Below are positions 1 through 64,000 of a stretch of 64,000 nt of DNA, piece by piece (the first letter of the stretch is position 1; every line of letters begins with the position of its first letter). A program made the translations under genes and the position numbers. Origin of the DNA: Kordiimonas laminariae (GTDB taxonomy: Bacteria; Pseudomonadota; Alphaproteobacteria; Sphingomonadales; Kordiimonadaceae); assembly GCF_023008165.1 (NCBI RefSeq), contig NZ_JAKQZA010000002.1, positions 124,001-188,000 of the forward strand. Direction: 5' to 3'. The notes beneath the pieces are model-generated. The model worked only from the letters and a program-made list of their open reading frames with translations, searched no databases and had not been told where the DNA came from.

Positions 1-249
1 CAACTTAGCGGATTTATGCTCACCGCTTACCGTAAAAGCCATCACGAATGTAGGCAGCATTCCCGCACCAACCAGCATCGCCAATTCTACTTTAAAAAAG
101 GCAAGTCCAGTAATAAGCATAATAAGCAGAGGTGTTACACCACTATATTCCTGATTACCTCTTCTCCGGCGTCTACGAATTGGCTTCTTGGCTGCCTCAG
201 AGCCTTTTGCCACCTTTTTATTTTTAGGCAGGGATGTTTTCTTTGCCAT
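1..249 (-). CDS. Basic membrane protein, unknown function (partial, runs off left edge)
   Basis: An open frame of 83 codons starts at the ATG at 249 and continues past position 1, so the C-terminus is not visible. A strong ribosome site (GGAGGTAGG) lies just before the start, over the last codons of the upstream pseudokinase gene, whose stop ends 2 nt earlier. The first 30 residues are very basic, with an Ala/Lys-rich stretch and then six arginines in a row. A hydrophobic region from about residue 39 to 73 is long enough for one or two membrane helices. I do not recognise the family. The tight coupling suggests the two products are made together and may act together at the membrane. Confidence 0.75.
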   Translation of the reverse strand, partial: MAKKTSLPKNKKVAKGSEAAKKPIRRRRRRGNQEYSGVTPLLIMLITGLAFFKVELAMLVGAGMLPTFVMAFTVSGEHKSAKL

Positions 250-251
250 AT

Positions 252-2282
252 CTACCTACCTCCAAAAAACGTAAAGAAACTGATCGTTACCAAACCAAAA
301 AACGCAATCATACGGGCTGCCTGATATCCACGTTTCCGGGCCATGATATCTGTCGGCAGGACCTTACGCATCAATCTGTTTTTCTCGCGTTCAAGTTTGC
401 GTACCAAGTTCGTAGCCTGAGAAAACTCTCTAGCATCAAGAGCTTGTGTTTGAGTAAGCTTAATATCCGAGATAAGTTTAGCAATATCTCCGGATTTCTT
501 GAGTTTCTCAACAGCGGTTTGTACCTGCTCTCTTCGTTTCTTATTTTTGAGTTCACGAATAGAAGGCGCCAACCCATCCACCAGTTTCTCACACAAGTGC
601 GGCAACGCTTCTAACTTCAATCGTTTCTGCAACAAACCAAAGAAATCAGCCGTCAGTGTATTGAACTTGGCCGGATTACTCTGAGATGCTGCCAGATTAT
701 TAAACTCACGCTCAAGATCCGTACCATGCGCTGCACAAAAAGCGGCCACATGGCGGTCCAGCAGGATATTTTTACCACCACCCACTGAAGAAAGCCTGTC
801 AAGCGCCCTCATTAACTGTGTTAAAGAACCAATCCAGACACTTTCAAAACGTGAACTAACACAAGGCATAATAGGATTGAGTTCATAAAGAACCCGCTCC
901 ATACCACGACCAAGTTGTTTGCTGGGGCCATGATCCAGTGCTTTTTTAATGCTAACAGATTGCACCGCAAAATTTGGATTTCGTTCCGCTACAATTTCAG
1001 TAAGCGAATTAAGGATTTTCGCATCAAATATCTCTGATGCCGAAGTCATTGTTTCTCGATCATCACGCGAGAAATATTCAGCAATTAGCCCTGGAAACCC
1101 GGAAATATTCAGCGCCATTCCTTTGTAATAAACCGGGCCAGTTGGGTGCAGGAACGAACATACCCGCGACACCATGAAATGATCATCTGACCTTGGCCCA
1201 CCATATCCTTCTTCAGGTTTGACGTTGATTACTTTTTCCAAACGCTCTGTCATTATTTCATCACGAAGTGAAATCTGCGTCCACGCAGGAAAATCAATGG
1301 ACTTTAAAAATTTTGCAGCATCAAGAGGATTACGGCCAAAGGCATCTGCCAATAAACGGCGTTCCACATAAGCCACGCCCATAAAGGTTGTAGGCTTGTT
1401 CATCGTCCAGGTGGTCATCGTTGTCCGTTTAGGCTTACCAACACCTTCAAACCAATCAAGAATGTCTTCAGCATTCCAGCGTTCATCGAGCGCGTCCGCC
1501 ATCAGACCTTTGGTTAAAGACCCTAATGCCCCCGGCATCTCCTGACCACCAGCCAACGCCCAATATGATCCCTGATTTATCCGAGCCATCATCAGGCTGT
1601 CTCGACTACGATTTTTCAGCAGATCTTGCCCAAAGTACAAACATAATAATGAAGCACCTAGTTGGTAGAAATCCGCATTTACATCGCCTTCACCACGACA
1701 GCTTTGGTCAGCGAACGCTAGTTCAAGAGGCTCGAGCCCTGTTGGCAGTTTGTAACCGGCAGGAAAGCTATAACTTTCTCCCAGCACAACTTCATCACTG
1801 CCAGGTTCGGCAAAGTACATATTCGTTGGCGCAATATAACGGTGGACCAAACCGCGCTTATGCAATTCAGCAAGCGCCTTCAAAAGGGAAAGTACAACAT
1901 TATGCCTAAGCTTATTCGGATTAAGTTCAGGGTGTAACGTACCATCAGGCGACAATAACGCACCACCAGTAGGCCTTTTAAAGATAGTTACAAGGCGCTG
2001 CTTACGCCCCTTAACATCAACATTCATCAAACCGCGATCTACCGGGTTAACGGCATTTGCGATTGGCCGCGATTTTAGGCTTTTATAAAATTCGTTTCTG
2101 ATAGGTACAGTAGGGTGATGTACAAACCCATATAAAGGAACGTTAGGCTTCTCTTTATCTTGCACCTCAAAAGCCAAGCCACCATGCGAATTAAATTCAA
2201 CCAACGGGGCCTTGGCATTCAATACATATCTATCACCAAATGCCGTCTGCCCAGACGGTACTGGCGTCTTCTCTCCACTCAA
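252..2282 (-). CDS. Tail-anchored pseudokinase-like protein
   Basis: 676 aa. The first ~280 residues follow a eukaryotic-type Ser/Thr kinase fold. HRYIAPTN (147-154) stands where HRDxKPxN is expected, so catalytic Asp and Lys are replaced by Tyr and Ala. VVLGES (165-170) stands where the DFG metal-binding motif is expected, and ADFYQLGA (203-210) matches the helix-F motif. No Lys is visible in the beta-3 position. It should therefore be a pseudokinase, acting as scaffold or sensor. Residues 280-640 are helical and charged with no family I recognise; the last ~22 residues (to FFTFFGGR) are hydrophobic and look like a C-terminal membrane anchor. The start is TTG at 2282, preceded by AGAGGA. It is coupled to the basic membrane protein downstream. 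Confidence 0.75.
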   Translation of the reverse strand: MSGEKTPVPSGQTAFGDRYVLNAKAPLVEFNSHGGLAFEVQDKEKPNVPLYGFVHHPTVPIRNEFYKSLKSRPIANAVNPVDRGLMNVDVKGRKQRLVTIFKRPTGGALLSPDGTLHPELNPNKLRHNVVLSLLKALAELHKRGLVHRYIAPTNMYFAEPGSDEVVLGESYSFPAGYKLPTGLEPLELAFADQSCRGEGDVNADFYQLGASLLCLYFGQDLLKNRSRDSLMMARINQGSYWALAGGQEMPGALGSLTKGLMADALDERWNAEDILDWFEGVGKPKRTTMTTWTMNKPTTFMGVAYVERRLLADAFGRNPLDAAKFLKSIDFPAWTQISLRDEIMTERLEKVINVKPEEGYGGPRSDDHFMVSRVCSFLHPTGPVYYKGMALNISGFPGLIAEYFSRDDRETMTSASEIFDAKILNSLTEIVAERNPNFAVQSVSIKKALDHGPSKQLGRGMERVLYELNPIMPCVSSRFESVWIGSLTQLMRALDRLSSVGGGKNILLDRHVAAFCAAHGTDLEREFNNLAASQSNPAKFNTLTADFFGLLQKRLKLEALPHLCEKLVDGLAPSIRELKNKKRREQVQTAVEKLKKSGDIAKLISDIKLTQTQALDAREFSQATNLVRKLEREKNRLMRKVLPTDIMARKRGYQAARMIAFFGLVTISFFTFFGGR

Positions 2283-2473
2283 GCGTATTTCCTCTCACAT
2301 CCGCTGTGGCTTATAAGTTGTACCCCAAACAACGTATAAGTAGACTATATCACTAAGGAATTGCGTTCTTGTAGATCAATCCTATTATTTCAACAACTCT
2401 CAAGCATGTGTCGGAACCCAGATCAATCCGCTTCCAATTAATATAAAAACACTAGTCGGGCTAATTTTTCCAC

Positions 2474-2511
2474 AAAAAAAGCCGCCTAACCAATGGGTTA
2501 AACGGCTTTTT
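2474..2511 (-). terminator. Intrinsic terminator after purA
   Basis: Inverted arms at 2481-2491 and 2500-2510 (GCCG..TAACC against GGTTA..CGGC) with two central mismatches are followed on the minus strand by a run of seven T (2474-2480). It lies about 20 nt past the purA stop. The plus side also ends in a short T run, so it could stop transcription both ways. Confidence 0.8.
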
Positions 2512-2531
2512 ATTAAAAATTCAAGCATTTT

Positions 2532-3821
2532 CTACTTAAAAGGGTCTTTTACAAGTATAGTGTCATCACGCTCAGGGCTTGTTGAAAGAAGTGCTACAGG
2601 CACCCCGATAAGCTCTTCAATGCGACGGATATACTTCACTGCTTTTGCAGGAAGGTCTGCCCAGCTACGCGCACCAAATGTTGTTTCATCCCAACCTTCT
2701 AGCGTTTCATATACCGGCTCAACATTCGCCTGGTCTTCCATGCCATACGGTAGGTAATCAATCACTTCGCCATTATGCTTGTAGCCCACACAAACTTTAA
2801 GTTCTTCAAGGCCATCAAGTACATCAAGCTTTGTAAGCGCGATACCAGTAACACCTCCAACAGCAAGGCTCTGGCGAACAAGAACAGCGTCAAACCAACC
2901 ACAGCGGCGGCTACGGCCTGTTACAGTACCAAATTCATGGCCTTTTTCACCAAGGAACTGGCCAATTTCATTTTCCTGCTCTGTCGGGAATGGGCCGGAA
3001 CCAACACGTGTTGTGTAGGCTTTAGTAATACCGAGGACATAATCAAGGCTATCAGGACCTAGGCCAGTACCGCCAGCCGCCTGGCCAGCGATTGTGTTTG
3101 ATGATGTCACAAACGGGTATGTACCGTGATCAATATCAAGAAGTGTACCTTGCGCACCTTCAAACAGAATGCGCTTACCTTCTTTTTCAGCGTCTTCAAG
3201 TGTACGCCATACATTGTTCATGTACGGAAGAATCTCACCAGCAATCTTCATTAGATCGTCAGTAATCTCTTTCGCATCGATTGCGTCGTGGCCAAGACCT
3301 TTGCGAAGAGCATTATGGTGCGTCAGCGCTACTTCAAGGCGCGCTTCCACAAGCTCACGAGACTGAAGATCACAAATACGAAGTGCCCGGCGACCAACCT
3401 TATCTTCATAAGCTGGGCCGATACCACGGCGCGTTGTGCCAATTTTAACACCCTTTGTTGCATCTTCGCGAAGCGCATCAAGCTCACGGTGATAAGGCAT
3501 AATCAGCGTAGCGTTTGCTGCGATCTGAAGTGTTTTAGGGTTAATTTCAACACCCTGACCACGAAGCGTATCGATCTCTTTGAGAAGCGCCCACGGGTCA
3601 ACAACAACACCGTTACCAATAACACTTACTTTACCGCCACGTACGATACCTGATGGTAGTAGTGATAGCTTGTAAACATTACCGTCGATCACAAGAGTAT
3701 GGCCGGCATTATGACCACCTTGGAAACGTGCAACAACTTCCGCACGCTCACAGAGCCAATCAACAATTTTGCCCTTGCCTTCGTCGCCCCATTGGGTACC
3801 GACTACAACAACGTTGCCCAT
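2532..3821 (-). CDS. purA: Adenylosuccinate synthetase
   Basis: 429 aa, the usual family length. It catalyses the GTP-dependent joining of IMP and aspartate to adenylosuccinate, the first committed step to AMP, in the cytoplasm. The N-terminus carries the P-loop-like GDEGKGK motif with the conserved catalytic Asp, followed by GGHNAGHT with the catalytic His. GIGPAYEDK and the switch-like GTTRRGIGP segment are intact. The start is ATG at 3821 with AAGGG upstream. It is the last gene of serC-serA-hisZ-purA, 52 nt after hisZ, and is followed by a strong terminator. purA next to hisZ is common in Alphaproteobacteria. Confidence 0.97.
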
Positions 3822-3873
3822 GCCAAATTCCCTTCAAATAAGATTTGCCTCTGCTTACATTCCACTGAGAGGC

Positions 3874-5049
3874 TTAAATAGCGCTGATTGCGCCTTTCGC
3901 ATAAACGTGGCTACACCCTAGCCGAGCCGCTTCTTTCTCGAAATCTGACCCATCTGTCAAGCCCTGAATCGTTCTAAAGCCCTCTTCACGCAATTTCTTA
4001 CCCTCAGATGCATCGGTTCCTTTTGGAAGGTAAACCCTGCTAACAGGCTGTAATGGCTCAACTGCACCCATCAAACTATCCAGATACACAGAAAAACCTG
4101 TTGCATCTTCTGCGTGCCCATCAGGATGAATAACCTGGTAGCGACCACCTCTTCCTAGCTCACTGGACCCACCTTTTGCAAATAAGGCGAAACCGATTCC
4201 CGTCTTATACTCAAAACCGTGGGTTTCGCATGGGTCGGCCGTAATCTGCATATCAGGCAGGCGCTTACCAAGCATTTCAACAAGTGATGCGAGGCGTTTT
4301 ACAAGCTTGCCAGCTTCTCCATTCAATTCGAGAGCAGAAAGAACCTCAACTGCATCTTCAGCAGGTCCTGCTGCCGAAAGTAGTTTTTCAAAAATCGCAC
4401 GAGGTTCTGGCGCTAATTCCGCCAGCGCCCCAATATCCTTGGCATCAAGTGCTTCAAGAACATGATCTTTTACATTCAATTCTAGTCCAAAACCGTCGCA
4501 AAGCATCGCAGCAAGCGGTGCAATAGTTAGGTCAAGCGTGAGATCAGCAATTCCCACAGCCTCAAGAGCTTCAACGGAAATAGCGATCACTTCAAGTTCA
4601 GCATCGATTGCGTCGCTGCCTACAAGCTCGACACCAGCTTGAATGAACTGGCGATCAGGCCTGATCTGGCTGCCTTTAGTGCGCAATACACTACCGGCAT
4701 ACGCAAGCCTGAGCGGTCGTGGGCTATCTGCAAGACGAGTAGCCGCAAGACGCGCCATCTGAATGGTCATATCCGCCCTTACAGCCATCATACGCTGTGT
4801 GTCAGGATCCATCAGGCGGAACATTTGCTTGCCTTTGGTGCTACCCGCGCCAACAAGCAGGCTGTCTTCATATTCGACAACCGGGGGAGAAACCCTGTCA
4901 TGACCATGAGAAAGGAAGGTATCCACAAGTTTACGTACTAGTGTTGCTTCCTGTTCAGCCTTTGGTGCAAGCTGATCACGAAACCCTTCTGGCAACAATG
5001 CCTGACGGGCATATGCACTTCCCGCCACTTTCTTTGAAGGCCCATTCAT
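3874..5049 (-). CDS. hisZ: ATP phosphoribosyltransferase regulatory subunit
   Basis: 391 aa. HisZ is a histidyl-tRNA-synthetase-like protein without tRNA charging activity that partners short-form HisG to make and regulate the first enzyme of histidine synthesis. The class II synthetase-like core is visible: LLPEGFRD near the N-terminus, then VRADMTIQMAR and LAYAGSVLR, and a glycine-rich GRGGRY motif late in the protein. hisG is not in the window, so the catalytic partner must be encoded elsewhere. It lies 32 nt after serA and 52 nt before purA, suggesting one transcript. A true HisRS would be longer and keep a C-terminal anticodon domain. Confidence 0.9.
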   Translation of the reverse strand: MNGPSKKVAGSAYARQALLPEGFRDQLAPKAEQEATLVRKLVDTFLSHGHDRVSPPVVEYEDSLLVGAGSTKGKQMFRLMDPDTQRMMAVRADMTIQMARLAATRLADSPRPLRLAYAGSVLRTKGSQIRPDRQFIQAGVELVGSDAIDAELEVIAISVEALEAVGIADLTLDLTIAPLAAMLCDGFGLELNVKDHVLEALDAKDIGALAELAPEPRAIFEKLLSAAGPAEDAVEVLSALELNGEAGKLVKRLASLVEMLGKRLPDMQITADPCETHGFEYKTGIGFALFAKGGSSELGRGGRYQVIHPDGHAEDATGFSVYLDSLMGAVEPLQPVSRVYLPKGTDASEGKKLREEGFRTIQGLTDGSDFEKEAARLGCSHVYAKGAISAI

Positions 5050-5081
5050 GGGGTTACTCCCTGATGTTTAAACGAACGCCA

Positions 5082-6659
5082 TTAGAAATTAAGGCGTTTT
5101 GCCTGACGTACATGCGCAAGTGCAGCCAATTGGTCAAGCACTATATCCTTAAGTGGTTGGTCAACCGCAACTAATGCGACCGCCTCTTCGCCTTCAATAC
5201 GGCGGCCAAGGGCAAATGTCGCCACGTTTACACCGTTATAACCAAGAAGTGACCCGAGGGCACCGATAAAGCCCGGCTTATCATCATTCACAATATAGAG
5301 CATGCTAGGTGCAAGTTCTGCCTCAAGGCGGACACCATCTACATCCACAAGGCGCGGTGAACCATTGGCAAAAAGTGTTCCAGCGACCGTACGTTCACCA
5401 CGATCCGTTTCCACTGTCAGGCGTACAAGGGTGTGATAGTCGCCTTCCCTATCGTGTTTCACTTCAGTGATCTGGATATTACGTTCTTTGGCAATCACTG
5501 GCGCGTTCACCATATTCACACTGCTCATCAGCGGAGACAAAAGACCTTCAAGCATCACTGCACTCAGCGGGTTCGTATTCAATGTTGCTGCATGACCTTC
5601 ATACTCAATAACCACACGCTTCAGGCCCGTTTCCGTAATCTGCCCGGCGAATGCACCAACCTGCTCAACAAGCGCCATATAAGGCTTCAATTTCGGAGCT
5701 TCTTCCGCGGTGATAGATGGCATATTAAGCGCATTTGTCACACCACCGGTTAATAGATACTCAGCCATTTGCTCGGCAACTTGCAGCGCAACATTCACCT
5801 GCGCTTCAGAGGTAGATGCACCAAGGTGTGGCGTACAAATAACCTTTTCATGGCCAAAAAGTGGGTTTTCTTTAGCAGGTTCCACTTCAAACACATCGAG
5901 CGCCGCACCAGCTACTTTACCAGCATCCAAAGCTTCAAGAAGGGCTGGCTCATCTACAAGACCGCCGCGAGCACAGTTTACAATGCGCACGCCGTCCTTC
6001 ATCTTCTTGAAGGCGTCTTTACCCACAACACCCCGTGTCTGGTCAGTAAGCGGCGTGTGAAGACTGATAACATCCGCGCGCTCAAACAGTTCATCAAGTT
6101 CCACTTTTGTAATGCCTAGATCAGCTGCGCGCTCCACCGCCAGATAAGGGTCAAACGCAATAACCTTCATCTTCAGACCAAGAGCCCGATCCGCAACCAC
6201 GGAACCAATGTTACCACAACCGATAAGGCCAAGTGTTTTGCCTGTAAGTTCCATTCCCATGAACTTAGACTTTTCCCACTTACCTTCATGAGTAGACGCA
6301 TTTGCCTGCGGGATTTGGCGGCAAAGGGCCATCATCATACTGATTGCATGTTCTGCCGTGGTGATAGAGTTACCAAACGGCGTATTCATTACCACCACAC
6401 CGTTGTTTGTCGCCTCGGGGACATCGATGTTATCCACACCAATACCAGCACGGCCAATAACCTTAAGGTTCTTTGCGGCCTTCAATACATTAGGCGTTAC
6501 CTTAGTGGCGGAACGGATAGCTAAGCCATCGTAATCGCCGATAATTTCAATCAGCTCTTCTTTGCTCAGCCCCGGCTTGAAATCAACTTCAACACCGCGC
6601 TCTTTGAATGTTTGCTCTGCAAGTGGGCTCATTTTGTCAGAAATCAGTACCTTAGGCAT
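5082..6659 (-). CDS. serA: D-3-phosphoglycerate dehydrogenase
   Basis: 525 aa, the long form with an intervening domain and a C-terminal ACT domain. It oxidises 3-phosphoglycerate to 3-phosphohydroxypyruvate with NAD+, the first step of serine synthesis. The Rossmann motif GLIGCGNIG lies near residue 145, NCARGGLVDE and the catalytic-His segment TPHLGAST follow, and the last ~75 residues (from about MLYIVNDDKPGFIG) form the ACT domain that usually binds serine for feedback control. It lies 80 nt downstream of serC, which makes the next-but-one enzyme of the same pathway. Confidence 0.96.
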   Translation of the reverse strand: MPKVLISDKMSPLAEQTFKERGVEVDFKPGLSKEELIEIIGDYDGLAIRSATKVTPNVLKAAKNLKVIGRAGIGVDNIDVPEATNNGVVVMNTPFGNSITTAEHAISMMMALCRQIPQANASTHEGKWEKSKFMGMELTGKTLGLIGCGNIGSVVADRALGLKMKVIAFDPYLAVERAADLGITKVELDELFERADVISLHTPLTDQTRGVVGKDAFKKMKDGVRIVNCARGGLVDEPALLEALDAGKVAGAALDVFEVEPAKENPLFGHEKVICTPHLGASTSEAQVNVALQVAEQMAEYLLTGGVTNALNMPSITAEEAPKLKPYMALVEQVGAFAGQITETGLKRVVIEYEGHAATLNTNPLSAVMLEGLLSPLMSSVNMVNAPVIAKERNIQITEVKHDREGDYHTLVRLTVETDRGERTVAGTLFANGSPRLVDVDGVRLEAELAPSMLYIVNDDKPGFIGALGSLLGYNGVNVATFALGRRIEGEEAVALVAVDQPLKDIVLDQLAALAHVRQAKRLNF

Positions 6660-6739
6660 GATCCAACCCTTTCATAAAATCTCAAATCTTTTGTTTGGGA
6701 AAGGCCGAGTGTCCCGACCTTGATCAGTCTAGGTGCCGA

Positions 6740-7900
6740 TTATTCGGCAAATGAAGCTTTAACTTCTGCATAGGCCCAATCGAGCCACTCTGTAAGAATG
6801 GCAAGATCGGAAGCATCGACTGTAGCGCCCGCCCAGATACGCAGGCCCGGAGGTGCATCACGGTATGCGCCAATATCAAACGCCACACCTTCTTCATCCA
6901 GTAGAGCTGCGAGTTTCTTCGGCACTGCCGCTTGCGCCTCAGCATCCAAGCCTGCAAGCCAGGGGTCTTTCACCTTCAGGCAAACTGAGGTGTTGGAGAT
7001 CGTTGTTGCATCTTCCGCAAGCAGCGCCGCCCAATCAGATGTTTCCACCCAATCCGAAATTGCTTTAAGATTCGCTTCAGAACGCGCAATCAATCCATTA
7101 AGACCGCCAAGAGCATCAGCCCATTCAAGCGCATCAATATAATCTTCCACACACAGCATGGATGGCGTGTTGATTGTGGCACCGGTGAAGATACCCTCAA
7201 TCAGTTTTCCACCTTTCGTAAGGCGGAAAATTTTTGGCATAGGCCACGCTGGTGTATAGCTCTCAAGGCGTTCAACAGCACGCGGGGAGAGAATAAGCAC
7301 ACCGTGAGCACCTTCACCGCCCAGTACTTTCTGCCAGCTATATGTGGTTACATCCAATTTGTCCCACGGCAGATCCATAGCGAACGCTGCCGACGTGGCA
7401 TCACAAATTGTCAGGCCTTCACGGTCATCCTTGATCCAGTCAGCATTCGGAACTTTCACGCCAGATGTTGTACCATTCCATGTGAACACGACATCGCGGT
7501 CAGTATCTACTGCGCCAAGATCAGGGAGTTTGCCGTAATCGGCTTCAAAAATTCTTACATCATCAAGCTTAAGCTGCTTGGAAACATCGGTTATCCAGCC
7601 CTTACCAAAGCTTTCCCACGCCAGCATATCAACACCGCGTGCACCAAGAAGCGACCATAATGCAGCTTCAACTGCACCAGTATCAGACGCAGGCATAATG
7701 CCGATGCGGTAATCATCTGGTACACCAAGGATTTCACGAGTTTTTTCTAAAGCATACGCGAGCCGGGCTTTACCGGGCTTAGAACGATGTGAACGCCCAA
7801 GAAGAGCGTTTTTAAGAACATCCTGTGTCCAACCAGGACGTTTAGCGCACGGACCAGAGCTAAACTCCGGGCGCACGGGTGCCTTTAGTGGCTTTGTCAT
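6740..7900 (-). CDS. serC: Phosphoserine aminotransferase
   Basis: 386 aa from the ATG at 7900. It converts 3-phosphohydroxypyruvate and glutamate to phosphoserine using [15 protein letters not shown] at the N-terminus is typical of the alphaproteobacterial SerC branch, and [15 protein letters not shown] holds the PLP lysine. The frame stays open upstream to 7954, but that extension overlaps the structured leader RNA, while the ATG at 7900 has GGAAGG at good spacing, so I chose 7900. It is the first gene of serC-serA-hisZ-purA. Confidence 0.95.
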
Positions 7901-7999
7901 GTCTCTAACCTTCCAGTTAGTTGCGCCTCGTTGGGGAGGCGTGTCCCAATACAAGTGCTGACCTCGCAGACAACTGCTTCCCAGTTGGGGGAAGTACCA
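7901..7999 (-). ncRNA. serC leader RNA motif (cis-regulatory)
   Basis: Between the predicted transcription start (~7999) and the serC ATG, the minus strand reads as a compact structured leader. It includes a perfect 6-bp hairpin (arms 7924-7929 and 7936-7941, CGCCTC/GAGGCG, loop CCCAAC) just before the ribosome site, and a CCCAACTGGGAAGCAGTTG region further 5'. Its position directly before serC, its size, and the C-rich loop hairpin match the serC motif reported in Alphaproteobacteria as a putative cis-regulator of serC-serA. Its ligand or mechanism is not known to me. A covariance-model search would settle the identity. Confidence 0.7.
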
Positions 8000-8005
8000 A
8001 GGCCG

Positions 8006-8034
8006 GAGATATGTGAAATATTAGGAATAGTCAA
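8006..8034 (-). promoter_or_regulatory. Sigma-70-type promoter for serC operon
   Basis: On the minus strand, TTGACT (8029-8034) and TATCTC (8006-8011) are separated by exactly 17 nt. Transcription would start near 7999, giving a leader of about 98 nt that coincides with the serC RNA motif. Confidence 0.65.
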
Positions 8035-8167
8035 CTAAGTATTTTTGAAAGATTTAAGAAGTTTTCTTGCCACTCATCAAAACCGCTTTGGAAACAAAGG
8101 GATTCTATTTCTGCGCCGTATCACTGAACGGGCCAACAATAACGTAAATCAAATTAAAGGCTTCAAG

Positions 8168-8692
8168 ATGCCACGTTCAGTGACTTTACCCGTAATAATC
8201 TCCACCGCTCTCGTAATCACCGCCTGTTCAGGCAAGAACGAACGGCCTGATAAACAGCAACACACCAGAAACATTGAAAGCCGGTATCAAGAATTTATAC
8301 AGCGCTGGGATTTAGACACAGATGGTCTCGTCACCTGCAAAGATACTGTTAAGAAAAATAAAGCTCTATTTACACAGTTGGATTTGGATAAAAACCTGGT
8401 CGTCACCCGCCGGGAATTCGGTGAAATCATGTTTCATGATAAAAGCTACCGTTTCATCCCCTTTGAACAAATAGATAACAATGCTGACGGCGTAATCAGC
8501 GAAGCAGAATTTGCGAACACCCCAAATCATATCTTCACCCGTTTCGATAAAGACGGAAACTGCAATGTCTCAAAACAAGAGTTCGCCATTGCCGCTAAAG
8601 AAATCGCATCAGAGAGACGTCGCAGTAAGGGGCAAGGCAGAAGACCTGGAGGAAAAGGCGGTGGCCGCGGCAAGCCTCAAGGCACATTTTAA
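8168..8692 (+). CDS. EF-hand lipoprotein (first of pair)
   Basis: 174 aa from the ATG at 8168, which has AAAGG upstream. The frame is open back to 8045, but that extension would bury the signal peptide. The N-terminus is a lipoprotein signal ending in ITAC, so the protein should be acylated at Cys and exported. Four EF-hand-like loops follow: DLDTDGLVTCKD, DLDKNLVVTRRE, DNNADGVISEAE and DKDGNCNVSKQE; the third is closest to a canonical calcium loop. The C-terminus is a Gly/Arg/Lys-rich basic tail. Two cysteines within the loops could form a disulfide. It probably binds Ca2+ in the envelope; the partner is unknown. Confidence 0.8.
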   Translation: MPRSVTLPVIISTALVITACSGKNERPDKQQHTRNIESRYQEFIQRWDLDTDGLVTCKDTVKKNKALFTQLDLDKNLVVTRREFGEIMFHDKSYRFIPFEQIDNNADGVISEAEFANTPNHIFTRFDKDGNCNVSKQEFAIAAKEIASERRRSKGQGRRPGGKGGGRGKPQGTF

Positions 8693-8709
8693 CCACACTT
8701 AATCGTTAG

Positions 8710-8757
8710 AGCAGGATGATTGTAAATACTGTTGACACACCCGCAGGTTTCCTGCTC
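8710..8757. repeat. 8-bp inverted repeat between the EF-hand genes
   Basis: GAGCAGGA (8710-8717) and TCCTGCTC (8750-8757) are perfect inverted arms 32 nt apart. The left end resembles the AGAGCAGGATGATT-like ends of intergenic repeats scattered through some alphaproteobacterial genomes. No second copy was seen in the window. A TTGACA (8732-8737) lies inside but has no convincing -10 at normal spacing. Confidence 0.45.
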
Positions 8758-8784
8758 CATTCATGGAAGTGATTAATTATATGG

Positions 8785-9324
8785 TTGGCAACTGTGCATA
8801 AAAACAAGCTGTTCATTTCAATTTCTACCGCCTGCATTCTTCTTGGTGCTTGCAGCAAAAAGGATATTGATCCAATTACCCAAATCCCACCTGCACGGGC
8901 GGAACAGATTTACAACCGTGTTGTTCGCGAGTGGGATGAGAATAAAGACGGTAAAGCCAGCTGCGAAGATGTCGCTGTTCGCCGAAGAGCTTTGTTTAAA
9001 GTTGTAGATGCAGATAAAAGCGGTGATCTATGGCCTGGTGAATACCGTTTAGCCAAATTTGAAGATCGTTCTTTCCATTTCTTTGAGTTCCCTAAAGCGG
9101 ATGTAGACGAATCCGGCCGTATCGAACTTGATGAATTTATCGCTATTCCACCAAGCCGTTTCCAAGGCTTTGATGCTGACAGTGATTGTCTGATTTCAAA
9201 GGAAGAAGCGCTACGCGCTGAAATCGCTGCCATCAGAAGTGGGGAAAGACGTCGTTCTGCTAAATCAGAAAAGAATAAGAAAAACGACGAAAAAGTAGAA
9301 GAACTGCTCCCTATTCCTGATTAG
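8785..9324 (+). CDS. EF-hand lipoprotein (second of pair)
   Basis: About 179 aa, paralogous in layout to the gene 92 nt upstream. The N-terminus has a lipoprotein signal ending in LLGAC. Four EF-hand-like loops follow: DENKDGKASCED, DADKSGDLWPGE, DVDESGRIELDE and DADSDCLISKEE; the second and third look able to bind Ca2+. The tail is Lys/Glu-rich. The start is uncertain: TTG at 8785 or GTG at 8794 are both in frame, while the ATG at 8781 is out of frame and encodes only six residues. The stop overlaps a hairpin shared with the convergent hydrolase gene. Confidence 0.8.
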   Translation: MATVHKNKLFISISTACILLGACSKKDIDPITQIPPARAEQIYNRVVREWDENKDGKASCEDVAVRRRALFKVVDADKSGDLWPGEYRLAKFEDRSFHFFEFPKADVDESGRIELDEFIAIPPSRFQGFDADSDCLISKEEALRAEIAAIRSGERRRSAKSEKNKKNDEKVEELLPIPD

Positions 9325-9336
9325 GAAGCAGCTATT
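9304..9336 (+). terminator. Possible terminator at the end of the EF-hand pair
   Basis: CTGCTCCCTA (9304-9313) and TAGGAAGCAG (9322-9331) form a 10-bp stem with one mismatch and an 8-nt loop, overlapping the stop of the second EF-hand gene and followed by CTATTTT. The T run is short, so it is a weak candidate between two convergent genes. Confidence 0.4.
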
Positions 9337-10512
9337 TTACCTAGCCGTGGCCGTATTAGCGGCCACTTGGGCCATCCGGTGCACATCTTTTGCAAACTCT
9401 GCCCAGAATTCAGCGCCTAACTGATCAATTGAGCGTGTTTCCGCATTCATGAGCATCACATGGCCTACACCGTGCTTCTTGGAAAAACCCACAAGACTAC
9501 GGAAACCAGCAACACCACCCGCGTGAAGAACAATTTCTTCACCACCAATCTGGTATATTCTCCAGCCATAACCATAATGCGCATCTTCAAGCACTGGCCG
9601 CCAAACGCGCTTGTTCATCTCGCGTTTGGTACGTATGCGCTTAGCTGTCACCATATTCAGAACTTCTTCACTAAGCACATCTGTGTTTGACCCCATATGT
9701 GCCCGAACCCATTTAGCCAAATCAGTGATACTTGCATTCACACCGGCCGCGGGTGCCACATTATAGTAATTCTCTTTCACCCGGCTTCGGTACCACCCTT
9801 TGCGTGTAAGCACATGTGGCTCCGCCCGGTTTGATGTTTTAAGGAAGCCTTGCAAGCCAAGAGAAGCAGTTTCCATATTGAGTGGCTTTAGGATACGTTC
9901 CTCAACAAGCGCTTCATATGGCTTACCTGTTCGCTTCTCAATCACTGGCTCGATGAAACTGAAAACAATATTCTGATAACCGTAACAGTTCCCAGGCTTA
10001 CAAATAGGTTTCAGCCTTTTAAAGCGCGGAATAATTTTCTGAAGAGACCAACCATCCTCTAGCATGTTGTCATATGCATTAGGCGTAAGCCCTGTGCTGT
10101 GGCTCAGTAGGTGGTCAATCGTGAGCTTTTCCGCGTGCCCCGGTGTCTTGAGCTTGAAGTTAGGCACATACATGGAAACTTTATCGTCCCACGAAAGTTT
10201 GCCTTCCGCTACCAAAAGAGCTGTTAAATCTGCAGCAAAGGTTTTGGAAACAGATGCCAAACGGAAAACTGTATTGCTATCAACAGGATTTTGTGTGCCA
10301 AGACTGCGCCTGCCGTAACCTTTGGTTTTAACAATTTTGCCGTCTTTGATAATAGCATAGGCAGCCCCCGGTACTTTATGCTTCTTCACAGCAGCCCGGA
10401 ATTTACTATCAAAATCAGTAATAGCATCAGCTGATACCGCCGATGTGGCAGCTCCCACCAATAGCGCTAAAGCCGAAATATGATTAACAATTTTCCCCAC
10501 AAACTTTCTCAT
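9337..10512 (-). CDS. Secreted beta-lactamase-family serine hydrolase
   Basis: 391 aa with a cleavable signal peptide (to about VSADA). It belongs to the class C beta-lactamase/penicillin-binding-protein-like family. SVSK gives the nucleophile Ser and Lys, YGYQN the Tyr-x-Asn motif, and HAGG the third motif. Such enzymes act in the periplasm as esterases, D-aminopeptidases or peptidoglycan hydrolases; resistance activity cannot be inferred. It lies 9 nt after an alpha/beta hydrolase gene and ends the ftsH-folP-glmM-thiD series. Confidence 0.85.
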   Translation of the reverse strand: MRKFVGKIVNHISALALLVGAATSAVSADAITDFDSKFRAAVKKHKVPGAAYAIIKDGKIVKTKGYGRRSLGTQNPVDSNTVFRLASVSKTFAADLTALLVAEGKLSWDDKVSMYVPNFKLKTPGHAEKLTIDHLLSHSTGLTPNAYDNMLEDGWSLQKIIPRFKRLKPICKPGNCYGYQNIVFSFIEPVIEKRTGKPYEALVEERILKPLNMETASLGLQGFLKTSNRAEPHVLTRKGWYRSRVKENYYNVAPAAGVNASITDLAKWVRAHMGSNTDVLSEEVLNMVTAKRIRTKREMNKRVWRPVLEDAHYGYGWRIYQIGGEEIVLHAGGVAGFRSLVGFSKKHGVGHVMLMNAETRSIDQLGAEFWAEFAKDVHRMAQVAANTATAR

Positions 10513-10521
10513 ATACGTCGA

Positions 10522-11283
10522 TCAACTACTCAAAAATCTAATAACAGCACGTGCGAACATATCCGGCTTTTCTGCATGAAGCCAATGTCCTGTATTTTCT
10601 ATTGTGCGAACAGCGGCTTGTGGAAACAAGCCTAAAATTGCATCACGGTGTTCCGCCTGCACATATTCTGAATTGCCACCGCGCATAAACAGCACTGGCT
10701 TTTCAAACGGTCCGCCATGCATTGCTGCAGCAATGTTATGATACTCATCAACAATTGCTGGAAGGTTCACACGCCATGCCCATGTACCTTCTTCTGTTCT
10801 GCGCCAATTCGTAAGAAGGAATGAAAGAACCGCAGGCTCACTTTCATAAGCCATTAAAATTTCTTCAGCACCTTTGCGAGATTGAGGGCTCTGCTCAGCC
10901 ACTTCCTGCATACCTTTGAGGATACTATCGTGATGCGCACCGTATTTTACCGGTGCAATATCACCCACAATCAGCTTCTTAACACGTTCAGGATAAGAAA
11001 GTGCCAGCTGCATAGCGGCTTTACCGCCCATTGAATGTCCCAGCACATAAGCTTCACTGATGCTTTCCTTGTCCATCACACGGATAACATCCTCAGCCAT
11101 TTCAGAATAACTCATGCCACCATCGTGCGGGCTGCGGCCATGGTTGCGCATATCAACAGAGATCACCTGATACTGTTCTTCAAATAATCGCGCGATACCA
11201 CCAAGATTATCCGCTGATCCAAACAAGCCGTGCAGTAACAATAATGGTTCGCCCTCGCCTCTTATTCTGTAGAAAAGATCCAT
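10522..11283 (-). CDS. Alpha/beta hydrolase (YbfF-like esterase)
   Basis: 253 aa, cytoplasmic, with no signal peptide. LLLHGLFGS forms the oxyanion-hole segment and GHSMGG (82-87) the nucleophile elbow with Ser84. GHWLHAEKP near the C-terminus supplies the His. Length and motifs match the YbfF-type short-chain acyl esterases, but the natural substrate is unknown. It lies 3 nt downstream of thiD and 9 nt upstream of the serine hydrolase, so it is likely co-transcribed. Confidence 0.85.
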   Translation of the reverse strand: MDLFYRIRGEGEPLLLLHGLFGSADNLGGIARLFEEQYQVISVDMRNHGRSPHDGGMSYSEMAEDVIRVMDKESISEAYVLGHSMGGKAAMQLALSYPERVKKLIVGDIAPVKYGAHHDSILKGMQEVAEQSPQSRKGAEEILMAYESEPAVLSFLLTNWRRTEEGTWAWRVNLPAIVDEYHNIAAAMHGGPFEKPVLFMRGGNSEYVQAEHRDAILGLFPQAAVRTIENTGHWLHAEKPDMFARAVIRFLSS

Positions 11284-11286
11284 ACT

Positions 11287-12087
11287 CTAACTCCGTACAT
11301 AAGCATGGCCCAAAGGCCCATGCCCGGCACCTAACTGAGGGGCCATTTTAATAGCATCATAAACAAAGGAATGTGCCGCGAAAAAGGCATCCTCTACGGC
11401 TTCACCTTTTGAAAGCTCCGCAGCCATAACACTTGCAAACGTACAGCCCGTACCGTGGGTATGACGTGTATCAATTTTTTCCGCTTCAGCTACATATTCG
11501 TCACCATCTGCGGTCACCAGTAAATCCGTCAGTTTATCAGCTTTAAGGTGCCCACCTTTCATACAAACTGATTGCGCGCCAAGTGCTATAATTTTTTCAG
11601 CAGCTTCACGCATATCGTCAACACCACTGATTTTCATATCCGTTAATACTTCCGCTTCGGGAATATTAGGGGTCACTACCGTCGCACGAGGTAGCAGCTC
11701 GGCCTTCATAGCTTCAACTGCTTCAGCCTTTAAAAGTTGGTCCCCGGATGTTGCCACCATCACTGGGTCCACCACCAATTGGCCATTATAGGATTCTTCA
11801 GCAAGAGAAACTGTCACCGCATTAATAAGCTCTGCATCATGAAGCATGCCTGTTTTCAGGCAATCTGCGCCAATGTCAGACAGTACAGATTTAATCTGCG
11901 CTTTTACGAAATCGGGATCGATGGGCAACACATCGGTTACACCGAGTGTATTTTGAACGGTTAGCGCGGTAATGGCTGATGCCGCATAAGCCCTCATCAT
12001 GGTCACAGCTTTAATATCTGCCTGAATTCCAGCACCACCAGATGGGTCCGAACCCGCGATGATTAAAACTCGACCGTTTTGCGGCAT
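11287..12087 (-). CDS. thiD: Hydroxymethylpyrimidine/phosphomethylpyrimidine kinase
   Basis: 266 aa. It phosphorylates HMP and HMP-phosphate to HMP-pyrophosphate for thiamine synthesis. GSDPSGGAGIQADIK at the N-terminus is the family signature, and GTGCTFASVMAAEL near the C-terminus is the ribokinase-fold anion hole with the catalytic residue. Its start overlaps the glmM stop by 1 nt (TAATG), so translation is probably coupled. No other thiamine genes are nearby. Confidence 0.94.
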   Translation of the reverse strand: MPQNGRVLIIAGSDPSGGAGIQADIKAVTMMRAYAASAITALTVQNTLGVTDVLPIDPDFVKAQIKSVLSDIGADCLKTGMLHDAELINAVTVSLAEESYNGQLVVDPVMVATSGDQLLKAEAVEAMKAELLPRATVVTPNIPEAEVLTDMKISGVDDMREAAEKIIALGAQSVCMKGGHLKADKLTDLLVTADGDEYVAEAEKIDTRHTHGTGCTFASVMAAELSKGEAVEDAFFAAHSFVYDAIKMAPQLGAGHGPLGHAYVRS

Positions 12088-13430
12088 TATACTGCGGCCT
12101 CAACTTCACGGCAGATACTGTCAACAACCTGTTCCACAAGTTGAGCATCATCACCCTCCGCCATCACACGTACAAGGGGTTCCGTGCCAGACTTACGGAT
12201 AACAAGGCGTCCAGAACCGTTTAAACGCTCTTCTGCATCAGCGATACTTGCTTTCACATTATCGGCCTCTAGAGGATCACCGCCACTGTAGCGAACATTC
12301 TTTAAAAGCTGAGGCACTCGATCAAACTGTTTACAGGCTTTGGAAGCCTTGAGGCCAGACTGTTTGATCTCTGTCATCACCTGTAAGGCAGATACAAGCC
12401 CGTCACCCGTTGTGCAGAAATCACTAAGCACCACATGACCAGATTGTTCACCGCCAACATTGAAGCCAGATTTACGCATTTCTTCGACGACATACCTGTC
12501 ACCAACTTTGGTACGCGCGAGCGTTAGACCTTCAGATTCCAGAAGGCGCTCAAGACCAAGGTTTGACATCACCGTAGCAACAAGCCCACGTCCTTTCAGA
12601 ATACCGCGCTTGTGCCAGTTACGGGTGATAAGTGCCATAATCTGGTCACCATCAATGATCTCGCCATTTTCATCACAAAGGATCAAACGATCTGCATCAC
12701 CGTCCAGAGCAATACCAAGATCAGCTCCTTCTGCGACAACCCGTTTACACATTTCTTCAGGATGCGTAGAGCCACACTTTTCATTGATATTAAAACCGTC
12801 TGGCGTAACGCCCATTGCAATAACTTCAGCGCCCAATTCCCATAGTACAGTTGGTGCTACCTTATAAGCAGCTCCATTTGCACAATCGACAACAACTTTA
12901 AGCCCTTCAAAACGAACACCTACAGGCACAGTTGCTTTGGCGAATTCAACGTAACGACCTCTGGCATCCTCTAATCGCTGTGCGCTTCCGAGCCGTTCCG
13001 CAGGCACCAATACATCATTGGTTTCGCCGTCAATAATGCTTTCAATTTCCAGCTCTTGTTCATCACACAGCTTGAAACCGTCAGGGCCAAAGAATTTAAT
13101 ACCATTATCATAATGGGGGTTATGGCTCGCTGAGATCATCACGCCTAGATCAGCCCGCAGAGACTTCACCAACATAGCAACGGCCGGGGTTGGCATTGGG
13201 CCAACCATAATCACATCCATACCTGCAGCTACAAAACCTGAGGCAAGCGCCGGTTCGAGCATATAACCGGAACGGCGGGTATCCTTACCAATTACCACCC
13301 GGTGAACATGGTCACCACGGCGGAAAACCCGACCCGCAGCCAAACCAATTTTCAGTGCCATATCAGGTGTTAATGCACCTTGATTGACTGTTCCTCGAAT
13401 ACCATCCGTACCAAAATATTTACGGCTCAT
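12087..13430 (-). CDS. glmM: Phosphoglucosamine mutase
   Basis: 447 aa, standard length. It converts glucosamine-6-phosphate to glucosamine-1-phosphate, feeding UDP-GlcNAc for peptidoglycan and [13 protein letters not shown] opens the protein, [14 protein letters not shown] carries the phosphorylated Ser, DGDADR is the metal-binding loop and [12 protein letters not shown] the phosphate-binding loop. It follows folP by 50 nt; folP-glmM is a long-conserved pair in proteobacteria. Confidence 0.97.
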
Positions 13431-13480
13431 TGAGTGCCCTCAAATCAATAAATTAAAATTTCAGAGTGATTCTAACAGCA

Positions 13481-14608
13481 TCAATTCATTGCGTCTAGAA
13501 TTGCTGCATCTTTGAAGGCCTGAACCATAGCCAGGGCCTGTTTTGTTTCAGCCACATCATGCACACGCACGATTTGAGCCCCTAATTCCGAGGCTTTCAT
13601 TGCCGCTGCCAAAGAACCCGGCATACGCTTTGAAGCATCTTCCTCGCCAGAGATCGCACCAATAAAACTTTTGCGGGATGCACCGAAAAGAATGGGAAGA
13701 CCAAGCGCGTGAAGGAGCGGTAAGCCATTAATCAAGGCTATATTATCCTGCACCATTCGCTTTCCAAAACCGATACCGGGGTCGAGGATCAAACGGCTAC
13801 GATCTATCCCTGCATGCTCACAGATACGAACCCGTTCTTCCAGATAATCATACACATCAAGAAGTGTGTCAGCATATGTTGGATTATCCTGCATGGTCTT
13901 TGGATCACCCTGCGAATGCATCAGAATGATCGGTGCGCCTGATTTCGCAGCTACGCGAAGGCTTTCACCATCATAGGAGAGCGCCGTCACATCATTAATG
14001 ATATGAGCGCCTGCATCGATAGCTTTTTCCATCACAAAAGAATGCCGCGTATCAATGGAAAGCAGAACACCATCAGCTTGCAGAGCTTCAATCACAGGCA
14101 CCACACGATCAGCTTCCTCACCTTCCCAAACAGGATTAGCGCCCGGCCGTGTGCTTTCACCACCGATATCAATGATATCTGCGCCCTCTGCAATGAGCTT
14201 TCTCGCATGCCGAACTGCAGCGTCAGGATCGATGAACTTCCCACCATCAGAAAAACTATCTGGTGTTACATTGAGCACACCCATAATGCGAGGACGCGTG
14301 TAAGCCAGCGTTTTATCTGAGTTAGGGATTTGAAGTGGCGCGCGAGGCGTTTGATAATTACGTAATTGTTTAGTGACCTCGACTGCCACATATTCTGGCA
14401 ACGCAGGCAGAGTATCTTTCAAATCACTATATGAAAGACGAATATCACAAAGCTTGCTCCCCTCTTCACGAGCAATGACACGAAAACCAGCGATCATCAT
14501 ACCAGTTCCCGCAAACGGGCAAGCGTTTTCATCCCCATAAACGAAACCAGCGGGTACGAGATAAACTCTCGCCCCGCCGGATAGATTTTTCAAAAGCTCA
14601 ATGCTCAC
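13481..14608 (-). CDS. folP: Dihydropteroate synthase
   Basis: 375 aa. It joins p-aminobenzoate to the pterin pyrophosphate, and is the sulfonamide target. The conserved core begins with MGVLNVTPDSFSDGG near residue 110, with DIGGESTRPGA and FGASRKSFIG further on. The first ~105 residues are an N-terminal extension seen in some alphaproteobacterial versions, whose role is unclear. It sits 6 nt after ftsH. folM and folB, two other pterin genes, lie at 45-46 kb. Confidence 0.95.
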   Translation of the reverse strand: MSIELLKNLSGGARVYLVPAGFVYGDENACPFAGTGMMIAGFRVIAREEGSKLCDIRLSYSDLKDTLPALPEYVAVEVTKQLRNYQTPRAPLQIPNSDKTLAYTRPRIMGVLNVTPDSFSDGGKFIDPDAAVRHARKLIAEGADIIDIGGESTRPGANPVWEGEEADRVVPVIEALQADGVLLSIDTRHSFVMEKAIDAGAHIINDVTALSYDGESLRVAAKSGAPIILMHSQGDPKTMQDNPTYADTLLDVYDYLEERVRICEHAGIDRSRLILDPGIGFGKRMVQDNIALINGLPLLHALGLPILFGASRKSFIGAISGEEDASKRMPGSLAAAMKASELGAQIVRVHDVAETKQALAMVQAFKDAAILDAMN

Positions 14609-14614
14609 TGAAGC

Positions 14615-16525
14615 TTAGCCTTCAGGCTGAGGTTCGCCGTGGCTTGCGCCAGTTGTTGGAACACCTGTTGAAGCAGCCGGTGGCACAGTAGGTGTGTTGT
14701 CCGGTTTCTTCGGCGCCTGACGAATTTCTTCACCATTGATCAATGCTTTAAGTTCGTCACCAGTCAATGTTTCATATTCAAGAAGAGCTTCACCAATCAA
14801 GTTCAATTGATCCCGGTTTTCGGTCAAGATTTTCCTTGCCCGCTCATAGCCTTCATCCACGAAGCGTTTAATTTCTGAATCAATAAGCATGGCTGTCTCT
14901 TCAGAAATATTTTTCTGCTGCGAAACAGAATGACCAAGGAAAACTTCCTGTTCATTTGCCGCCAACTGGATTGGGCCAAGTTTATCAGACATACCCCACT
15001 GGGTAACCATTTTACGGGCGAGATCAGTAGCACTTTGAATATCACCAGAAGCGCCTGAAGAAACTTCGTCATACCCAAACACGATTTCTTCAGCAACACG
15101 TCCGCCCATAGCCATAGCCAAATGGTCATGCATTTTCTGGCGGCGGAAACTATATTCATCTCGCTCCGGCAAGCTCATAACCATACCAAGAGCACGCCCA
15201 CGCGGAATAATTGTTGCCTTATGGATCGGGTCTAGGTGTGTACAGTGAAGCGATACCAAAGCATGCCCACCTTCGTGGTAAGCTGTCATGGTTTTTTCTT
15301 CTTCCGTCATCACCATAGAACGACGTTCAGCACCCATCATCACCTTGTCTTTTGCGTCTTCAAATTCCTGCATAGCAACAATTTTCTTACCGCGACGAGC
15401 GGCTAGAAGTGCAGCCTCGTTCACAAGGTTCATAAGATCAGCACCCGAGAAACCAGGTGTGCCGCGAGCAATTGTGTTCACATTCACATCTGGTGCAAGC
15501 GGCACCTTCTTGATGTGAACACCAAGGATTTTCTCACGGCCATCAATATCAGGGTTCGGTACAACAACCTGACGGTCAAAACGGCCCGGACGCAGAAGCG
15601 CAGGATCAAGCACATCAGGGCGGTTTGTTGCCGCTACGATGATAATACCTTCATTGGCTTCAAAACCATCCATTTCAACAAGAAGCTGGTTCAGTGTCTG
15701 CTCGCGCTCATCGTTACCACCGCCAAGGCCGGCACCACGATGGCGACCTACAGCATCAATCTCGTCGATAAAGATAATACATGGCGCATTTTTCTTCGCC
15801 TGTTCGAACATGTCACGTACACGGCTTGCACCAACACCTACGAACATTTCTACGAAATCAGAACCTGAGATCGTGAAAAATGGTACATTGGCTTCGCCAG
15901 CAATTGCACGCGCTAGAAGTGTCTTACCAGTACCCGGAGGGCCAACAAGAAGCGCACCCTTAGGGATTTTACCGCCAAGGCGCTGGAACTTCTGCGGATC
16001 TTTAAGGAAATCAACGATTTCTTCCAGCTCTTCCTGAGCTTCTTCAATACCAGCAACATCTTCAAAGGTTACGCGGCCTTGCTTTTCTGTAAGCAAGCGT
16101 GCACGGCTTTTACCAAAGCCCATGGCACCGCCACCGCCGCCTTTGCCCTGCATTTGGCGCATGAAGAAAATCCAGATACCAATGATCAGAAGGAAAGGAA
16201 GCACAGAGATAAGCATGCTTGTGAAGATGCTTTGCTCTTCCTTGATTTCTTTCACATCAACACTGTGTTCCTGAAGCGTATCATAAAGCTTCGGGTAGAA
16301 AACCGGCTTTACAGCTGTTTTCAGCTCACCACTAGCGCCTCTGAAGGAGATTGTTTGCCCGGTAATTTCTGCGCTTTTAACCTGGCCGTTCTCAACTTCA
16401 GTAAGGAACTGAGAAAAACTAACTTCCTGAGAGCGACCTGCGCCACCTTGGAAAGCCTGGAAAAGCACTATAAGACCAAGGATAATCGCGCCCCAGACCA
16501 GTGCATTTCTCGTCAAACCATTCAC
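14615..16525 (-). CDS. ftsH: ATP-dependent zinc metalloprotease FtsH
   Basis: 636 aa, inner-membrane AAA+ protease. Two membrane helices lie at about residues 7-24 and 103-121, with a short periplasmic loop between. Walker A GPPGTGKT is at 195-202, Walker B FIDEID near 252-257, and the second region of homology ([19 protein letters not shown]) near 299-318. The zinc site HEGGH (417-421) has Gly in place of the more usual Ala. A Pro/Gln-rich tail ends the protein. It degrades misfolded membrane proteins and regulators such as LpxC. Confidence 0.97.
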
Positions 16526-16621
16526 TTTACTGCCTTTCCTATGCTGTCATGCCTTCTTATAATTTTCCGGCATACTGCGAGCCTTCAGGCCCGACTTTAA
16601 GAATACTCTTACAAATAAGCT

Positions 16622-16646
16622 CAAAAGCCCACTCTACAAGGGCTTA
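16622..16646 (-). terminator. Possible terminator after tilS
   Basis: AAGCCC (16625-16630) and GGGCTT (16640-16645) form a 6-bp stem with a 9-nt loop, followed on the minus strand by TTTTGA. It lies 15 nt past the tilS stop and before ftsH. The T tract is short, so some read-through into ftsH is likely. Confidence 0.5.
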
Positions 16647-16660
16647 TATATACTAAACCG

Positions 16661-17917
16661 TCACTTTTTATCCAAAATATTTCGCTTCAACGAAATTCGA
16701 ATATCCGCATTTTCCAAATCATCATAGCCCAACTCTGGAACCAGCCGCAAATTATCCCCCCGATAAACTGCAGGCCAGGCAAGCAAAGCCTGCCGCGGAA
16801 CTGAAACTTGATCAAAGCCTAGATGGTTTTCCTTCAGAAAACGTAAACCCGCTTCACCCAGTTTTCCAATAGTTAGCCCCGCAATATCACCCTTCGCTGT
16901 AAAAGAAAACCTGTTATCCCAGTTTCCTTCAGGTAACAAAGGTTTGATCGTTTCAATCTGCCTTTGCTCTCGGCAGATGAGTATTTTGCCATCCTTCTGT
17001 GGCACAAACTGGGCACCAGAAAGCGTCGCACCTTTAAAGTCAGAAGAACCCAGTTCAATTTTCAGCCGGCAAAGTCTTTCGTATCTAGGGCCATATATCT
17101 GCCCACCAATGAACATGCAGACACGTGATAATCCGCGAAGTACAATTTCGTCAGGTGCTGTATCAAGTGCTTTCAAATCCAGGAAAGCAAACCCAAACCG
17201 TTCTGAAAGAACAGCTTTCAACCACTGGCCTTCATAAAATGATAAAGCGTCCTGCGCTTGCTGCATTCTATGAACAGTATCCACAAGTCGGTCTGTATTA
17301 AGGCCGTCAAGTGGCGGATTCTCAAGCATAGTACGCGCTTTCACGCGGCCATATTTTTCAGATTGATTGCTAGGGTCTTCGATCCATTCAATCTTTTGCT
17401 CGTTAAGATAGTCTACGAGTTCTGCCTTCGCATAGTTCAGTAAAGGCCGGATAAGTTTAACGCCGTTATCCAATTGTCTGGACGCTTTCATACCAGAAAG
17501 GCCGTATACTCCGCTCCCCCTCGCCAAACGCAGTAGAAAGGTTTCCGCTTGATCATCTTTGTGATGAGCGACCGCCAGAAATGGGTATCCATGCCTCTGG
17601 CACCATGTCTCCATAAGAGCATAGCGGGCTTCGCGAGCTTCCGCCTGTATGTTCCCCTCGGGCTTATCTCCTTCCCAAGTAAGGATTGTGTGCGCCACCC
17701 CTAGCCTCTCACATAAAGAAGCAACGTAACGCGCCTCATCTCGAGCTTCCTTACGCAAGCCGTGATCTACCGTCAGAACAGCAACATCAAAATGCCTGTA
17801 GCTTAAATAAAGGAGCGCAAGGCTATCCGCTCCCCCAGAAACGGCAATAGCCAGCTTGGCACCCTTTTCGATACCAAACTGGCTATAGTTTTCGATAATA
17901 TTGCTCTGGTTTACCAT
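16661..17917 (-). CDS. tilS: tRNA(Ile)-lysidine synthetase
   Basis: 418 aa. It attaches lysine to C34 of the tRNA-Ile CAU anticodon so that it reads AUA. The PP-loop SGGADS lies at 27-32, followed by VLTVDHGLR and AVAHHKDDQAETFLLRL, all characteristic of TilS. It lies 17 nt after cpoB and 135 nt before ftsH; tilS-ftsH adjacency is widely conserved. Confidence 0.95.
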   Translation of the reverse strand: MVNQSNIIENYSQFGIEKGAKLAIAVSGGADSLALLYLSYRHFDVAVLTVDHGLRKEARDEARYVASLCERLGVAHTILTWEGDKPEGNIQAEAREARYALMETWCQRHGYPFLAVAHHKDDQAETFLLRLARGSGVYGLSGMKASRQLDNGVKLIRPLLNYAKAELVDYLNEQKIEWIEDPSNQSEKYGRVKARTMLENPPLDGLNTDRLVDTVHRMQQAQDALSFYEGQWLKAVLSERFGFAFLDLKALDTAPDEIVLRGLSRVCMFIGGQIYGPRYERLCRLKIELGSSDFKGATLSGAQFVPQKDGKILICREQRQIETIKPLLPEGNWDNRFSFTAKGDIAGLTIGKLGEAGLRFLKENHLGFDQVSVPRQALLAWPAVYRGDNLRLVPELGYDDLENADIRISLKRNILDKK

Positions 17918-17934
17918 ACGTGAAAATACGGCCT

Positions 17935-18804
17935 TTAATTACAGCGCGCTCGCTCCGCTAATCTTGAGGCACGCGTTTTCAAACGCCCGGAGGCTTTATC
18001 TTCCACGCGGCGGAATTCCAGCAATGCATTACAGGCATCACTCGCACTATCCAGTTTGATAAGCACATCAGCCAGATCCACAAGCGCTTCGGCGCGTTTA
18101 TTGTGGTTGGGATGTTCCTCAATCAAAGCAAGAAAATTCTGCGCAGCATTAGCGTTTTTACCCTGCTGCAAATAAATACGCCCAAGCCAGAACTTAGCAT
18201 TCCCAACAAGCGGGTTACCTGCATTCACTTCCATGAACTTCTCCATAGCGATCTGGCCACTATCAAGGTCATTCTTCCGGATAAAGTTGAAAGCATAATC
18301 ATATTGGGCCGCAGCATCGCCATCAGGAAGTTCAATAACAACAGCAGGCTCTGTTACCGCCGCCACTTCCGGTGTGGCACCAGCAGGAGCTTCTTCCGTC
18401 GAGGCGGATGGTAAAGCATTTGATGCACCCACAGGCTGCTGTACTGCTGCTTTAGCAATATCAGCACGTTGCAAGGCCATTTCCTGCTGAACAAGTTCCA
18501 GCGTTTGAGAAAGCTGGCGCTGTCTATACTCAAATTCTTCCATACGGCCAGTGAGACGGCGGATTTGCTCTTCCAGTGTGCCCATTCTCGCAGAAATATC
18601 TGCAATCACGCGGTTACCACCAGCCTGAGTTGGAGCAACACCATCTGGTGTTTCACCCAGACGAACCTGAAGTGCGCGAATTTTACGCTCAAGCACTTCA
18701 ATGCGAGCACTGTTAACACTGTTAGACTGCGCCTGCACTTCCACCGAACCAAAAATGCTAGTCACACCAATTATACAAGAAAGGGCAAAGGCTTTAACTG
18801 TCAT
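17935..18804 (-). CDS. cpoB: Cell division coordinator CpoB / YbgF-like Tol-Pal protein
   Basis: 289 aa, periplasmic. It starts with a signal peptide (cut near VEVQAQ). A coiled-coil region of about residues 30-110 contains short heptad-like stretches, followed by an Ala/Pro-rich linker. A C-terminal domain of TPR repeats begins at AAQYDYAFNFIRKNDLD. CpoB links Tol-Pal function to peptidoglycan synthesis at division. Two cysteines near the C-terminus (in SDACNALLEF and the final RARCN) may pair. It lies 108 nt downstream of pal, with a terminator between them. Confidence 0.9.
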   Translation of the reverse strand: MTVKAFALSCIIGVTSIFGSVEVQAQSNSVNSARIEVLERKIRALQVRLGETPDGVAPTQAGGNRVIADISARMGTLEEQIRRLTGRMEEFEYRQRQLSQTLELVQQEMALQRADIAKAAVQQPVGASNALPSASTEEAPAGATPEVAAVTEPAVVIELPDGDAAAQYDYAFNFIRKNDLDSGQIAMEKFMEVNAGNPLVGNAKFWLGRIYLQQGKNANAAQNFLALIEEHPNHNKRAEALVDLADVLIKLDSASDACNALLEFRRVEDKASGRLKTRASRLAERARCN

Positions 18805-18845
18805 TTAAACTCTCCTCAGCGCCATCATACAAAGAATTACGTTTA

Positions 18846-18886
18846 TAAAAAGACAGCCCCGCCCCGGAAATCCGGGTACGGGGCTC
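18846..18886 (-). terminator. Intrinsic terminator after pal
   Basis: AGCCCCG and CGGGGCT arms (18855-18861 and 18879-18885) enclose an inner CCCGGAAATCCGGG hairpin, followed on the minus strand by TCTTTTTA. It is GC-rich and stable. It separates pal from cpoB, so cpoB-tilS would need read-through or its own promoter. Confidence 0.75.
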
Positions 18887-18912
18887 TAATTCATTACGCC
18901 GTCAATTAAATC

Positions 18913-19461
18913 TTAGCGAAACTTAACTTCACCACGACGGTTTTTCGCGAAATCACCCGGCACTACAGGGCGTTCTTTACCGTAGCTGATTGTGTCCATA
19001 CGTGTTGCAGGTACACCGAGTGCAACAAGGTAGTTCTTAACCGCTGTTGCACGGCGATCACCAAGAGCAAGGTTATATTCACGTGTACCGCGCTCATCAC
19101 AGTGACCTTCAATGCGAATACGAACACTGCGGTTACGGTTCAGCCACTCAGCCTGTTTTGCCAGAATACCGCGCGCTGTGGAAGAAAGCTCAGAACTATC
19201 ATACGCAAAAAGAACACGATCCGCGCCAGAGAATTCTTCAAACGCGTCAAACGTACCAGCACTCAAAAGCTGTTCAGCTGTTAATTCAGCGGTGTTCACT
19301 GTATCTGGACGACCACCATCATTATTTGTTGTATCTGTTACAACAGGTTCTTGTTCCGGAGCAGGTGAAGTTTCAACAAACTCTTGGTCTTTGGAACAAG
19401 CTGCAAGAACTAGAGCTGCAGCGGAAATAAGTGCGATATTCTTGCCCAGGCGTAAGGACAT
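18913..19461 (-). CDS. pal: Peptidoglycan-associated lipoprotein Pal
   Basis: 182 aa from the ATG at 19461, chosen because GGAGGGAG lies just upstream and the residue after it begins the signal peptide; the longer frame to 19497 adds 12 residues with no support. Lipobox LAAC is followed by an acidic/Pro linker and an OmpA-like C-terminal domain (IRIEGHCDERGTREYNLALG, then R-x3-V-x2-YL) that binds diaminopimelate in peptidoglycan. Pal is anchored in the outer membrane. The usual upstream tolB is absent here. Confidence 0.95.
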   Translation of the reverse strand: MSLRLGKNIALISAAALVLAACSKDQEFVETSPAPEQEPVVTDTTNNDGGRPDTVNTAELTAEQLLSAGTFDAFEEFSGADRVLFAYDSSELSSTARGILAKQAEWLNRNRSVRIRIEGHCDERGTREYNLALGDRRATAVKNYLVALGVPATRMDTISYGKERPVVPGDFAKNRRGEVKFR

Positions 19462-19560
19462 AATTGTTGCTCCCTCCAATGGATCGGGTTCCCCCATGGA
19501 ATAAATACTAAAAGCTACCCCTCACCCGTGAAATTCAAGGAGTAAAGCTCATTTGAAGGC

Positions 19561-19589
19561 ACTATAGAACGCGTTTTCTAAGTTATCAA
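19561..19589 (-). promoter_or_regulatory. Sigma-70-type promoter for pal
   Basis: On the minus strand TTGATA (19584-19589) and TATAGT (19561-19566) are 17 nt apart, a near-consensus promoter. Transcription would start near 19554, giving a 5' leader of about 93 nt before the pal ATG. It shows pal is transcribed alone rather than from a tol operon. Confidence 0.7.
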
Positions 19590-19649
19590 GCGGGGAAAAG
19601 TTGGCAAATGCTTGTTTATTCGTGAATTTTCCGTGAAATGGATTTTAGT

Positions 19650-20300
19650 TTATTTTATCAGCGCCGATAAAAATACACTCCCAAGCGTAATCAAGGCAAA
19701 CAAGCCGATAACAGCGGCAGAGACGTGATTGATAACTTCCAGAAGCTTGTCATTTATTTTTTCCCGGAATTTACGGGCTAAAATAACAAGTGTCGCCCAC
19801 CATATTGCAGCTCCGGAAAATACTCCCACAGTTAACATAATAGCGTTCATGTTAAGCCACCAATGCGCCCCAGTTCCAAGACTACCAAGCCCGGCAAGAG
19901 TATAAAGCCCAACGAAACCAAGGAAAACACCCGGGTTTGTAAGTGTCAAAACAAGTGAACCAAACATACCTCGCTTAACCCCACCTTGCTTTGGTGTTCG
20001 GTCAATATGAGGATGGGAATTCCAGATGCGGTAAGCGAATATCAACATAATAATGCCACCCACAATCTTGAGCGGCATTTCATATTCTTCGATCATATCG
20101 AAAATTGCATTGAGCCCAAAAGCAGCGAGAGCGGCATAAAATGCATCACCAAAAGCACCACCAAGCCCAATCAGAAAACCATCTGCCGCTTTTCCAAAAA
20201 GCGCCCGGCGCAGCACAATAATATTAATAGGACCAACAGGCGCAGAAAGTGCAATACCGAACCCAATTCCCCACAATAGATATCCGATAGGCTCCATCAT
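19650..20300 (-). CDS. LysE/RhtB-family amino-acid exporter
   Basis: 216 aa with about six hydrophobic segments. The N-terminus (GIALSAPVGPINIIVLRRAL) matches the family signature, with the conserved SPGP-like motif appearing as APVGPINI. These inner-membrane proteins export amino acids or related small molecules; the substrate here is unknown. It lies 132 nt downstream of pyrC and 188 nt upstream of pal, and probably forms its own unit. Confidence 0.85.
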   Translation of the reverse strand: MMEPIGYLLWGIGFGIALSAPVGPINIIVLRRALFGKAADGFLIGLGGAFGDAFYAALAAFGLNAIFDMIEEYEMPLKIVGGIIMLIFAYRIWNSHPHIDRTPKQGGVKRGMFGSLVLTLTNPGVFLGFVGLYTLAGLGSLGTGAHWWLNMNAIMLTVGVFSGAAIWWATLVILARKFREKINDKLLEVINHVSAAVIGLFALITLGSVFLSALIK

Positions 20301-20432
20301 AAATGCTTACGCGCTTTCAATTCTTTCCTGGAAACGAATCGATTGCTTCCCTGCAACATCAACTAACCCATTTTCAAACGGCACTTTTACCATCAACAAT
20401 AGGGCTAACCGATGCTGATAACACAAATAATA

Positions 20433-21536
20433 TTATTCGTAACTGCCATCAACAAAACCAGCAAACCGCCACGCCAAAGTTTCACCAGCGTGGAAAGGAA
20501 TAATCTCCGTACCATCAGCTTCTATAGCTGTAACCGCAATATTATCCGATCTTTCAAGAACAATTTTACGTTCATTCACTGGAAGCCCATAAAATTTCGG
20601 ACCATTCAAAGAAGAAAAAGCTTCCAATTTATCTAAAGCGCCCTCTTCTTCAAAAGTTTTTGCATAACTTTCCATGGCATAAGGTGCGTTAAATACACCA
20701 GCACAACCGCATGAAGTTTCCTTACTTGCCACCACATGCGGCGCAGAATCTGTACCAAGGAAAAACTTAGCAGAACCGGATGTAGCTGCACGCCTAAGTG
20801 CCAGTCTATGCTTTTCCCTCTTTATAATTGGAAGGCAATAAAAATGAGGTTTTATACCACCGACCAACATTGCATTGCGGTTATATTCAAGGTGCTGCGG
20901 TGTAATGGTTGCGGCAACATTCACACCCGCGCTTTCAACAAATTCAGCCGCTTCTTGAGTTGTAATATGCTCAAATACGACCTTAAGCGCCGGAAAATCT
21001 GCAATCACATGCACCATTGTACGCTCAATGAACACTGCTTCGCGGTCAAACACATCAATGTCGTGATCAGTTACCTCGCCGTGAACTAATAACGGCATAC
21101 CAATGCGCTGCATCACTTCAAGTACAGGGTATATGTTTTTAATATCCGTAACACCGTGTGCCGAATTTGTTGTGGCGTTGGCTGGGTATAATTTACAAGC
21201 CGTAAAAACACCCTTTGCAAAACCATTTTCCACTTCAGCGGCTTTAATAGAATCTGTTAAATAACATGTCATCAAAGGTGTGAAATCCACGCCTTCTGGT
21301 GTTGCAGCGATAATCCGGTTTCGGTAATCTTCTGCTGCGCTTACTGTACTTACCGGAGGTGATAAGTTTGGCATAACAATCGCCCGGGCAAATTGCCGTG
21401 CCGTATATGGCACTACAGCCTGCAGCATTGCATCATCACGCAAGTGCACATGCCAATCATCCGGCTGGCGCATCACCAACCGGTCCAGAGAATTACTATT
21501 ATTAGTTTGGGCGGTACCAGGCTGTGACAAATTCAT
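20433..21536 (-). CDS. pyrC: Dihydroorotase (PyrC type)
   Basis: 367 aa. It cyclises N-carbamoyl-aspartate to dihydroorotate in pyrimidine synthesis. [16 protein letters not shown] supplies two metal-binding His, [15 protein letters not shown] contains the carboxylated lysine, and GTDSAPH holds the catalytic Asp. The short E. coli PyrC-like form, not the long type I form, fits the length. About 20 residues precede the usual PyrC start and may be a real extension or an overlong start. The 196 nt upstream to ygfZ is divergent and holds both promoters. Confidence 0.95.
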
Positions 21537-21732
21537 GATTATAACTTCGCTAAAATAACAGAATGCTCATGAAGATTGTTGTAACCAGATTGCCCTTCAT
21601 TTACAACTTGAAACCTATAGTTAAATAGCCATTTATCATGCAAACAATAAGAAGCTGTACAGGCTTAACCAACCCTAGTCTCATTTATGAATAATATACA
21701 TTCAGATACCGCCTAAACAGGAAGCACCAACC

Positions 21733-22521
21733 ATGACTACAGAAATACTTGAGCTTAAGAACCGTGCTGTTATTCGCATTTCAGGTCCTGACGCGAAAGA
21801 GTTTTTAAATGGGTTGGTGACGAACGATGTAGCTCAAGTAAGCGATACACAGGCAGTTTATGCAGCGCTTTTAACGCCGCAAGGCAAGTTTTTTTACGAT
21901 ATGCTCATTACACAAGACAGCGAAGGGCTTTTGCTTGATATTGAAGCCAAAACCAAAGCTGATCTGTTACGCCGTTTAATGATGTACAAGCTTAGGGCGC
22001 AAGTGGAAATAACAGAAACAGACCTGAAGGTATGGGCTCTATTCGGCGGTGAAGCTGATAAGGGTACTTCTTTTCAAGATCCACGACATAAAGCCTTACA
22101 TAAGCGCGTTCTGGCAAACACAAACCCTGCGGCAGACGCAAATGATCTACCGTATTTAAAATATGAAGAACGTCGTATCCGCCACGGTATCCCTGATGGC
22201 AGCCGTGACATCCTCACAGAGAAATACTTTTGGCTCGAAACAAATGCTGAAGCGCTGAACGGTGTATCTTTCAGCAAAGGCTGTTATGTGGGGCAGGAAC
22301 TGACCGCGCGGATGAAGCACCGTACAACACTGAAGAAAATGATTGTCCCTGTGGAATTGACAAGTGGCACGTTTGAAACAGGCGATGCAATTACAACAGC
22401 TGATGGCAGTAAAGCTGGTGAGATCAGAACGCATTCTGGTGATTATGCTCTCGCCTACCTGAAACTTGAGCACCGGGAAGCAGAGTTAAAAACTGAAGGA
22501 GCTACTTTCAAAGCTCTCTAA
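21733..22521 (+). CDS. ygfZ: Folate-binding protein YgfZ (Fe-S cluster assembly factor)
   Basis: 262 aa, GcvT-like fold. YgfZ assists repair or assembly of certain Fe-S enzymes using tetrahydrofolate. The signature K-G-C-Y-x-G-Q-E is intact as KGCYVGQELTARMKHR, with the conserved Cys. The start ATG at 21733 is preceded by AGGAAG. It ends in a 4-nt convergent overlap with the PAS-like gene at 22518. Confidence 0.93.
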   Translation: MTTEILELKNRAVIRISGPDAKEFLNGLVTNDVAQVSDTQAVYAALLTPQGKFFYDMLITQDSEGLLLDIEAKTKADLLRRLMMYKLRAQVEITETDLKVWALFGGEADKGTSFQDPRHKALHKRVLANTNPAADANDLPYLKYEERRIRHGIPDGSRDILTEKYFWLETNAEALNGVSFSKGCYVGQELTARMKHRTTLKKMIVPVELTSGTFETGDAITTADGSKAGEIRTHSGDYALAYLKLEHREAELKTEGATFKAL

Positions 22522-22976
22522 ATTGGGGCAATGACAACAATTATCTTGTTGAGCAGGCCATCATCATCCTGAAAGCCAAAAACACCGCGATACACTTCCT
22601 TAAACTGCTTATCGGCAATTGGGAGTGTATTTTGCGAAAAGAGTGGCCCTTCCCCTCTTTCAATAATACGGAATTCTTCAAGGCGCTGTTCGGTAGCTTC
22701 AGGTGGCAGATCATCCCCTAGAAACTTACCTTCATACTTCACACCGAAAAGCATCTCGCACCCGGAGCCACTAATTTCATAAAAAAACCGCCCATCTGGC
22801 TGCTTTTCAAGCATCAAAACCCACGGCAACACCTCAGCAATACTCATAGGTGAGAAATCAGCCCATTTCACAAGCCTACCTGACGCAAGCTTGCTTTCCC
22901 AGAAGGCCCGAAAAAGGCTAACAGGGTGCTCACTTGGAATTTCTTCCGGTGGGATATGTTTAAAATAAGGAACCAT
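22518..22976 (-). CDS. PAS-like sensory domain protein (PAS_5 type), first copy
   Basis: 152 aa. The whole protein looks like the single PAS-like domain found in many alphaproteobacterial proteins of the DUF/PAS_5 group: an N-terminal HPVSLFRAFWESK helix, a PWVLMLEK strand, FFYEISGSGCEMLFG, and a C-terminal YRGVFGFQDDD strand. No output domain is attached. It may bind a small ligand or a partner, but ligand and role are unknown. It is followed upstream by a divergent paralog. Its 3' end overlaps ygfZ by 4 nt. Confidence 0.75.
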   Translation of the reverse strand: MVPYFKHIPPEEIPSEHPVSLFRAFWESKLASGRLVKWADFSPMSIAEVLPWVLMLEKQPDGRFFYEISGSGCEMLFGVKYEGKFLGDDLPPEATEQRLEEFRIIERGEGPLFSQNTLPIADKQFKEVYRGVFGFQDDDGLLNKIIVVIAPI

Positions 22977-23043
22977 GTGCCTCTCAATATACGTTAGCAG
23001 GCAGTCTTAATTGAGAAAAGTTGACAGAGTTTTAAATGCGGCT

Positions 23044-23532
23044 TTACGCCACACGTATATCTTGAGGGGCGACTACCGCTACAATGCGGGAAACGGGATT
23101 ATCTTCACCAGAAAAACCAAAAAGACCACGGTAAACAGTTTTATGCGCTTTTTCTGCGTATGGTAGCGATGCCTGGCTCAACTTAGGCGCACCACCTGCC
23201 TCAACTTCCTGAAATTCACGAGTTACCCGTTCAAAAAAATCGTCTGGGAGTGTATTAGTACCCAATAACTCACCCTGCAAATCAAGTCCAAAAAGCTGCT
23301 CAACACTCGTACCCGCAAACTTATAGCGATACCGCTGGCCGAATTCTTTCTCAAACACCATCATCCACGGAACAATTCCGGGGTGGTTGTTTGCCTTAAA
23401 AGTCGTCCATAAGGGAAAACCCTCGTCAGCTTTCAAACCAGTCCACAACTGGTGAAATTTGCCGACAGGATGAGACGCGGGGATTTGGTCTATTGTTAGA
23501 TACTCTATCCTGGTCAAGGTCTTTACGCCCAT
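23044..23532 (-). CDS. PAS-like sensory domain protein (PAS_5 type), second copy
   Basis: 162 aa from the ATG at 23532. The frame extends to 23610, but that extension would start inside the ppdK terminator, so I used the internal ATG; no strong ribosome site is visible. It aligns by eye with the neighbour at 22518: HPVGKFHQLWTGL, PWMMVFEKE, RYKFAGTSVEQLFG and YRGLFGFSGED match its blocks in order. The two probably arose by tandem duplication. Confidence 0.72.
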   Translation of the reverse strand: MGVKTLTRIEYLTIDQIPASHPVGKFHQLWTGLKADEGFPLWTTFKANNHPGIVPWMMVFEKEFGQRYRYKFAGTSVEQLFGLDLQGELLGTNTLPDDFFERVTREFQEVEAGGAPKLSQASLPYAEKAHKTVYRGLFGFSGEDNPVSRIVAVVAPQDIRVA

Positions 23533-23577
23533 GTTTATTGTTGGCGCGTACCATAAGGATATATGACCATTTTTGTA

Positions 23578-23608
23578 AACAAAAAGCCCCACCGAAGTGA
23601 GGCTTTTC
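23578..23608 (-). terminator. Intrinsic terminator after ppdK
   Basis: AAAAGCC (23582-23588) and GGCTTTT (23601-23607) plus three inner pairs form a stem with a CGAA/TTCG tetraloop, followed on the minus strand by a T run (to about 23578). It lies 19 nt past the ppdK stop. Confidence 0.85.
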
Positions 23609-23626
23609 AATCATTGCGATAAGGTT

Positions 23627-26287
23627 TTAACCTTTAAGAGCAGCTTGCGCTGCAGCAAGGCGCGCAATCGGCACCCGGAACGGTGAGCAGGATACATAAT
23701 CAAGCCCTACACCGTGGCAGAATTCCACTGATGCAGGATCGCCGCCATGCTCACCACAAATACCAAGCTTGAGATTTTCTTTGGTTGAACGCCCACGCTC
23801 AGCACCAAGTTTCACAAGTTCGCCAACACCGTCCTGATCGATAGACACAAACGGGTCCTGTGCGAAGATATCTTTCTTCACATATTCATCAAGGAAACGG
23901 CCTGCATCATCACGGCTGATACCAATAGCTGTCTGCGTAAGGTCATTTGTACCGAAGGAGAAGAAATCAGCAGAGCTTGCAATCTTCGCCGCCTGAAGTG
24001 CCGCGCGCGGCAGCTCAATCATTGTACCAACGAGATAATCAACTGATTTACCTTTTTCAGCGAACACTTCACCAGCCACTGCCTCAACACGCTCACGCAG
24101 CATTGCCAGTTCTTTCTCCGTCGCCACAAGCGGGATCATAATCTCTGGCACAACAGTTTCACCTGTATCGCCTTCAACTTCGATCGCAGCTTCGAAAATA
24201 GCCCGTGCCTGCATCTCGTAAATCTCAGGATATGTGATACCAAGACGACAACCACGGTGGCCCAGCATTGGGTTAAACTCATGCAGGTCAGACGCACGAC
24301 GCTTAAGCACAGCTGCATCCACCCCCATTGCGTCAGCCACATCCGCAAACTCGTTTTCTTCACGCGGCATGAATTCGTGCAGTGGCGGATCAAGCAAGCG
24401 AATTGTTACTGGCAGACCGTGCATAATCTTAAAGATTTCAACGAAATCACCACGCTGCATCGGCAGCAGCTTCGCGAGCGCTTCCTTACGGCCGCGCAGG
24501 TCTTCCGCAAGGATCATCTGGCGAACGGCAACAATACGCTCCCCTTCAAAGAACATATGTTCCGTGCGGCAAAGGCCAATGCCTTCTGCACCAAACTCAC
24601 GCGCCGTGGAGGTATCATTTGGTGTATCAGCGTTTGTACGAACCTTAAGCGTACGGTGTGCATCTGCCCACGTCATCAGTTTTGCAAAATCACCAGAAAG
24701 TTCAGGCTGAAGAGTTTTCACTTCACCCACCATCACTTCACCAGAACCACCATCAATCGTGATAATATCGCCAGCTTTAATCTCACGGCCCATGCAGGTC
24801 ATCACACCGGCTTTGCCATCAATACGGAGCTGACCAGCACCAGATACACAAGCCCGGCCCATACCCCGCGCAACCACAGCTGCGTGGCTTGTCATGCCGC
24901 CCCGTGCAGTAAGGATACCACGCGCTGCATGCATACCGTGGATATCTTCCGGTGATGTTTCAACCCGGCAAAGGATCACATCCTCACCGTTCTTGGCCAT
25001 TGCCTCTGCTTCATCACTATCGAACACCACTTTACCAGATGCTGCACCCGGGGATGCAGGCAGGCCACGTGTGTAAATATCGCGCGGTGCATCTGGGTCA
25101 AGCGTTGGGTGTAGAAGCTGATCAAGAGATGCTGGCTCAACCCGCATCACCGCTGTTTTTTCGTCAATCAGGCCTTCTTCAACCATTTCGACAGCAATCT
25201 TCAGCGCAGCCTTCGCTGTGCGCTTACCACTGCGAGTTTGAAGCATCCAAAGTTTGCCGCGCTGCACTGTGAACTCAATGTCCTGCATATCGCGGTAATG
25301 CTTCTCAAGTTTTTCGAACACATCAGCAAGCTGACCGTATACCTCTGGCATACTCTCTTCCATGGAAGGCTTGTCATTACCTGCATCGACACGTGCTTTT
25401 TTCGTAAGGTTCTGCGGTGTACGGATACCCGCCACAACATCTTCGCCCTGCGCGTTAATCAGATACTCACCGTAATATTCGTTTGTGCCGTCTGATGGAT
25501 CACGGGTGAAGGCAACACCTGTTGCAGATGTTTCGCCCATATTACCAAACACCATCGCCTGCACGTTTACGGCTGTACCCCATTCTTCAGGGATATTATT
25601 GAGCTTGCGGTAAACCTTCGCACGTTCAATGCGCCAGCTACCGAATACTGCATTAATAGCGCCCCAAAGCTGCTCTTTCACATCCTGTGGGAATGGTTTG
25701 CCAAGCTCTTCTTCTGTTTTTGCCTTAAACGCAGCCGCCAGTTCTTTCCAGTCGTCTGCATCTAGATCCGTATCCAGATCAACGCCTTTTTCTTCCTTGT
25801 GGATATCAATCAATTCTTCAAAGTGATAGTGATCAACACCAAGAACTACATCAGAATACATCTGGATAAAGCGGCGGTAGCTGTCCCATGCGAAACGTGG
25901 GTTTTCACTGTTGGCAGCCAAGCCTTGCACTGTTTCGTCATTCAGGCCGAGGTTAAGAACCGTATCCATCATACCCGGCATGGAAACCCGTGCGCCAGAA
26001 CGAACAGAAACAAGAAGCGGATTTGAAGCATCGCCAAATTTGGCGCCTACGCTAGCTTCAATTTGTGCAATCGCGGCATCTAGCTCACCTTCAAGCTCTG
26101 CCGGATAGCTATGACCATTATCATAATAATATGTGCAGACTTCAGTTGTGATGGTAAGGCCAGGAGGAACCGGCAAGCCGAGAGAGGCCATCTCAGCAAG
26201 GTTAGCACCTTTTCCGCCTAGTAGATTTTTCATGTCGGCACGGCCTTCCGCCGCACCATCACCGAAGCTATAAACCCATTTGGTCAT
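23627..26287 (-). CDS. ppdK: Pyruvate, phosphate dikinase
   Basis: 886 aa. It interconverts pyruvate, ATP and phosphate with PEP, AMP and pyrophosphate. An ATP-grasp domain opens the protein (LLGGKGANLAEMASLGLPVP), a central swivelling domain has GGMTSHAAVVARGMGR with the phospho-His, and the C-terminal TIM barrel carries SFGTNDLTQTA and the catalytic GICGEHGGDP. It points to flexible PEP/pyruvate flux. It is transcribed alone, 125 nt downstream of glyS, with its own terminator. Confidence 0.96.
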   Translation of the reverse strand: MTKWVYSFGDGAAEGRADMKNLLGGKGANLAEMASLGLPVPPGLTITTEVCTYYYDNGHSYPAELEGELDAAIAQIEASVGAKFGDASNPLLVSVRSGARVSMPGMMDTVLNLGLNDETVQGLAANSENPRFAWDSYRRFIQMYSDVVLGVDHYHFEELIDIHKEEKGVDLDTDLDADDWKELAAAFKAKTEEELGKPFPQDVKEQLWGAINAVFGSWRIERAKVYRKLNNIPEEWGTAVNVQAMVFGNMGETSATGVAFTRDPSDGTNEYYGEYLINAQGEDVVAGIRTPQNLTKKARVDAGNDKPSMEESMPEVYGQLADVFEKLEKHYRDMQDIEFTVQRGKLWMLQTRSGKRTAKAALKIAVEMVEEGLIDEKTAVMRVEPASLDQLLHPTLDPDAPRDIYTRGLPASPGAASGKVVFDSDEAEAMAKNGEDVILCRVETSPEDIHGMHAARGILTARGGMTSHAAVVARGMGRACVSGAGQLRIDGKAGVMTCMGREIKAGDIITIDGGSGEVMVGEVKTLQPELSGDFAKLMTWADAHRTLKVRTNADTPNDTSTAREFGAEGIGLCRTEHMFFEGERIVAVRQMILAEDLRGRKEALAKLLPMQRGDFVEIFKIMHGLPVTIRLLDPPLHEFMPREENEFADVADAMGVDAAVLKRRASDLHEFNPMLGHRGCRLGITYPEIYEMQARAIFEAAIEVEGDTGETVVPEIMIPLVATEKELAMLRERVEAVAGEVFAEKGKSVDYLVGTMIELPRAALQAAKIASSADFFSFGTNDLTQTAIGISRDDAGRFLDEYVKKDIFAQDPFVSIDQDGVGELVKLGAERGRSTKENLKLGICGEHGGDPASVEFCHGVGLDYVSCSPFRVPIARLAAAQAALKG

Positions 26288-26386
26288 TTAAAGCAGTCCT
26301 TAGTCGCGTATCCCATTATCCCTTTGGAATACGCCTATAGTACTTTAGGGCCTGCTTATTATTGTGTTCAGACCCCGGTTTAAAAC

Positions 26387-26410
26387 ATATCGCAGAGCCT
26401 GAACTCTGCG
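26387..26410 (-). terminator. Probable terminator after glyS
   Basis: CGCAGAG (26391-26397) and CTCTGCG (26404-26410) form a perfect 7-bp stem with a 6-nt loop, 2 nt past the glyS stop; the minus strand then reads ATATGTTTTAA. The T run is interrupted, so strength is moderate. Confidence 0.55.
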
Positions 26411-26412
26411 AC

Positions 26413-28584
26413 CTAGCCTTCAATCAGGCCAAAATCAGCAACAGTATTTACTGCTGCACGAATTTCAGTAAGGAGCGAGAGGCGATTAGCCCGCACATCC
26501 GCATCATCCGCATTAACAATTACCTTATCGAAGAAAGCATCGATCGGCGCTCTAAGTGTAGATAGAGCACTCATGGCTTTTTCAAAGTCTTCAGCTTCCA
26601 GTGCTTCTGAGGCACCCGCTTTCGCACTTACAAGCGCTTCACCCAGCGCTTTCTCTTCGGTCAGTTCAAACTTGGAAGCATCAACGCTCGCATCGAAGGC
26701 CTTGCCCTCTTTCTTCTCTTCCGCTTTCAGGATATTTGCCGCACGCTTATAACCCGCAAGCAGGTTTGTACCGTCATCGGTTGCAAGGAATGTTGAGAGC
26801 GCTACAACACAAGTCAATATTCTCACCATATCGACGTCTTTTTCTCCATCTTCGGATCGAGAAAATACTGAAGATATTAAATCGTGGCGCACACCTTTTT
26901 CTCGCTGCGCAACTTTTAACCGATCTCCAAAAAATCTAAGCAATTGCTGCAAAGCATCAGCTTGATATTCAATATCAGCCTCTAGTCCATCAATCGCAAT
27001 TGACAAATCTTCCAGATTTCTACTTGAAGAAACCTTTACTTCTAGTTGAGCATTCTTACGAATAGTTTCCCTAACTAGAATAAGGGCCTCATAAATTGGC
27101 TTATCAAGAGACACTCTAAGGTTATTCTCAACAATAAGACGGATAGTACCCAATGCGGCTCTTCGAAGTGCAAATGGGTCTTTAGAGCCTGTAGGTTTTT
27201 GATTAATGAAAAAGAAACCAGCTAAAGTATCGAGCTTTTCCGCAAGCGCTACTGCGATTGAAACTGGTGCTGACGGGCATGCGTCAGACGGACCAGCCGG
27301 CGCGTAATGATCGCGAATAGCATCTGCCACCGCATCCGTTTCGCCTTGCTTCTGCGCATAATAGCGGCCCATAGCCCCCTGCACTTCAGGAAACTCATAA
27401 ACCATGTTTGAAACAAGGTCTGCTTTCGCAAGCTCTGCCGCGCGTTCTGCTTCATCCGCGTCACAGCCCGGAATAAATTCAGCCAAATGGCGCGCGAGCT
27501 TCTTCATGCGCTCAACACGGTCTGAAACCATACCAAGGTCTTTATGGAATACGATCTCTTTAAGGGCTGGCAGGTTATCATCCAGCTTGCGCTTCAAATC
27601 CTGATCCCAGAAGAATTTCGCATCCGCGAGACGCGCACTTACTACACGCTGGTTACCGTTCGTTACCGCAGAGCCGTCATCAGAAGGCTCTAAGTTCGCA
27701 GTGAAGATAAACTTGTTCGCAAGTTTGCCAGTGGCAGGGTCACGGGTCACGAAATATTTCTGATCCTTCCGCATGGTCAGGATCAACACTTCTTCCGGCA
27801 CTTCAAGGAAAGCAGGGTCAAATGCACCAATCATCGGTACAGGCCATTCAACAAGGCCAGCTACTTCAGTGAGCAAACCACGATCTTCAACAAGTTCAAG
27901 CCCGGCGGCCTGCGCAAGCGTTTGCGCTGTATCATAAATCAGTGTCTCGCGGCGTGTGGCATCAAGCACAACTTTATGCTCAAGAAGCTTGGCTTTATAA
28001 TCCGCGAAATCTGTAACCGTGAATTCATCAGGTGCCATAAAGCGGTGACCGCGCGTGGTGTTACCAGCCCGGTAACCTTCAACTTCCAGTTCAACAGTTT
28101 CACCGCCAAGCACACAAAGGATGCTGTGAAGCGGGCGAACCCACTTAAGCGATCCACTGCCCCAGCGCTGAGACTTTGGCCACGGGAAATTACGCACGGC
28201 ATTTTCAACTGCTTCTGCGATTACTTCCGTTGCAGCACGGCCCGGCTTTTCAATTTTCGCGAAGAAGAAAGTGCCTTTCTTTTCCTCGCGCTCTTCAAGT
28301 TGATCACGGGTTACACCAGCACCGCGCATGAAACCTTCAAGCGCTTTCTCTGGCGCATCCACACGTGGGCCGCGGCGTTCTTCGCTGATATCCGGTGTTG
28401 CAGCAGGCAGGTTTGTTACATTAAGCGCAAGACGGCGCGGTGTTGAATAAGCGTCGGCCGCATCAAAGGTCAGGCCCGCTTCTTTAAGCGTGCCTGTTAC
28501 CATTTTTTTCAGATCATCAGCCGCTTTACCCTGCATACGCGCAGGAATTTCTTCTGAAAATAGTTCGATTAGAAGATCAGCCAT
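26413..28584 (-). CDS. glyS: Glycyl-tRNA synthetase beta subunit
   Basis: 723 aa from the ATG at 28584, immediately 2 nt after the glyQ stop; the frame runs to 28617 but that would overlap glyQ. It forms the alpha2beta2 bacterial GlyRS with glyQ. The conserved opening LLIELFSEEIPARM, the HD-like region and FFINQKPTGSKDPFALRRAA are present, and the anticodon-binding C-terminal part is intact. Residues about 449-591 (26811-27240) have a much lower GC content than both flanks, which suggests recombination. The helical region after RLIVENNLRVSLD is also longer than in E. coli GlyS. Confidence 0.95.
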   Translation of the reverse strand: MADLLIELFSEEIPARMQGKAADDLKKMVTGTLKEAGLTFDAADAYSTPRRLALNVTNLPAATPDISEERRGPRVDAPEKALEGFMRGAGVTRDQLEEREEKKGTFFFAKIEKPGRAATEVIAEAVENAVRNFPWPKSQRWGSGSLKWVRPLHSILCVLGGETVELEVEGYRAGNTTRGHRFMAPDEFTVTDFADYKAKLLEHKVVLDATRRETLIYDTAQTLAQAAGLELVEDRGLLTEVAGLVEWPVPMIGAFDPAFLEVPEEVLILTMRKDQKYFVTRDPATGKLANKFIFTANLEPSDDGSAVTNGNQRVVSARLADAKFFWDQDLKRKLDDNLPALKEIVFHKDLGMVSDRVERMKKLARHLAEFIPGCDADEAERAAELAKADLVSNMVYEFPEVQGAMGRYYAQKQGETDAVADAIRDHYAPAGPSDACPSAPVSIAVALAEKLDTLAGFFFINQKPTGSKDPFALRRAALGTIRLIVENNLRVSLDKPIYEALILVRETIRKNAQLEVKVSSSRNLEDLSIAIDGLEADIEYQADALQQLLRFFGDRLKVAQREKGVRHDLISSVFSRSEDGEKDVDMVRILTCVVALSTFLATDDGTNLLAGYKRAANILKAEEKKEGKAFDASVDASKFELTEEKALGEALVSAKAGASEALEAEDFEKAMSALSTLRAPIDAFFDKVIVNADDADVRANRLSLLTEIRAAVNTVADFGLIEG

Positions 28585-28586
28585 GA

Positions 28587-29471
28587 TTATAGCTCCCACC
28601 CGTTTTTCTTGATCCATGCTTCACAGCAGCCCTTCGCGAGATCACGCACGCGGCCGATATAGGCCTGACGTTCCGTTACCGAGATCACCCCGCGGGCATC
28701 AAGAAGGTTGAAAGTATGGCTTGATTTAATGCACTGCTCATAAGCTGGCAGCGGCAATTCTGCTTCAATCAACTTCGCGCATTCATCCTGTGCGCGCTTA
28801 AACTCTTCAAACAGTTTTTCAGTGTTGGCGTGTTCAAAGTTGTAGGCGGATTGCTCACGCTCATTTTCCTGGTACACGTCGCCGTATGTTACGCCAGCGC
28901 CGTTGAAATCAAGATCATAAACATTATCCACGCCCTGCACGAACATGGCCAGACGTTCAAGTCCGTAGGTTAGCTCACCAGAAACCGGCTTACATTCGAA
29001 ACCACCAACTTGCTGGAAATATGTGTATTGGCTTACTTCCATGCCGTCACACCATACTTCCCAGCCGAGGCCCCACGCACCAAGGGTTGGGCTTTCCCAA
29101 TCATCTTCCACAAAACGGATATCATGCAGCTTGGCATCAATCCCGATAGCTTTGAGGCTACCGAGATAAAGCTCCTGCATATTTTCAGGGGACGGCTTAA
29201 GGATTACCTGAAACTGGTAATAATGCTGCAAGCGCATTGGGTTTTCACCGTAGCGACCATCTGTTGGGCGGCGACAAGGCTGCACATAGGCAGCTTTCCA
29301 GCCCTCAGGGCCCAGTGCGCGCAGCGTGGTTGCAGGGTGGAATGTACCCGCGCCCATTTCCAGATCATATGGCTGAAGGATAACACAGCCCTGCTTCGCC
29401 CAATAATCTTGGAGCGTCAGGATCATTTGCTGGAAAGGCATGCCGCCTTTATTCTGGGATTTATCTGTCAT
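28587..29471 (-). CDS. glyQ: Glycyl-tRNA synthetase alpha subunit
   Basis: 294 aa, usual length. It is the catalytic class II subunit that makes glycyl-adenylate and charges tRNA-Gly, working with the beta subunit downstream. [16 protein letters not shown] and [18 protein letters not shown] open the protein and [17 protein letters not shown] carries motif 2. It is transcribed from a good sigma-70-type promoter at 29519-29547. Confidence 0.97.
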
Positions 29472-29518
29472 TTTGGTCGCTTTAAAAAACCGAATCTTTA
29501 CGTAAAATATTGCGGTGC

Positions 29519-29547
29519 AAACTAGCCGCAGGCTAAGGGGTGGTCAA
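29519..29547 (-). promoter_or_regulatory. Sigma-70-type promoter for glyQS
   Basis: On the minus strand TTGACC (29542-29547) and TAGTTT (29519-29524) are 17 nt apart. The start would be near 29512, about 40 nt before the glyQ ATG. An 8-bp perfect inverted repeat (29553-29560 and 29567-29574) lies directly upstream of the -35. Confidence 0.65.
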
Positions 29548-29606
29548 GGTTGGAAACCAAGGTTTTTTGGTTTCATTTGTTACCGCCTGATCTCACCTCC
29601 GAACAA

Positions 29607-29642
29607 GGGCACATTTCCGGGCACACTTTTGGGCACAGGAAA
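29607..29642. repeat. Three 12-bp-period direct repeats upstream of the glyQS promoter
   Basis: GGGCACA occurs at 29607, 29619 and 29631, each starting 12 nt after the last, with AT-rich spacers between. It lies about 60-95 nt upstream of the glyQ -35 and just downstream of map. On the minus strand it reads TGTGCCC three times, and the outer TTTCC/GGAAA could pair. It may be an operator or part of a map 3' structure; no known factor is implied. Confidence 0.5.
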
Positions 29643-29653
29643 CGTGCAAAAAC

Positions 29654-30394
29654 CTATTGAGTCACAACAATGGGCGCACCTTTGGTCACAACGAATGTGT
29701 GCTCAAACTGCGCTCCGAAACCGCCCTCTGCAAGACGAAGGGTCCAACCATCCGCATCCTCCACATAGTGGCGGCTTTCTGTAGTCAGGAACGGTTCAAT
29801 CGTGATCACCTGCCCTTCAACAAGCTTCTCTTTATCCCTTGGGTAATAAAGGTTTGGCACCGTTGGCTCTTCGTGAATCCAGCCGCCCACACCGTGACCG
29901 TTAAGTCCTTCAATTATCTTATAATTATGCTTATAGGCTTCTTTCTGAACCGCCTTACCAACTACATTTACAGGCTGCCCGGCACGCGCGGCAAACATCG
30001 CCTTCCGCTGTGCATCTTTGGTAACGTCCAGAAGCTTTTGAAGGTCCGGCGAGATTTTACCAATGGCAAAACTCTCACCAGTATCCGCGAAAACACCATC
30101 TTTTTCTGCGGAAACATCAATGTTCACTAGCTGCCCTTCAACAAGCGGTTGATCTCCCGGAATACCGTGCGCCACCGCATCATGAACAGAAATACATGTC
30201 TGCCCCGGAAATTTATACGCAAGGATCGGCGCTGAACGCGCACCCCGTTCGGCGAACATTTTCTCTGCGATTGCATCAAGCTCCAAGGGCGTAATACCAG
30301 GGCGCACAGCTTCCCCCATCGCCATTCTTACATCTCTGCAGATCGCGCCAATCTCTTTTAACTTTTCGAGCGCTTCCGGCCCATCGATGATCAT
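29654..30394 (-). CDS. map: Methionine aminopeptidase, type I
   Basis: 246 aa. It removes the initiator Met from new proteins. The metal ligands are visible as NIDVSAEKDGVFADTGESF (two Asp), GHGVGGWIHEEP (His), ITIEPF (Glu) and FEHTFVVT (Glu), and ISVHDAVAHGIP supplies the substrate-side His. It follows the chorismate mutase gene by 21 nt, so the two are probably co-transcribed. Confidence 0.95.
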   Translation of the reverse strand: MIIDGPEALEKLKEIGAICRDVRMAMGEAVRPGITPLELDAIAEKMFAERGARSAPILAYKFPGQTCISVHDAVAHGIPGDQPLVEGQLVNIDVSAEKDGVFADTGESFAIGKISPDLQKLLDVTKDAQRKAMFAARAGQPVNVVGKAVQKEAYKHNYKIIEGLNGHGVGGWIHEEPTVPNLYYPRDKEKLVEGQVITIEPFLTTESRHYVEDADGWTLRLAEGGFGAQFEHTFVVTKGAPIVVTQ

Positions 30395-30415
30395 AAAACT
30401 ATCTCAATCAAATAC

Positions 30416-30739
30416 TTACAGTTCACCACGTTCGCGAATACGCTCATGGTGCTGGATAACTTCCCTGATAATGAAGTTCAAAAACTTCTCGCTAAACTCT
30501 GGGTCAAGGTTCGCTGATTTCGCCAAATCACGCAGACGCTCCACTTGCAGCTTTTCCCGGCTTGGGTCGGCTGGCGGCAGGTCATGCTCACGCTTATAAA
30601 ACCCAACAGCCTTCGTAATCTTGAAGCGTTCAGCCAGCATAAACACAAGAGATGCATCAATATTATCGATGCTTTCTCTATATTCCCGCAGTTGCTGTTT
30701 TTGCTCTTCAGTTATTTCTTTTTTTGCTTCACCTGACAC
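30416..30739 (-). CDS. Chorismate mutase, AroQ type
   Basis: 107 aa, the size of a monofunctional AroQ helical chorismate mutase, which rearranges chorismate to prephenate. YRESIDNIDASLVFMLAERFKIT followed by a Lys-rich VGFYKREH segment and RLRDLAKSANLDPEFSEKF fits the three-helix fold with catalytic Arg and Lys positions. It sits between an S49 peptidase and map, 21 nt from each, so it is not next to other aromatic genes. No regulatory domain is present. Confidence 0.88.
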   Translation of the reverse strand: MSGEAKKEITEEQKQQLREYRESIDNIDASLVFMLAERFKITKAVGFYKREHDLPPADPSREKLQVERLRDLAKSANLDPEFSEKFLNFIIREVIQHHERIRERGEL

Positions 30740-30760
30740 AGGCTTCCTCCAAAATACTCG

Positions 30761-31636
30761 TTACAGCCCGAACCTATTCCAGAACATGCGCTCTTCAATC
30801 GCCGAAAGCATCCCCTTCGGCATATCGTGAAGCACCCCCAAATCTGTATCATCACCACCGCCAAGGCCTAAAAGAGACCCAAGGCGTGGCTTTCTATCAC
30901 TCAATACGCGCAATTTTACTTCTTTCCCAAATCGGGAATGAAGAACCGACCGAACATCGCCAATGCCGTCAATCAGCCCAAGTTTGACAGCTTCAGCGCC
31001 AGTGAATACATCACCAGAAAACAGTTTACCGCGTAATCCCTTAAGGCGTTTACCGCGCCTATCACGAACAAGCTTTTTAAACTGCTCATGAATTTCATGC
31101 TGAATTTCTTTCAGGCGCGTGACGTCTTCTTCTTTTTCCTCCTGAAACGCATCAAGCATAGCTTTGCTTTCGCCAGAGGTATGCAGCCTGCGCTCCACCC
31201 CCAGCTTTTTCATAGCCTCTGTGAAACCAAACCCGCTAGAAATCACACCAATACTGCCGACAATAGAACTTTCATTAGCGTATATCTCATCCCCTGCCAG
31301 CGCGATCATATAACCACCGGAAGCCGCTACATCTTCAGCAAAAGCCAGTACAGGAACATGCTTTTCATCTGCCAAGTCGCGGATACGTTTATTGATAAGA
31401 GAAGACTGAACAGGGGAACCGCCCGGCGAATTAATAAGAAGCGCAACCGCTGAAACGCCGTTGATAGCGAAGGCCTGTTCAATCTGCCTTGCGGCAGAGG
31501 CCATACTAATGCCTTGCTTGAAACGACCACCGGGACCGATAACGCCGTACAACCTTAAAACAGCCACAACCGGTGGCGGATCGCCAAAGATCGCACGACG
31601 TAGTGAATATAGAATTTTACCTAGCTTTTTGAGCAT
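30761..31636 (-). CDS. S49-family serine peptidase (SppA-like)
   Basis: 291 aa. Signal-peptide-peptidase-type protease in the short 36 kDa class. The nucleophile region DVAASGGYMIALAGDEIYA is conserved and the Lys of the dyad is expected near LHTSGESKAMLDAFQ. NSPGGSPVQSS is the other conserved family block. The N-terminus has no strong membrane helix, so it may be soluble or peripheral. SppA-like enzymes degrade leftover signal peptides or membrane fragments. It lies 51 nt after the methyltransferase and 21 nt before the chorismate mutase. Confidence 0.88.
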   Translation of the reverse strand: MLKKLGKILYSLRRAIFGDPPPVVAVLRLYGVIGPGGRFKQGISMASAARQIEQAFAINGVSAVALLINSPGGSPVQSSLINKRIRDLADEKHVPVLAFAEDVAASGGYMIALAGDEIYANESSIVGSIGVISSGFGFTEAMKKLGVERRLHTSGESKAMLDAFQEEKEEDVTRLKEIQHEIHEQFKKLVRDRRGKRLKGLRGKLFSGDVFTGAEAVKLGLIDGIGDVRSVLHSRFGKEVKLRVLSDRKPRLGSLLGLGGGDDTDLGVLHDMPKGMLSAIEERMFWNRFGL

Positions 31637-31687
31637 TAACGGCGCCTTAAAAGAAAATTCCCCACTTGCTTACCTGTTTTCAGGCGT

Positions 31688-32482
31688 TCACGCAAAATCT
31701 TTCAACTCAAGCTGCTTTCCATCCCATAAAACGGCTTTGGCCTCTGGTGTATAGCGTTCAACCTCACCATGGAGCGGAATACCTGGCAAAATTGTTGCTG
31801 CACCACGCACCCCTTTGCGCCCCTGAATGATAACGCGCTTAGCATGCACCCCAACGCGCGGCCAAAGTGGCATAATTTTCAATTCACCAACTCTACGGTG
31901 GAGATGTGCGATAATCTCATCAACCCTATCGGCACGGTAAACAATAGAAATTGTGCCTTTTACCTTAGCCTTATAAACACAGAAACGCATCCAGTCCTTA
32001 AGCGTGGTGCCTAAATCCATGTGCGCGAGCCCTTTATTTTCAGAAGGCGGCCTGATGCCGTGCCCTTCAGCAAGGTACGGCGGGTTGACCATTACATGGT
32101 CATACTGCCCTTCTTCATCACTTAGGTCGGTAATACATGCTTTGTGAATTTGTACGTTTTCCTCCAATCCATTGAAGGCAACGTTACGGCGCGCGTATGA
32201 AATCATTTCATCCTCGCGTTCAACACCGTTCACATAAACGCCAGACACACGACGCGCCAAACAAATAGCAGCACCGCCTGTACCCACTCCACCCTCAAGA
32301 ATACGTTGTCCAGCTTTGGCTGGCACAGATGCTGCGAGCATCACAGTATCCATGGAAATCCTGTATCCAGATGCAGGCTGAATAAGACGGACATTACCGC
32401 CGAGGAAATCATCTATTGTTTCCCCTTCTTCAGGCATGGTCTCGGCAAATTGTTTAGCGACGATATCTGACAGTTTTTCCAC
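31688..32482 (-). CDS. tRNA1(Val) A37 N6-methyltransferase-like (TrmN6)
   Basis: 264 aa SAM-dependent methyltransferase. The SAM-binding motif is ILEGGVGTGGAAICLA and the catalytic NPPY appears in VMVNPPYLAEG. These match the TrmN6/YfiC group that methylates A37 of tRNA-Val, but related rRNA and DNA N6-adenine enzymes share the motif, so the exact target is inferred. It is divergent from the polyprenyl synthase gene, with about 180 nt between their starts. Confidence 0.82.
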   Translation of the reverse strand: MEKLSDIVAKQFAETMPEEGETIDDFLGGNVRLIQPASGYRISMDTVMLAASVPAKAGQRILEGGVGTGGAAICLARRVSGVYVNGVEREDEMISYARRNVAFNGLEENVQIHKACITDLSDEEGQYDHVMVNPPYLAEGHGIRPPSENKGLAHMDLGTTLKDWMRFCVYKAKVKGTISIVYRADRVDEIIAHLHRRVGELKIMPLWPRVGVHAKRVIIQGRKGVRGAATILPGIPLHGEVERYTPEAKAVLWDGKQLELKDFA

Positions 32483-32659
32483 AAATTTTCCGCGAAATTT
32501 GAAACTTTGTATTTATTCAATAAATTGTATTCAACTTTATCATAGGGTCAATCAAGGTAGTAACCTTTCTTTTACCGCGACAACCTTGCGTTAATGGTGA
32601 AGCGGCTATATGTTCGCCGCAACAAAAATCTATCGAAGTATAGGCATAACGGTATCATC

Positions 32660-33694
32660 ATGGCTAGTAACAACGTTGTATCTCTGGAAGATCATCAAAA
32701 TGCGGACAAAACAATAACCGCAATCGAGAAAATGCAAAGCCTTGTGGCTGATCAGATGCAGCTCGTGAATGATACCATCCTTAAACGGATGGACAGTCCT
32801 GTCGCCCTCATCCCTGAACTTGCAGGTCACTTGATTAATTCTGGCGGCAAGCGCTTAAGACCTATGCTTACACTTGCCTCTTCAAAACTGCTTGCCTACG
32901 AAGGCAAAAAACAGATTGGTCTTGCTACGGCTGTTGAATTTATTCACACAGCGACACTGCTTCACGATGATGTTGTAGACGAAAGCAAACTACGCCGAGG
33001 TAAAAAACCAGCCAATCTTATTTGGGGCAACCAAGCAACTGTTCTTGTTGGTGACTTCCTGTTCAGCCGCGCGTTTGAATTGATGGTTGAAAGCGATAGC
33101 TTGCGAGTTCTTCAAATTCTGTCCAATACCTCTGCTGTTATTACTGAGGGTGAAGTACTGCAATTGACTGTTGCGAATGACCTTTCAACAACGGAAGAGA
33201 CATACCTTCAGGTTATCACCGCTAAAACAGCTGTGCTCTTTGCTGCTGCCTGCGAGGTTGCCGGAGTTATCTCTGAAGAACATGGTGAAGAGGCTGAAAA
33301 GGCACTTGAAGCATACGGAAAGTACCTAGGCATTGCCTTCCAACTCGTAGATGATGCACTTGATTACAACGCCAAACGCGCAACGCTTGGCAAGGAAATT
33401 GGTGACGATTTCCGTGAGGGCAAGATTACATTGCCTGTTATTCTTGCATATCGTCGTGGTTCGGATGAAGAACGTGAATTCTGGAAGCGCACCATTCAAA
33501 AGCTGAAACAAGAAGATGGTGATCTAGAGCATGCCCTAGAACTTCTAACACAGCACGGTACTATCAACGATACTATTGAGAGAGCCCGCCATTATGGCGC
33601 TATGGCAAAGGATGCACTTGCAATTTTCAAAGACAGTGAAGCAAAAGATTGCATGCTTGGCATTGTAGACTTCTGCATCGAACGCGCTTATTAG
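32660..33694 (+). CDS. ispB: Polyprenyl diphosphate synthase (octaprenyl-type)
   Basis: 344 aa from the ATG at 32660; the frame opens at 32594 but the added 22 residues look unlike coding sequence. It extends farnesyl diphosphate with IPP to make the side chain of ubiquinone. The first Asp-rich motif is HDDVVDES and the second is DDALDY, with GGKRLRPML (IPP binding) upstream. The chain length (octa-, nona- or deca-) cannot be read from the sequence; decaprenyl is common in Alphaproteobacteria. Confidence 0.9.
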   Translation: MASNNVVSLEDHQNADKTITAIEKMQSLVADQMQLVNDTILKRMDSPVALIPELAGHLINSGGKRLRPMLTLASSKLLAYEGKKQIGLATAVEFIHTATLLHDDVVDESKLRRGKKPANLIWGNQATVLVGDFLFSRAFELMVESDSLRVLQILSNTSAVITEGEVLQLTVANDLSTTEETYLQVITAKTAVLFAAACEVAGVISEEHGEEAEKALEAYGKYLGIAFQLVDDALDYNAKRATLGKEIGDDFREGKITLPVILAYRRGSDEEREFWKRTIQKLKQEDGDLEHALELLTQHGTINDTIERARHYGAMAKDALAIFKDSEAKDCMLGIVDFCIERAY

Positions 33695-33772
33695 TCGCAC
33701 CTGTATAGTTAAAGTAGAATTACTCTTCAACATTTGCTAAGTTTTGTACTTGCTGATTTGGGGAAGAGTATA

Positions 33773-34546
33773 GTGCGTCTTATCATTGCCTTTTTATTAA
33801 GTGCGACTTTTGTCTCTTTTTCTGTTTGGTCAAATGATCAAACAGTTAGACTAACAGTTGGAAACTGGCGCCCTTTTATTGCGCAAAAAGATCAAACCGC
33901 ACAAGGTATCGCCATTGCTGTAGTAGAAGCTGCTTTTAAAGAGGCTGAATATACAGTTGAATGGGGCTTTTTTCCATGGGGCCGAGCTTACGCACTCGGC
34001 AGAATTGGTACTTGGGATGGTTCGGCGGTATGGTATCATTCAGAAAACCGTGCCAATGATTTCTTATATTCAGATCCAGTCTTTACCTTTCAAGAGACTC
34101 TTGTTTGCCATCAAGACGTGCAGGCAGATTGGCAAACTTTCGAAGATATCCTGTCACACCGAGTTGGCACTGTGATGTTCAGCGAACACCCTTATATCGG
34201 TGACTATTTAAAGAATGCGAACAAACCACCTATTCGCTTCCCCACATACGAGACTTTATACAACAGCTTAATCTCTAAACGGATCGATTGTATCCTTATT
34301 AATCCTGTCGCTCATACATACTTTCTGGATGAAATATTTCCAGATCAAGACATCAAATTAAACGTTGCCACTAAAGCATTTCCTGCCGCAAGCCTAAGCC
34401 TCATTATCTCTAAAAAGACAGCTAATGCGGAAAGGCTTATTCAATCCTTTAATAATGGTCTGAAAACTATAAGAATGTCTGGTCTCTATACTGAGATAGT
34501 TACCCAGTTCCCATACTTTGTTGCTGAAAATATGTCGGTTGAATGA
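33773..34546 (+). CDS. Periplasmic solute-binding protein, family 3-like
   Basis: 257 aa from the GTG at 33773, chosen because GGGGAAGAG lies 4 nt upstream and the next residues form a signal peptide; the frame opens at 33734 with a poorly placed TTG. The mature part resembles SBP family 3: LTVGNWRPFIAQ at the N-terminus, then a VEWGFFPWGRAYAL region and FPTYETLYNSLISKRIDC. The family normally serves polar amino-acid importers, but no permease or ATPase is next to it. The region is AT-rich relative to its neighbours. Confidence 0.8.
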   Translation: MRLIIAFLLSATFVSFSVWSNDQTVRLTVGNWRPFIAQKDQTAQGIAIAVVEAAFKEAEYTVEWGFFPWGRAYALGRIGTWDGSAVWYHSENRANDFLYSDPVFTFQETLVCHQDVQADWQTFEDILSHRVGTVMFSEHPYIGDYLKNANKPPIRFPTYETLYNSLISKRIDCILINPVAHTYFLDEIFPDQDIKLNVATKAFPAASLSLIISKKTANAERLIQSFNNGLKTIRMSGLYTEIVTQFPYFVAENMSVE

Positions 34547-34554
34547 ATTAAACA

Positions 34555-35349
34555 ATGTTCTCTATTATCACAAACCTATTAAAAATCGTCCTTCTATTTG
34601 CGGCGGTATTTTGCGTAAGTTTTAAAGCAACAGCAAAAGACACCAGACAACGTTCACTCATTATATTTGCTGCCTCAAGCACTCAAGACGTATTGCCTGA
34701 AATAGCGCGAGCTTTTTCACAAAAAACCAAAAACCCCAAACCTCTCTTCTCATTTGGGGGAAGTGCTATTCTAGCTCGACAGATTAATGCGGGAGCAAAA
34801 GCCGATATAATCATATCTGCCCACGAAGATTGGATAAGTTACTTACAAGAGAAAAAACAACTCAAAACCAACCCTACCATTATCGCCGCTAATACGCTTG
34901 TTATCGCCACCTCAAAAAGTAAAACAGCTACGATACCTCACATTAACAAAAACAACTTATTAAGCTTGCTTAAAGGGGGTAGATTAGCACTTGCGAACCC
35001 AGCTACATCACCAGCTGGCCAGTATGCAAAACGCTTTCTCTTATCTATTGATGCATGGGATGCCCTAAAAGGCAAAGTGGCCTATAGCCCAAATGTAAGA
35101 CAGACATTACGTCTAGTAGAATATGGAGGACTAACAGGTTTCATATATGCCTCAGACGCAGCGATCAGCACCAACGTTCATATCATACATAGAGTTCAAA
35201 ATAACCCGACAGAAAACCCAATTCAGTATATTGCTGCACCGCTAAAACAGAGTAATAGCACAGCCACTTCATTTATTGCTTTTCTGAAGTCACCAAATAC
35301 TGCTCCTATATGGGAAAAATACGGATTTATAACAATTGCATCAAATTGA
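34555..35349 (+). CDS. ModA-like molybdate-binding protein (orphan)
   Basis: 264 aa with a signal peptide (to about FKATAKD). SLIIFAASSTQDVLPEIA and FSFGGSAILARQI match the oxyanion-contact segments of ModA, and a PATSPAGQYAKRFL motif follows, as in the family. It should bind molybdate or tungstate in the periplasm, but no modB or modC gene is adjacent, so transport must use a permease encoded elsewhere or it may be a divergent oxyanion binder. It lies 8 nt after the SBP-3 gene in an AT-rich stretch. moaD-moaE lie at 49-50 kb. Confidence 0.8.
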   Translation: MFSIITNLLKIVLLFAAVFCVSFKATAKDTRQRSLIIFAASSTQDVLPEIARAFSQKTKNPKPLFSFGGSAILARQINAGAKADIIISAHEDWISYLQEKKQLKTNPTIIAANTLVIATSKSKTATIPHINKNNLLSLLKGGRLALANPATSPAGQYAKRFLLSIDAWDALKGKVAYSPNVRQTLRLVEYGGLTGFIYASDAAISTNVHIIHRVQNNPTENPIQYIAAPLKQSNSTATSFIAFLKSPNTAPIWEKYGFITIASN

Positions 35350-35449
35350 AACTAAACATCCAGTTTCATTTCAGATCACATATGCTTCATTTTGATACAT
35401 ACATTTCCTTGAACTGATAAAACCCTATATTTTCCGCCATTTCGAAAAC

Positions 35450-35466
35450 TGGCACAGTGGTTGCTA
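35450..35466 (+). promoter_or_regulatory. Sigma-54-type promoter
   Basis: TGGCAC (35450-35455), five bases, then TTGC (35461-35464) matches the sigma-54 -24/-12 consensus exactly, with the GG and GC dinucleotides at the right spacing. Transcription would start near 35475 on the plus strand and enter the structured RNA below. An activator site would be expected 80-200 nt upstream; none was recognised in the AT-rich 35350-35449. Confidence 0.65.
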
Positions 35467-35474
35467 TTCTTTAT

Positions 35475-35612
35475 GCAAACCGATTATCCGGCTGCCACCG
35501 ATTTCGGTTTAGATCAAGGTTGCTCTAGCTGCCACTTGCAGCAGCCCAGTGAATAGCCAACTGCCCAGATTTGCCCCCAAGCAATCCGAACTGGACAGTT
35601 GGCTTTTTCTTT
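35475..35612 (+). ncRNA. Candidate sigma-54-dependent small RNA
   Basis: About 138 nt from the predicted start to the end of a T run. Three hairpins are visible: AAACCGA (35477-35483) with TCGGTTT (35504-35510); GCTGC (35528-35532) with GCAGC (35538-35542); and a terminator whose 13-pair stem (35555-35568 with 35591-35604, one C-A mismatch) is followed by TTTTTCTTTTCTCT. No open reading frame of note lies in it. The terminator works only on the plus strand, which agrees with the promoter. It could instead be an attenuated leader of the MBL gene at 35672. I do not recognise its family. Confidence 0.55.
35555..35612 (+). terminator. Strong intrinsic terminator of the candidate sRNA
   Basis: AGCCAACTG-C-CCAG pairs with CTGG-A-CAGTTGGCT around a 22-nt C-rich loop (TTGCCCCCAAGC..), then TTTTTCTTTT. 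On the minus strand no T run follows, so direction is plus. Confidence 0.8.
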
Positions 35613-35671
35613 TCTCTAGTTGACTTTCCAAGAAACTGATACAGCTCTCTCCATAAGTTTGTGAGGCAGAT

Positions 35672-36580
35672 ATGAGTGTAGAATTTAAACAGGATTTTTC
35701 CGCGGAGTATGGAATACCAGAACAAATGACCAAACGGGTCACTCGCGTTCTGTGTAACAACCCAAGCCCGTTCACCTATACAGGTACAGGAACCTACCTT
35801 GTTGGTGCCGAAAATAACCTTGCGGTTATTGATCCCGGCCCCTTTGATACAGAACACGGGGAAGCTATTTTAAAGGCAGCTGGTGATAGGCCTATTACAC
35901 ACATTTTCGTAACACATAGCCACATTGATCACTCCCCTCTTTCAGCATGGCTTTCGGAAAAAACCGAAGCACCAATCTATGCGTTCGGACCGCACGGTAC
36001 CGGGCGCGCAGGAGGCCTTCAGGAAGAAGAAGTCGAAGCCGGAGCTGATAAAGAATTTATGCCAGACCACACCATCACTGATAGCGATACTTTTTCAGGG
36101 ACCGACTGGACTTTAAAAGCTATTCACACCCCTGGCCATACCGCCAATCATATGTGCTTTCTTCTTAAGGAGGAAAAACTCATGTTTGTTGGTGATCACG
36201 TTATGGGATGGGCTACAACAGTAATCGCACCACCAGACGGTGATGTAAGAAAATATATAGAAAGCCTCAAAAAAATAGCCGAAGAGGATGTAGAAAAACT
36301 CATCCCCACTCACGGCCCATGGGTGGAAAATCCAAAACCTTTCATCCGCGGCATCGTTACTCACCGTAAAATGCGTGAAGGGCAAATATTAAAGTGCCTT
36401 GAAGATGGAGCTAGCACTATCGATATACTAGTGGCTCGCATGTATAAAGACGTGGATAAACGCCTGCATCCGGCTGCTGCTCGTTCGGTATTCGGGCACA
36501 TTATTGCACTAGTTGATGAAGGTAGAATTTCCTGTGAAGGACCTCCACGTCTTTCAAGTATATATAGCTTAGCTGGCTAG
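35672..36580 (+). CDS. MBL-fold metallohydrolase
   Basis: 302 aa. The zinc motif THSHIDH (81-87) with a later GHTANHM and GDHVMG gives the HxHxDH and distal ligands of the metallo-beta-lactamase superfamily. The layout, with a C-terminal winged-helix-like region (KMREGQILKCL..) after the core, resembles the LACTB2-like subgroup that includes endoribonucleases and glyoxalase-II-like enzymes. Substrate cannot be fixed. It lies 59 nt past the terminator of the candidate sRNA, so it probably has its own promoter or depends on read-through. Confidence 0.85.
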   Translation: MSVEFKQDFSAEYGIPEQMTKRVTRVLCNNPSPFTYTGTGTYLVGAENNLAVIDPGPFDTEHGEAILKAAGDRPITHIFVTHSHIDHSPLSAWLSEKTEAPIYAFGPHGTGRAGGLQEEEVEAGADKEFMPDHTITDSDTFSGTDWTLKAIHTPGHTANHMCFLLKEEKLMFVGDHVMGWATTVIAPPDGDVRKYIESLKKIAEEDVEKLIPTHGPWVENPKPFIRGIVTHRKMREGQILKCLEDGASTIDILVARMYKDVDKRLHPAAARSVFGHIIALVDEGRISCEGPPRLSSIYSLAG

Positions 36581-36594
36581 TTGAAATATCTTGT

Positions 36595-36623
36595 TTGCGT
36601 TTGGTGCGCACCCCTTGTATTTA
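36595..36623 (+). promoter_or_regulatory. Possible promoter for nadA
   Basis: TTGCGT (36595-36600) and TATTTA (36618-36623) are 17 nt apart, about 40 nt before the nadA ATG. The -10 is weak; an overlapping TTGTTT-N18-TTGTAT reading is possible. Confidence 0.35.
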
Positions 36624-36661
36624 TGCTGCCAAATGTACGAAGTACGTCTTAGGAGACAACC

Positions 36662-37654
36662 ATGAACTTGGTAAACACACCAGTAGTAGACCCTACCCTT
36701 GATGTGGTCGAAGAAATCAAGCGCCTGCGCAAAGAAAAAAACGCAGTTATTTTAGCGCATTATTACCAAGCTGGTGAAATTCAGGACATTGCAGATTTTG
36801 TTGGTGACAGCCTCGATCTCTCTCGTAAAGCAGCAGAGACGGACGCTGATGTTATTGTGTTCTGCGGCGTGCGCTTCATGGCGGAAGTGGCGAAAATCCT
36901 AAGCCCTGAAAAAACAGTAGTTCTGCCTGATCTGGAAGCTGGTTGTAGCCTGGAAGATAGCTGCCCACCTGATGAATTTGAAAAATTCGTAAAAGCGAAC
37001 CCTGATCATCTGGTTCTTAGTTACATCAACTGCTCAGCAGCGGTTAAAGCACACACGGATATTATCGTGACCAGCTCTAACGCTGAAAGCATCGTATCCC
37101 AAATTCCTGAAGACCAAAAAATCATCTTCGCGCCGGACCGCCACCTTGGTGGCTACTTGTCTCGTAAACTGGGCCGCGACATGCTTCTTTGGCAGGGTAC
37201 CTGTATGGTGCACGAACTATTCAGTGAAAAAGAGCTGATCAAGCTGAAAGCAAAGCATCCAAACGCACCAGTTGCTGCACACCCCGAGTGCCCTGATCAG
37301 ATCGTCCAACATGCTGACCATGTTGGTTCAACCAGTTCTATCCTGAAGTTTGTGACAGAGCATGAAACTGACACCATGATCATTGCCACAGAACCTGGCA
37401 TTATCCACCAAATGGAAAAAGCAGCACCGCATAAAACATTCATCGGCGCGCCGGGTGCTGACGGCAACTGTAATTGTAATATTTGCCCATATATGGCGCT
37501 AAATACGATGGATAAACTATATCTTTGCCTGCGTGATCTCGGGCCGGAAATCAATCTGGATGAAGAGACACGCATCAAAGCGGAAAAGCCTTTACGTCGC
37601 ATGCTGGAAATGAGCCCAACATTCGCGCCGCAGCCACCAAAAGAAAACCTGTAA
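36662..37654 (+). CDS. nadA: Quinolinate synthase A
   Basis: 330 aa. It condenses iminoaspartate with dihydroxyacetone phosphate to quinolinate using a 4Fe-4S cluster. The substrate segment AHYYQAGEIQDIADFVGDSL is near the N-terminus, and the three cluster cysteines are expected in VFCGVRFM, the middle WQGTCMVHE and GNCNCNICPYMA. RBS AGGAGA precedes the ATG. It is followed 18 nt later by nadC; nadB is not between or near them. Confidence 0.95.
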   Translation: MNLVNTPVVDPTLDVVEEIKRLRKEKNAVILAHYYQAGEIQDIADFVGDSLDLSRKAAETDADVIVFCGVRFMAEVAKILSPEKTVVLPDLEAGCSLEDSCPPDEFEKFVKANPDHLVLSYINCSAAVKAHTDIIVTSSNAESIVSQIPEDQKIIFAPDRHLGGYLSRKLGRDMLLWQGTCMVHELFSEKELIKLKAKHPNAPVAAHPECPDQIVQHADHVGSTSSILKFVTEHETDTMIIATEPGIIHQMEKAAPHKTFIGAPGADGNCNCNICPYMALNTMDKLYLCLRDLGPEINLDEETRIKAEKPLRRMLEMSPTFAPQPPKENL

Positions 37655-37672
37655 ACAACAAGGTAAATTCAC

Positions 37673-38518
37673 GTGACCATGTTTCCGCTATCTAACCAAG
37701 AAGTTGAAGCCTTCATTGATAGTGCCTTCGCTGAAGATATTGCCACAGGTGATGTAACAGCGGAAACCGTAATTCCTATAGATGCTATGCTGAAAGCAAG
37801 CATGAATGCTCGAGAAGATATGGTAGTAGCAGGCCTGCCGCTTATTGAGCCTATTTTCAAACGCCTTGACCCTGATTGCAAGTTCACATTTGAAGCCAAA
37901 GATGGTGACAAGCTCTCAGCTGGCACCAATATCCTGACCGTCCACGGTACAGCGCGAGCACTACTCTCTGCTGAGCGCACAGCCCTTAACATCGTTCAGC
38001 ACCTTTCAGGAATTGCAACGCTCACTCGGCAGTATGTTGACCTGATTGAAGGCACGCCTGCGACCTTGCTCGATACGCGTAAAACCATTCCTGGCCTCAG
38101 AAAACTTGGCAAATACGCCACAGCTATGGGCGGCGGTAAAAACCACCGCATAGGTCTTTTTGATGCGGTCATGATCAAAGATAATCATATCGCTGTAGCT
38201 GGCAGTGTTGAAAAAGCCATTGAAGGTGCAAAAGCTGCTGGCCGAAAAGATATTCAAGTTGAATGTGACACACTAGAGCAAGTGAAAGAAGCCGTTGAAG
38301 CTGGCGCAAATAGCCTGCTTCTAGATAACATGCCCCCTGCTGTGCTTAGGGAAGCACTGAAAATTGTAGATGGCCGCATCAATTGTGAAGCATCTGGCGG
38401 CGTGAATTTAGAAACTATCCGCGCTATCGCCGAAACAGGCGTGAACTATATTTCTGTGGGACGGCTCACACAGTCCGCCCCAGCAGTTGACATTGGTCTT
38501 GATTTCTTCACTGAATAA
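37673..38518 (+). CDS. nadC: Nicotinate-nucleotide pyrophosphorylase (carboxylating)
   Basis: 281 aa. It converts quinolinate and PRPP to nicotinate mononucleotide. AEDIATGDVTAE, LNIVQHLSGIATLTR, DTRKTIPGLRKLGKYA and HRIGLFDAVMIKDNH are the conserved family blocks. Start is GTG at 37673 with AAGG upstream; the in-frame ATG two codons later is possible. The gene meets the convergent M48 gene with no gap. Confidence 0.95.
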   Translation: MTMFPLSNQEVEAFIDSAFAEDIATGDVTAETVIPIDAMLKASMNAREDMVVAGLPLIEPIFKRLDPDCKFTFEAKDGDKLSAGTNILTVHGTARALLSAERTALNIVQHLSGIATLTRQYVDLIEGTPATLLDTRKTIPGLRKLGKYATAMGGGKNHRIGLFDAVMIKDNHIAVAGSVEKAIEGAKAAGRKDIQVECDTLEQVKEAVEAGANSLLLDNMPPAVLREALKIVDGRINCEASGGVNLETIRAIAETGVNYISVGRLTQSAPAVDIGLDFFTE

Positions 38519-39313
38519 TTAGTGCCGTTCGTAAATCGCCAAATATTCAGACATACGGTTTTCAATTCGGGAAATCCGTTTATCATCTGAAGGGTGAGTA
38601 GACAGGAACGTTGGTTGGCTACCACCACCTTCTTTAAGGCGTGCCATCTTGCGCCATAGCTGAGCTGCAGCCCTCGGGTTATAGCCTGCGCGTGCCATAT
38701 AAATAGTACCCACATGGTCTGCTTCCAGCTCCATGTTTCGACTGTGTGGAAGAGCTACAAAACCTTGTGCTGCCATTGAACCTAAAGCTACAGCGAGTTG
38801 AGCATTTTTTTCATTCTCAGTTGTCGCGCCAACCACAGCACCAAGACCAACAATCGCGAGCTGCTGCGCCTGTGCTCTGCTCACCTGTTCAGCACCGTGG
38901 CGGAGAATAGCATGTGCGGCTTCATGTCCAAGTACTGCTGCCAGTTCTTCATCTGTCAGGTTATCAATCATCTTGCTGTAAACAGCGACCTTACCACCCG
39001 GCAAAGCCCACGCATTTAGAACAGGCTCATCGATAACAATGAATTCCCAATTCATATCAGGCTTATCTGAAACATGAACAATACGCTCACCAATGCGGCG
39101 CACACGTTCAACATCGCGCCCTGATGTACGAACGTTCCCATTGCTCTTCTTCACTTCATTAAGTGCCTGAAGGCCGAGCGCTTCATCCTGGCTTGCAGGA
39201 ATGGTGATAAATTGGGAGCGCCCAGTTACTTCATTTGTTGTAACACAGGCGGAAAGGCAAAGAGCCATGCAAGCGGCGATAAAGGTTTTGATACGCACGA
39301 GATACCCCATCAA
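38519..39313 (-). CDS. M48-family metalloprotease lipoprotein
   Basis: 264 aa. A lipoprotein-type signal ends in LSAC. The zinc motif HEAAH occurs in LGHEAAHAILRH, and ELEADHVGTIYMARAGY holds the third ligand. This layout matches small secreted M48 peptidases such as LoiP/YcaL that act on outer-membrane proteins. A second possible start lies one codon later. It converges with nadC and is followed upstream by rpmF. Confidence 0.9.
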   Translation of the reverse strand: MMGYLVRIKTFIAACMALCLSACVTTNEVTGRSQFITIPASQDEALGLQALNEVKKSNGNVRTSGRDVERVRRIGERIVHVSDKPDMNWEFIVIDEPVLNAWALPGGKVAVYSKMIDNLTDEELAAVLGHEAAHAILRHGAEQVSRAQAQQLAIVGLGAVVGATTENEKNAQLAVALGSMAAQGFVALPHSRNMELEADHVGTIYMARAGYNPRAAAQLWRKMARLKEGGGSQPTFLSTHPSDDKRISRIENRMSEYLAIYERH

Positions 39314-39362
39314 TTTCTGATTCGACTATAGATAAGGATACCAGAGCTGGCCTCAAAACAAA

Positions 39363-39397
39363 CAAAAACCGACGAACCATCTGGCTCGCCGGCTTTC
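39363..39397 (-). terminator. Intrinsic terminator after rpmF
   Basis: Arms CCGACGAACC (39369-39378) and GGCTCGCCGG (39383-39392) pair with wobbles around a 4-nt loop, followed on the minus strand by a run of T (GTTTTTGTTTG). It lies about 29 nt past the rpmF stop. Confidence 0.75.
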
Positions 39398-39425
39398 ATA
39401 AACTCAATTGAGTTTCAAAAGGGAT

Positions 39426-39611
39426 TTAGTAATCGCCTTTTGGCTCAAGAATTTGCTTACCACGGTACATACCTGTCTTCAGGTCGATGTGGTGGCGAAG
39501 CTTGTATTCACCTGTGTGTGTATCTTCCTGAAAGTTAACTGCTTTCAGAGCATCGTGTGAACGACGCATACCACGGCGAGAACGAGTGATCTTACTCTTA
39601 GGAACTGCCAT
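39426..39611 (-). CDS. rpmF: Ribosomal protein bL32
   Basis: 61 aa, standard size. [20 protein letters not shown] is the family N-terminus, and the conserved [14 protein letters not shown] tail follows. It lacks the zinc-binding CxxC pairs found in some bL32 copies, so it is the zinc-free type. It is transcribed alone from a promoter at 39709-39737 and ends at a terminator. The usual plsX-fabH neighbours of rpmF are absent. Confidence 0.95.
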
Positions 39612-39708
39612 TTTTCTAACCTTTTCACTAACCGGGGTTAGCTATTCAGCACCGCCGGGTAAATTTAAAAGCCCACCAATTGGCGAACTAATTGAATTCG
39701 AGGCGCGC

Positions 39709-39737
39709 AACATAAGGCGAACCTCATTAAAAAGCAA
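39709..39737 (-). promoter_or_regulatory. Sigma-70-type promoter for rpmF
   Basis: On the minus strand TTGCTT (39732-39737) and TATGTT (39709-39714) are 17 nt apart. Transcription would start about 90 nt before the rpmF ATG. The remaining divergent gap toward the M14 gene (39738-39875) holds no other clear feature. Confidence 0.6.
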
Positions 39738-39875
39738 GGGATAAGTCACACCTGCGGCGTGATCCCGTTCTTGGGCGCACGGATAATTGATTCTTCCACC
39801 CTTTTCAAGCTGTAAATAAGTGTTTATCGATCTATTTGATGATTAGACCACGAATTCTGGCTCTAGGGGGACATA

Positions 39876-42569
39876 ATGAAAAACTATCTGAAGGGCGCGT
39901 TAGCCGCTACAGCGCTTATAAGCAGCCTAAGTGCAGCAACCATCGCTGCCGATGATTATGAGTATTGGCCAAATGCACAGTACCAGACGAGCATTCCAAC
40001 ACTTGAAAGCGTTTTAGGCTATAAAAGCGGCGAACGTATCACCACTCATGCTGATATGATTCGCTATTTCGAAGCTCTAGCGGCAGCTGCACCTGACCGT
40101 ATCAAGTTATTTGATTACGGCGAAACATGGGAAGGCCGCCGCCTTATTTATCTTGCAATATCAAGCCCGGAAAACATTGCCAAACTTGATACTTTCAAAG
40201 CTGGCATGCAGGCACTTTCAGACCCAAGAAAAACCTCAAGCGCAGAAGCTAAGAAGCTAATTGATGATATGCCGTCTTCTACATGGCTCGCATACAGTGT
40301 GCATGGGAATGAGATCTCTTCCACAGATGCCGCTATGATGACAGCATATCACCTGCTCGCATCTGAGGGCGATGAACGTGTTCCAGAAATTCTAGACAAC
40401 AGCATTGTCTTTGTTAACCCCCTTCAAAATCCTGATGGCCGGGACCGCTTCATCAACCGTTTCCGCACAGCACTTGGTATGGAAGCAGATAGCGATCCAA
40501 TTTCCGCTGAACACAACGAGCCATGGCCGTCCGGGCGTACAAACCACTATTTGTTTGATATGAACCGTGATTGGATTTCGCTCACACAGCCCGAAACCAA
40601 AGGCCATGTGAAAGCGCTGCAGGAATGGTACCCTCTGGTGTTTGTTGACCTTCACGAAATGGGGGGTAACAGCACTTATTATTTCGCACCAGAAGCCGAT
40701 CCATATAATCCTCACCTTTCCGGCGAGCAGCGTGAAAGCCTTTATCTATTTGGTAAAAATAACGCCAAATGGTTTGATAACTTCGGCTACAGCTATTTCA
40801 CACGTGATATTTTTGATGCTTTCTATCCAGGGTATGGTGCCAGCTGGCCAGCGTATTACGGCGCTATTTCCATGACATATGAACAAGCCTCATCTCGTGG
40901 GCTTGTTTACCGCCGCAGTAACGGTACAGACCTTGAATACCGCCAGACGGTTCGCCAACACTTTATCACTTCTATGGCCACCGCAGAAACCACAGCAAAG
41001 AACAGGGAAAAGTTTCTTACAAACTTCTGGGACTATCAGGTTTCAGCCATTGATGAAGCCAAGAAAGATAAAAAGAACCGTTCTTATATTTTCCCTGCGT
41101 CAAGAGACAAAGCAGCTAATCGTAAGCTTGCAGGCGTACTTTCCGCACAAGGAATTGAAGTGCAACAAGCTACGTCAAATTTCAGCGCATGCGGCAACAC
41201 ATACCAAGCAGGTGCTTTCATTGTTGATAGTGCGCAGCCACGTAAGCGCATGATCCGCACGCTACTTGATCCACAGGTAAACATGAGCGGAGAGTGGGTA
41301 AAAGAACAGGAACGCCGACGTGCGAAAAACATTGGCCATGATATCTATGACGTAACCGCATGGTCACTGCCTATTATGTATAATGTGGAAATGGATATTT
41401 GCGGCAAAGCTGTAAATGCTTCTTCTACACCAGCAGGTGAAACACTAATCAATACAGCTAGTGTTAATACAACAGAAGCTTCTGTCGCCTATCTGGTACC
41501 TTGGAACGACATGGCTGCAGGCCGCCTTCTTACCTCCGCTCTGCGTAAAGGGCTTCGCGTTAAAATTATCGACGAAGGCTTTAGAAAAGACGGTAAGGAT
41601 TATCCTGCTGGTACATTGATCTTTGATGTCTCTAAAAACACAGAGACACTAGGCCCAGACCTTAAAGCAATCGCAGAAGCTACAGGAGCCGAAGTTGTTG
41701 GTGTTAATTCAAGCTGGGTTGATAGCGGGCAAGATTTAGGTAGCCGTTCAGTGAACGAACTGGTTGCCCCTAAAGTTGCCATCGCATGGGATGAACCAAC
41801 AAGCCAATACTCCGCCGGCAACACGCGTTTTGTGGTCGAACGACAATTTGGTTATCCGGTAACAGCTATTCGCCCCGCCCAGCTTTCTCGTGCTGATCTG
41901 TCGCGGTATCAGGTTATCATTCTGCCATCCTCTTGGGGCGGTTACCAATCTGCTCTCGGGAAACGTGGAGCGTCTAACCTCAAGGAGTGGGTACGTAAAG
42001 GCGGCGTTCTCATCGGGACGGGTACTGCCGTTCGCTATCTCTCAGATAAAGATGTAGGCATGCTTTCAATTCAGCGTGAAGCACAGGTAAAAGAAAAAGA
42101 CGCTGGTAAAGAAAAGAAACTCAAAAGCGGGCGTGTAGAAGGAACTATCTTCAATAGCCTGGAAGAAATGCAGGCAGCTACCGAACCAACAAACGAAAGT
42201 CCAGATAGTGTTCCTGGTGTATTGGTACGTGCATCTGTTGATAAAGACCACTGGCTGTCGTCCGGCCTACCAGATACCTTGAATGTTCTTATCCGCGGGA
42301 GTGACATCTATACCCCAGCGCAGCTTAACAGCGGCCGAAATGTCGCTTGGTTTGAAGGGTCTGATGCCCTTCTCGCCAGTGGGCACCTTTGGGAAGAAAA
42401 CCGCAAGCAATATGCCTATAAACCATTTGTTGTTAGCGAGCGTATGGGGCGCGGTCATGTTATTGGGTTTACACAAGACCCAACAGTACGTGCCTATCTT
42501 GATGGCCTGAACATGGTGTTCTTTAACGCCATCTTCCACGGTGCTGCACAATCAAGCCCGCTACGTTAG
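39876..42569 (+). CDS. Secreted M14-family zinc carboxypeptidase with C-terminal GATase-like domain
   Basis: 897 aa with a signal peptide (cut near TIAADD). The peptidase core holds VHGNEISSTDAAMM (HxxE zinc ligands) near residue 145 and VDLHEMGGNSTYYF (third His) near residue 255. A long C-terminal part follows: VAIAWDEP..YQVIILPSSWGG..GGVLIGTG resembles a class I glutamine-amidotransferase-like fold without an obvious catalytic Cys. It probably trims peptides in the periplasm or outside. RBS GGGGGA precedes the ATG. It is followed by a small secreted protein 9 nt later. Confidence 0.88.
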   Translation: MKNYLKGALAATALISSLSAATIAADDYEYWPNAQYQTSIPTLESVLGYKSGERITTHADMIRYFEALAAAAPDRIKLFDYGETWEGRRLIYLAISSPENIAKLDTFKAGMQALSDPRKTSSAEAKKLIDDMPSSTWLAYSVHGNEISSTDAAMMTAYHLLASEGDERVPEILDNSIVFVNPLQNPDGRDRFINRFRTALGMEADSDPISAEHNEPWPSGRTNHYLFDMNRDWISLTQPETKGHVKALQEWYPLVFVDLHEMGGNSTYYFAPEADPYNPHLSGEQRESLYLFGKNNAKWFDNFGYSYFTRDIFDAFYPGYGASWPAYYGAISMTYEQASSRGLVYRRSNGTDLEYRQTVRQHFITSMATAETTAKNREKFLTNFWDYQVSAIDEAKKDKKNRSYIFPASRDKAANRKLAGVLSAQGIEVQQATSNFSACGNTYQAGAFIVDSAQPRKRMIRTLLDPQVNMSGEWVKEQERRRAKNIGHDIYDVTAWSLPIMYNVEMDICGKAVNASSTPAGETLINTASVNTTEASVAYLVPWNDMAAGRLLTSALRKGLRVKIIDEGFRKDGKDYPAGTLIFDVSKNTETLGPDLKAIAEATGAEVVGVNSSWVDSGQDLGSRSVNELVAPKVAIAWDEPTSQYSAGNTRFVVERQFGYPVTAIRPAQLSRADLSRYQVIILPSSWGGYQSALGKRGASNLKEWVRKGGVLIGTGTAVRYLSDKDVGMLSIQREAQVKEKDAGKEKKLKSGRVEGTIFNSLEEMQAATEPTNESPDSVPGVLVRASVDKDHWLSSGLPDTLNVLIRGSDIYTPAQLNSGRNVAWFEGSDALLASGHLWEENRKQYAYKPFVVSERMGRGHVIGFTQDPTVRAYLDGLNMVFFNAIFHGAAQSSPLR

Positions 42570-42578
42570 GAGAGTAAA

Positions 42579-43268
42579 ATGAAAAAATTCCTTATCGGCC
42601 TCACACTCTTGGGAGGCCTCAGCCTTCCGAGTATCGCAGATGATTACTGGGTAACGCAGTTAAGGGCTGCACCGGGTAAGTTCCCTGCCCTCCTAGAGTT
42701 AATTAAAAAGACAGATTGGCAAGCCATTGACGGCTCTACCCCTCTTATGATGCGTCACAGTCAAGGCAACCACTGGGATGTTATGCTCCTTGGCAAGCAC
42801 CTAGAAAACTGTGCTACAGCTTGCATTGAGGCAACTGCAACTTTTGAAAAGCAGGTACGAGACCTTGTAGACTCAGAAGTGAGTTTCTTAGCAACATCTG
42901 AAGCTAGTTGGGATGATTTGCAAAAAGAAGCCTCAGGCAAAGGCCTCTACCATATTGAAATGTTCAATGCCGCAGCTGGTAAACACGAAGCGCTTTTGCG
43001 CCAACGCAAGATTGAAAACAAATATCTAGGCCTCACTGGTCAAGTAGAGAATGCCATCTTCCAGGTTACATTTGGGACGGACGTAGATATTTTCACCATT
43101 GGCTTCCATGATAGCCTCAGCAGTTTTGCAGCTGGCGGTCCAGAGAGTGCGGAAGCAGGTGAAAAGGCAGCCGTTGACGCAGGCTTTAAAAACCGCGCTG
43201 ATATCAGTTTCCACCTCCGCGAACTTATTGTTAACCACCACGACACATTAGCCGGGCCTGTAAAATAA
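42579..43268 (+). CDS. Secreted protein of unknown function
   Basis: 229 aa with a signal peptide (cut near SIADD). No motif I recognise. The mature sequence has two similar-looking halves: VTQLRAAPGKFPALLELIKKTDW near the start and HIEMFNAAAGKHEALLRQRKIEN in the middle both read as a beta strand followed by a helix, like a dimeric alpha-beta-barrel or NIPSNAP-type fold; this is an inference. The gene lies between the M14 peptidase (9 nt) and the dehydrogenase (1-nt overlap), so a related job is plausible. Confidence 0.7.
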   Translation: MKKFLIGLTLLGGLSLPSIADDYWVTQLRAAPGKFPALLELIKKTDWQAIDGSTPLMMRHSQGNHWDVMLLGKHLENCATACIEATATFEKQVRDLVDSEVSFLATSEASWDDLQKEASGKGLYHIEMFNAAAGKHEALLRQRKIENKYLGLTGQVENAIFQVTFGTDVDIFTIGFHDSLSSFAAGGPESAEAGEKAAVDAGFKNRADISFHLRELIVNHHDTLAGPVK

Positions 43269-44203
43269 TGCGTATTCTGTTTTATCTTGACGATTACCCC
43301 CATGAAATCTGGCGAGATGCACTACTTGCTGAAAACCCTGATCTGGAGTTCAGAAGCTACCCGGATTGGGGCTCACCTGAGGACGGGCCTGCTTATGCTC
43401 TTGTATGGGAACCGAAACCGGGCCTACTAAAAGATTATCCAAACATTCAGGCTATTTTCTCAATGGGGGCCGGGATTGATCATCTTACACGTGACCCCCA
43501 GCTACCCAAAGACACCCCTATCATCCGCATGGGTGATGATGGTCTTAAAGAAGGTATGGCAGAATTTATGGCAATGAGCGTGCTCATGCATCACAGGCAA
43601 ATGCCTTATCTTCTGGAACAGCAAAAGACGAAAAACTGGGCTCGTGTGTTTGCCCCAGCCGCCAAAGATGTTCAGGTGGGTATCATGGGATATGGCGCAC
43701 TCGGCAAAGCAGCTGCAGAGAAGCTCAAGCCTTTTGGCTATAATCTGGTTTCATGGTCGAGAACGGCCAAAGCACCTGAAGAAGGTATCAAACATTATTC
43801 CGGTACTGAAACCATTGATGAATTTCTTTCTGGCTCCAACATCCTTGTATGTCTACTGCCTGAAACCAAAGAAACGATCAACCTTCTTGATAAAGAACGT
43901 CTTCTAAAGCTTCCACAAGGTGCTTCCATCATCAATGGCGGTCGAGGCGGTCTCATTGATCTCGACGCTCTCGAAGAAGTGATGACCAGCGGTCATATAG
44001 AAAGTGCAACCCTAGATGTATTCCCCAAAGAACCTTTAAACACCGATCATCCGCTTTGGCATCAGGAAAAACTTATTATTACACCTCATGTTGCGGCTAT
44101 TACACGCCCAGATACGGCAGCTAACTATGTAGTTAGAAACATAAAAAAGCTGGAAAATGGGGAAGAACCAGAAAATAAGTTAGACCTAAATCGCGGATAC
44201 TGA
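43268..44203 (+). CDS. Glyoxylate/hydroxypyruvate reductase A-like 2-hydroxyacid dehydrogenase
   Basis: 311 aa. D-isomer-specific 2-hydroxyacid dehydrogenase of the GhrA type. The Rossmann motif GIMGYGALGKAAAEKL is near residue 140, the catalytic Arg is in INGGRGGLID, and TPHVAAIT holds the catalytic His. It would reduce glyoxylate or hydroxypyruvate with NADPH. Its ATG overlaps the preceding stop by 1 nt (TAATG). Confidence 0.85.
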   Translation: MRILFYLDDYPHEIWRDALLAENPDLEFRSYPDWGSPEDGPAYALVWEPKPGLLKDYPNIQAIFSMGAGIDHLTRDPQLPKDTPIIRMGDDGLKEGMAEFMAMSVLMHHRQMPYLLEQQKTKNWARVFAPAAKDVQVGIMGYGALGKAAAEKLKPFGYNLVSWSRTAKAPEEGIKHYSGTETIDEFLSGSNILVCLLPETKETINLLDKERLLKLPQGASIINGGRGGLIDLDALEEVMTSGHIESATLDVFPKEPLNTDHPLWHQEKLIITPHVAAITRPDTAANYVVRNIKKLENGEEPENKLDLNRGY

Positions 44204-44287
44204 CTTTCTTTTCTAGAAACGAATACCTATATAAACCTCTAAGACTGCATTTTTATGCAAGATATAGATTAAGGATTAGAGAGCCGT

Positions 44288-45268
44288 ATGGCCTATATTG
44301 AAGTTGTTGCTGGTTTAGTATTGCTTGTTGTAGCCGGTGATCTTCTCGTGCGAGGCGCTGTATCAATCGCCCAAAACGCCGGGATTTCAAAACTTATAAT
44401 TGGTTTGACCATCGTTGCTTTCGGCACCAGTGCGCCTGAACTCTTTGTTGGCGTAGATGCTGTGCTTGGCGGCTCGCCTTCTCTTGCTCTTGGTAATGTT
44501 GTTGGTTCCAATATCGCGAACGTGCTTCTTGTTGTTGGTCTTCCAGCTATGATTGCCCCGATGACATGTGATGCTCCACGCCTTGGCCGTAACCTCAGTA
44601 TTATGCTATTAGCTACAGCCTTGTTTATGGGTGTAGCCTTCACAGGTGAGATTGCATGGCCACAAGGGATTATCCTTATTGCTGGCCTTACTGCATTTCT
44701 TGTTTACTCAGGTATGCGGGCTCGCCATGGCTGCGAAGCAGAATCTGGCTTCGATGGTATGGAAGAATTAAATGAAGAACCAGAAAGCTACGGCAAATCC
44801 TTCCTTCTTGTAGTAGCGGGCCTGTTCGGCTTGGCTTTTGGTGCCGACCTACTCGTTGCCGGATCTGTTGATATCGCCCGCGACTTTGGCGTTTCAGAAG
44901 CAGTGATCGGCCTTACACTCGTTGCTCTTGGAACTAGCTTACCTGAGCTAGTAACAGCTCTTGTAGCAGCAGTTCGTGGTCACTGCGATGTAGCTGTCGG
45001 TAATGTTATCGGTTCTAACATTTTCAACCTTCTTGGCATCATGGGTGTTACTTCGCTCTTTGGTACTGTGCCTGTTCCTGATAGCTTCATGGAAGTTGAT
45101 TTATGGGTGATGCTCGGTGCCAGCATGTTGCTTATCCCATTTTGCCGGATGCGCTCCCGAGTTGGAAGGTTCTCCGGTATGATCATGGTAATTATGTATA
45201 TTGGGTATATGGTATATCTGGCGAACAACGGTGACAGTGCATCAGTAATGGGCCTTCACTTTGAGTAA
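44288..45268 (+). CDS. Ca2+/Na+ antiporter, CaCA family (YrbG-like)
   Basis: 326 aa, about ten membrane helices in two halves. The two alpha repeats are clear: VAFGTSAPELFV (near residue 45) and VALGTSLPELVT (near residue 215), each with GNVVGSNI or GNVIGSNI following. These carry the acidic ion-binding residues. It exchanges Na+ and Ca2+ across the inner membrane. The next gene starts inside its last codons. Confidence 0.92.
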   Translation: MAYIEVVAGLVLLVVAGDLLVRGAVSIAQNAGISKLIIGLTIVAFGTSAPELFVGVDAVLGGSPSLALGNVVGSNIANVLLVVGLPAMIAPMTCDAPRLGRNLSIMLLATALFMGVAFTGEIAWPQGIILIAGLTAFLVYSGMRARHGCEAESGFDGMEELNEEPESYGKSFLLVVAGLFGLAFGADLLVAGSVDIARDFGVSEAVIGLTLVALGTSLPELVTALVAAVRGHCDVAVGNVIGSNIFNLLGIMGVTSLFGTVPVPDSFMEVDLWVMLGASMLLIPFCRMRSRVGRFSGMIMVIMYIGYMVYLANNGDSASVMGLHFE

Positions 45269-46025
45269 ATCACCGTACAGTGCCGCTCTTGTCACTGGTG
45301 CCAGTCATAGAATTGGTAAACATATCGCCCTGTCGCTCGCTGAACTTGGCTATGACGTTGCCGTACACTATCATGGTTCAGAAGAAGCAGCAGCTGAAGT
45401 TGCTGATGCTATCTGTGATATGGGTAGAAAAGCAGTAACCGTTAGAGCTGACCTCGCTGATGAAATAACAACAGGGTCGTTGCTCGCACGCGCAAGTGAT
45501 ATGCTCGGCAGACCAATCGATATTTTAGTGAATAATGCATCGCTTTTTGAAAAAGACGACATCCATTCTTTCACCGCAGAAAGCTGGAATGCGCATCATG
45601 CAGTGAATCTATTCGCTCCTGTTTTACTTACACAAAAACTGGCTCAAACACTTTCAACAAAGCAAAAAGCAGCTGTTATCAATTTAATTGATCAACGAGT
45701 TTTAAAACTGAACCCACAGTATTATTCCTATACGTCATCAAAAGCAGCGCTTTGGAACGCAACCCGCACCGGGGCACAGGCTCTGGCACCGAATATTCGT
45801 GTGAATGCTATCAGCCCGGGTCCAACACTCGCTAACACTAGGCAATCAAAAGAAGAATTCGCACAGGAAGCTGCAAAAGTGTTACTTCAGCAAGGCCCTG
45901 CCCTGGATGAAATTTCAAATGCTGTGCGTTTTTTACTTGAGACTCCGTCAATGACAGGGCAGATGATTACCCTAGATGGCGGCCAGCATTTGGCTTGGCG
46001 TACAGAAGATATTCTTGAGGACTGA
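45261..46025 (+). CDS. folM: Pteridine reductase-like SDR (FolM-type dihydromonapterin reductase)
   Basis: 254 aa short-chain dehydrogenase. The NADPH-binding TGASHRIGKH has Arg where most SDRs have Gly, typical of PTR1/FolM pteridine reductases. VNNASLFEKDD, the YSYTSSKAAL catalytic Tyr-Lys and ISPGPT follow. It reduces dihydromonapterin or dihydrofolate-type pterins. The start is TTG, overlapping the antiporter by 8 nt. folB follows by 2 nt, which supports the pterin role. Confidence 0.85.
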   Translation: MSKSPYSAALVTGASHRIGKHIALSLAELGYDVAVHYHGSEEAAAEVADAICDMGRKAVTVRADLADEITTGSLLARASDMLGRPIDILVNNASLFEKDDIHSFTAESWNAHHAVNLFAPVLLTQKLAQTLSTKQKAAVINLIDQRVLKLNPQYYSYTSSKAALWNATRTGAQALAPNIRVNAISPGPTLANTRQSKEEFAQEAAKVLLQQGPALDEISNAVRFLLETPSMTGQMITLDGGQHLAWRTEDILED

Positions 46026-46027
46026 CC

Positions 46028-46453
46028 ATGGCACATGATGATGTAAAACCAGCAGCATCACTTTCACATTTACCTTATGCGGATGCTACACGATCTGTTC
46101 GCCATGTTTTTGTGCGTGACTATGTAACAAATGCCGAAATTGGTGTTTGGGAACACGAAAAAGATACGCGCCAGAAAGTTCGCATCAACGTCGACCTTTC
46201 TGTTCTTGAAAATAATGATCACCATGGTGACCAATTAGATAAAGTTGTCTGCTACAACGACATCGTTCTTAATATTCAGAAGATCATTTCACAAGGGCAC
46301 ATTAATCTTGTTGAAACTCTAGCTGAAGAAATCGCAACGATGACGCTGGTTGATAATCGAGTTATCGGCACACGCGTGCGCGTGGAAAAACTTGAAGCGG
46401 TTGAAGGCGCTGCAAGCGTAGGTGTAGAGATTGAACGCCATAGATATAGTTAA
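46028..46453 (+). CDS. folB: Dihydroneopterin aldolase
   Basis: 141 aa. It cleaves dihydroneopterin to hydroxymethyl-dihydropterin in folate synthesis. VRDYVTNAEIGVWEHEKDTRQ gives the conserved strand with the active-site Glu, LDKVVCYNDIV and NLVETLAEEIA the middle blocks, and the C-terminal VRVEKLEAVEGAASVGVEIE ends the fold; an N-terminal tail of ~25 residues is extra. It is preceded by folM and followed by a terminator. Confidence 0.9.
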   Translation: MAHDDVKPAASLSHLPYADATRSVRHVFVRDYVTNAEIGVWEHEKDTRQKVRINVDLSVLENNDHHGDQLDKVVCYNDIVLNIQKIISQGHINLVETLAEEIATMTLVDNRVIGTRVRVEKLEAVEGAASVGVEIERHRYS

Positions 46454-46477
46454 CCAATTAGTAACAATTGGTTTTTT
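46452..46477 (+). terminator. Intrinsic terminator after folB
   Basis: AACCAATT (46452-46459) and AATTGGTT (46466-46473) form a perfect 8-bp stem with a 6-nt loop, followed by TTTT. It begins inside the stop codon of folB. Confidence 0.8.
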
Positions 46478-46627
46478 CTAAGCGTTTCCTTATTCCTAGC
46501 CAGAAAAGTTGTGCACAACGAATCATTCGCTGCCACACCCCCTATATGCATACAAGATGACAAATTTATTTTTGATGCAATAATGTGTTTTTTATTTCTT
46601 GACCCCTTTAAAAACAACAGCTTAGCA

Positions 46628-46652
46628 AAATTGCCTAAAAAATAGGCAATTT
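46628..46652. repeat. Perfect 10-bp inverted repeat upstream of uvrC
   Basis: AAATTGCCTA (46628-46637), five A, TAGGCAATTT (46643-46652). Neither side is followed by a T run good enough for a terminator, so it may be an operator or a cruciform element. It lies in the 349-bp folB-uvrC gap that is otherwise AT-rich and without a gene. Confidence 0.6.
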
Positions 46653-46698
46653 ATTAGAAGCCAAGTGTTACAGCCATGTTGCATTACATACCCATATC

Positions 46699-46750
46699 TT
46701 TCCCACAAGGTTATCCACAGCCGAAGTGGAAATCTTTCGAGTTATTCACA
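46699..46750 (+). other. DnaA-box cluster upstream of uvrC
   Basis: TTATCCACA (46711-46719) is a perfect DnaA box, TTATTCACA (46742-46750) fits TTATNCACA, and TTTCCCACA (46699-46707) has one mismatch. The two good boxes are 31 bp apart, close to three helical turns, in the same direction. A palindromic near-match (GTTGTGCACAAC) lies at 46508-46519. It may regulate uvrC or titrate DnaA. No gene-orientation switch marks it as an origin. Confidence 0.5.
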
Positions 46751-46826
46751 AAGCTTAATTCGTTCATTGATTCTCGAAGGCGATTCCGTCAAAAATGAAA
46801 CCTAAATCTGTGCAAGGTAAACCAAA

Positions 46827-48680
46827 GTGACCCAAACCAATCTATCTGCTGGGATTTCTGTAATCCGAGAACAAGTGAAGACAGCGCCGACAGCGCCTGG
46901 GGTTTACCGGATGCTGAGTGAGCACGGTGATGTACTTTACGTGGGTAAAGCAAAAAGCATTAAAAAAAGAATTGTCTCCTACACTCAGGTTAACAGGCTT
47001 ACCATAAGGTTGCAGCGTATGGTCGCTCAAACAGTATCTATGGTGTTTGTAACCACTCGCACAGAGGGAGAAGCCCTTCTCCTTGAGGCATCTCTGATCA
47101 AACGATACAAGCCTCAGTTCAATGTACTTTTGAAAGATGATAAATCTTTCCCATACATTCTTTTGCGGGAAGACCATGAATGGCCTCAGATTTCCAAACA
47201 TAGAGGCGCCAGAAAGCATAAAGGCCAATATTACGGGCCATTTGCCAATGTAAGTTCAGTAAACCGCACTCTCAATACCCTTCAAAAAGTTTTCCAGCTT
47301 CGAAGCTGCAGCGACAACACGCTGGAAACCAGAAGCCGAGTATGCATGCTCTATCAGATCAAACGCTGTTCAGGCCCATGTGTTGATAAGGTTAGTAAAG
47401 AAGACTATAGCGATATGGTCGCTGAAACCCGCGCGTTTCTGGAAGGCAAATCATCTGAAATCCAAAAGAAGTTCGCTGCCTCTATGCAAGAAGCCAGCGA
47501 AGCAATGGAATATGAAGTTGCAGCTGTATACCGCGACCGCTTGAATGCTCTTACTCAAATTCAAAGCCACCAATCAATCGTCAATGCGATGGTTGAAGAA
47601 GCTGATGTTATCGCAGCTGAAGAAATAGCTGGCCGTATCGCTATTCAGGTATTCTTTTTCCGCGCAGGGCAAAACTGGGGTCACCGGGCCTATTTCCCAA
47701 AGCATGATAAAAGCGATGGCATCGAAACCGTGCTCTCCGCTTTTATCTCGCAGTTCTATGATAACAAGCCTGCCCCTAAGCTTATTCTTACCTCTCATAA
47801 GTTACCAGACACAAAACTTCTATCAGAGGCCCTGTCAGAGCGTATGGAACGCAAGGTAGAGATAACGGTACCGGCTAGAGGGAAGAAGGCCGAGGTGATA
47901 GCTGAAGCACGCCGTAACGCCAAAGAAGCTCTTGAGCGTCATATGGCAGAAAGTGCGAGCCAAGCCAAACTGCTCGAAGGTGTAGCTGAAGCATTTGATA
48001 TGGATGAAGTCCCTCAGCGTATTGAAGTGTATGATAACAGCCATATTCAAGGAACCAACGCAGTTGGTGGCATGATTGTGGCTGGTCCCGATGGCTTTAT
48101 GAAAAACAGTTACCGCAAGTTTAACATCAAGGACGAAGATCTTACGCCTGGGGATGACTTTGGCATGATGCAGGAGGTGATGCGACGGCGTTTCTCTCGT
48201 CTTCTCAAAGAAGATGCGACCCGGGAACGAGGTCACTGGCCAGATCTTCTATTGATTGATGGTGGAAAAGGCCAACTTTCATCCGTTATGGAGATCATCG
48301 AAGAACTTGGCGTAACCGATGTTACTATTGTTGCCATCTCCAAAGGGCCGGACAGAAATGCTGGACGTGAGCAATTCCATATGCCGGGTAAAGAAACCTT
48401 CATGATGCCACATACAGATGCTGTACTTTATTATCTTCAGCGCCTACGGGACGAGGCTCATAGGTTTGCTATCGGGAGCCACAGGGCCCGTAGAAAGAGT
48501 GATATTAAAAAATCACCGCTTGATGAAATTCCAGGTGTTGGCCCAAAGCGCAAAAAGGCTCTTCTCCATCATTTCGGCTCGGCAAAAGCGGTGATTGATG
48601 CAGACGTAAAAGATCTGGCGAACGTGGACGGTGTTTCAAAAGCCATGGCCCAACAGATTTATGATCATTTTCATGATTAA
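46827..48680 (+). CDS. uvrC: Excinuclease ABC subunit C
   Basis: 617 aa. It makes both incisions in nucleotide excision repair with UvrA and UvrB. The N-terminal GIY-YIG nuclease is seen in [19 protein letters not shown], the UVR-type UvrB-binding motif lies near residue 210, and the second nuclease holds [17 protein letters not shown] and [11 protein letters not shown]-terminal helix-hairpin-helix pair ([18 protein letters not shown]) ends it. Start is GTG at 46827. It is preceded by a 373-bp gap with DnaA boxes. Confidence 0.96.
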
Positions 48681-48759
48681 GTTTGCCGGATGATTGACCT
48701 TAGCGCTTTAATCGCTATGGTGTGCGAAAGACAGTAAAGCATTAGGATTACCCGCGCTT

Positions 48760-49311
48760 ATGTGGAATTTGCCAAACATTTTAACAATGTCACGGATCGT
48801 TGTGATCCCTGTTCTTGTGGCTTCGTTTTTTATGGAGCAACCGCTAGGCAGCCACGTCGCATTTGTTACCTTTGCCCTAGCAGGCATCACTGACTTTTTT
48901 GACGGCTATCTTGCACGTGCCACTGGCAGTGTTTCAAAGATCGGTCAATTCCTTGACCCAATCGCTGACAAACTCATGGTCGGTGCAGTCATTATCATGC
49001 TCGTTTTTGCAGGCTGGGTGGACGGCATTCATGTTGTGGCAGCTGTGATTATAATGTGCCGGGAATTACTTGTATCTGGCCTTAGGGAATTCCTCGCAGG
49101 CATTCAGGTGAGTGTACCCGTAACCATGCTCGCTAAATGGAAAACCACCGTACAAATGCTGGCTCTTGGTTCACTTACATGGTCCAAGGGTGCCATCGCA
49201 TTTGGAATTCCTGCACAGGAAATTGGTATCGTTGCCCTCTGGATTGCAGCAGTTCTAACACTATATACAGGTCTTGATTATCTTCGGGTTGGCCTAAAAC
49301 ATATGGTGTAA
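48760..49311 (+). CDS. pgsA: CDP-diacylglycerol-glycerol-3-phosphate phosphatidyltransferase
   Basis: 183 aa integral membrane enzyme that makes phosphatidylglycerol phosphate. The CDP-alcohol phosphotransferase motif is complete: DGYLARATGSVSKIG plus QFLDPIAD give D-G-x2-A-R-x8-G-x3-D-x3-D. MWNLPNILTMSRIVVIPVLV is the conserved opening. It lies 79 nt after uvrC and 2 nt before moaD; uvrC-pgsA is a widely kept pair. Confidence 0.94.
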   Translation: MWNLPNILTMSRIVVIPVLVASFFMEQPLGSHVAFVTFALAGITDFFDGYLARATGSVSKIGQFLDPIADKLMVGAVIIMLVFAGWVDGIHVVAAVIIMCRELLVSGLREFLAGIQVSVPVTMLAKWKTTVQMLALGSLTWSKGAIAFGIPAQEIGIVALWIAAVLTLYTGLDYLRVGLKHMV

Positions 49312-49313
49312 GA

Positions 49314-49565
49314 ATGCAGATCCTCTATTTCGCGAGCATCCGTGAGCAAATTGGCAAAAGTGAAGAAACTATCAGTAAGCCTGACGACGTAGAAACGGTT
49401 GCTGATCTGGTTGCACATTTGAGAAGCTTCAGCGAAGATCACCATAACGCTCTTGAAAGCATGATGTTTGTTCGGATTGCAGTAAACCAAGTGCATGCAC
49501 AGGCTGATCATCCCGTAAGCGATACTGATGAGATCGCCTTCTTTCCTCCGGTTACAGGCGGCTGA
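49314..49565 (+). CDS. moaD: Molybdopterin synthase sulfur carrier subunit
   Basis: 83 aa, ubiquitin-like. It carries sulfur as a C-terminal thiocarboxylate to convert precursor Z to molybdopterin. The protein ends in the obligatory Gly-Gly (PPVTGG). IAVNQVHAQADHPVSDTDEI fits the fold. moaE follows 1 nt later. Confidence 0.93.
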   Translation: MQILYFASIREQIGKSEETISKPDDVETVADLVAHLRSFSEDHHNALESMMFVRIAVNQVHAQADHPVSDTDEIAFFPPVTGG

Positions 49566-49566
49566 T

Positions 49567-50019
49567 ATGCAGCCCCAAATCTCAGTACAGCTAGACGATT
49601 TTGATATCGGAAATGAGATCAATCAGCTCAAAGTAGATAAGCACGATATCGGCGCTGTTGTCAGCTTTGTTGGTACAGTACGCGATTTAGCGGATGGTCT
49701 TACATCCATGACGCTCGAACATTATCCCGCAATGACCGAGGCCGAACTCGCTAGAATTGCAAAGGAAGCTAAAGAACGCTGGCCACTTGAGGGCTGCCGT
49801 ATCATCCACAGGTTCGGCGAATTATTCCCCGGCGACAATATCGTTCTGGTGATTACAGCTTCCGCACACAGGCAAGCAGCGTTCGACGCAGCTAACTTTA
49901 TTATGGACTTTCTTAAAACCAATGCACCATTTTGGAAGAAAGAAACCACATCTAGAGGTGCTAAATGGGTGGATGCCAATGACGCAGATGATAAAGCGCT
50001 AGAGCGCTGGCAAAAATAG
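49567..50019 (+). CDS. moaE: Molybdopterin synthase catalytic subunit
   Basis: 150 aa from the ATG at 49567, 1 nt after the moaD stop; the frame opens at 49528 inside moaD, which I rejected. It transfers sulfur from MoaD to precursor Z. GAVVSFVGTVRD, LEHYPAMTEAEL, HRFGELFPGDNIVLV, SAHRQAAFDAANFIMD and the catalytic-Lys segment FWKKE are all conserved. Confidence 0.94.
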   Translation: MQPQISVQLDDFDIGNEINQLKVDKHDIGAVVSFVGTVRDLADGLTSMTLEHYPAMTEAELARIAKEAKERWPLEGCRIIHRFGELFPGDNIVLVITASAHRQAAFDAANFIMDFLKTNAPFWKKETTSRGAKWVDANDADDKALERWQK

Positions 50020-50025
50020 TTTCTT

Positions 50026-50448
50026 CTATAGCCAATGCCAGGTTTGCTTAAGGCCAATTAAATGTATAAGACCAAAGACTAATACGATCAGTGAACTCCA
50101 TGTCCAGAAAGCTGGACTAGGCAACTGTTCCTCAGGTCTAAAAACTGGAATTAGAGCTAAAGCACGTAACAGGAAAATAGCGGTAATCCCAGCAAGCGCA
50201 TACTTCACCAAGGGTAACTTTATATTCACACCAGCACCCGCAAGGGCATAAAGCCCGAAGGCAGATAGCACACCCGCAATGAATAGAGTGATAAAAGTAG
50301 GATAGTTGCTACCTTCCTCGGCAAGCTTTGCCATCTGTTCACCTGCGCCAAAAAAGCGGTACCAAGGTGCACCAAAATAGATAATTAGCAAATGGGTAAA
50401 AGCCGCGCTGAAATTAAGGGCGGCCGCAATCAATAAGTATCTGTTCAT
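50026..50448 (-). CDS. Small integral membrane protein, unknown function
   Basis: 140 aa with four hydrophobic segments: about residues 1-26, 50-72, 79-102 and 113-134. Small charged loops separate them. I do not recognise the family. It lies 119 nt downstream of ftsZ, past its terminator, and converges with moaE 6 nt away. It is probably expressed from its own promoter. Confidence 0.75.
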   Translation of the reverse strand: MNRYLLIAAALNFSAAFTHLLIIYFGAPWYRFFGAGEQMAKLAEEGSNYPTFITLFIAGVLSAFGLYALAGAGVNIKLPLVKYALAGITAIFLLRALALIPVFRPEEQLPSPAFWTWSSLIVLVFGLIHLIGLKQTWHWL

Positions 50449-50517
50449 ATGTATCCCTCAAATCACCTACACACTTTATCAGGTTCATTTGAAATGATCA
50501 CTGCGGCATATGGACAT

Positions 50518-50547
50518 AAAAAAAACCGGATAAGAAATCCGGCTTTT
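50518..50547 (-). terminator. Intrinsic terminator after ftsZ
   Basis: CCGGAT (50526-50531) and ATCCGG (50537-50542) with flanking AAAA/TTTT pairs form a stem around a 5-nt loop; the minus strand continues into eight T (50518-50525). It ends the dcw cluster about 20 nt past ftsZ. Confidence 0.85.
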
Positions 50548-50567
50548 CGATTAACTTCCAGCTCAGT

Positions 50568-52172
50568 TTAATTTTGCTGACGGCGCAAGAAACTAGGGAT
50601 TTCTAGCTGATCCTTATCTGCTGTTTTAGGAGCGGAACGATCTTCTTCAGTTACCCCACCAAGCGAAGAAGTTGTTTCAACGGCTTCTGGCTCCGTATTT
50701 ACACGCTCAGATGCGCTTACTTCTGTGTTTCCGCCTCTTAGACCGGCGGTCATCACCTGAAACAGGCTACGTTTCTGTGGTGTAGAAGGTTCTGGCTTAG
50801 GCTCTTCTTCAACCTTAGGCTCAGCCGTATATGCATCCACAAGAGGTGCTTCTGCCTGGCCTGCAGGCTGAGCAAGTGTCTCTTTTGGCATCATAGGAGC
50901 CTCTGCAACAAAAGCATCCGCTTGCTCAGCTTTCGCTAGCGCCTTTTCCTCTAGGTCTTCAGTTTCCCTTGGCATTTCTGGCTGCTCAGATACAGCTTGC
51001 TCAGCACGGTCATCTAAAGATGCCTGTACCTCGCCTAGAATATCTGCAACGGATTTCTCTTCTTCCATAGGAATAGCATCATGCTCTTCCGCTGTTTCAG
51101 CAACCTCGGCAGCCTCTTCCGTCTCTTCAACAGCAGTTTCTTCTACGACAGGTTCTGGCGCAGGCTCAGGCTTGCGCACAGGCACTGGAATTTCAATATT
51201 CTGTGCCCCACCCTCAATACCTGTAGCAACAACAGAGACACGGAGTTTACCTTCAAGGTCTTGGTTGAAAGCAGAACCGAATACGATAAGCGCATCTGGG
51301 TCCACCTGCTCACGCACCATATTTACGGCTTCATCAACTTCATACAGTGTCATATCCATGCCGCCTGTTACGTTGATGATCACACCTTTAGCGCCCTTTA
51401 AGGAAGCTTCCTCAAGAAGTGGATTGGAAATAGCTGCTGCGGCGGCATCCTGTGCACGGGTTTCACCTTCCGCTTCCCCCGTACCCATCATGGCTTTGCC
51501 CATTTCAGACATAACTGTACGAACGTCAGCAAAATCAAGGTTGATCAAACCAGGCATAACCATAAGGTCTGTAATGCCACGAACACCGGAATGCAGCACT
51601 TCATCAGCCATATTAAAGGCATCTGCGAAAGTCGTACGCTCGTTCGCTACACGGAACAGGTTCTGGTTCGGGATAATAATCAGCGTATCAACATTCTGGG
51701 CAAGTTCGGCGATGCCGCTATCTGCTATCTTTGCTCGGCGGCCACCTTCAAACTGGAACGGACGTGTCACAACACCGACAGTAAGGATACCTTTTTCACG
51801 AGCACGACGAGCAATAACAGGTGCAGCACCTGTGCCCGTACCACCGCCCATACCGGCCGTTACAAACGCCATATGGCAACCATTTAAGGTTTCATCAATT
51901 GAATCAACTGCCTCTTCCGCCGCTGCAGCACCAATTTTAGGCTGCGCGCCTGCACCAAGACCTTGAGTGATCTCAATACCCAGCTGAATACGGTTATCAG
52001 CAGCAGATGCAGCAAGTGACTGCGCGTCTGTATTTGCAACGACAAAATCAACACCTTGTAGCTGCGCTGAAATCATATTATTTACGGCGTTACAGCCCGC
52101 ACCACCAACACCCACAACCGCAATACGCGGTGTAATTTCTGTTAGCTCTGTATTTCCAAATTCAATCGACAT
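50568..52172 (-). CDS. ftsZ: Cell division protein FtsZ
   Basis: 534 aa. Tubulin-like GTPase that forms the division ring. [13 protein letters not shown] opens the nucleotide fold and the tubulin signature GGGTGTG is at 109-115. [11 protein letters not shown] marks the T7-loop, with the catalytic Asp. After the core (~residue 325) comes an acidic, Glu/Ala/Pro-rich linker of ~190 residues, then the conserved tail [14 protein letters not shown] that binds FtsA and other partners. The long linker is typical of Alphaproteobacteria. It lies 74 nt downstream of ftsA. Confidence 0.97.
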
Positions 52173-52246
52173 TGCCCGAATACCTCCGTTGATTTCTTTC
52201 TAACCTGCTACGCGTGGCAATGCCAGTGTTTGCAGCACGTATTTCA

Positions 52247-53506
52247 TCAGAAACTTTCTTTTATCCAGCGCATTACCCGGCTAAACCCGCCGCCTTGGGG
52301 AATATTGCTTGTTTGTTTGTCTTGTTTAAAAATTTGCTGGGGTGTTTTAGCCGCATATTCCAGCAAACCAACAGCCACAGCAAAGTTAGGGGATTGCCCG
52401 GCCACAGGAAGCCCTGAAACCTTTTGAGGACGGCCAATACGCACATGACGGCCAAGGATACGGCTTGCAAGATCCCGGACAGCTTCACACTGCGCTGAAC
52501 CACCAGTGATAACCACCCGTCGTCCTGCAACACCCGAAAAACCTGACTGGTCAAGGCGATCAGCAATTGTTGTAAAAAGAAGCTCAAGTTCTTTCTCAAC
52601 AACAGATGTAAGCGCGCTACGTTTCATGCGCACAACACGGTCAGACCCCACTTCACCAACTTGCGGTACCTCAATCTCAATATGCTCGTCCGTTGCGTCA
52701 ACTCGCGCGCAGCCATGAAATGTTTTGAGCCGTTCCGCTTCATCAAATGGTGTTAGCAGATTCCGAGCAACTTGCTCAGTAATCTGAGCGCCACCAATGG
52801 GCAGAATTTCTGAATGGACCAGAGCCCCTTGGGCATAGACAGAAATACCCGTGGTACCCCCGCCAAGATCAATACAGGCAGCACCCATTTTCATTTCATC
52901 ATCGACAAGCGAGGAAAGTCCTGCAGCATAAGGAGCAAGCACCACACTCCGAACATTCAGATGAGCCCTGCGCACACAGGCCTCCAGATTTTTAAGAGGG
53001 CCCGCTGACACAGTTACTGCGAGGACGGCCAGCCCCAGCTTTTTACCGTACATCCCAACTGGAGGCTTGGTACCATAATTGCCATCCACCGCGTAAGCCG
53101 CAGGAAAGGCATGTAACAATCCATCCTCGTCAAAATCTATTTGCTCTTTAGCCTCTGCAATTGCTTGATCAACATCAGTCTGTGTCACTGCATGACCAGC
53201 AACATCTACCTCAACTTCAATTACTCTCGTTTGCGGTTCACCACCAGAGAAGCTGAGAATTACGTCGCTTACCGTCGTACCGGCCATTTTCTCTGATTGA
53301 TCGACAGAGGCACGGATCGCTTTCTCAGTAAGTTCCATATCAACTATGGCACCGCCAACTACGCCGCCGTTACAGGCCCGGTTACCAACGCCACGTACCA
53401 CATAAGATCCATCAGGGGAAAAATCAGCAATCAGGCACGCTACTTTACTTGATCCAACATCAAGTGCAGCAATTGTTCCTTCCATTACGTCATCTAATAT
53501 CTTCAT
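52247..53506 (-). CDS. ftsA: Cell division protein FtsA
   Basis: 419 aa actin-like protein that tethers FtsZ to the membrane and activates the divisome. ALDVGSSKVACLIAD is the phosphate-1 motif, IDLGGGTTGISVY phosphate-2, and VVITGGSAQCEAV the adenosine site. The C-terminal amphipathic helix SRVMRWIKESF is the membrane-targeting sequence. It lies 20 nt after ftsQ. Confidence 0.96.
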   Translation of the reverse strand: MKILDDVMEGTIAALDVGSSKVACLIADFSPDGSYVVRGVGNRACNGGVVGGAIVDMELTEKAIRASVDQSEKMAGTTVSDVILSFSGGEPQTRVIEVEVDVAGHAVTQTDVDQAIAEAKEQIDFDEDGLLHAFPAAYAVDGNYGTKPPVGMYGKKLGLAVLAVTVSAGPLKNLEACVRRAHLNVRSVVLAPYAAGLSSLVDDEMKMGAACIDLGGGTTGISVYAQGALVHSEILPIGGAQITEQVARNLLTPFDEAERLKTFHGCARVDATDEHIEIEVPQVGEVGSDRVVRMKRSALTSVVEKELELLFTTIADRLDQSGFSGVAGRRVVITGGSAQCEAVRDLASRILGRHVRIGRPQKVSGLPVAGQSPNFAVAVGLLEYAAKTPQQIFKQDKQTSNIPQGGGFSRVMRWIKESF

Positions 53507-53526
53507 AGATCCATCACTCTATACAA

Positions 53527-54306
53527 TCAGGTTGCCCACTCTTTACCGTCCATCATACGACGGCCCGTTGGGGTTACCCGCACTACTACACGATCAGCAA
53601 CACGCATATCTAATACGCTAATCTCCCGTGCAAGGAAATTGTGAGCAGCCTCCAGCCTTACAAACTTATCCCATGCGGCATCACCGTTATAATCCGTCAG
53701 AAATTCCTCAGGGAGTTTCAAACGAATACCATTATCAAAAATAATATCCCAGCGCCGTTCACCAACGAATACAGCTGTTTTCACCCTGTCCGATAAATCA
53801 CCAGCTCTTTCCAACTTCGAAAACAACGTTTCGATATGCGCAGGTGCGGCTTCCCCCACAACAAGAGGTAGATGACTAAACTCGTGCAGGCCACGAGCAG
53901 TAATTACTACGCCGTCTGGGTCAATCAACCTAACAAGACCCTCCTGTTGCCACAGGGCAAACGCTTCACGTTCTGTGATAGAGACCTTAATCTCTCCCGG
54001 GAAAATACGGCTCACTTTAGCTTGTTTAACCCAAGGCAGAGTCTCAATGCGCTCTTTAATCATAACGAGATCTACTGACAGGATCGGCACACCATCATCA
54101 ATATCAAGGACAGCGAGCACATCGTTGTAAGCCGTACGCTCAGCACCACTCACCGAAAGCCGAGATAATTCAAAACCGGCCTGACGGGTGGTTTCGTAGA
54201 ACCAGCTTTCCGTTACCGATCGCGCAAACAGCATTACTGAAGCAACCAGCAGAATAAAGGTAAAAAGCGACAATCCATAACGATGCTGTTTAACAAAAGC
54301 TGTCAT
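53527..54306 (-). CDS. ftsQ: Cell division protein FtsQ
   Basis: 259 aa. A short cytoplasmic N-terminus, one membrane helix (about residues 11-29) and a periplasmic POTRA domain (FELSRLSVSGAERTAYNDVL..) followed by a beta domain. It links FtsB/FtsL to the divisome. Its start overlaps the murB stop by 1 nt (TAATG); ddl, which usually lies between, is missing. Confidence 0.92.
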   Translation of the reverse strand: MTAFVKQHRYGLSLFTFILLVASVMLFARSVTESWFYETTRQAGFELSRLSVSGAERTAYNDVLAVLDIDDGVPILSVDLVMIKERIETLPWVKQAKVSRIFPGEIKVSITEREAFALWQQEGLVRLIDPDGVVITARGLHEFSHLPLVVGEAAPAHIETLFSKLERAGDLSDRVKTAVFVGERRWDIIFDNGIRLKLPEEFLTDYNGDAAWDKFVRLEAAHNFLAREISVLDMRVADRVVVRVTPTGRRMMDGKEWAT

Positions 54307-55214
54307 TAGTTCGCCTCCCCAATTCGCTGGATTTCCCAGTGAAGATCAACGCCTGAATTGGCTTTCACACGCGTGCGTACTGTCTCTCCAAGTTCCTCGA
54401 TCTCAGCGGCTGTAGCACCGCCGTGATTAATAAGGAAGTTACAGTGTTTTTCTGAAACCTGAGCATCGCCGATTTGAAGCCCCCGACAGCCGGCTTCGTC
54501 AATAAGCTTCCAGGCATGCGTACCTTCAGGGTTTTTAAACGTACTACCGCCAGTTCGGGTTCCGATAGGCTGGCTCTCTGAGCGCGCATTTGTGATCTCG
54601 TCCATACGCTTCTGTATCTCAGCAGGATCACCATCCTTTACTTGAAACGATGCTCCTAAAAAGATCAGATCTGCTGGCAAAGCTGTTTTGCGGTAACTGA
54701 AGTCAAAATCATCCAATTTGAACTCGTGCATATGCCCATACCGGTCAACGGCATGAGAATGCAACAGAACATCCTTGATCTCACGACCGTAAGCACCTGC
54801 ATTCATTCGTAATGCACCGCCGACTGTTCCTGGTACCCCCACCATGAATTCAAGTCCCGTTTTACCGGCTTTCTGTGCTTCACGCGCAACATGTACATCC
54901 ATTGTTCCAGCAAGAGCTTTCAGCACATTTCCTTGAATAAGGGTGCCTGAAAAGCCTCTACCCAACCGGATAACGATCCCCCTAACACCACCATCTCGCA
55001 CAAGTAGATTAGAACCAACACCTACCACAGTAATTGGTATTTCACTGGGCACATGGCGTAGGAAGGTTTGCAAATCTGCTTCATCTGTGGGTTCAAATAA
55101 AATATCCGCCGGTCCACCGGTTCTGAACCAACTGAGACGTGCAAGATCAGCGTCTTCCTTGAGGCGTCCTTTCAAATGCGGCATATTTTCCAAGAATGAA
55201 TAAGCAGCTGTCAT
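54306..55214 (-). CDS. murB: UDP-N-acetylenolpyruvoylglucosamine reductase
   Basis: 302 aa, FAD enzyme that reduces UDP-GlcNAc-enolpyruvate to UDP-MurNAc with NADPH. SWFRTGGPADILFEP and VVGVGSNLLVRDGG bind FAD; GVPGTVGGALRMNAGAYG is conserved; GGSTFKNPEG supplies the catalytic Ser, so it is a type IIB-like short MurB. It lies 3 nt after murC and overlaps ftsQ by 1 nt. Confidence 0.96.
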   Translation of the reverse strand: MTAAYSFLENMPHLKGRLKEDADLARLSWFRTGGPADILFEPTDEADLQTFLRHVPSEIPITVVGVGSNLLVRDGGVRGIVIRLGRGFSGTLIQGNVLKALAGTMDVHVAREAQKAGKTGLEFMVGVPGTVGGALRMNAGAYGREIKDVLLHSHAVDRYGHMHEFKLDDFDFSYRKTALPADLIFLGASFQVKDGDPAEIQKRMDEITNARSESQPIGTRTGGSTFKNPEGTHAWKLIDEAGCRGLQIGDAQVSEKHCNFLINHGGATAAEIEELGETVRTRVKANSGVDLHWEIQRIGEAN

Positions 55215-55217
55215 TAT

Positions 55218-56618
55218 TTAAGCCCCTAACTGCTCAGGCAGATCATGGGCCCATTTCGTAATGGAACCAGCACCCAAACAAATAACAGCATCACCAGCTT
55301 CAGCATATTTGCTAACTACCTCGGCCAAATCGTCAGGCCCATCCACTATGTCAACAAGCCGATGACCATGAGTACGAATGCCTTCGGCAAGGCTATCACG
55401 ATTAACGTCCTCTATTGGTTGTTCACCTGCTTCATAAACAGGCGCAACAAGCACTACATCTGCATCATTAAAGCAGGTACAAAACTCTTCGAATAAGCTT
55501 TCAAGGCGCGTATATCTATGAGGCTGTGCAACTGCAATAACCTTACCTTCAAAACTCTCGCGCGCAGCTTTCAGTACAGCGCCAATCTCTACCGGGTGAT
55601 GACCATAGTCATCGATCACCGTCACACCATTCGCCTCACCAGTTTTAGTAAACCTGCGTTTTACACCACCAAAGCTTTCAAATGCTTTGCGGAGTGTTTC
55701 ATCTTCCACATACATCTCAAGGCCAACACAAATTGCCGCGAGTGCATTTTGAATATTATGATCCCCTGGCATTGGAAGCTTAATACCTTGAATAACCCGA
55801 CCATCTGCATTCGCCGTTTCTCTCAAACGCACATCGAAAGTAACAGCGCCGGAGGATGGTCTAATATTTACTGCTTGTACATCAGCTTGGGCGCTCAATC
55901 CGTAAGTGATGAACTTCCGGTCTTGGATATTTGCGATTAATCCTTGCACCTCCGGGTGATCAACACACAGCACAGCTGCGCCATAAAAAGGAACGCGCTC
56001 AAGAAATGTTTTAAAGGCTTCCTTTTCCGCTTCAAATGTACCGTAGAAATCTAGATGTTCAGCATCCAGATTGGTAACAACAGCAATTGTTGCCGGAAGC
56101 TTCACGAAAGTACCATCACTTTCGTCTGCTTCAACAACCATCCAATCACCTTCTCCAAGGCGAGCATTTGTGCCGTAGCTGTTGATAATACCGCCATTGA
56201 TCACGGTCGGGTCAATCCCCGCAGCTTCAAGAACGGTCGCGACCATCGATGTGGTTGTTGTTTTACCATGAGTACCGGCAACTGATACACACCATTTCAG
56301 GCGCATAAGCTCAGCGAGCATCTCGGCACGACGTACGACCGGGATAGAGCGAGTTCGAGCTTCAACCACTTCAGGATTGTCAGCTTTAATAGCGGTAGAT
56401 ACCACCAGCACCTGTGCATCTGCAACATTCTCAGCCTTCTGGCCGACCATTACCCTTATTCCCAGCTTCTGTAGACGGTCAACATTGGGGTTAGCACTTA
56501 TATCTGAACCTTGAACGTTATAGCCAAGGTTATGCATCACCTCTGCAATACCAGACATGCCAATACCACCAATACCCACAAAATGGACTGTGCCTATATC
56601 AAAGGGAATGCCCTTCAC
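55218..56618 (-). CDS. murC: UDP-N-acetylmuramate-L-alanine ligase
   Basis: 466 aa. It adds L-Ala to UDP-MurNAc with [20 protein letters not shown] at the N-terminus binds the UDP part, [14 protein letters not shown] is the P-loop and [10 protein letters not shown] the conserved C-terminal block. Start is GTG at 56618, overlapping the murG stop by 4 nt (GTGA). Confidence 0.97.
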
Positions 56619-57742
56619 GCAGATACTCCTTCACCTTCACAAATATTAACTACGACATCCGCAAGCCTGTCTGCCGCGTCGAGGCGCGCTATTGAACGCA
56701 TACCGTCAGATCCGTTCCTAAGGTCACCCATGTCTTCAAACATTTTATTGAGCTTTTCAGTGACAGCTTCAGACGTAAATTCTTCTTCAGGCATCATCCA
56801 ACCGCCGCCAGCTTCTTCAACAATGCGTGCATTTGCGGTTTGATGATCATCTGCAGCGATTTTAAGCGGAACTAAAATAGCCGGACGCCCCATGGCTGTA
56901 AGTTCTGAAAGTGTTGATGCGCCGGAACGGCAGATTACCAATTGTGTACGAAGCAGGATTCCACCTACATCGTCAAAATATGGCTTTACTTCCGCCGCTA
57001 TATTAGCTTCTGCATATGCAATTTTTACACGGTCAACATCTTCAGGACGTGCCTGATGTACGATATCTAATCTGCTTTTATGCTCTTCTGGTAAAGCTGT
57101 TAGTGCACTGGGCACCACATCAGAAAGGATACGGGCACCTTGACTACCACCAATAATGAAAATACGGATTGCACCGAGACCGAATGGCACCGAATATGCG
57201 ATATTGGCGAGCTTGGCGATTAGCCTTCGTACTGGATTACCTGTTACCATAGTTTTTACGCCGTAAGGCACACGTTCAGTATTCTCTACACTAAGTGCGA
57301 TCAGCTCCGCATCTTTCGACATCATACGGTTAACACGACCAAGAACAGCATTTTGTTCATGCAGCACAAAGGGAATTCCTAAACTACGAGCCGCCATCAC
57401 AGCTGGAAGCGAGGGGTACCCACCAAAACCAACAACGATAGATGGAATGTCTTTCTTAAATTGTTTGCGTACTTTCAAAGTACTTGAAGCAAGACTAATT
57501 GCCGATTTGATCTTCCCTAAAAAGCCGCCACCCATATGGCTAGAAGCACTCAAGATCGTTTTATCAAGATCAGCCATAATGTTGCCAAGCGCTATACCGC
57601 GCTTGTCAGTAATTAATGAGACCTTATAACCTTCCTCGGTTAATTTATCCGCCACAGCCTCTGCAGGCATCATATGCCCCCCGGTACCACCGGCCGCGAG
57701 AATTATCTTAGGTGCGCGTAATGGCATTCTCTGTTCCATCAT
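56615..57742 (-). CDS. murG: UDP-GlcNAc:lipid I N-acetylglucosaminyltransferase
   Basis: 375 aa from the ATG at 57742, which forms an ATGA overlap with the ftsW stop and has GGAGAG upstream; the frame extends to a GTG at 57757. It turns lipid I into lipid II on the inner face of the membrane. [18 protein letters not shown] is the glycine-rich donor loop, [15 protein letters not shown] and [12 protein letters not shown] follow, and [21 protein letters not shown] is the second glycine-rich block. Confidence 0.94.
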
Positions 57743-58890
57743 TCTGCGGCTCTCCACCCTACAGGGTCAAAACCCGGCTGGATAAATCTGTTCCGCCGGG
57801 TGAAAGCAAGTGTCATCCCCATCCCAATGGCAAGCGCTACCATTGATGACCCACCAGAAGATACGAACGGCAATGTCATACCCTTGGAAGGCAAAATCGC
57901 GAGGTTTACCCCCACATTGATTAATGTTTGAAGCCCAAATTGCATAATTAAACCCGCCGCAGCAAGCAGGCGGAATGGATTTTCCTCATTAACCAAATGA
58001 GCCAAACCACGCACAACAATACCTGCGAATAAGAGAAGCAGCATTACCCCTGCAATTGCGCCAAACTCTTCCCCAATAACCGCAAAGATATAATCTGTGT
58101 GTGCATCAGGCAGACCAAGTTTCACAACTCCCTCACCCGGCCCTTTGCCAAACAAACCGCCGGAGCCAAAAGCCTCCATAGCCTTGTCTGTTTGGTAGGT
58201 ATCGCCGCTAGCTGGATTAATGAAACGGTCAATCCGGCTAGCTACGTGAGGCAGCAATGCATATGCAAGCCCGGCCCCTAGCAAACCAAGACCACCAGCA
58301 ATCATCAACCAAGTCATGGGCAGTCCTGCAAGGGCCATCTGTCCCATCCATACAGTGCTCACAAGCACGGTCTGCCCAAAATCCGGTTGAGAAATCAGGA
58401 ATGCAACCACGATTAAATACAGTGCAAAACTGATCTGTTTTGCAGGAATTTTTTCACCGTTTAGGTCAGCCGATAAAATCCAAGCCGTCGTTACAATAAA
58501 AACAGGCTTCAAGAACTCACTGGGCTGCAAAGTAAAACTACCAAGCGGCAACCAGCGAGTTGCTCCCTTAATTTCCGGTGCGATCAACAGCGTAAGCGCC
58601 ATTAAAACCAAAGTGATGGGAAACCCAATTATCGCCAGCCTGCGGACCAGATCAGTACTCATCATGGAAACAATCAAGACTGCGCCCAAGGAAACCCCAA
58701 GGAAAAGCCCCTGTTTTTTAACGAAATACATGCTATCGAGGCCAAGCCGCTCTGCAACCGCAGGGCTTGCAGTAAGGGCAAGCCAAAGGCCTAACACAAT
58801 AAGCGCTAAGACAAGCACGAGCATCAGGCGATCAACTGTCCACCACCAACGAGAGAGAACCGAGTTGTCATTTCGAGAAAGGGCAATCAT
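57739..58890 (-). CDS. ftsW: Lipid II polymerase FtsW (SEDS family)
   Basis: 383 aa, about ten membrane helices. A septal glycosyltransferase of the SEDS family working with FtsI. GATRWLPLGSFTLQPSEFLK is the conserved SEDS segment, FLISQPDFGQTVLV and AHTDYIFAVIGEEFG carry the Asp/Glu expected at the active site, and LPFVSSGGSSMVALAIGMG closes the family pattern. It overlaps murD and murG by 4 nt each. Confidence 0.95.
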   Translation of the reverse strand: MIALSRNDNSVLSRWWWTVDRLMLVLVLALIVLGLWLALTASPAVAERLGLDSMYFVKKQGLFLGVSLGAVLIVSMMSTDLVRRLAIIGFPITLVLMALTLLIAPEIKGATRWLPLGSFTLQPSEFLKPVFIVTTAWILSADLNGEKIPAKQISFALYLIVVAFLISQPDFGQTVLVSTVWMGQMALAGLPMTWLMIAGGLGLLGAGLAYALLPHVASRIDRFINPASGDTYQTDKAMEAFGSGGLFGKGPGEGVVKLGLPDAHTDYIFAVIGEEFGAIAGVMLLLLFAGIVVRGLAHLVNEENPFRLLAAAGLIMQFGLQTLINVGVNLAILPSKGMTLPFVSSGGSSMVALAIGMGMTLAFTRRNRFIQPGFDPVGWRAAE

Positions 58891-60230
58891 GCCGCCGCTC
58901 CTTTCTCTTCACGAACAAGGGCTTTGAAGGCCTCACCGCGCTCTTCAAAATTCGAAAACTCATCAAAAGCTGTGCATGCCGGCGACAACAACACCACATC
59001 GCCGGACTTCGCCGTTCTACAAGCGGCGACCACAGCCTCAGTCACAGATACGAAACATTCTGCTTCAAGACTTTCACCAAGATCTTTATATAGAGAGCTT
59101 GCAACCTCACCAGCAAAATAACCTTTTTTCACGTGTGCAATGGCAGTCTTCATATGAGTAAAATCTGTCTCTTTTGCTCTACCGCAAGCAATCCAGTGGA
59201 TATCTTCGAAAGAAGAAAGTGCTCTAATGGCTGCATCACTATTCGTCGCTTTAGAATCGTTGATGTAAGTTACCCCATCAAACGTACCCACAAGCTCTTG
59301 CCTGTGCTCTAGCCCCGGGAAAGTTTCAAAGCTGGCAAGAATGTCTGCATTAGCAAACCCCAGCGCTTTACCAATCGCAAATGCACAAGCTGCATTTTGG
59401 TGATTATGCGCACCTCGCAAACGATTGAGATCAGATAAATCTGATACTTTTTCTTCCTCTGCCATCAACAAACCATTCGAAACCGAATAATCCGCCACGA
59501 CACCTTTCGTAGAAACCGTCACATTGTCGGACAAACCGTCTGCGATTTCTTCTGAAGACCTATCATCAACACCTAAAATGGCCGTTTGCCCATTTGACTG
59601 CATTTCAAATAATCTACGTTTCGCTGCAATATAGCCAGCCATGTCGCCGTGTCGGTCCAAATGGTCAGGTGACATATTCAAAAGGACAGCGACATCCGCA
59701 TCAAACACTTTTGTTAAATCCAACTGGAAAGAAGACATTTCAAATACATACACACCACCTTCAGGCAATGCATCGAGAGCCAATACGCCGGTACCAATAT
59801 TACCGCCCACAACGACAGGTTTTCCGCATTCAGCAATCATATGTGCCACCAACATTGTTGTGGTGGACTTCCCATTAGTGCCAGTGATAGCCACAACCTT
59901 ATGCGCAGGCATTTCTATGCGAGCTGCTTCAAATACATCAAAGTCACTGATGATTTTCACATCATTTGCAGCAGCCTTCAACACCAGTTCATGAGGTTCA
60001 GGGTGTGTAAGCGGCACTCCCGGTGCCAACAACAACTCGTCAAGACATGAGAAATCTAACTCATAAAGATTTGACACATGCTCCGCCACTTCGTTCCTGC
60101 GGTCAGCATTATCATCGTAGGCAAAAACCTTAGCACCAGACGCAGCTAAGGCTTTGACCGCGGCAACACCTGTGCGTGCCAGACCAAAAACTCCAACTGA
60201 TTTACCATCATATGCTGGTGCCGTAATCAA
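58887..60230 (-). CDS. murD: UDP-N-acetylmuramoyl-L-alanine-D-glutamate ligase
   Basis: 447 aa. It adds D-Glu to UDP-MurNAc-L-Ala. VFGLARTGVAAVKAL is the UDP-binding fold, AITGTNGKSTTTMLVAH the P-loop, NMSPDHLDRHGDM the middle block and NDSKATNSDAAIRAL the C-terminal one. It lies 6 nt after mraY and overlaps ftsW by 4 nt. Confidence 0.97.
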   Translation of the reverse strand: MITAPAYDGKSVGVFGLARTGVAAVKALAASGAKVFAYDDNADRRNEVAEHVSNLYELDFSCLDELLLAPGVPLTHPEPHELVLKAAANDVKIISDFDVFEAARIEMPAHKVVAITGTNGKSTTTMLVAHMIAECGKPVVVGGNIGTGVLALDALPEGGVYVFEMSSFQLDLTKVFDADVAVLLNMSPDHLDRHGDMAGYIAAKRRLFEMQSNGQTAILGVDDRSSEEIADGLSDNVTVSTKGVVADYSVSNGLLMAEEEKVSDLSDLNRLRGAHNHQNAACAFAIGKALGFANADILASFETFPGLEHRQELVGTFDGVTYINDSKATNSDAAIRALSSFEDIHWIACGRAKETDFTHMKTAIAHVKKGYFAGEVASSLYKDLGESLEAECFVSVTEAVVAACRTAKSGDVVLLSPACTAFDEFSNFEERGEAFKALVREEKGAAA

Positions 60231-60236
60231 AGCTGC

Positions 60237-61301
60237 TTACCTCAACTTCAATGTTGCGAGGCCAATCATCGCGAGGATAAAGGCGATAATCCAAAACCGA
60301 ATAACAATGGTCGGTTCCGCCCAACCTTTTTGTTCATAGTGGTGATGAAGCGGAGCCATGCGAAACACACGTTTACCGGTGAGCTTAAAGGAGGCTACCT
60401 GTACAATTACAGAAATTGTTTCAAGCCAGAACAAACCACCAATGATACCGAGAACAATCTCATGCTTAATCACTACAGCCATAGCGCCGATTGCGCCGCC
60501 AAGTGCTAACGACCCCGTATCGCCCATAAAGATGGCAGCTGGCGGTGCATTAAACCAAAGGAAACCCAAGCCAGCGCCAATGATCGCACCACATAGAATG
60601 GCAAGTTCACCGGCTCCCGCCACATATGGCACGCCTAGATATTCAGTATAAACTGTGCTGCCCACCACATATGCAATAAAACCAAGAGCACCCACAGCAA
60701 TAATAACAGGAACTGTTGCAAGGCCATCAAGACCATCCGTTAAGTTCACGGCATTCCCGGCCCACACCATAACAAGCATAGCAAACGGAATGTAGAACAC
60801 ACCAAGGTTCACTAAAAAATTCTTTGCAAATGGCAACGACAGATCTGTACCATTCATTGTTGTGAGGAACCAAGCTACACCGCCTGCGATTGCGAATTCT
60901 AGCGCCAAACGAAGTTTTCCGGGAAACCCTGCTGATGATCTTTTCGTTACTTTCAGATAGTCATCCACAAAACCAATAGCACCAAAGCCCAGAGTAACTG
61001 TCATGACTGCCCAAACATATGGATTGGAGAGATCAGCCCACAAAAAAGTAGAAATACCAAGACCCAACAAAATCATAAACCCACCCATGGTAGGCGTACC
61101 TTGCTTTGTCAGGATATGGCTTTCAGGACCATCTTCCCGAATTGGCTGACCTTTTTTCTGCTTGGACTTTAACCACCGGATAATGGCAGGGCCAAACACG
61201 AAACAAATAATCATTGCAGTAAAAATCGCACCACCGGTTCGAAACGTCAGATACCGGAACAGGTTAAATATACCGCCTTGATCTGCTAATAAATATAGCA
61301 C
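60237..61301 (-). CDS. mraY: Phospho-N-acetylmuramoyl-pentapeptide transferase
   Basis: 354 aa from the GTG at 61301, chosen because TAGGAG lies 7 nt upstream and [20 protein letters not shown] is the usual MraY opening; the longer frame to 61334 would overlap murF. It makes lipid I in the inner membrane, with ten helices. [24 protein letters not shown] (catalytic Asp pair) and [10 protein letters not shown] (catalytic Asp) are intact, as is the His-rich [11 protein letters not shown]. Confidence 0.95.
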
Positions 61302-61315
61302 GCGTTCACTCCTAC

Positions 61316-62761
61316 CTAAAACCCATGAGCACACTGTAAGCCACTTTCAGGCACAAGCGTGTCACATTTACTTAAATCCAACATGTTATTCACAAGCGCA
61401 GATAAACCCGCACTGTTAGCTCCTTTTACCATCACGACATCGCCATCCCCCAGTCGCTGCATCAACTGCTCAGCAGATGCATCTGGATTGTGCCATCGTT
61501 CCGTTGGCAAGCCCGAAGCTTCGCCAACAGCAGCCATCTGGTCACCAAAGGCAATAATCTTCGACACACCGAATTTTTTGAGATCCGCGATAAGTGAGAA
61601 GTGAATTTCTTCACTGCGAGAGCCAAGCTCCTGCATATCAGCAAGAACAGCAATTCTCTTACCATGTTTACCTGTTTTCGCAAGGCTTAAACGCCGCAGA
61701 GCAGCACGGATACTAAGGATATTGGCGTTATAACTATCATCAATCAGCTTTGCCTCACCAAATCCCAACTGCAGGCTGTACTCTCGGCCTCGCCCCTGTT
61801 CTGCTTCAAGTGATGCAAGCGCTAAAGCCGCGTGTCCCAGATCAGCACCAATCGCTTTCACGGCGGCGAGAGTAAGTAAGCTATTCAATACCCACTCTCG
61901 ACCTGGCTGTGCCACTTTATAGGTAATGAGCGTTCCCATTACATTTGCTGTAAGACAGGTACAGTTGTGGTGTTCAGTCATCCGTACTGGATAAACATCA
62001 GCTTTATCTGTCACGGAAACACTAATGGCCTTGGCACCATACTTTTCTGCGGCCTTTTGAAGTTCATCTTTATACGGATGGTCGATACCATAAATGGCAA
62101 AACCATCTTGTTTCAACGCTCCAAAAATAGAAGCCTTTTCTTCTGCAATATCAGATACATTCGCAAATGAAGCCTGATGCGCTGATCCAACTGTGGTAAC
62201 AATTGCTACATCAGGCTGAACCTTGGTAGCCTCCCGAATAATTTCACCTGGCTTATTCATTCCAAGCTCGAAAACTCCAAACCTGCTTTCTCTTGGCATT
62301 CGCGCTAGGGAAAGCGGCACCCCAACGTGATTATTGAAGCTCTTTATACTCGAATGAGTATCACCAACCAACGCCAAACACTGACGAAGAGCCTGTACCA
62401 CACTGGTTTTGCCTGCACTCCCAGTAACACCTATTATACCAGCAGGCGCACGGCCACGGGCATGATGTGCCATACGAACGAGCGCACAAGAAGTATCATC
62501 AACAAAGACGAGACGATTATCGCCTTCTTTTACACCCTTTGGCGTTTCTGAAACAATGGCCGCGACAGCGCCCTTTTCAAATGCTTTGGCAACAAAATCA
62601 TGGCCATTAAGCGCTTCACCTTTCAGTGCAACAAACAAATCACCTGGTAAGATGTCCCTGCTATCAACTTGCAAGCCATCAGCATACCAAGGCCGGGCGG
62701 TTAACGCACCACATGTGGCATTGATTTCAGCAGCGGTCCAAAGTGGTGTACCAATCTCCAT
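61316..62761 (-). CDS. murF: UDP-N-acetylmuramoyl-tripeptide-D-alanyl-D-alanine ligase
   Basis: 481 aa from the ATG at 62761, with GGGGAGGGGG just upstream; the frame opens at 62779 inside murE. It adds D-Ala-D-Ala to the tripeptide, completing the UDP-pentapeptide. [32 protein letters not shown] (P-loop) and [15 protein letters not shown] are conserved. It starts 1 nt after murE. Confidence 0.96.
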
Positions 62762-62762
62762 G

Positions 62763-64000
62763 TTATGCCCCCTCCCCAAGTACAGCTTTCACAGCATCAA
62801 CATCTGAGAATGGCAAAATTTCATTCCCCACAATCTGTCCGGTTTCATGGCCTTTACCAGCCACAATCAACATGTCACCACTGCCCATATTCTCTATTGC
62901 TTTTGCGATAGCTTCAGCGCGGTCACCAACTTCCATGGCTCCTTGGGCTGCGATCATAATCTGTTCACGAATTACAGATGCCTCTTCGCTGCGGGGATTA
63001 TCATCGGTCACATAAACCGTATCTGCGAGTTTGCTGGCGATTTCTCCCATTTGCGGGCGCTTACCTGCGTCACGGTCTCCGCCACATCCGAAAACCACAT
63101 GCAGTTTATTCGGCCGGTGTGCACGTGCTGCCTTCAGAACAGTACGAAGGCCATCCGGTGTATGCGCATAATCAACGAACACAGCGCCGCCCTTAGAGGT
63201 CAAACCAATCAATTCCATGCGTCCAGGCACACCATTCAGCCGCTCCATAGCGTCAACACTGGCAGAAACTTTTCCACCACATGCATGTACTAAACCAAGC
63301 GCCATCAAAACGTTATGAGCCTGAAAACCACCAATCAGAGGTAGCTTCACTTCATAACGCCCACCATCAATGGTAAATTCAATAACCTGCCCATCAGCCA
63401 CAACACGTTGCTCAACAAGATGGATTGAGGCTCCCTCACGTTTTCCAACAGTTATACGGCTAAGGTTACGCGCCCACGCCACATCATCGAGCGTAGCGCC
63501 CCAGTGATCATCCACATTAATCACGGCACCATCACCTGGCATTAATAGCTCTGCAAACATGCGAGCTTTCGCGTAAAAATAGCCAAATTCAGTTTGGTGG
63601 TAATCCAGATGATCCCGCGTAAGGTTTGTAAAACCGGCTGCACTTAAATTTAGCCCATCTAATCGGTTTTGGTCCAAACCATGACTAGACGCTTCTACAG
63701 CAACATGCTGAACACCTTTTTCAGCAAGCTGAGCCATGGCACCATACAAATCAACCGGGTCCGGTGTTGTTAAACCGCCATCTATTTGCAGCTGCCCAGA
63801 TTTAACACCCAGAGTTCCTATACTTGCAGCTTCAACACCGTTCAGTTGCCAAAGCTGCCGAACAAAATCAGCGACAGATGTTTTCCCGTTTGTTCCTGTA
63901 ATAGCCACCTGCACTTCTGGTTGGGTGCCACAAAACCGCGCGGCTAACTCGGCATAGCGTTTACGTGGGTTTTTATCTTCAACAAAAGCGACATGATCAG
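62763..64000 (-). CDS. murE: UDP-N-acetylmuramoyl-L-alanyl-D-glutamate ligase MurE (partial, runs off right edge)
   Basis: 411 visible residues; the N-terminus lies beyond 64000. The frame continues unbroken past the GTG at 63914 through DHVAFVEDKNPRKRYAELAA, which matches the normal MurE region before the P-loop, so 63914 is not the start. ITGTNGKTSVADFVRQLW is the P-loop. DDNPRSEE is the meso-diaminopimelate-type recognition motif (DNPR), so the cell wall should be DAP type. It opens the dcw series visible here and is followed 1 nt later by murF. Confidence 0.96.
   Translation of the reverse strand, partial: DHVAFVEDKNPRKRYAELAARFCGTQPEVQVAITGTNGKTSVADFVRQLWQLNGVEAASIGTLGVKSGQLQIDGGLTTPDPVDLYGAMAQLAEKGVQHVAVEASSHGLDQNRLDGLNLSAAGFTNLTRDHLDYHQTEFGYFYAKARMFAELLMPGDGAVINVDDHWGATLDDVAWARNLSRITVGKREGASIHLVEQRVVADGQVIEFTIDGGRYEVKLPLIGGFQAHNVLMALGLVHACGGKVSASVDAMERLNGVPGRMELIGLTSKGGAVFVDYAHTPDGLRTVLKAARAHRPNKLHVVFGCGGDRDAGKRPQMGEIASKLADTVYVTDDNPRSEEASVIREQIMIAAQGAMEVGDRAEAIAKAIENMGSGDMLIVAGKGHETGQIVGNEILPFSDVDAVKAVLGEGA

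Follow-up and report, generated by a model that had tools for sequence, protein, structure and literature searches.

An intergenic region of the home genome probably encodes a free-standing small RNA, sRNA-A. It would be transcribed from a sigma-54 promoter under the control of an activator (EBP), end at a U-tailed hairpin and act in trans through its loops. By comparison of related genomes, the predicted promoter, the upstream dyads, the predicted secondary structure and the constant loops are conserved, and the candidate control region is common to a second RNA, sRNA-B. From these patterns we infer transcription, the identity of the EBP, the use of Hfq and the base-pairing mode. The preliminary description of this DNA proposed a sigma-54-dependent sRNA of ~138 nt, a reading that the conserved predicted promoter and the covarying stems support.

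The candidate gene is located between a modA-like gene and a gene encoding an MBL-fold hydrolase (Table 1), in a gap (35350-35671) whose previously given size of 322 bp was confirmed. In several relatives a modA-like C-terminal coding sequence, similar by eye, is found 5' of the RNA. The motif TGGCAC-N5-TTGC (TGGCACAGTGGTTGC) is present on the plus strand at 35450-35464, exactly where a full -24/-12 match had been described. It is the sole exact match in the window, that is, in the whole 64-kb stretch of DNA that was analysed. By itself the motif is weak evidence, since 12 matches with at most one mismatch occur in the window versus 14.8 expected. The home genome contains 14 exact copies, versus 3 for the reversed-pattern control. 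In sigma-54 promoters the GC of the motif occupies positions -13/-12. By this rule the predicted +1 is at ~35476, 12 bp past the promoter GC, and the start earlier placed at ~35475 would shift accordingly.

Table 1. Predicted features of the sRNA-A locus (positions in the window) and related features elsewhere in the home genome (G000; C, contig; L, locus)
Feature	Position	Strand	Remark
Upstream gene, ModA-like periplasmic substrate-binding protein	34555..35349	+	frequent neighbour of the RNA
Weaker dyad copy	35337-35353		two mismatches (counted by hand)
Predicted upstream activating dyad TGCTTCATTTTGATACA	35383..35399	+	differs from TGTnnCAnnnTGnnACA at one position; 67 bp 5' of the -24 element
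Predicted sigma-54 (-24/-12) promoter TGGCAC-N5-TTGC	35450..35464	+	fixed distance kept in 19/19 genus genomes
Predicted sRNA-A, ~138 nt, inferred +1 to end of U tail	35476..35613	+	R1 match 35472-35612
Hairpin 1 (H1)	35477..35510	+	CUGCCA at 35492-35497
Hairpin 2 (H2)	35518..35546	+	CUGCCA at 35529-35534
Terminator hairpin (H3, 35555-35604) and U tail	35555..35613	+	large C-rich loop UUUGCCCCCAAGCAAUCCG, 35570-35588
Downstream gene, MBL-fold hydrolase (Pfam Lactamase_B and BLACT_WH)	35672..36580	+	conserved neighbour
sRNA-B, home copy (L172; L094:1611-1738)	G000:C22:217858-217985
Candidate activator, orphan NtrC-type receiver-AAA-HTH protein (Pfam)	G000:C11:574459-575907

The best fold of sRNA-A consists of two hairpins with CUGCCA loops and a terminator hairpin, H3, whose stem has 9+4 pairs with a small inner hairpin and is followed by TTTTTCTTTT. 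The preliminary description listed three hairpins and then a 13-pair terminator; the U-tailed terminator hairpin is retained here, and the hairpins before it are reduced to two. The predicted energy (141 nt tested) is -45.7 kcal/mol, versus a mean of -33.2 for shuffled sequences (z = -3.4), and none of the 200 shuffles folded as well. A simple terminator scan gave no match at the end of sRNA-A, because its loop limit of 3-8 is exceeded by H3. Rfam contained no match for sRNA-A: a search of 35300-35720 with E values allowed up to 10 gave six weak, unrelated matches, none of them to Qrr. At gathering cut-offs no Rfam match was observed for three sRNA-A and three sRNA-B loci.

A DNA similarity search of 98 genomes, the home one included, produced matches in four, and the full-length gap was found only in the home genome and in G013, where it is 96% identical. 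Two weak matches were rejected, one lying inside an ORF (L017) and the other being a pspA-type promoter as judged by the divergent ORF (L018). The regions 5' of the MBL orthologues have the same layout in diverged sequence. A covariance model, R1, was built from 12 aligned genomes found via these orthologues; at E <= 0.001 it matched 23 of the 29 family genomes. It finds sRNA-A in all 19 Kordiimonas genomes examined (home included) and in the sister genus g4 (G021, G028). Seven of the genus genomes recovered were outside the training set, the weakest match being that of G017 (30 bits, E 2.2e-5). The home sequence, which was in the training set, scores 110.4 bits. No R1 match was observed in the family genomes G020, G022, G023, G025, G026 and G027. 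Matches L069 and L076 in G019 were judged spurious, and the two outside the family in a search of 196 genomes (G142, G180) were attributed to chance; by eye, all four have neither the promoter nor CUGCCA loops. Opposite-strand matches overlapping true ones were set aside.

Two diverged arrangements were seen upstream of MBL genes. G024 has a shrunken copy (L071) with one CUGCCA hairpin and the terminator, and without a sigma-54 motif. In G029, a single case from another family (L041, ~1200-1350), a sigma-54 motif leads into a three-hairpin RNA that carries two copies of UUAGACACC instead of CUGCCA and is not recognised by R1.

The sigma-54-type promoter is kept at all 21 sRNA-A loci (the partial G024 copy excluded), with the exact TGGCAC-N5-TTGC in 11 and one- or two-base variants in 10. 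All 19 genus copies conform to TGGCA(C/T)-N5-(T/C)TG(C/A), beginning 22 bp upstream of where the model starts. In both g4 genomes this distance is 71 bp, because their RNA has an extra CUGCCA hairpin. Covariation was counted after aligning 18 sequences to R1, without those of G017, g4 and G024. Both sides have changed in 25 of the 28 pairs of the guided structure. Paired cells make up 88.4%, versus 70.5% in shuffles and 32-46.8% when the structure is slid; the score for covariation reaches 0.61, versus 0.28 in shuffles, which ignore kinship. Of the helices, the terminator stem is kept best, with 98% of cells paired, and hairpin 2 least well, with 72%. The structure containing H1 and H2 was specified manually, and pairs were counted on an alignment fitted to it. 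Run unguided on a MAFFT alignment, RNAalifold recovered nothing beyond the terminator hairpin and a doubtful pairing of the two loop regions with each other; thus H1 and H2 rest on single folds and the guided count. The preliminary description had staked its reading on conservation of the promoter and stems in relatives, and both were found, the promoter at 22 bp in 19/19 genus genomes and the stems covarying. Since they are conserved, as seen in the R1 matches, the covariation and the dyads, the promoter and the fold are more than chance.

The 21 RNAs contain 39 copies of CUGCCA (two copies in 14 RNAs, one in five, three in two), mostly in a short hairpin. Three standard pairs flank 28 of the 39 copies, and the variants of these flanks include CGG/CCG, CAG/CUG, CAA/UUG and CGA/UCG. 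The terminator loop contains UUUGCCCC...CAAU(C/U)CG or a CCCCCUUUCCC-type sequence in 18 of 21.

The preliminary description suggested a scan for an activator site upstream of the promoter, and candidate sites were found at 21/21 loci. The 17-bp dyad TGTnnCAnnnTGnnACA occurs there up to three times per locus, often around positions -113, -88 and -67 relative to the -24 element. At least one dyad with at most one mismatch is present between -140 and -30 at all 21 loci, versus 0.2 expected in shuffles, and a perfect dyad at nine, versus 0.06 expected; the home copy has no perfect dyad. The dyad was defined on the same 21 loci, and therefore the genome-wide test weighs more. In this partly independent check, TGTNNCATTTTGNNACA was found at 30 sites in the 29 family genomes, versus 5 for the reversed control. 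Fifteen of these sites precede sigma-54-type promoters, five of sRNA-A and ten of sRNA-B. One more is upstream of the candidate EBP gene in G023, one upstream of the gene of a LuxO-like (by eye) regulator in G017, and 13 were left unassigned. For the looser dyad TGTNNCANNNTGNNACA the home genome shows no enrichment: there are 5 sites, one of them that of sRNA-B, and the control also gives 5.

Some sites of other kinds were observed as well. In G017, a LuxO-like response regulator gene is preceded by TGTTGCATTTTGCAACA (L102, G017:C1:491594-491610), which contains the LuxO site TTGCA-N3-TGCAA; a separate LuxO-type circuit in Kordiimonas is possible. In the home genome, one sigma-54 motif (L007, G000:C21:230659-230673) has similar flanks, with CATTTCAAAAC before the motif; it precedes a short ORF, and no dyad is present in the 60 bp directly 5'. 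Three sigma-54 motifs (L002-L004, G000:C11:25672, 35949 and 43876) lie within 18 kb, in a stretch that also encodes a LuxO-like activator (C11:28997, by eye). The motif at 43876 overlaps a perfect hairpin and a T run directly 5' of an ORF resembling an exopolysaccharide glycosyltransferase. This hairpin may belong to another transcript, as its 5' arm would precede the +1 of that promoter. The window itself also contains a serC leader (RF00517; 7900-7951, minus strand).

The ten further dyad-preceded promoters of the sigma-54 type lead into sRNA-B, a second structured RNA with UGCCUGA loops. Its three hairpins were all found by unguided RNAalifold, and 21 of 32 pairs change on both sides (nine sequences). 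Model R2 matches 41 of 192 order genomes; L191 was judged spurious, and features were counted at 30 loci, with 16 weaker matches left out. These loci come from four families of the order (f1, f2, f6, f7). A sigma-54-type promoter with at most one mismatch is present at 29/30, a dyad of the same quality upstream at 28/30, and two UGCCUGA copies at 24/30. Among the non-training loci the promoter is present at 20/21 and the dyad at 19/21. The home copy is flanked by an aminotransferase-V gene on one side and an acyltransferase gene on the other. A similar acyltransferase ORF (by eye) is found 3' of sRNA-B at seven other loci and is absent there in G027. Together, sRNA-A and sRNA-B probably form an undescribed RNA-based control circuit of this marine bacterial group.

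The home genome encodes nine strong and two weak matches to PF00158, which by our reading include NtrC, NtrX, FlbD-, NorR- and PspF-like proteins and two LuxO-like ones. The best candidate for the activator of both RNAs is the orphan NtrC-type regulator (Table 1). The sequence TGTCCTGAAATGATACA is located directly before its start. Orthologues were matched in 75 of 192 order genomes, and among the 30 loci taken for the site count, 23 have a dyad-like site with at most two mismatches upstream; the mononucleotide-shuffle rate per locus is 0.05-0.16, the loci being related and kinship ignored. Four of the five most distant of these loci have a one-mismatch site. Of the eight other strong activators of the home genome, one has a dyad-like site, at -233.

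The candidate EBP is present in 25 of the 29 family genomes (E <= 1e-150); the other four are G002, G022, G024 and G025. Both the EBP and sRNA-B were found in 23 of the 29, and both are missing in three, G022, G024 and G025 (Fisher p 0.01, uncorrected for kinship). G002, which is 76% complete, has sRNA-B. G014 and G009 have the EBP and no R2 match under stricter filters. In G020, G023, G026 and G027 the EBP is present and sRNA-A absent, and G024, where the EBP was not found, has the sRNA-A remnant lacking a sigma-54 motif. The EBP reaches the cut-off of none of the 25 NCBIfam families listed out of 110 (NtrC 426.5 of 558.6, LuxO 399.6 of 800, GlrR 341.6 of 763), and thus no name was assigned. 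Inspection by eye of the neighbouring ORFs of at least 180 aa revealed no histidine kinase. That the EBP is an orthologue of Caulobacter TacA is conceivable. No TacA site is given in the excerpts of the literature searched, including PMC7010744 and PMC12421884.

These observations suggest the following mechanism. A phosphorylated NtrC-type EBP, most likely the orphan regulator, would bind the phased 17-bp dyads ~65-135 bp upstream and open the promoter, and only then would sigma-54 RNA polymerase start sRNA-A at ~35476. The same EBP would turn on sRNA-A and sRNA-B at once, and it seems to bind before its own gene. The transcript would end at the U-tailed hairpin, leaving the two CUGCCA apical loops and the C-rich terminator loop to act in trans. 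Most likely the loops are repeated seeds for mRNA sites that contain GGCA and lie close to ribosome-binding sites, and pairing with them may change translation or stability of the mRNA. Candidate sites of the form GTGGCAGC-N0-25-ATG were sought in five genomes. The home genome has 79 matches versus 26 for the reversed control, an excess that codon usage can explain. Fifty of the 79 were followed, in 39 stretches; among the matches listed, three had a plausible start. None of the three is a convincing target of sRNA-A, the best being L237, with GTGGCAGC before AGGAGG and no Pfam match.

For the repeated loops, pairing with mRNA is favoured over holding of a protein. Nevertheless, it is conceivable, if somewhat doubtful, that the loops (CUGCCA in sRNA-A, UGCCUGA in sRNA-B) titrate an RNA-binding protein in the manner of CsrB/RsmY or CrcZ. 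The loop sequence is constant while its small closing stem covaries, the number of CUGCCA copies per RNA varies from one to three, and two otherwise unrelated RNAs under one dyad have the loop core UGCC in common, all of which would suit such a decoy. However, a base-pairing seed would be constant too, and the third conserved element, the C-rich terminator loop, is not a copy of CUGCCA. The decoy RNAs CsrB and RsmY carry GGA in their repeated loops, where CsrA binds it, whereas the loops of sRNA-A and sRNA-B have no GGA motif, and there is no candidate for the bound protein. In a broader scheme, which we consider tentatively, one old EBP of the order drives unrelated sRNAs, all with repeated UGCC-core hairpin loops aimed at a single partner, which could be an RNA-binding protein or a common class of GGCA sites in mRNAs. 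If so, the number of loops would set the dose, and the loop sequence would change in concert within an RNA.

The position of sRNA-A could also indicate regulation in cis. The preliminary description named as its main alternative an attenuated 5' leader of the MBL gene, and indeed the RNA is directly 5' of this gene in 18/19 genus genomes and, by eye, in G021, G028 and G024. This reading is weakened by the one remaining genus genome, K. marina/G012, where a cation-efflux ORF (3015-4001, 328 codons) intervenes between the RNA (L079:2474-2618) and the MBL gene. Moreover, the best-kept helix is that of the terminator, and sRNA-B, with the same control region, adjoins an unrelated gene. Among ten MBL orthologues from other families of the order, one (G029) has a sigma-54-type motif upstream. 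The motif (at most one mismatch, within 420 bp upstream) is absent at the other nine (L038-L040, L042, L044-L048), and also 5' of eight more distant orthologues (L084-L091). A leader is thus unlikely, and the MBL gene is probably not the gene regulated. The hairpin does follow the modA-like gene and has its orientation, but a mere terminator of that gene next to a chance sigma-54 match is very improbable, given that the promoter, the dyads and two more hairpins are conserved at fixed spacing across the genus. Nor is a small protein gene at all probable. A short frame does begin with an ATG at 35473, but this codon precedes the predicted +1, and the variation follows the stems. In 15 of 21 homologues, the RNA downstream of +1 contains no complete ORF of at least 15 codons. 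The ORFs of the other six are mutually unlike, save in two sister species, so that no ORF is common.

The predicted free-standing sRNA has parallels among known systems. Qrr sRNAs are short hairpin RNAs with their own terminators, and the LuxO site is TTGCA-N3-TGCAA. As would be the case here, in Vibrio several sRNAs (Qrr1-5) are under one NtrC-family regulator, LuxO, and sigma-54, with enhancer sites ~100 bp upstream according to PMC11407668. However, sRNA-A and sRNA-B have no match to Rfam Qrr, and each has its own loop motif, so they are not siblings. No sRNA-A dyad reads as a LuxO site, the nn positions being TT, AT, CC, TC, AC and similar, and the candidate EBP is below the NCBIfam LuxO cut-off (399.6 versus 800). 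GlmY is another sRNA of the sigma-54 type, with three upstream TGT...ACA enhancer sites according to PMC6075780. The site of its regulator QseF (GlrR) is written TGT-N12-ACA, and also TGTC-N10-GACA, in extracts from PMC8745638. The 17-bp dyad described here is of a similar type but reads TGT-N11-ACA, and the candidate EBP is below the GlrR cut-off (341.6 versus 763). Unlike GlmY, sRNA-A has no Rfam match and no qseEGF-like linkage: it adjoins modA-like and MBL genes, and no kinase was recognised beside the EBP.

Conserved pairing or loop motifs are also known in alphaproteobacterial sRNAs, namely alpha-R8/SisA and those with the CCUCCUCCC loop ('cuckoo') (PMC12559287, PMC3927594). The RNAs considered here differ in their CUGCCA or UGCCUGA loops and in their gene neighbourhood. 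SisA-D of C. crescentus have distinct expression patterns (PMC12559287, in part), in contrast to the shared dyad of sRNA-A and sRNA-B. In S. meliloti, sigma-54 motifs were reported upstream of 112 mapped start sites (PMC3616915, in part). The titles and abstracts searched mention neither sRNAs of Kordiimonas nor these motifs, and PMC9426491, as far as its indexed text goes, holds both 'Kordiimonas' and 'small RNA'.

In our reading, by analogy, sRNA-A and sRNA-B would constitute a regulon of sigma-54 sRNAs whose design resembles LuxO-Qrr or QseF-GlmY but whose RNAs are unrelated to those. To our knowledge, the known sigma-54 sRNA circuits (Qrr, GlmY, an RpoN-dependent sRNA of Enterobacteriaceae) are all gammaproteobacterial. 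The present analysis adds, in an alphaproteobacterial order, two new candidate RNA families with a common promoter design and enhancer dyad, and a candidate activator. sRNA-A ranges over one genus and its sister, and sRNA-B over four families of the order. The predictions are directly testable in culturable marine bacteria, and the partner of these repeated-loop RNAs can be fished out.
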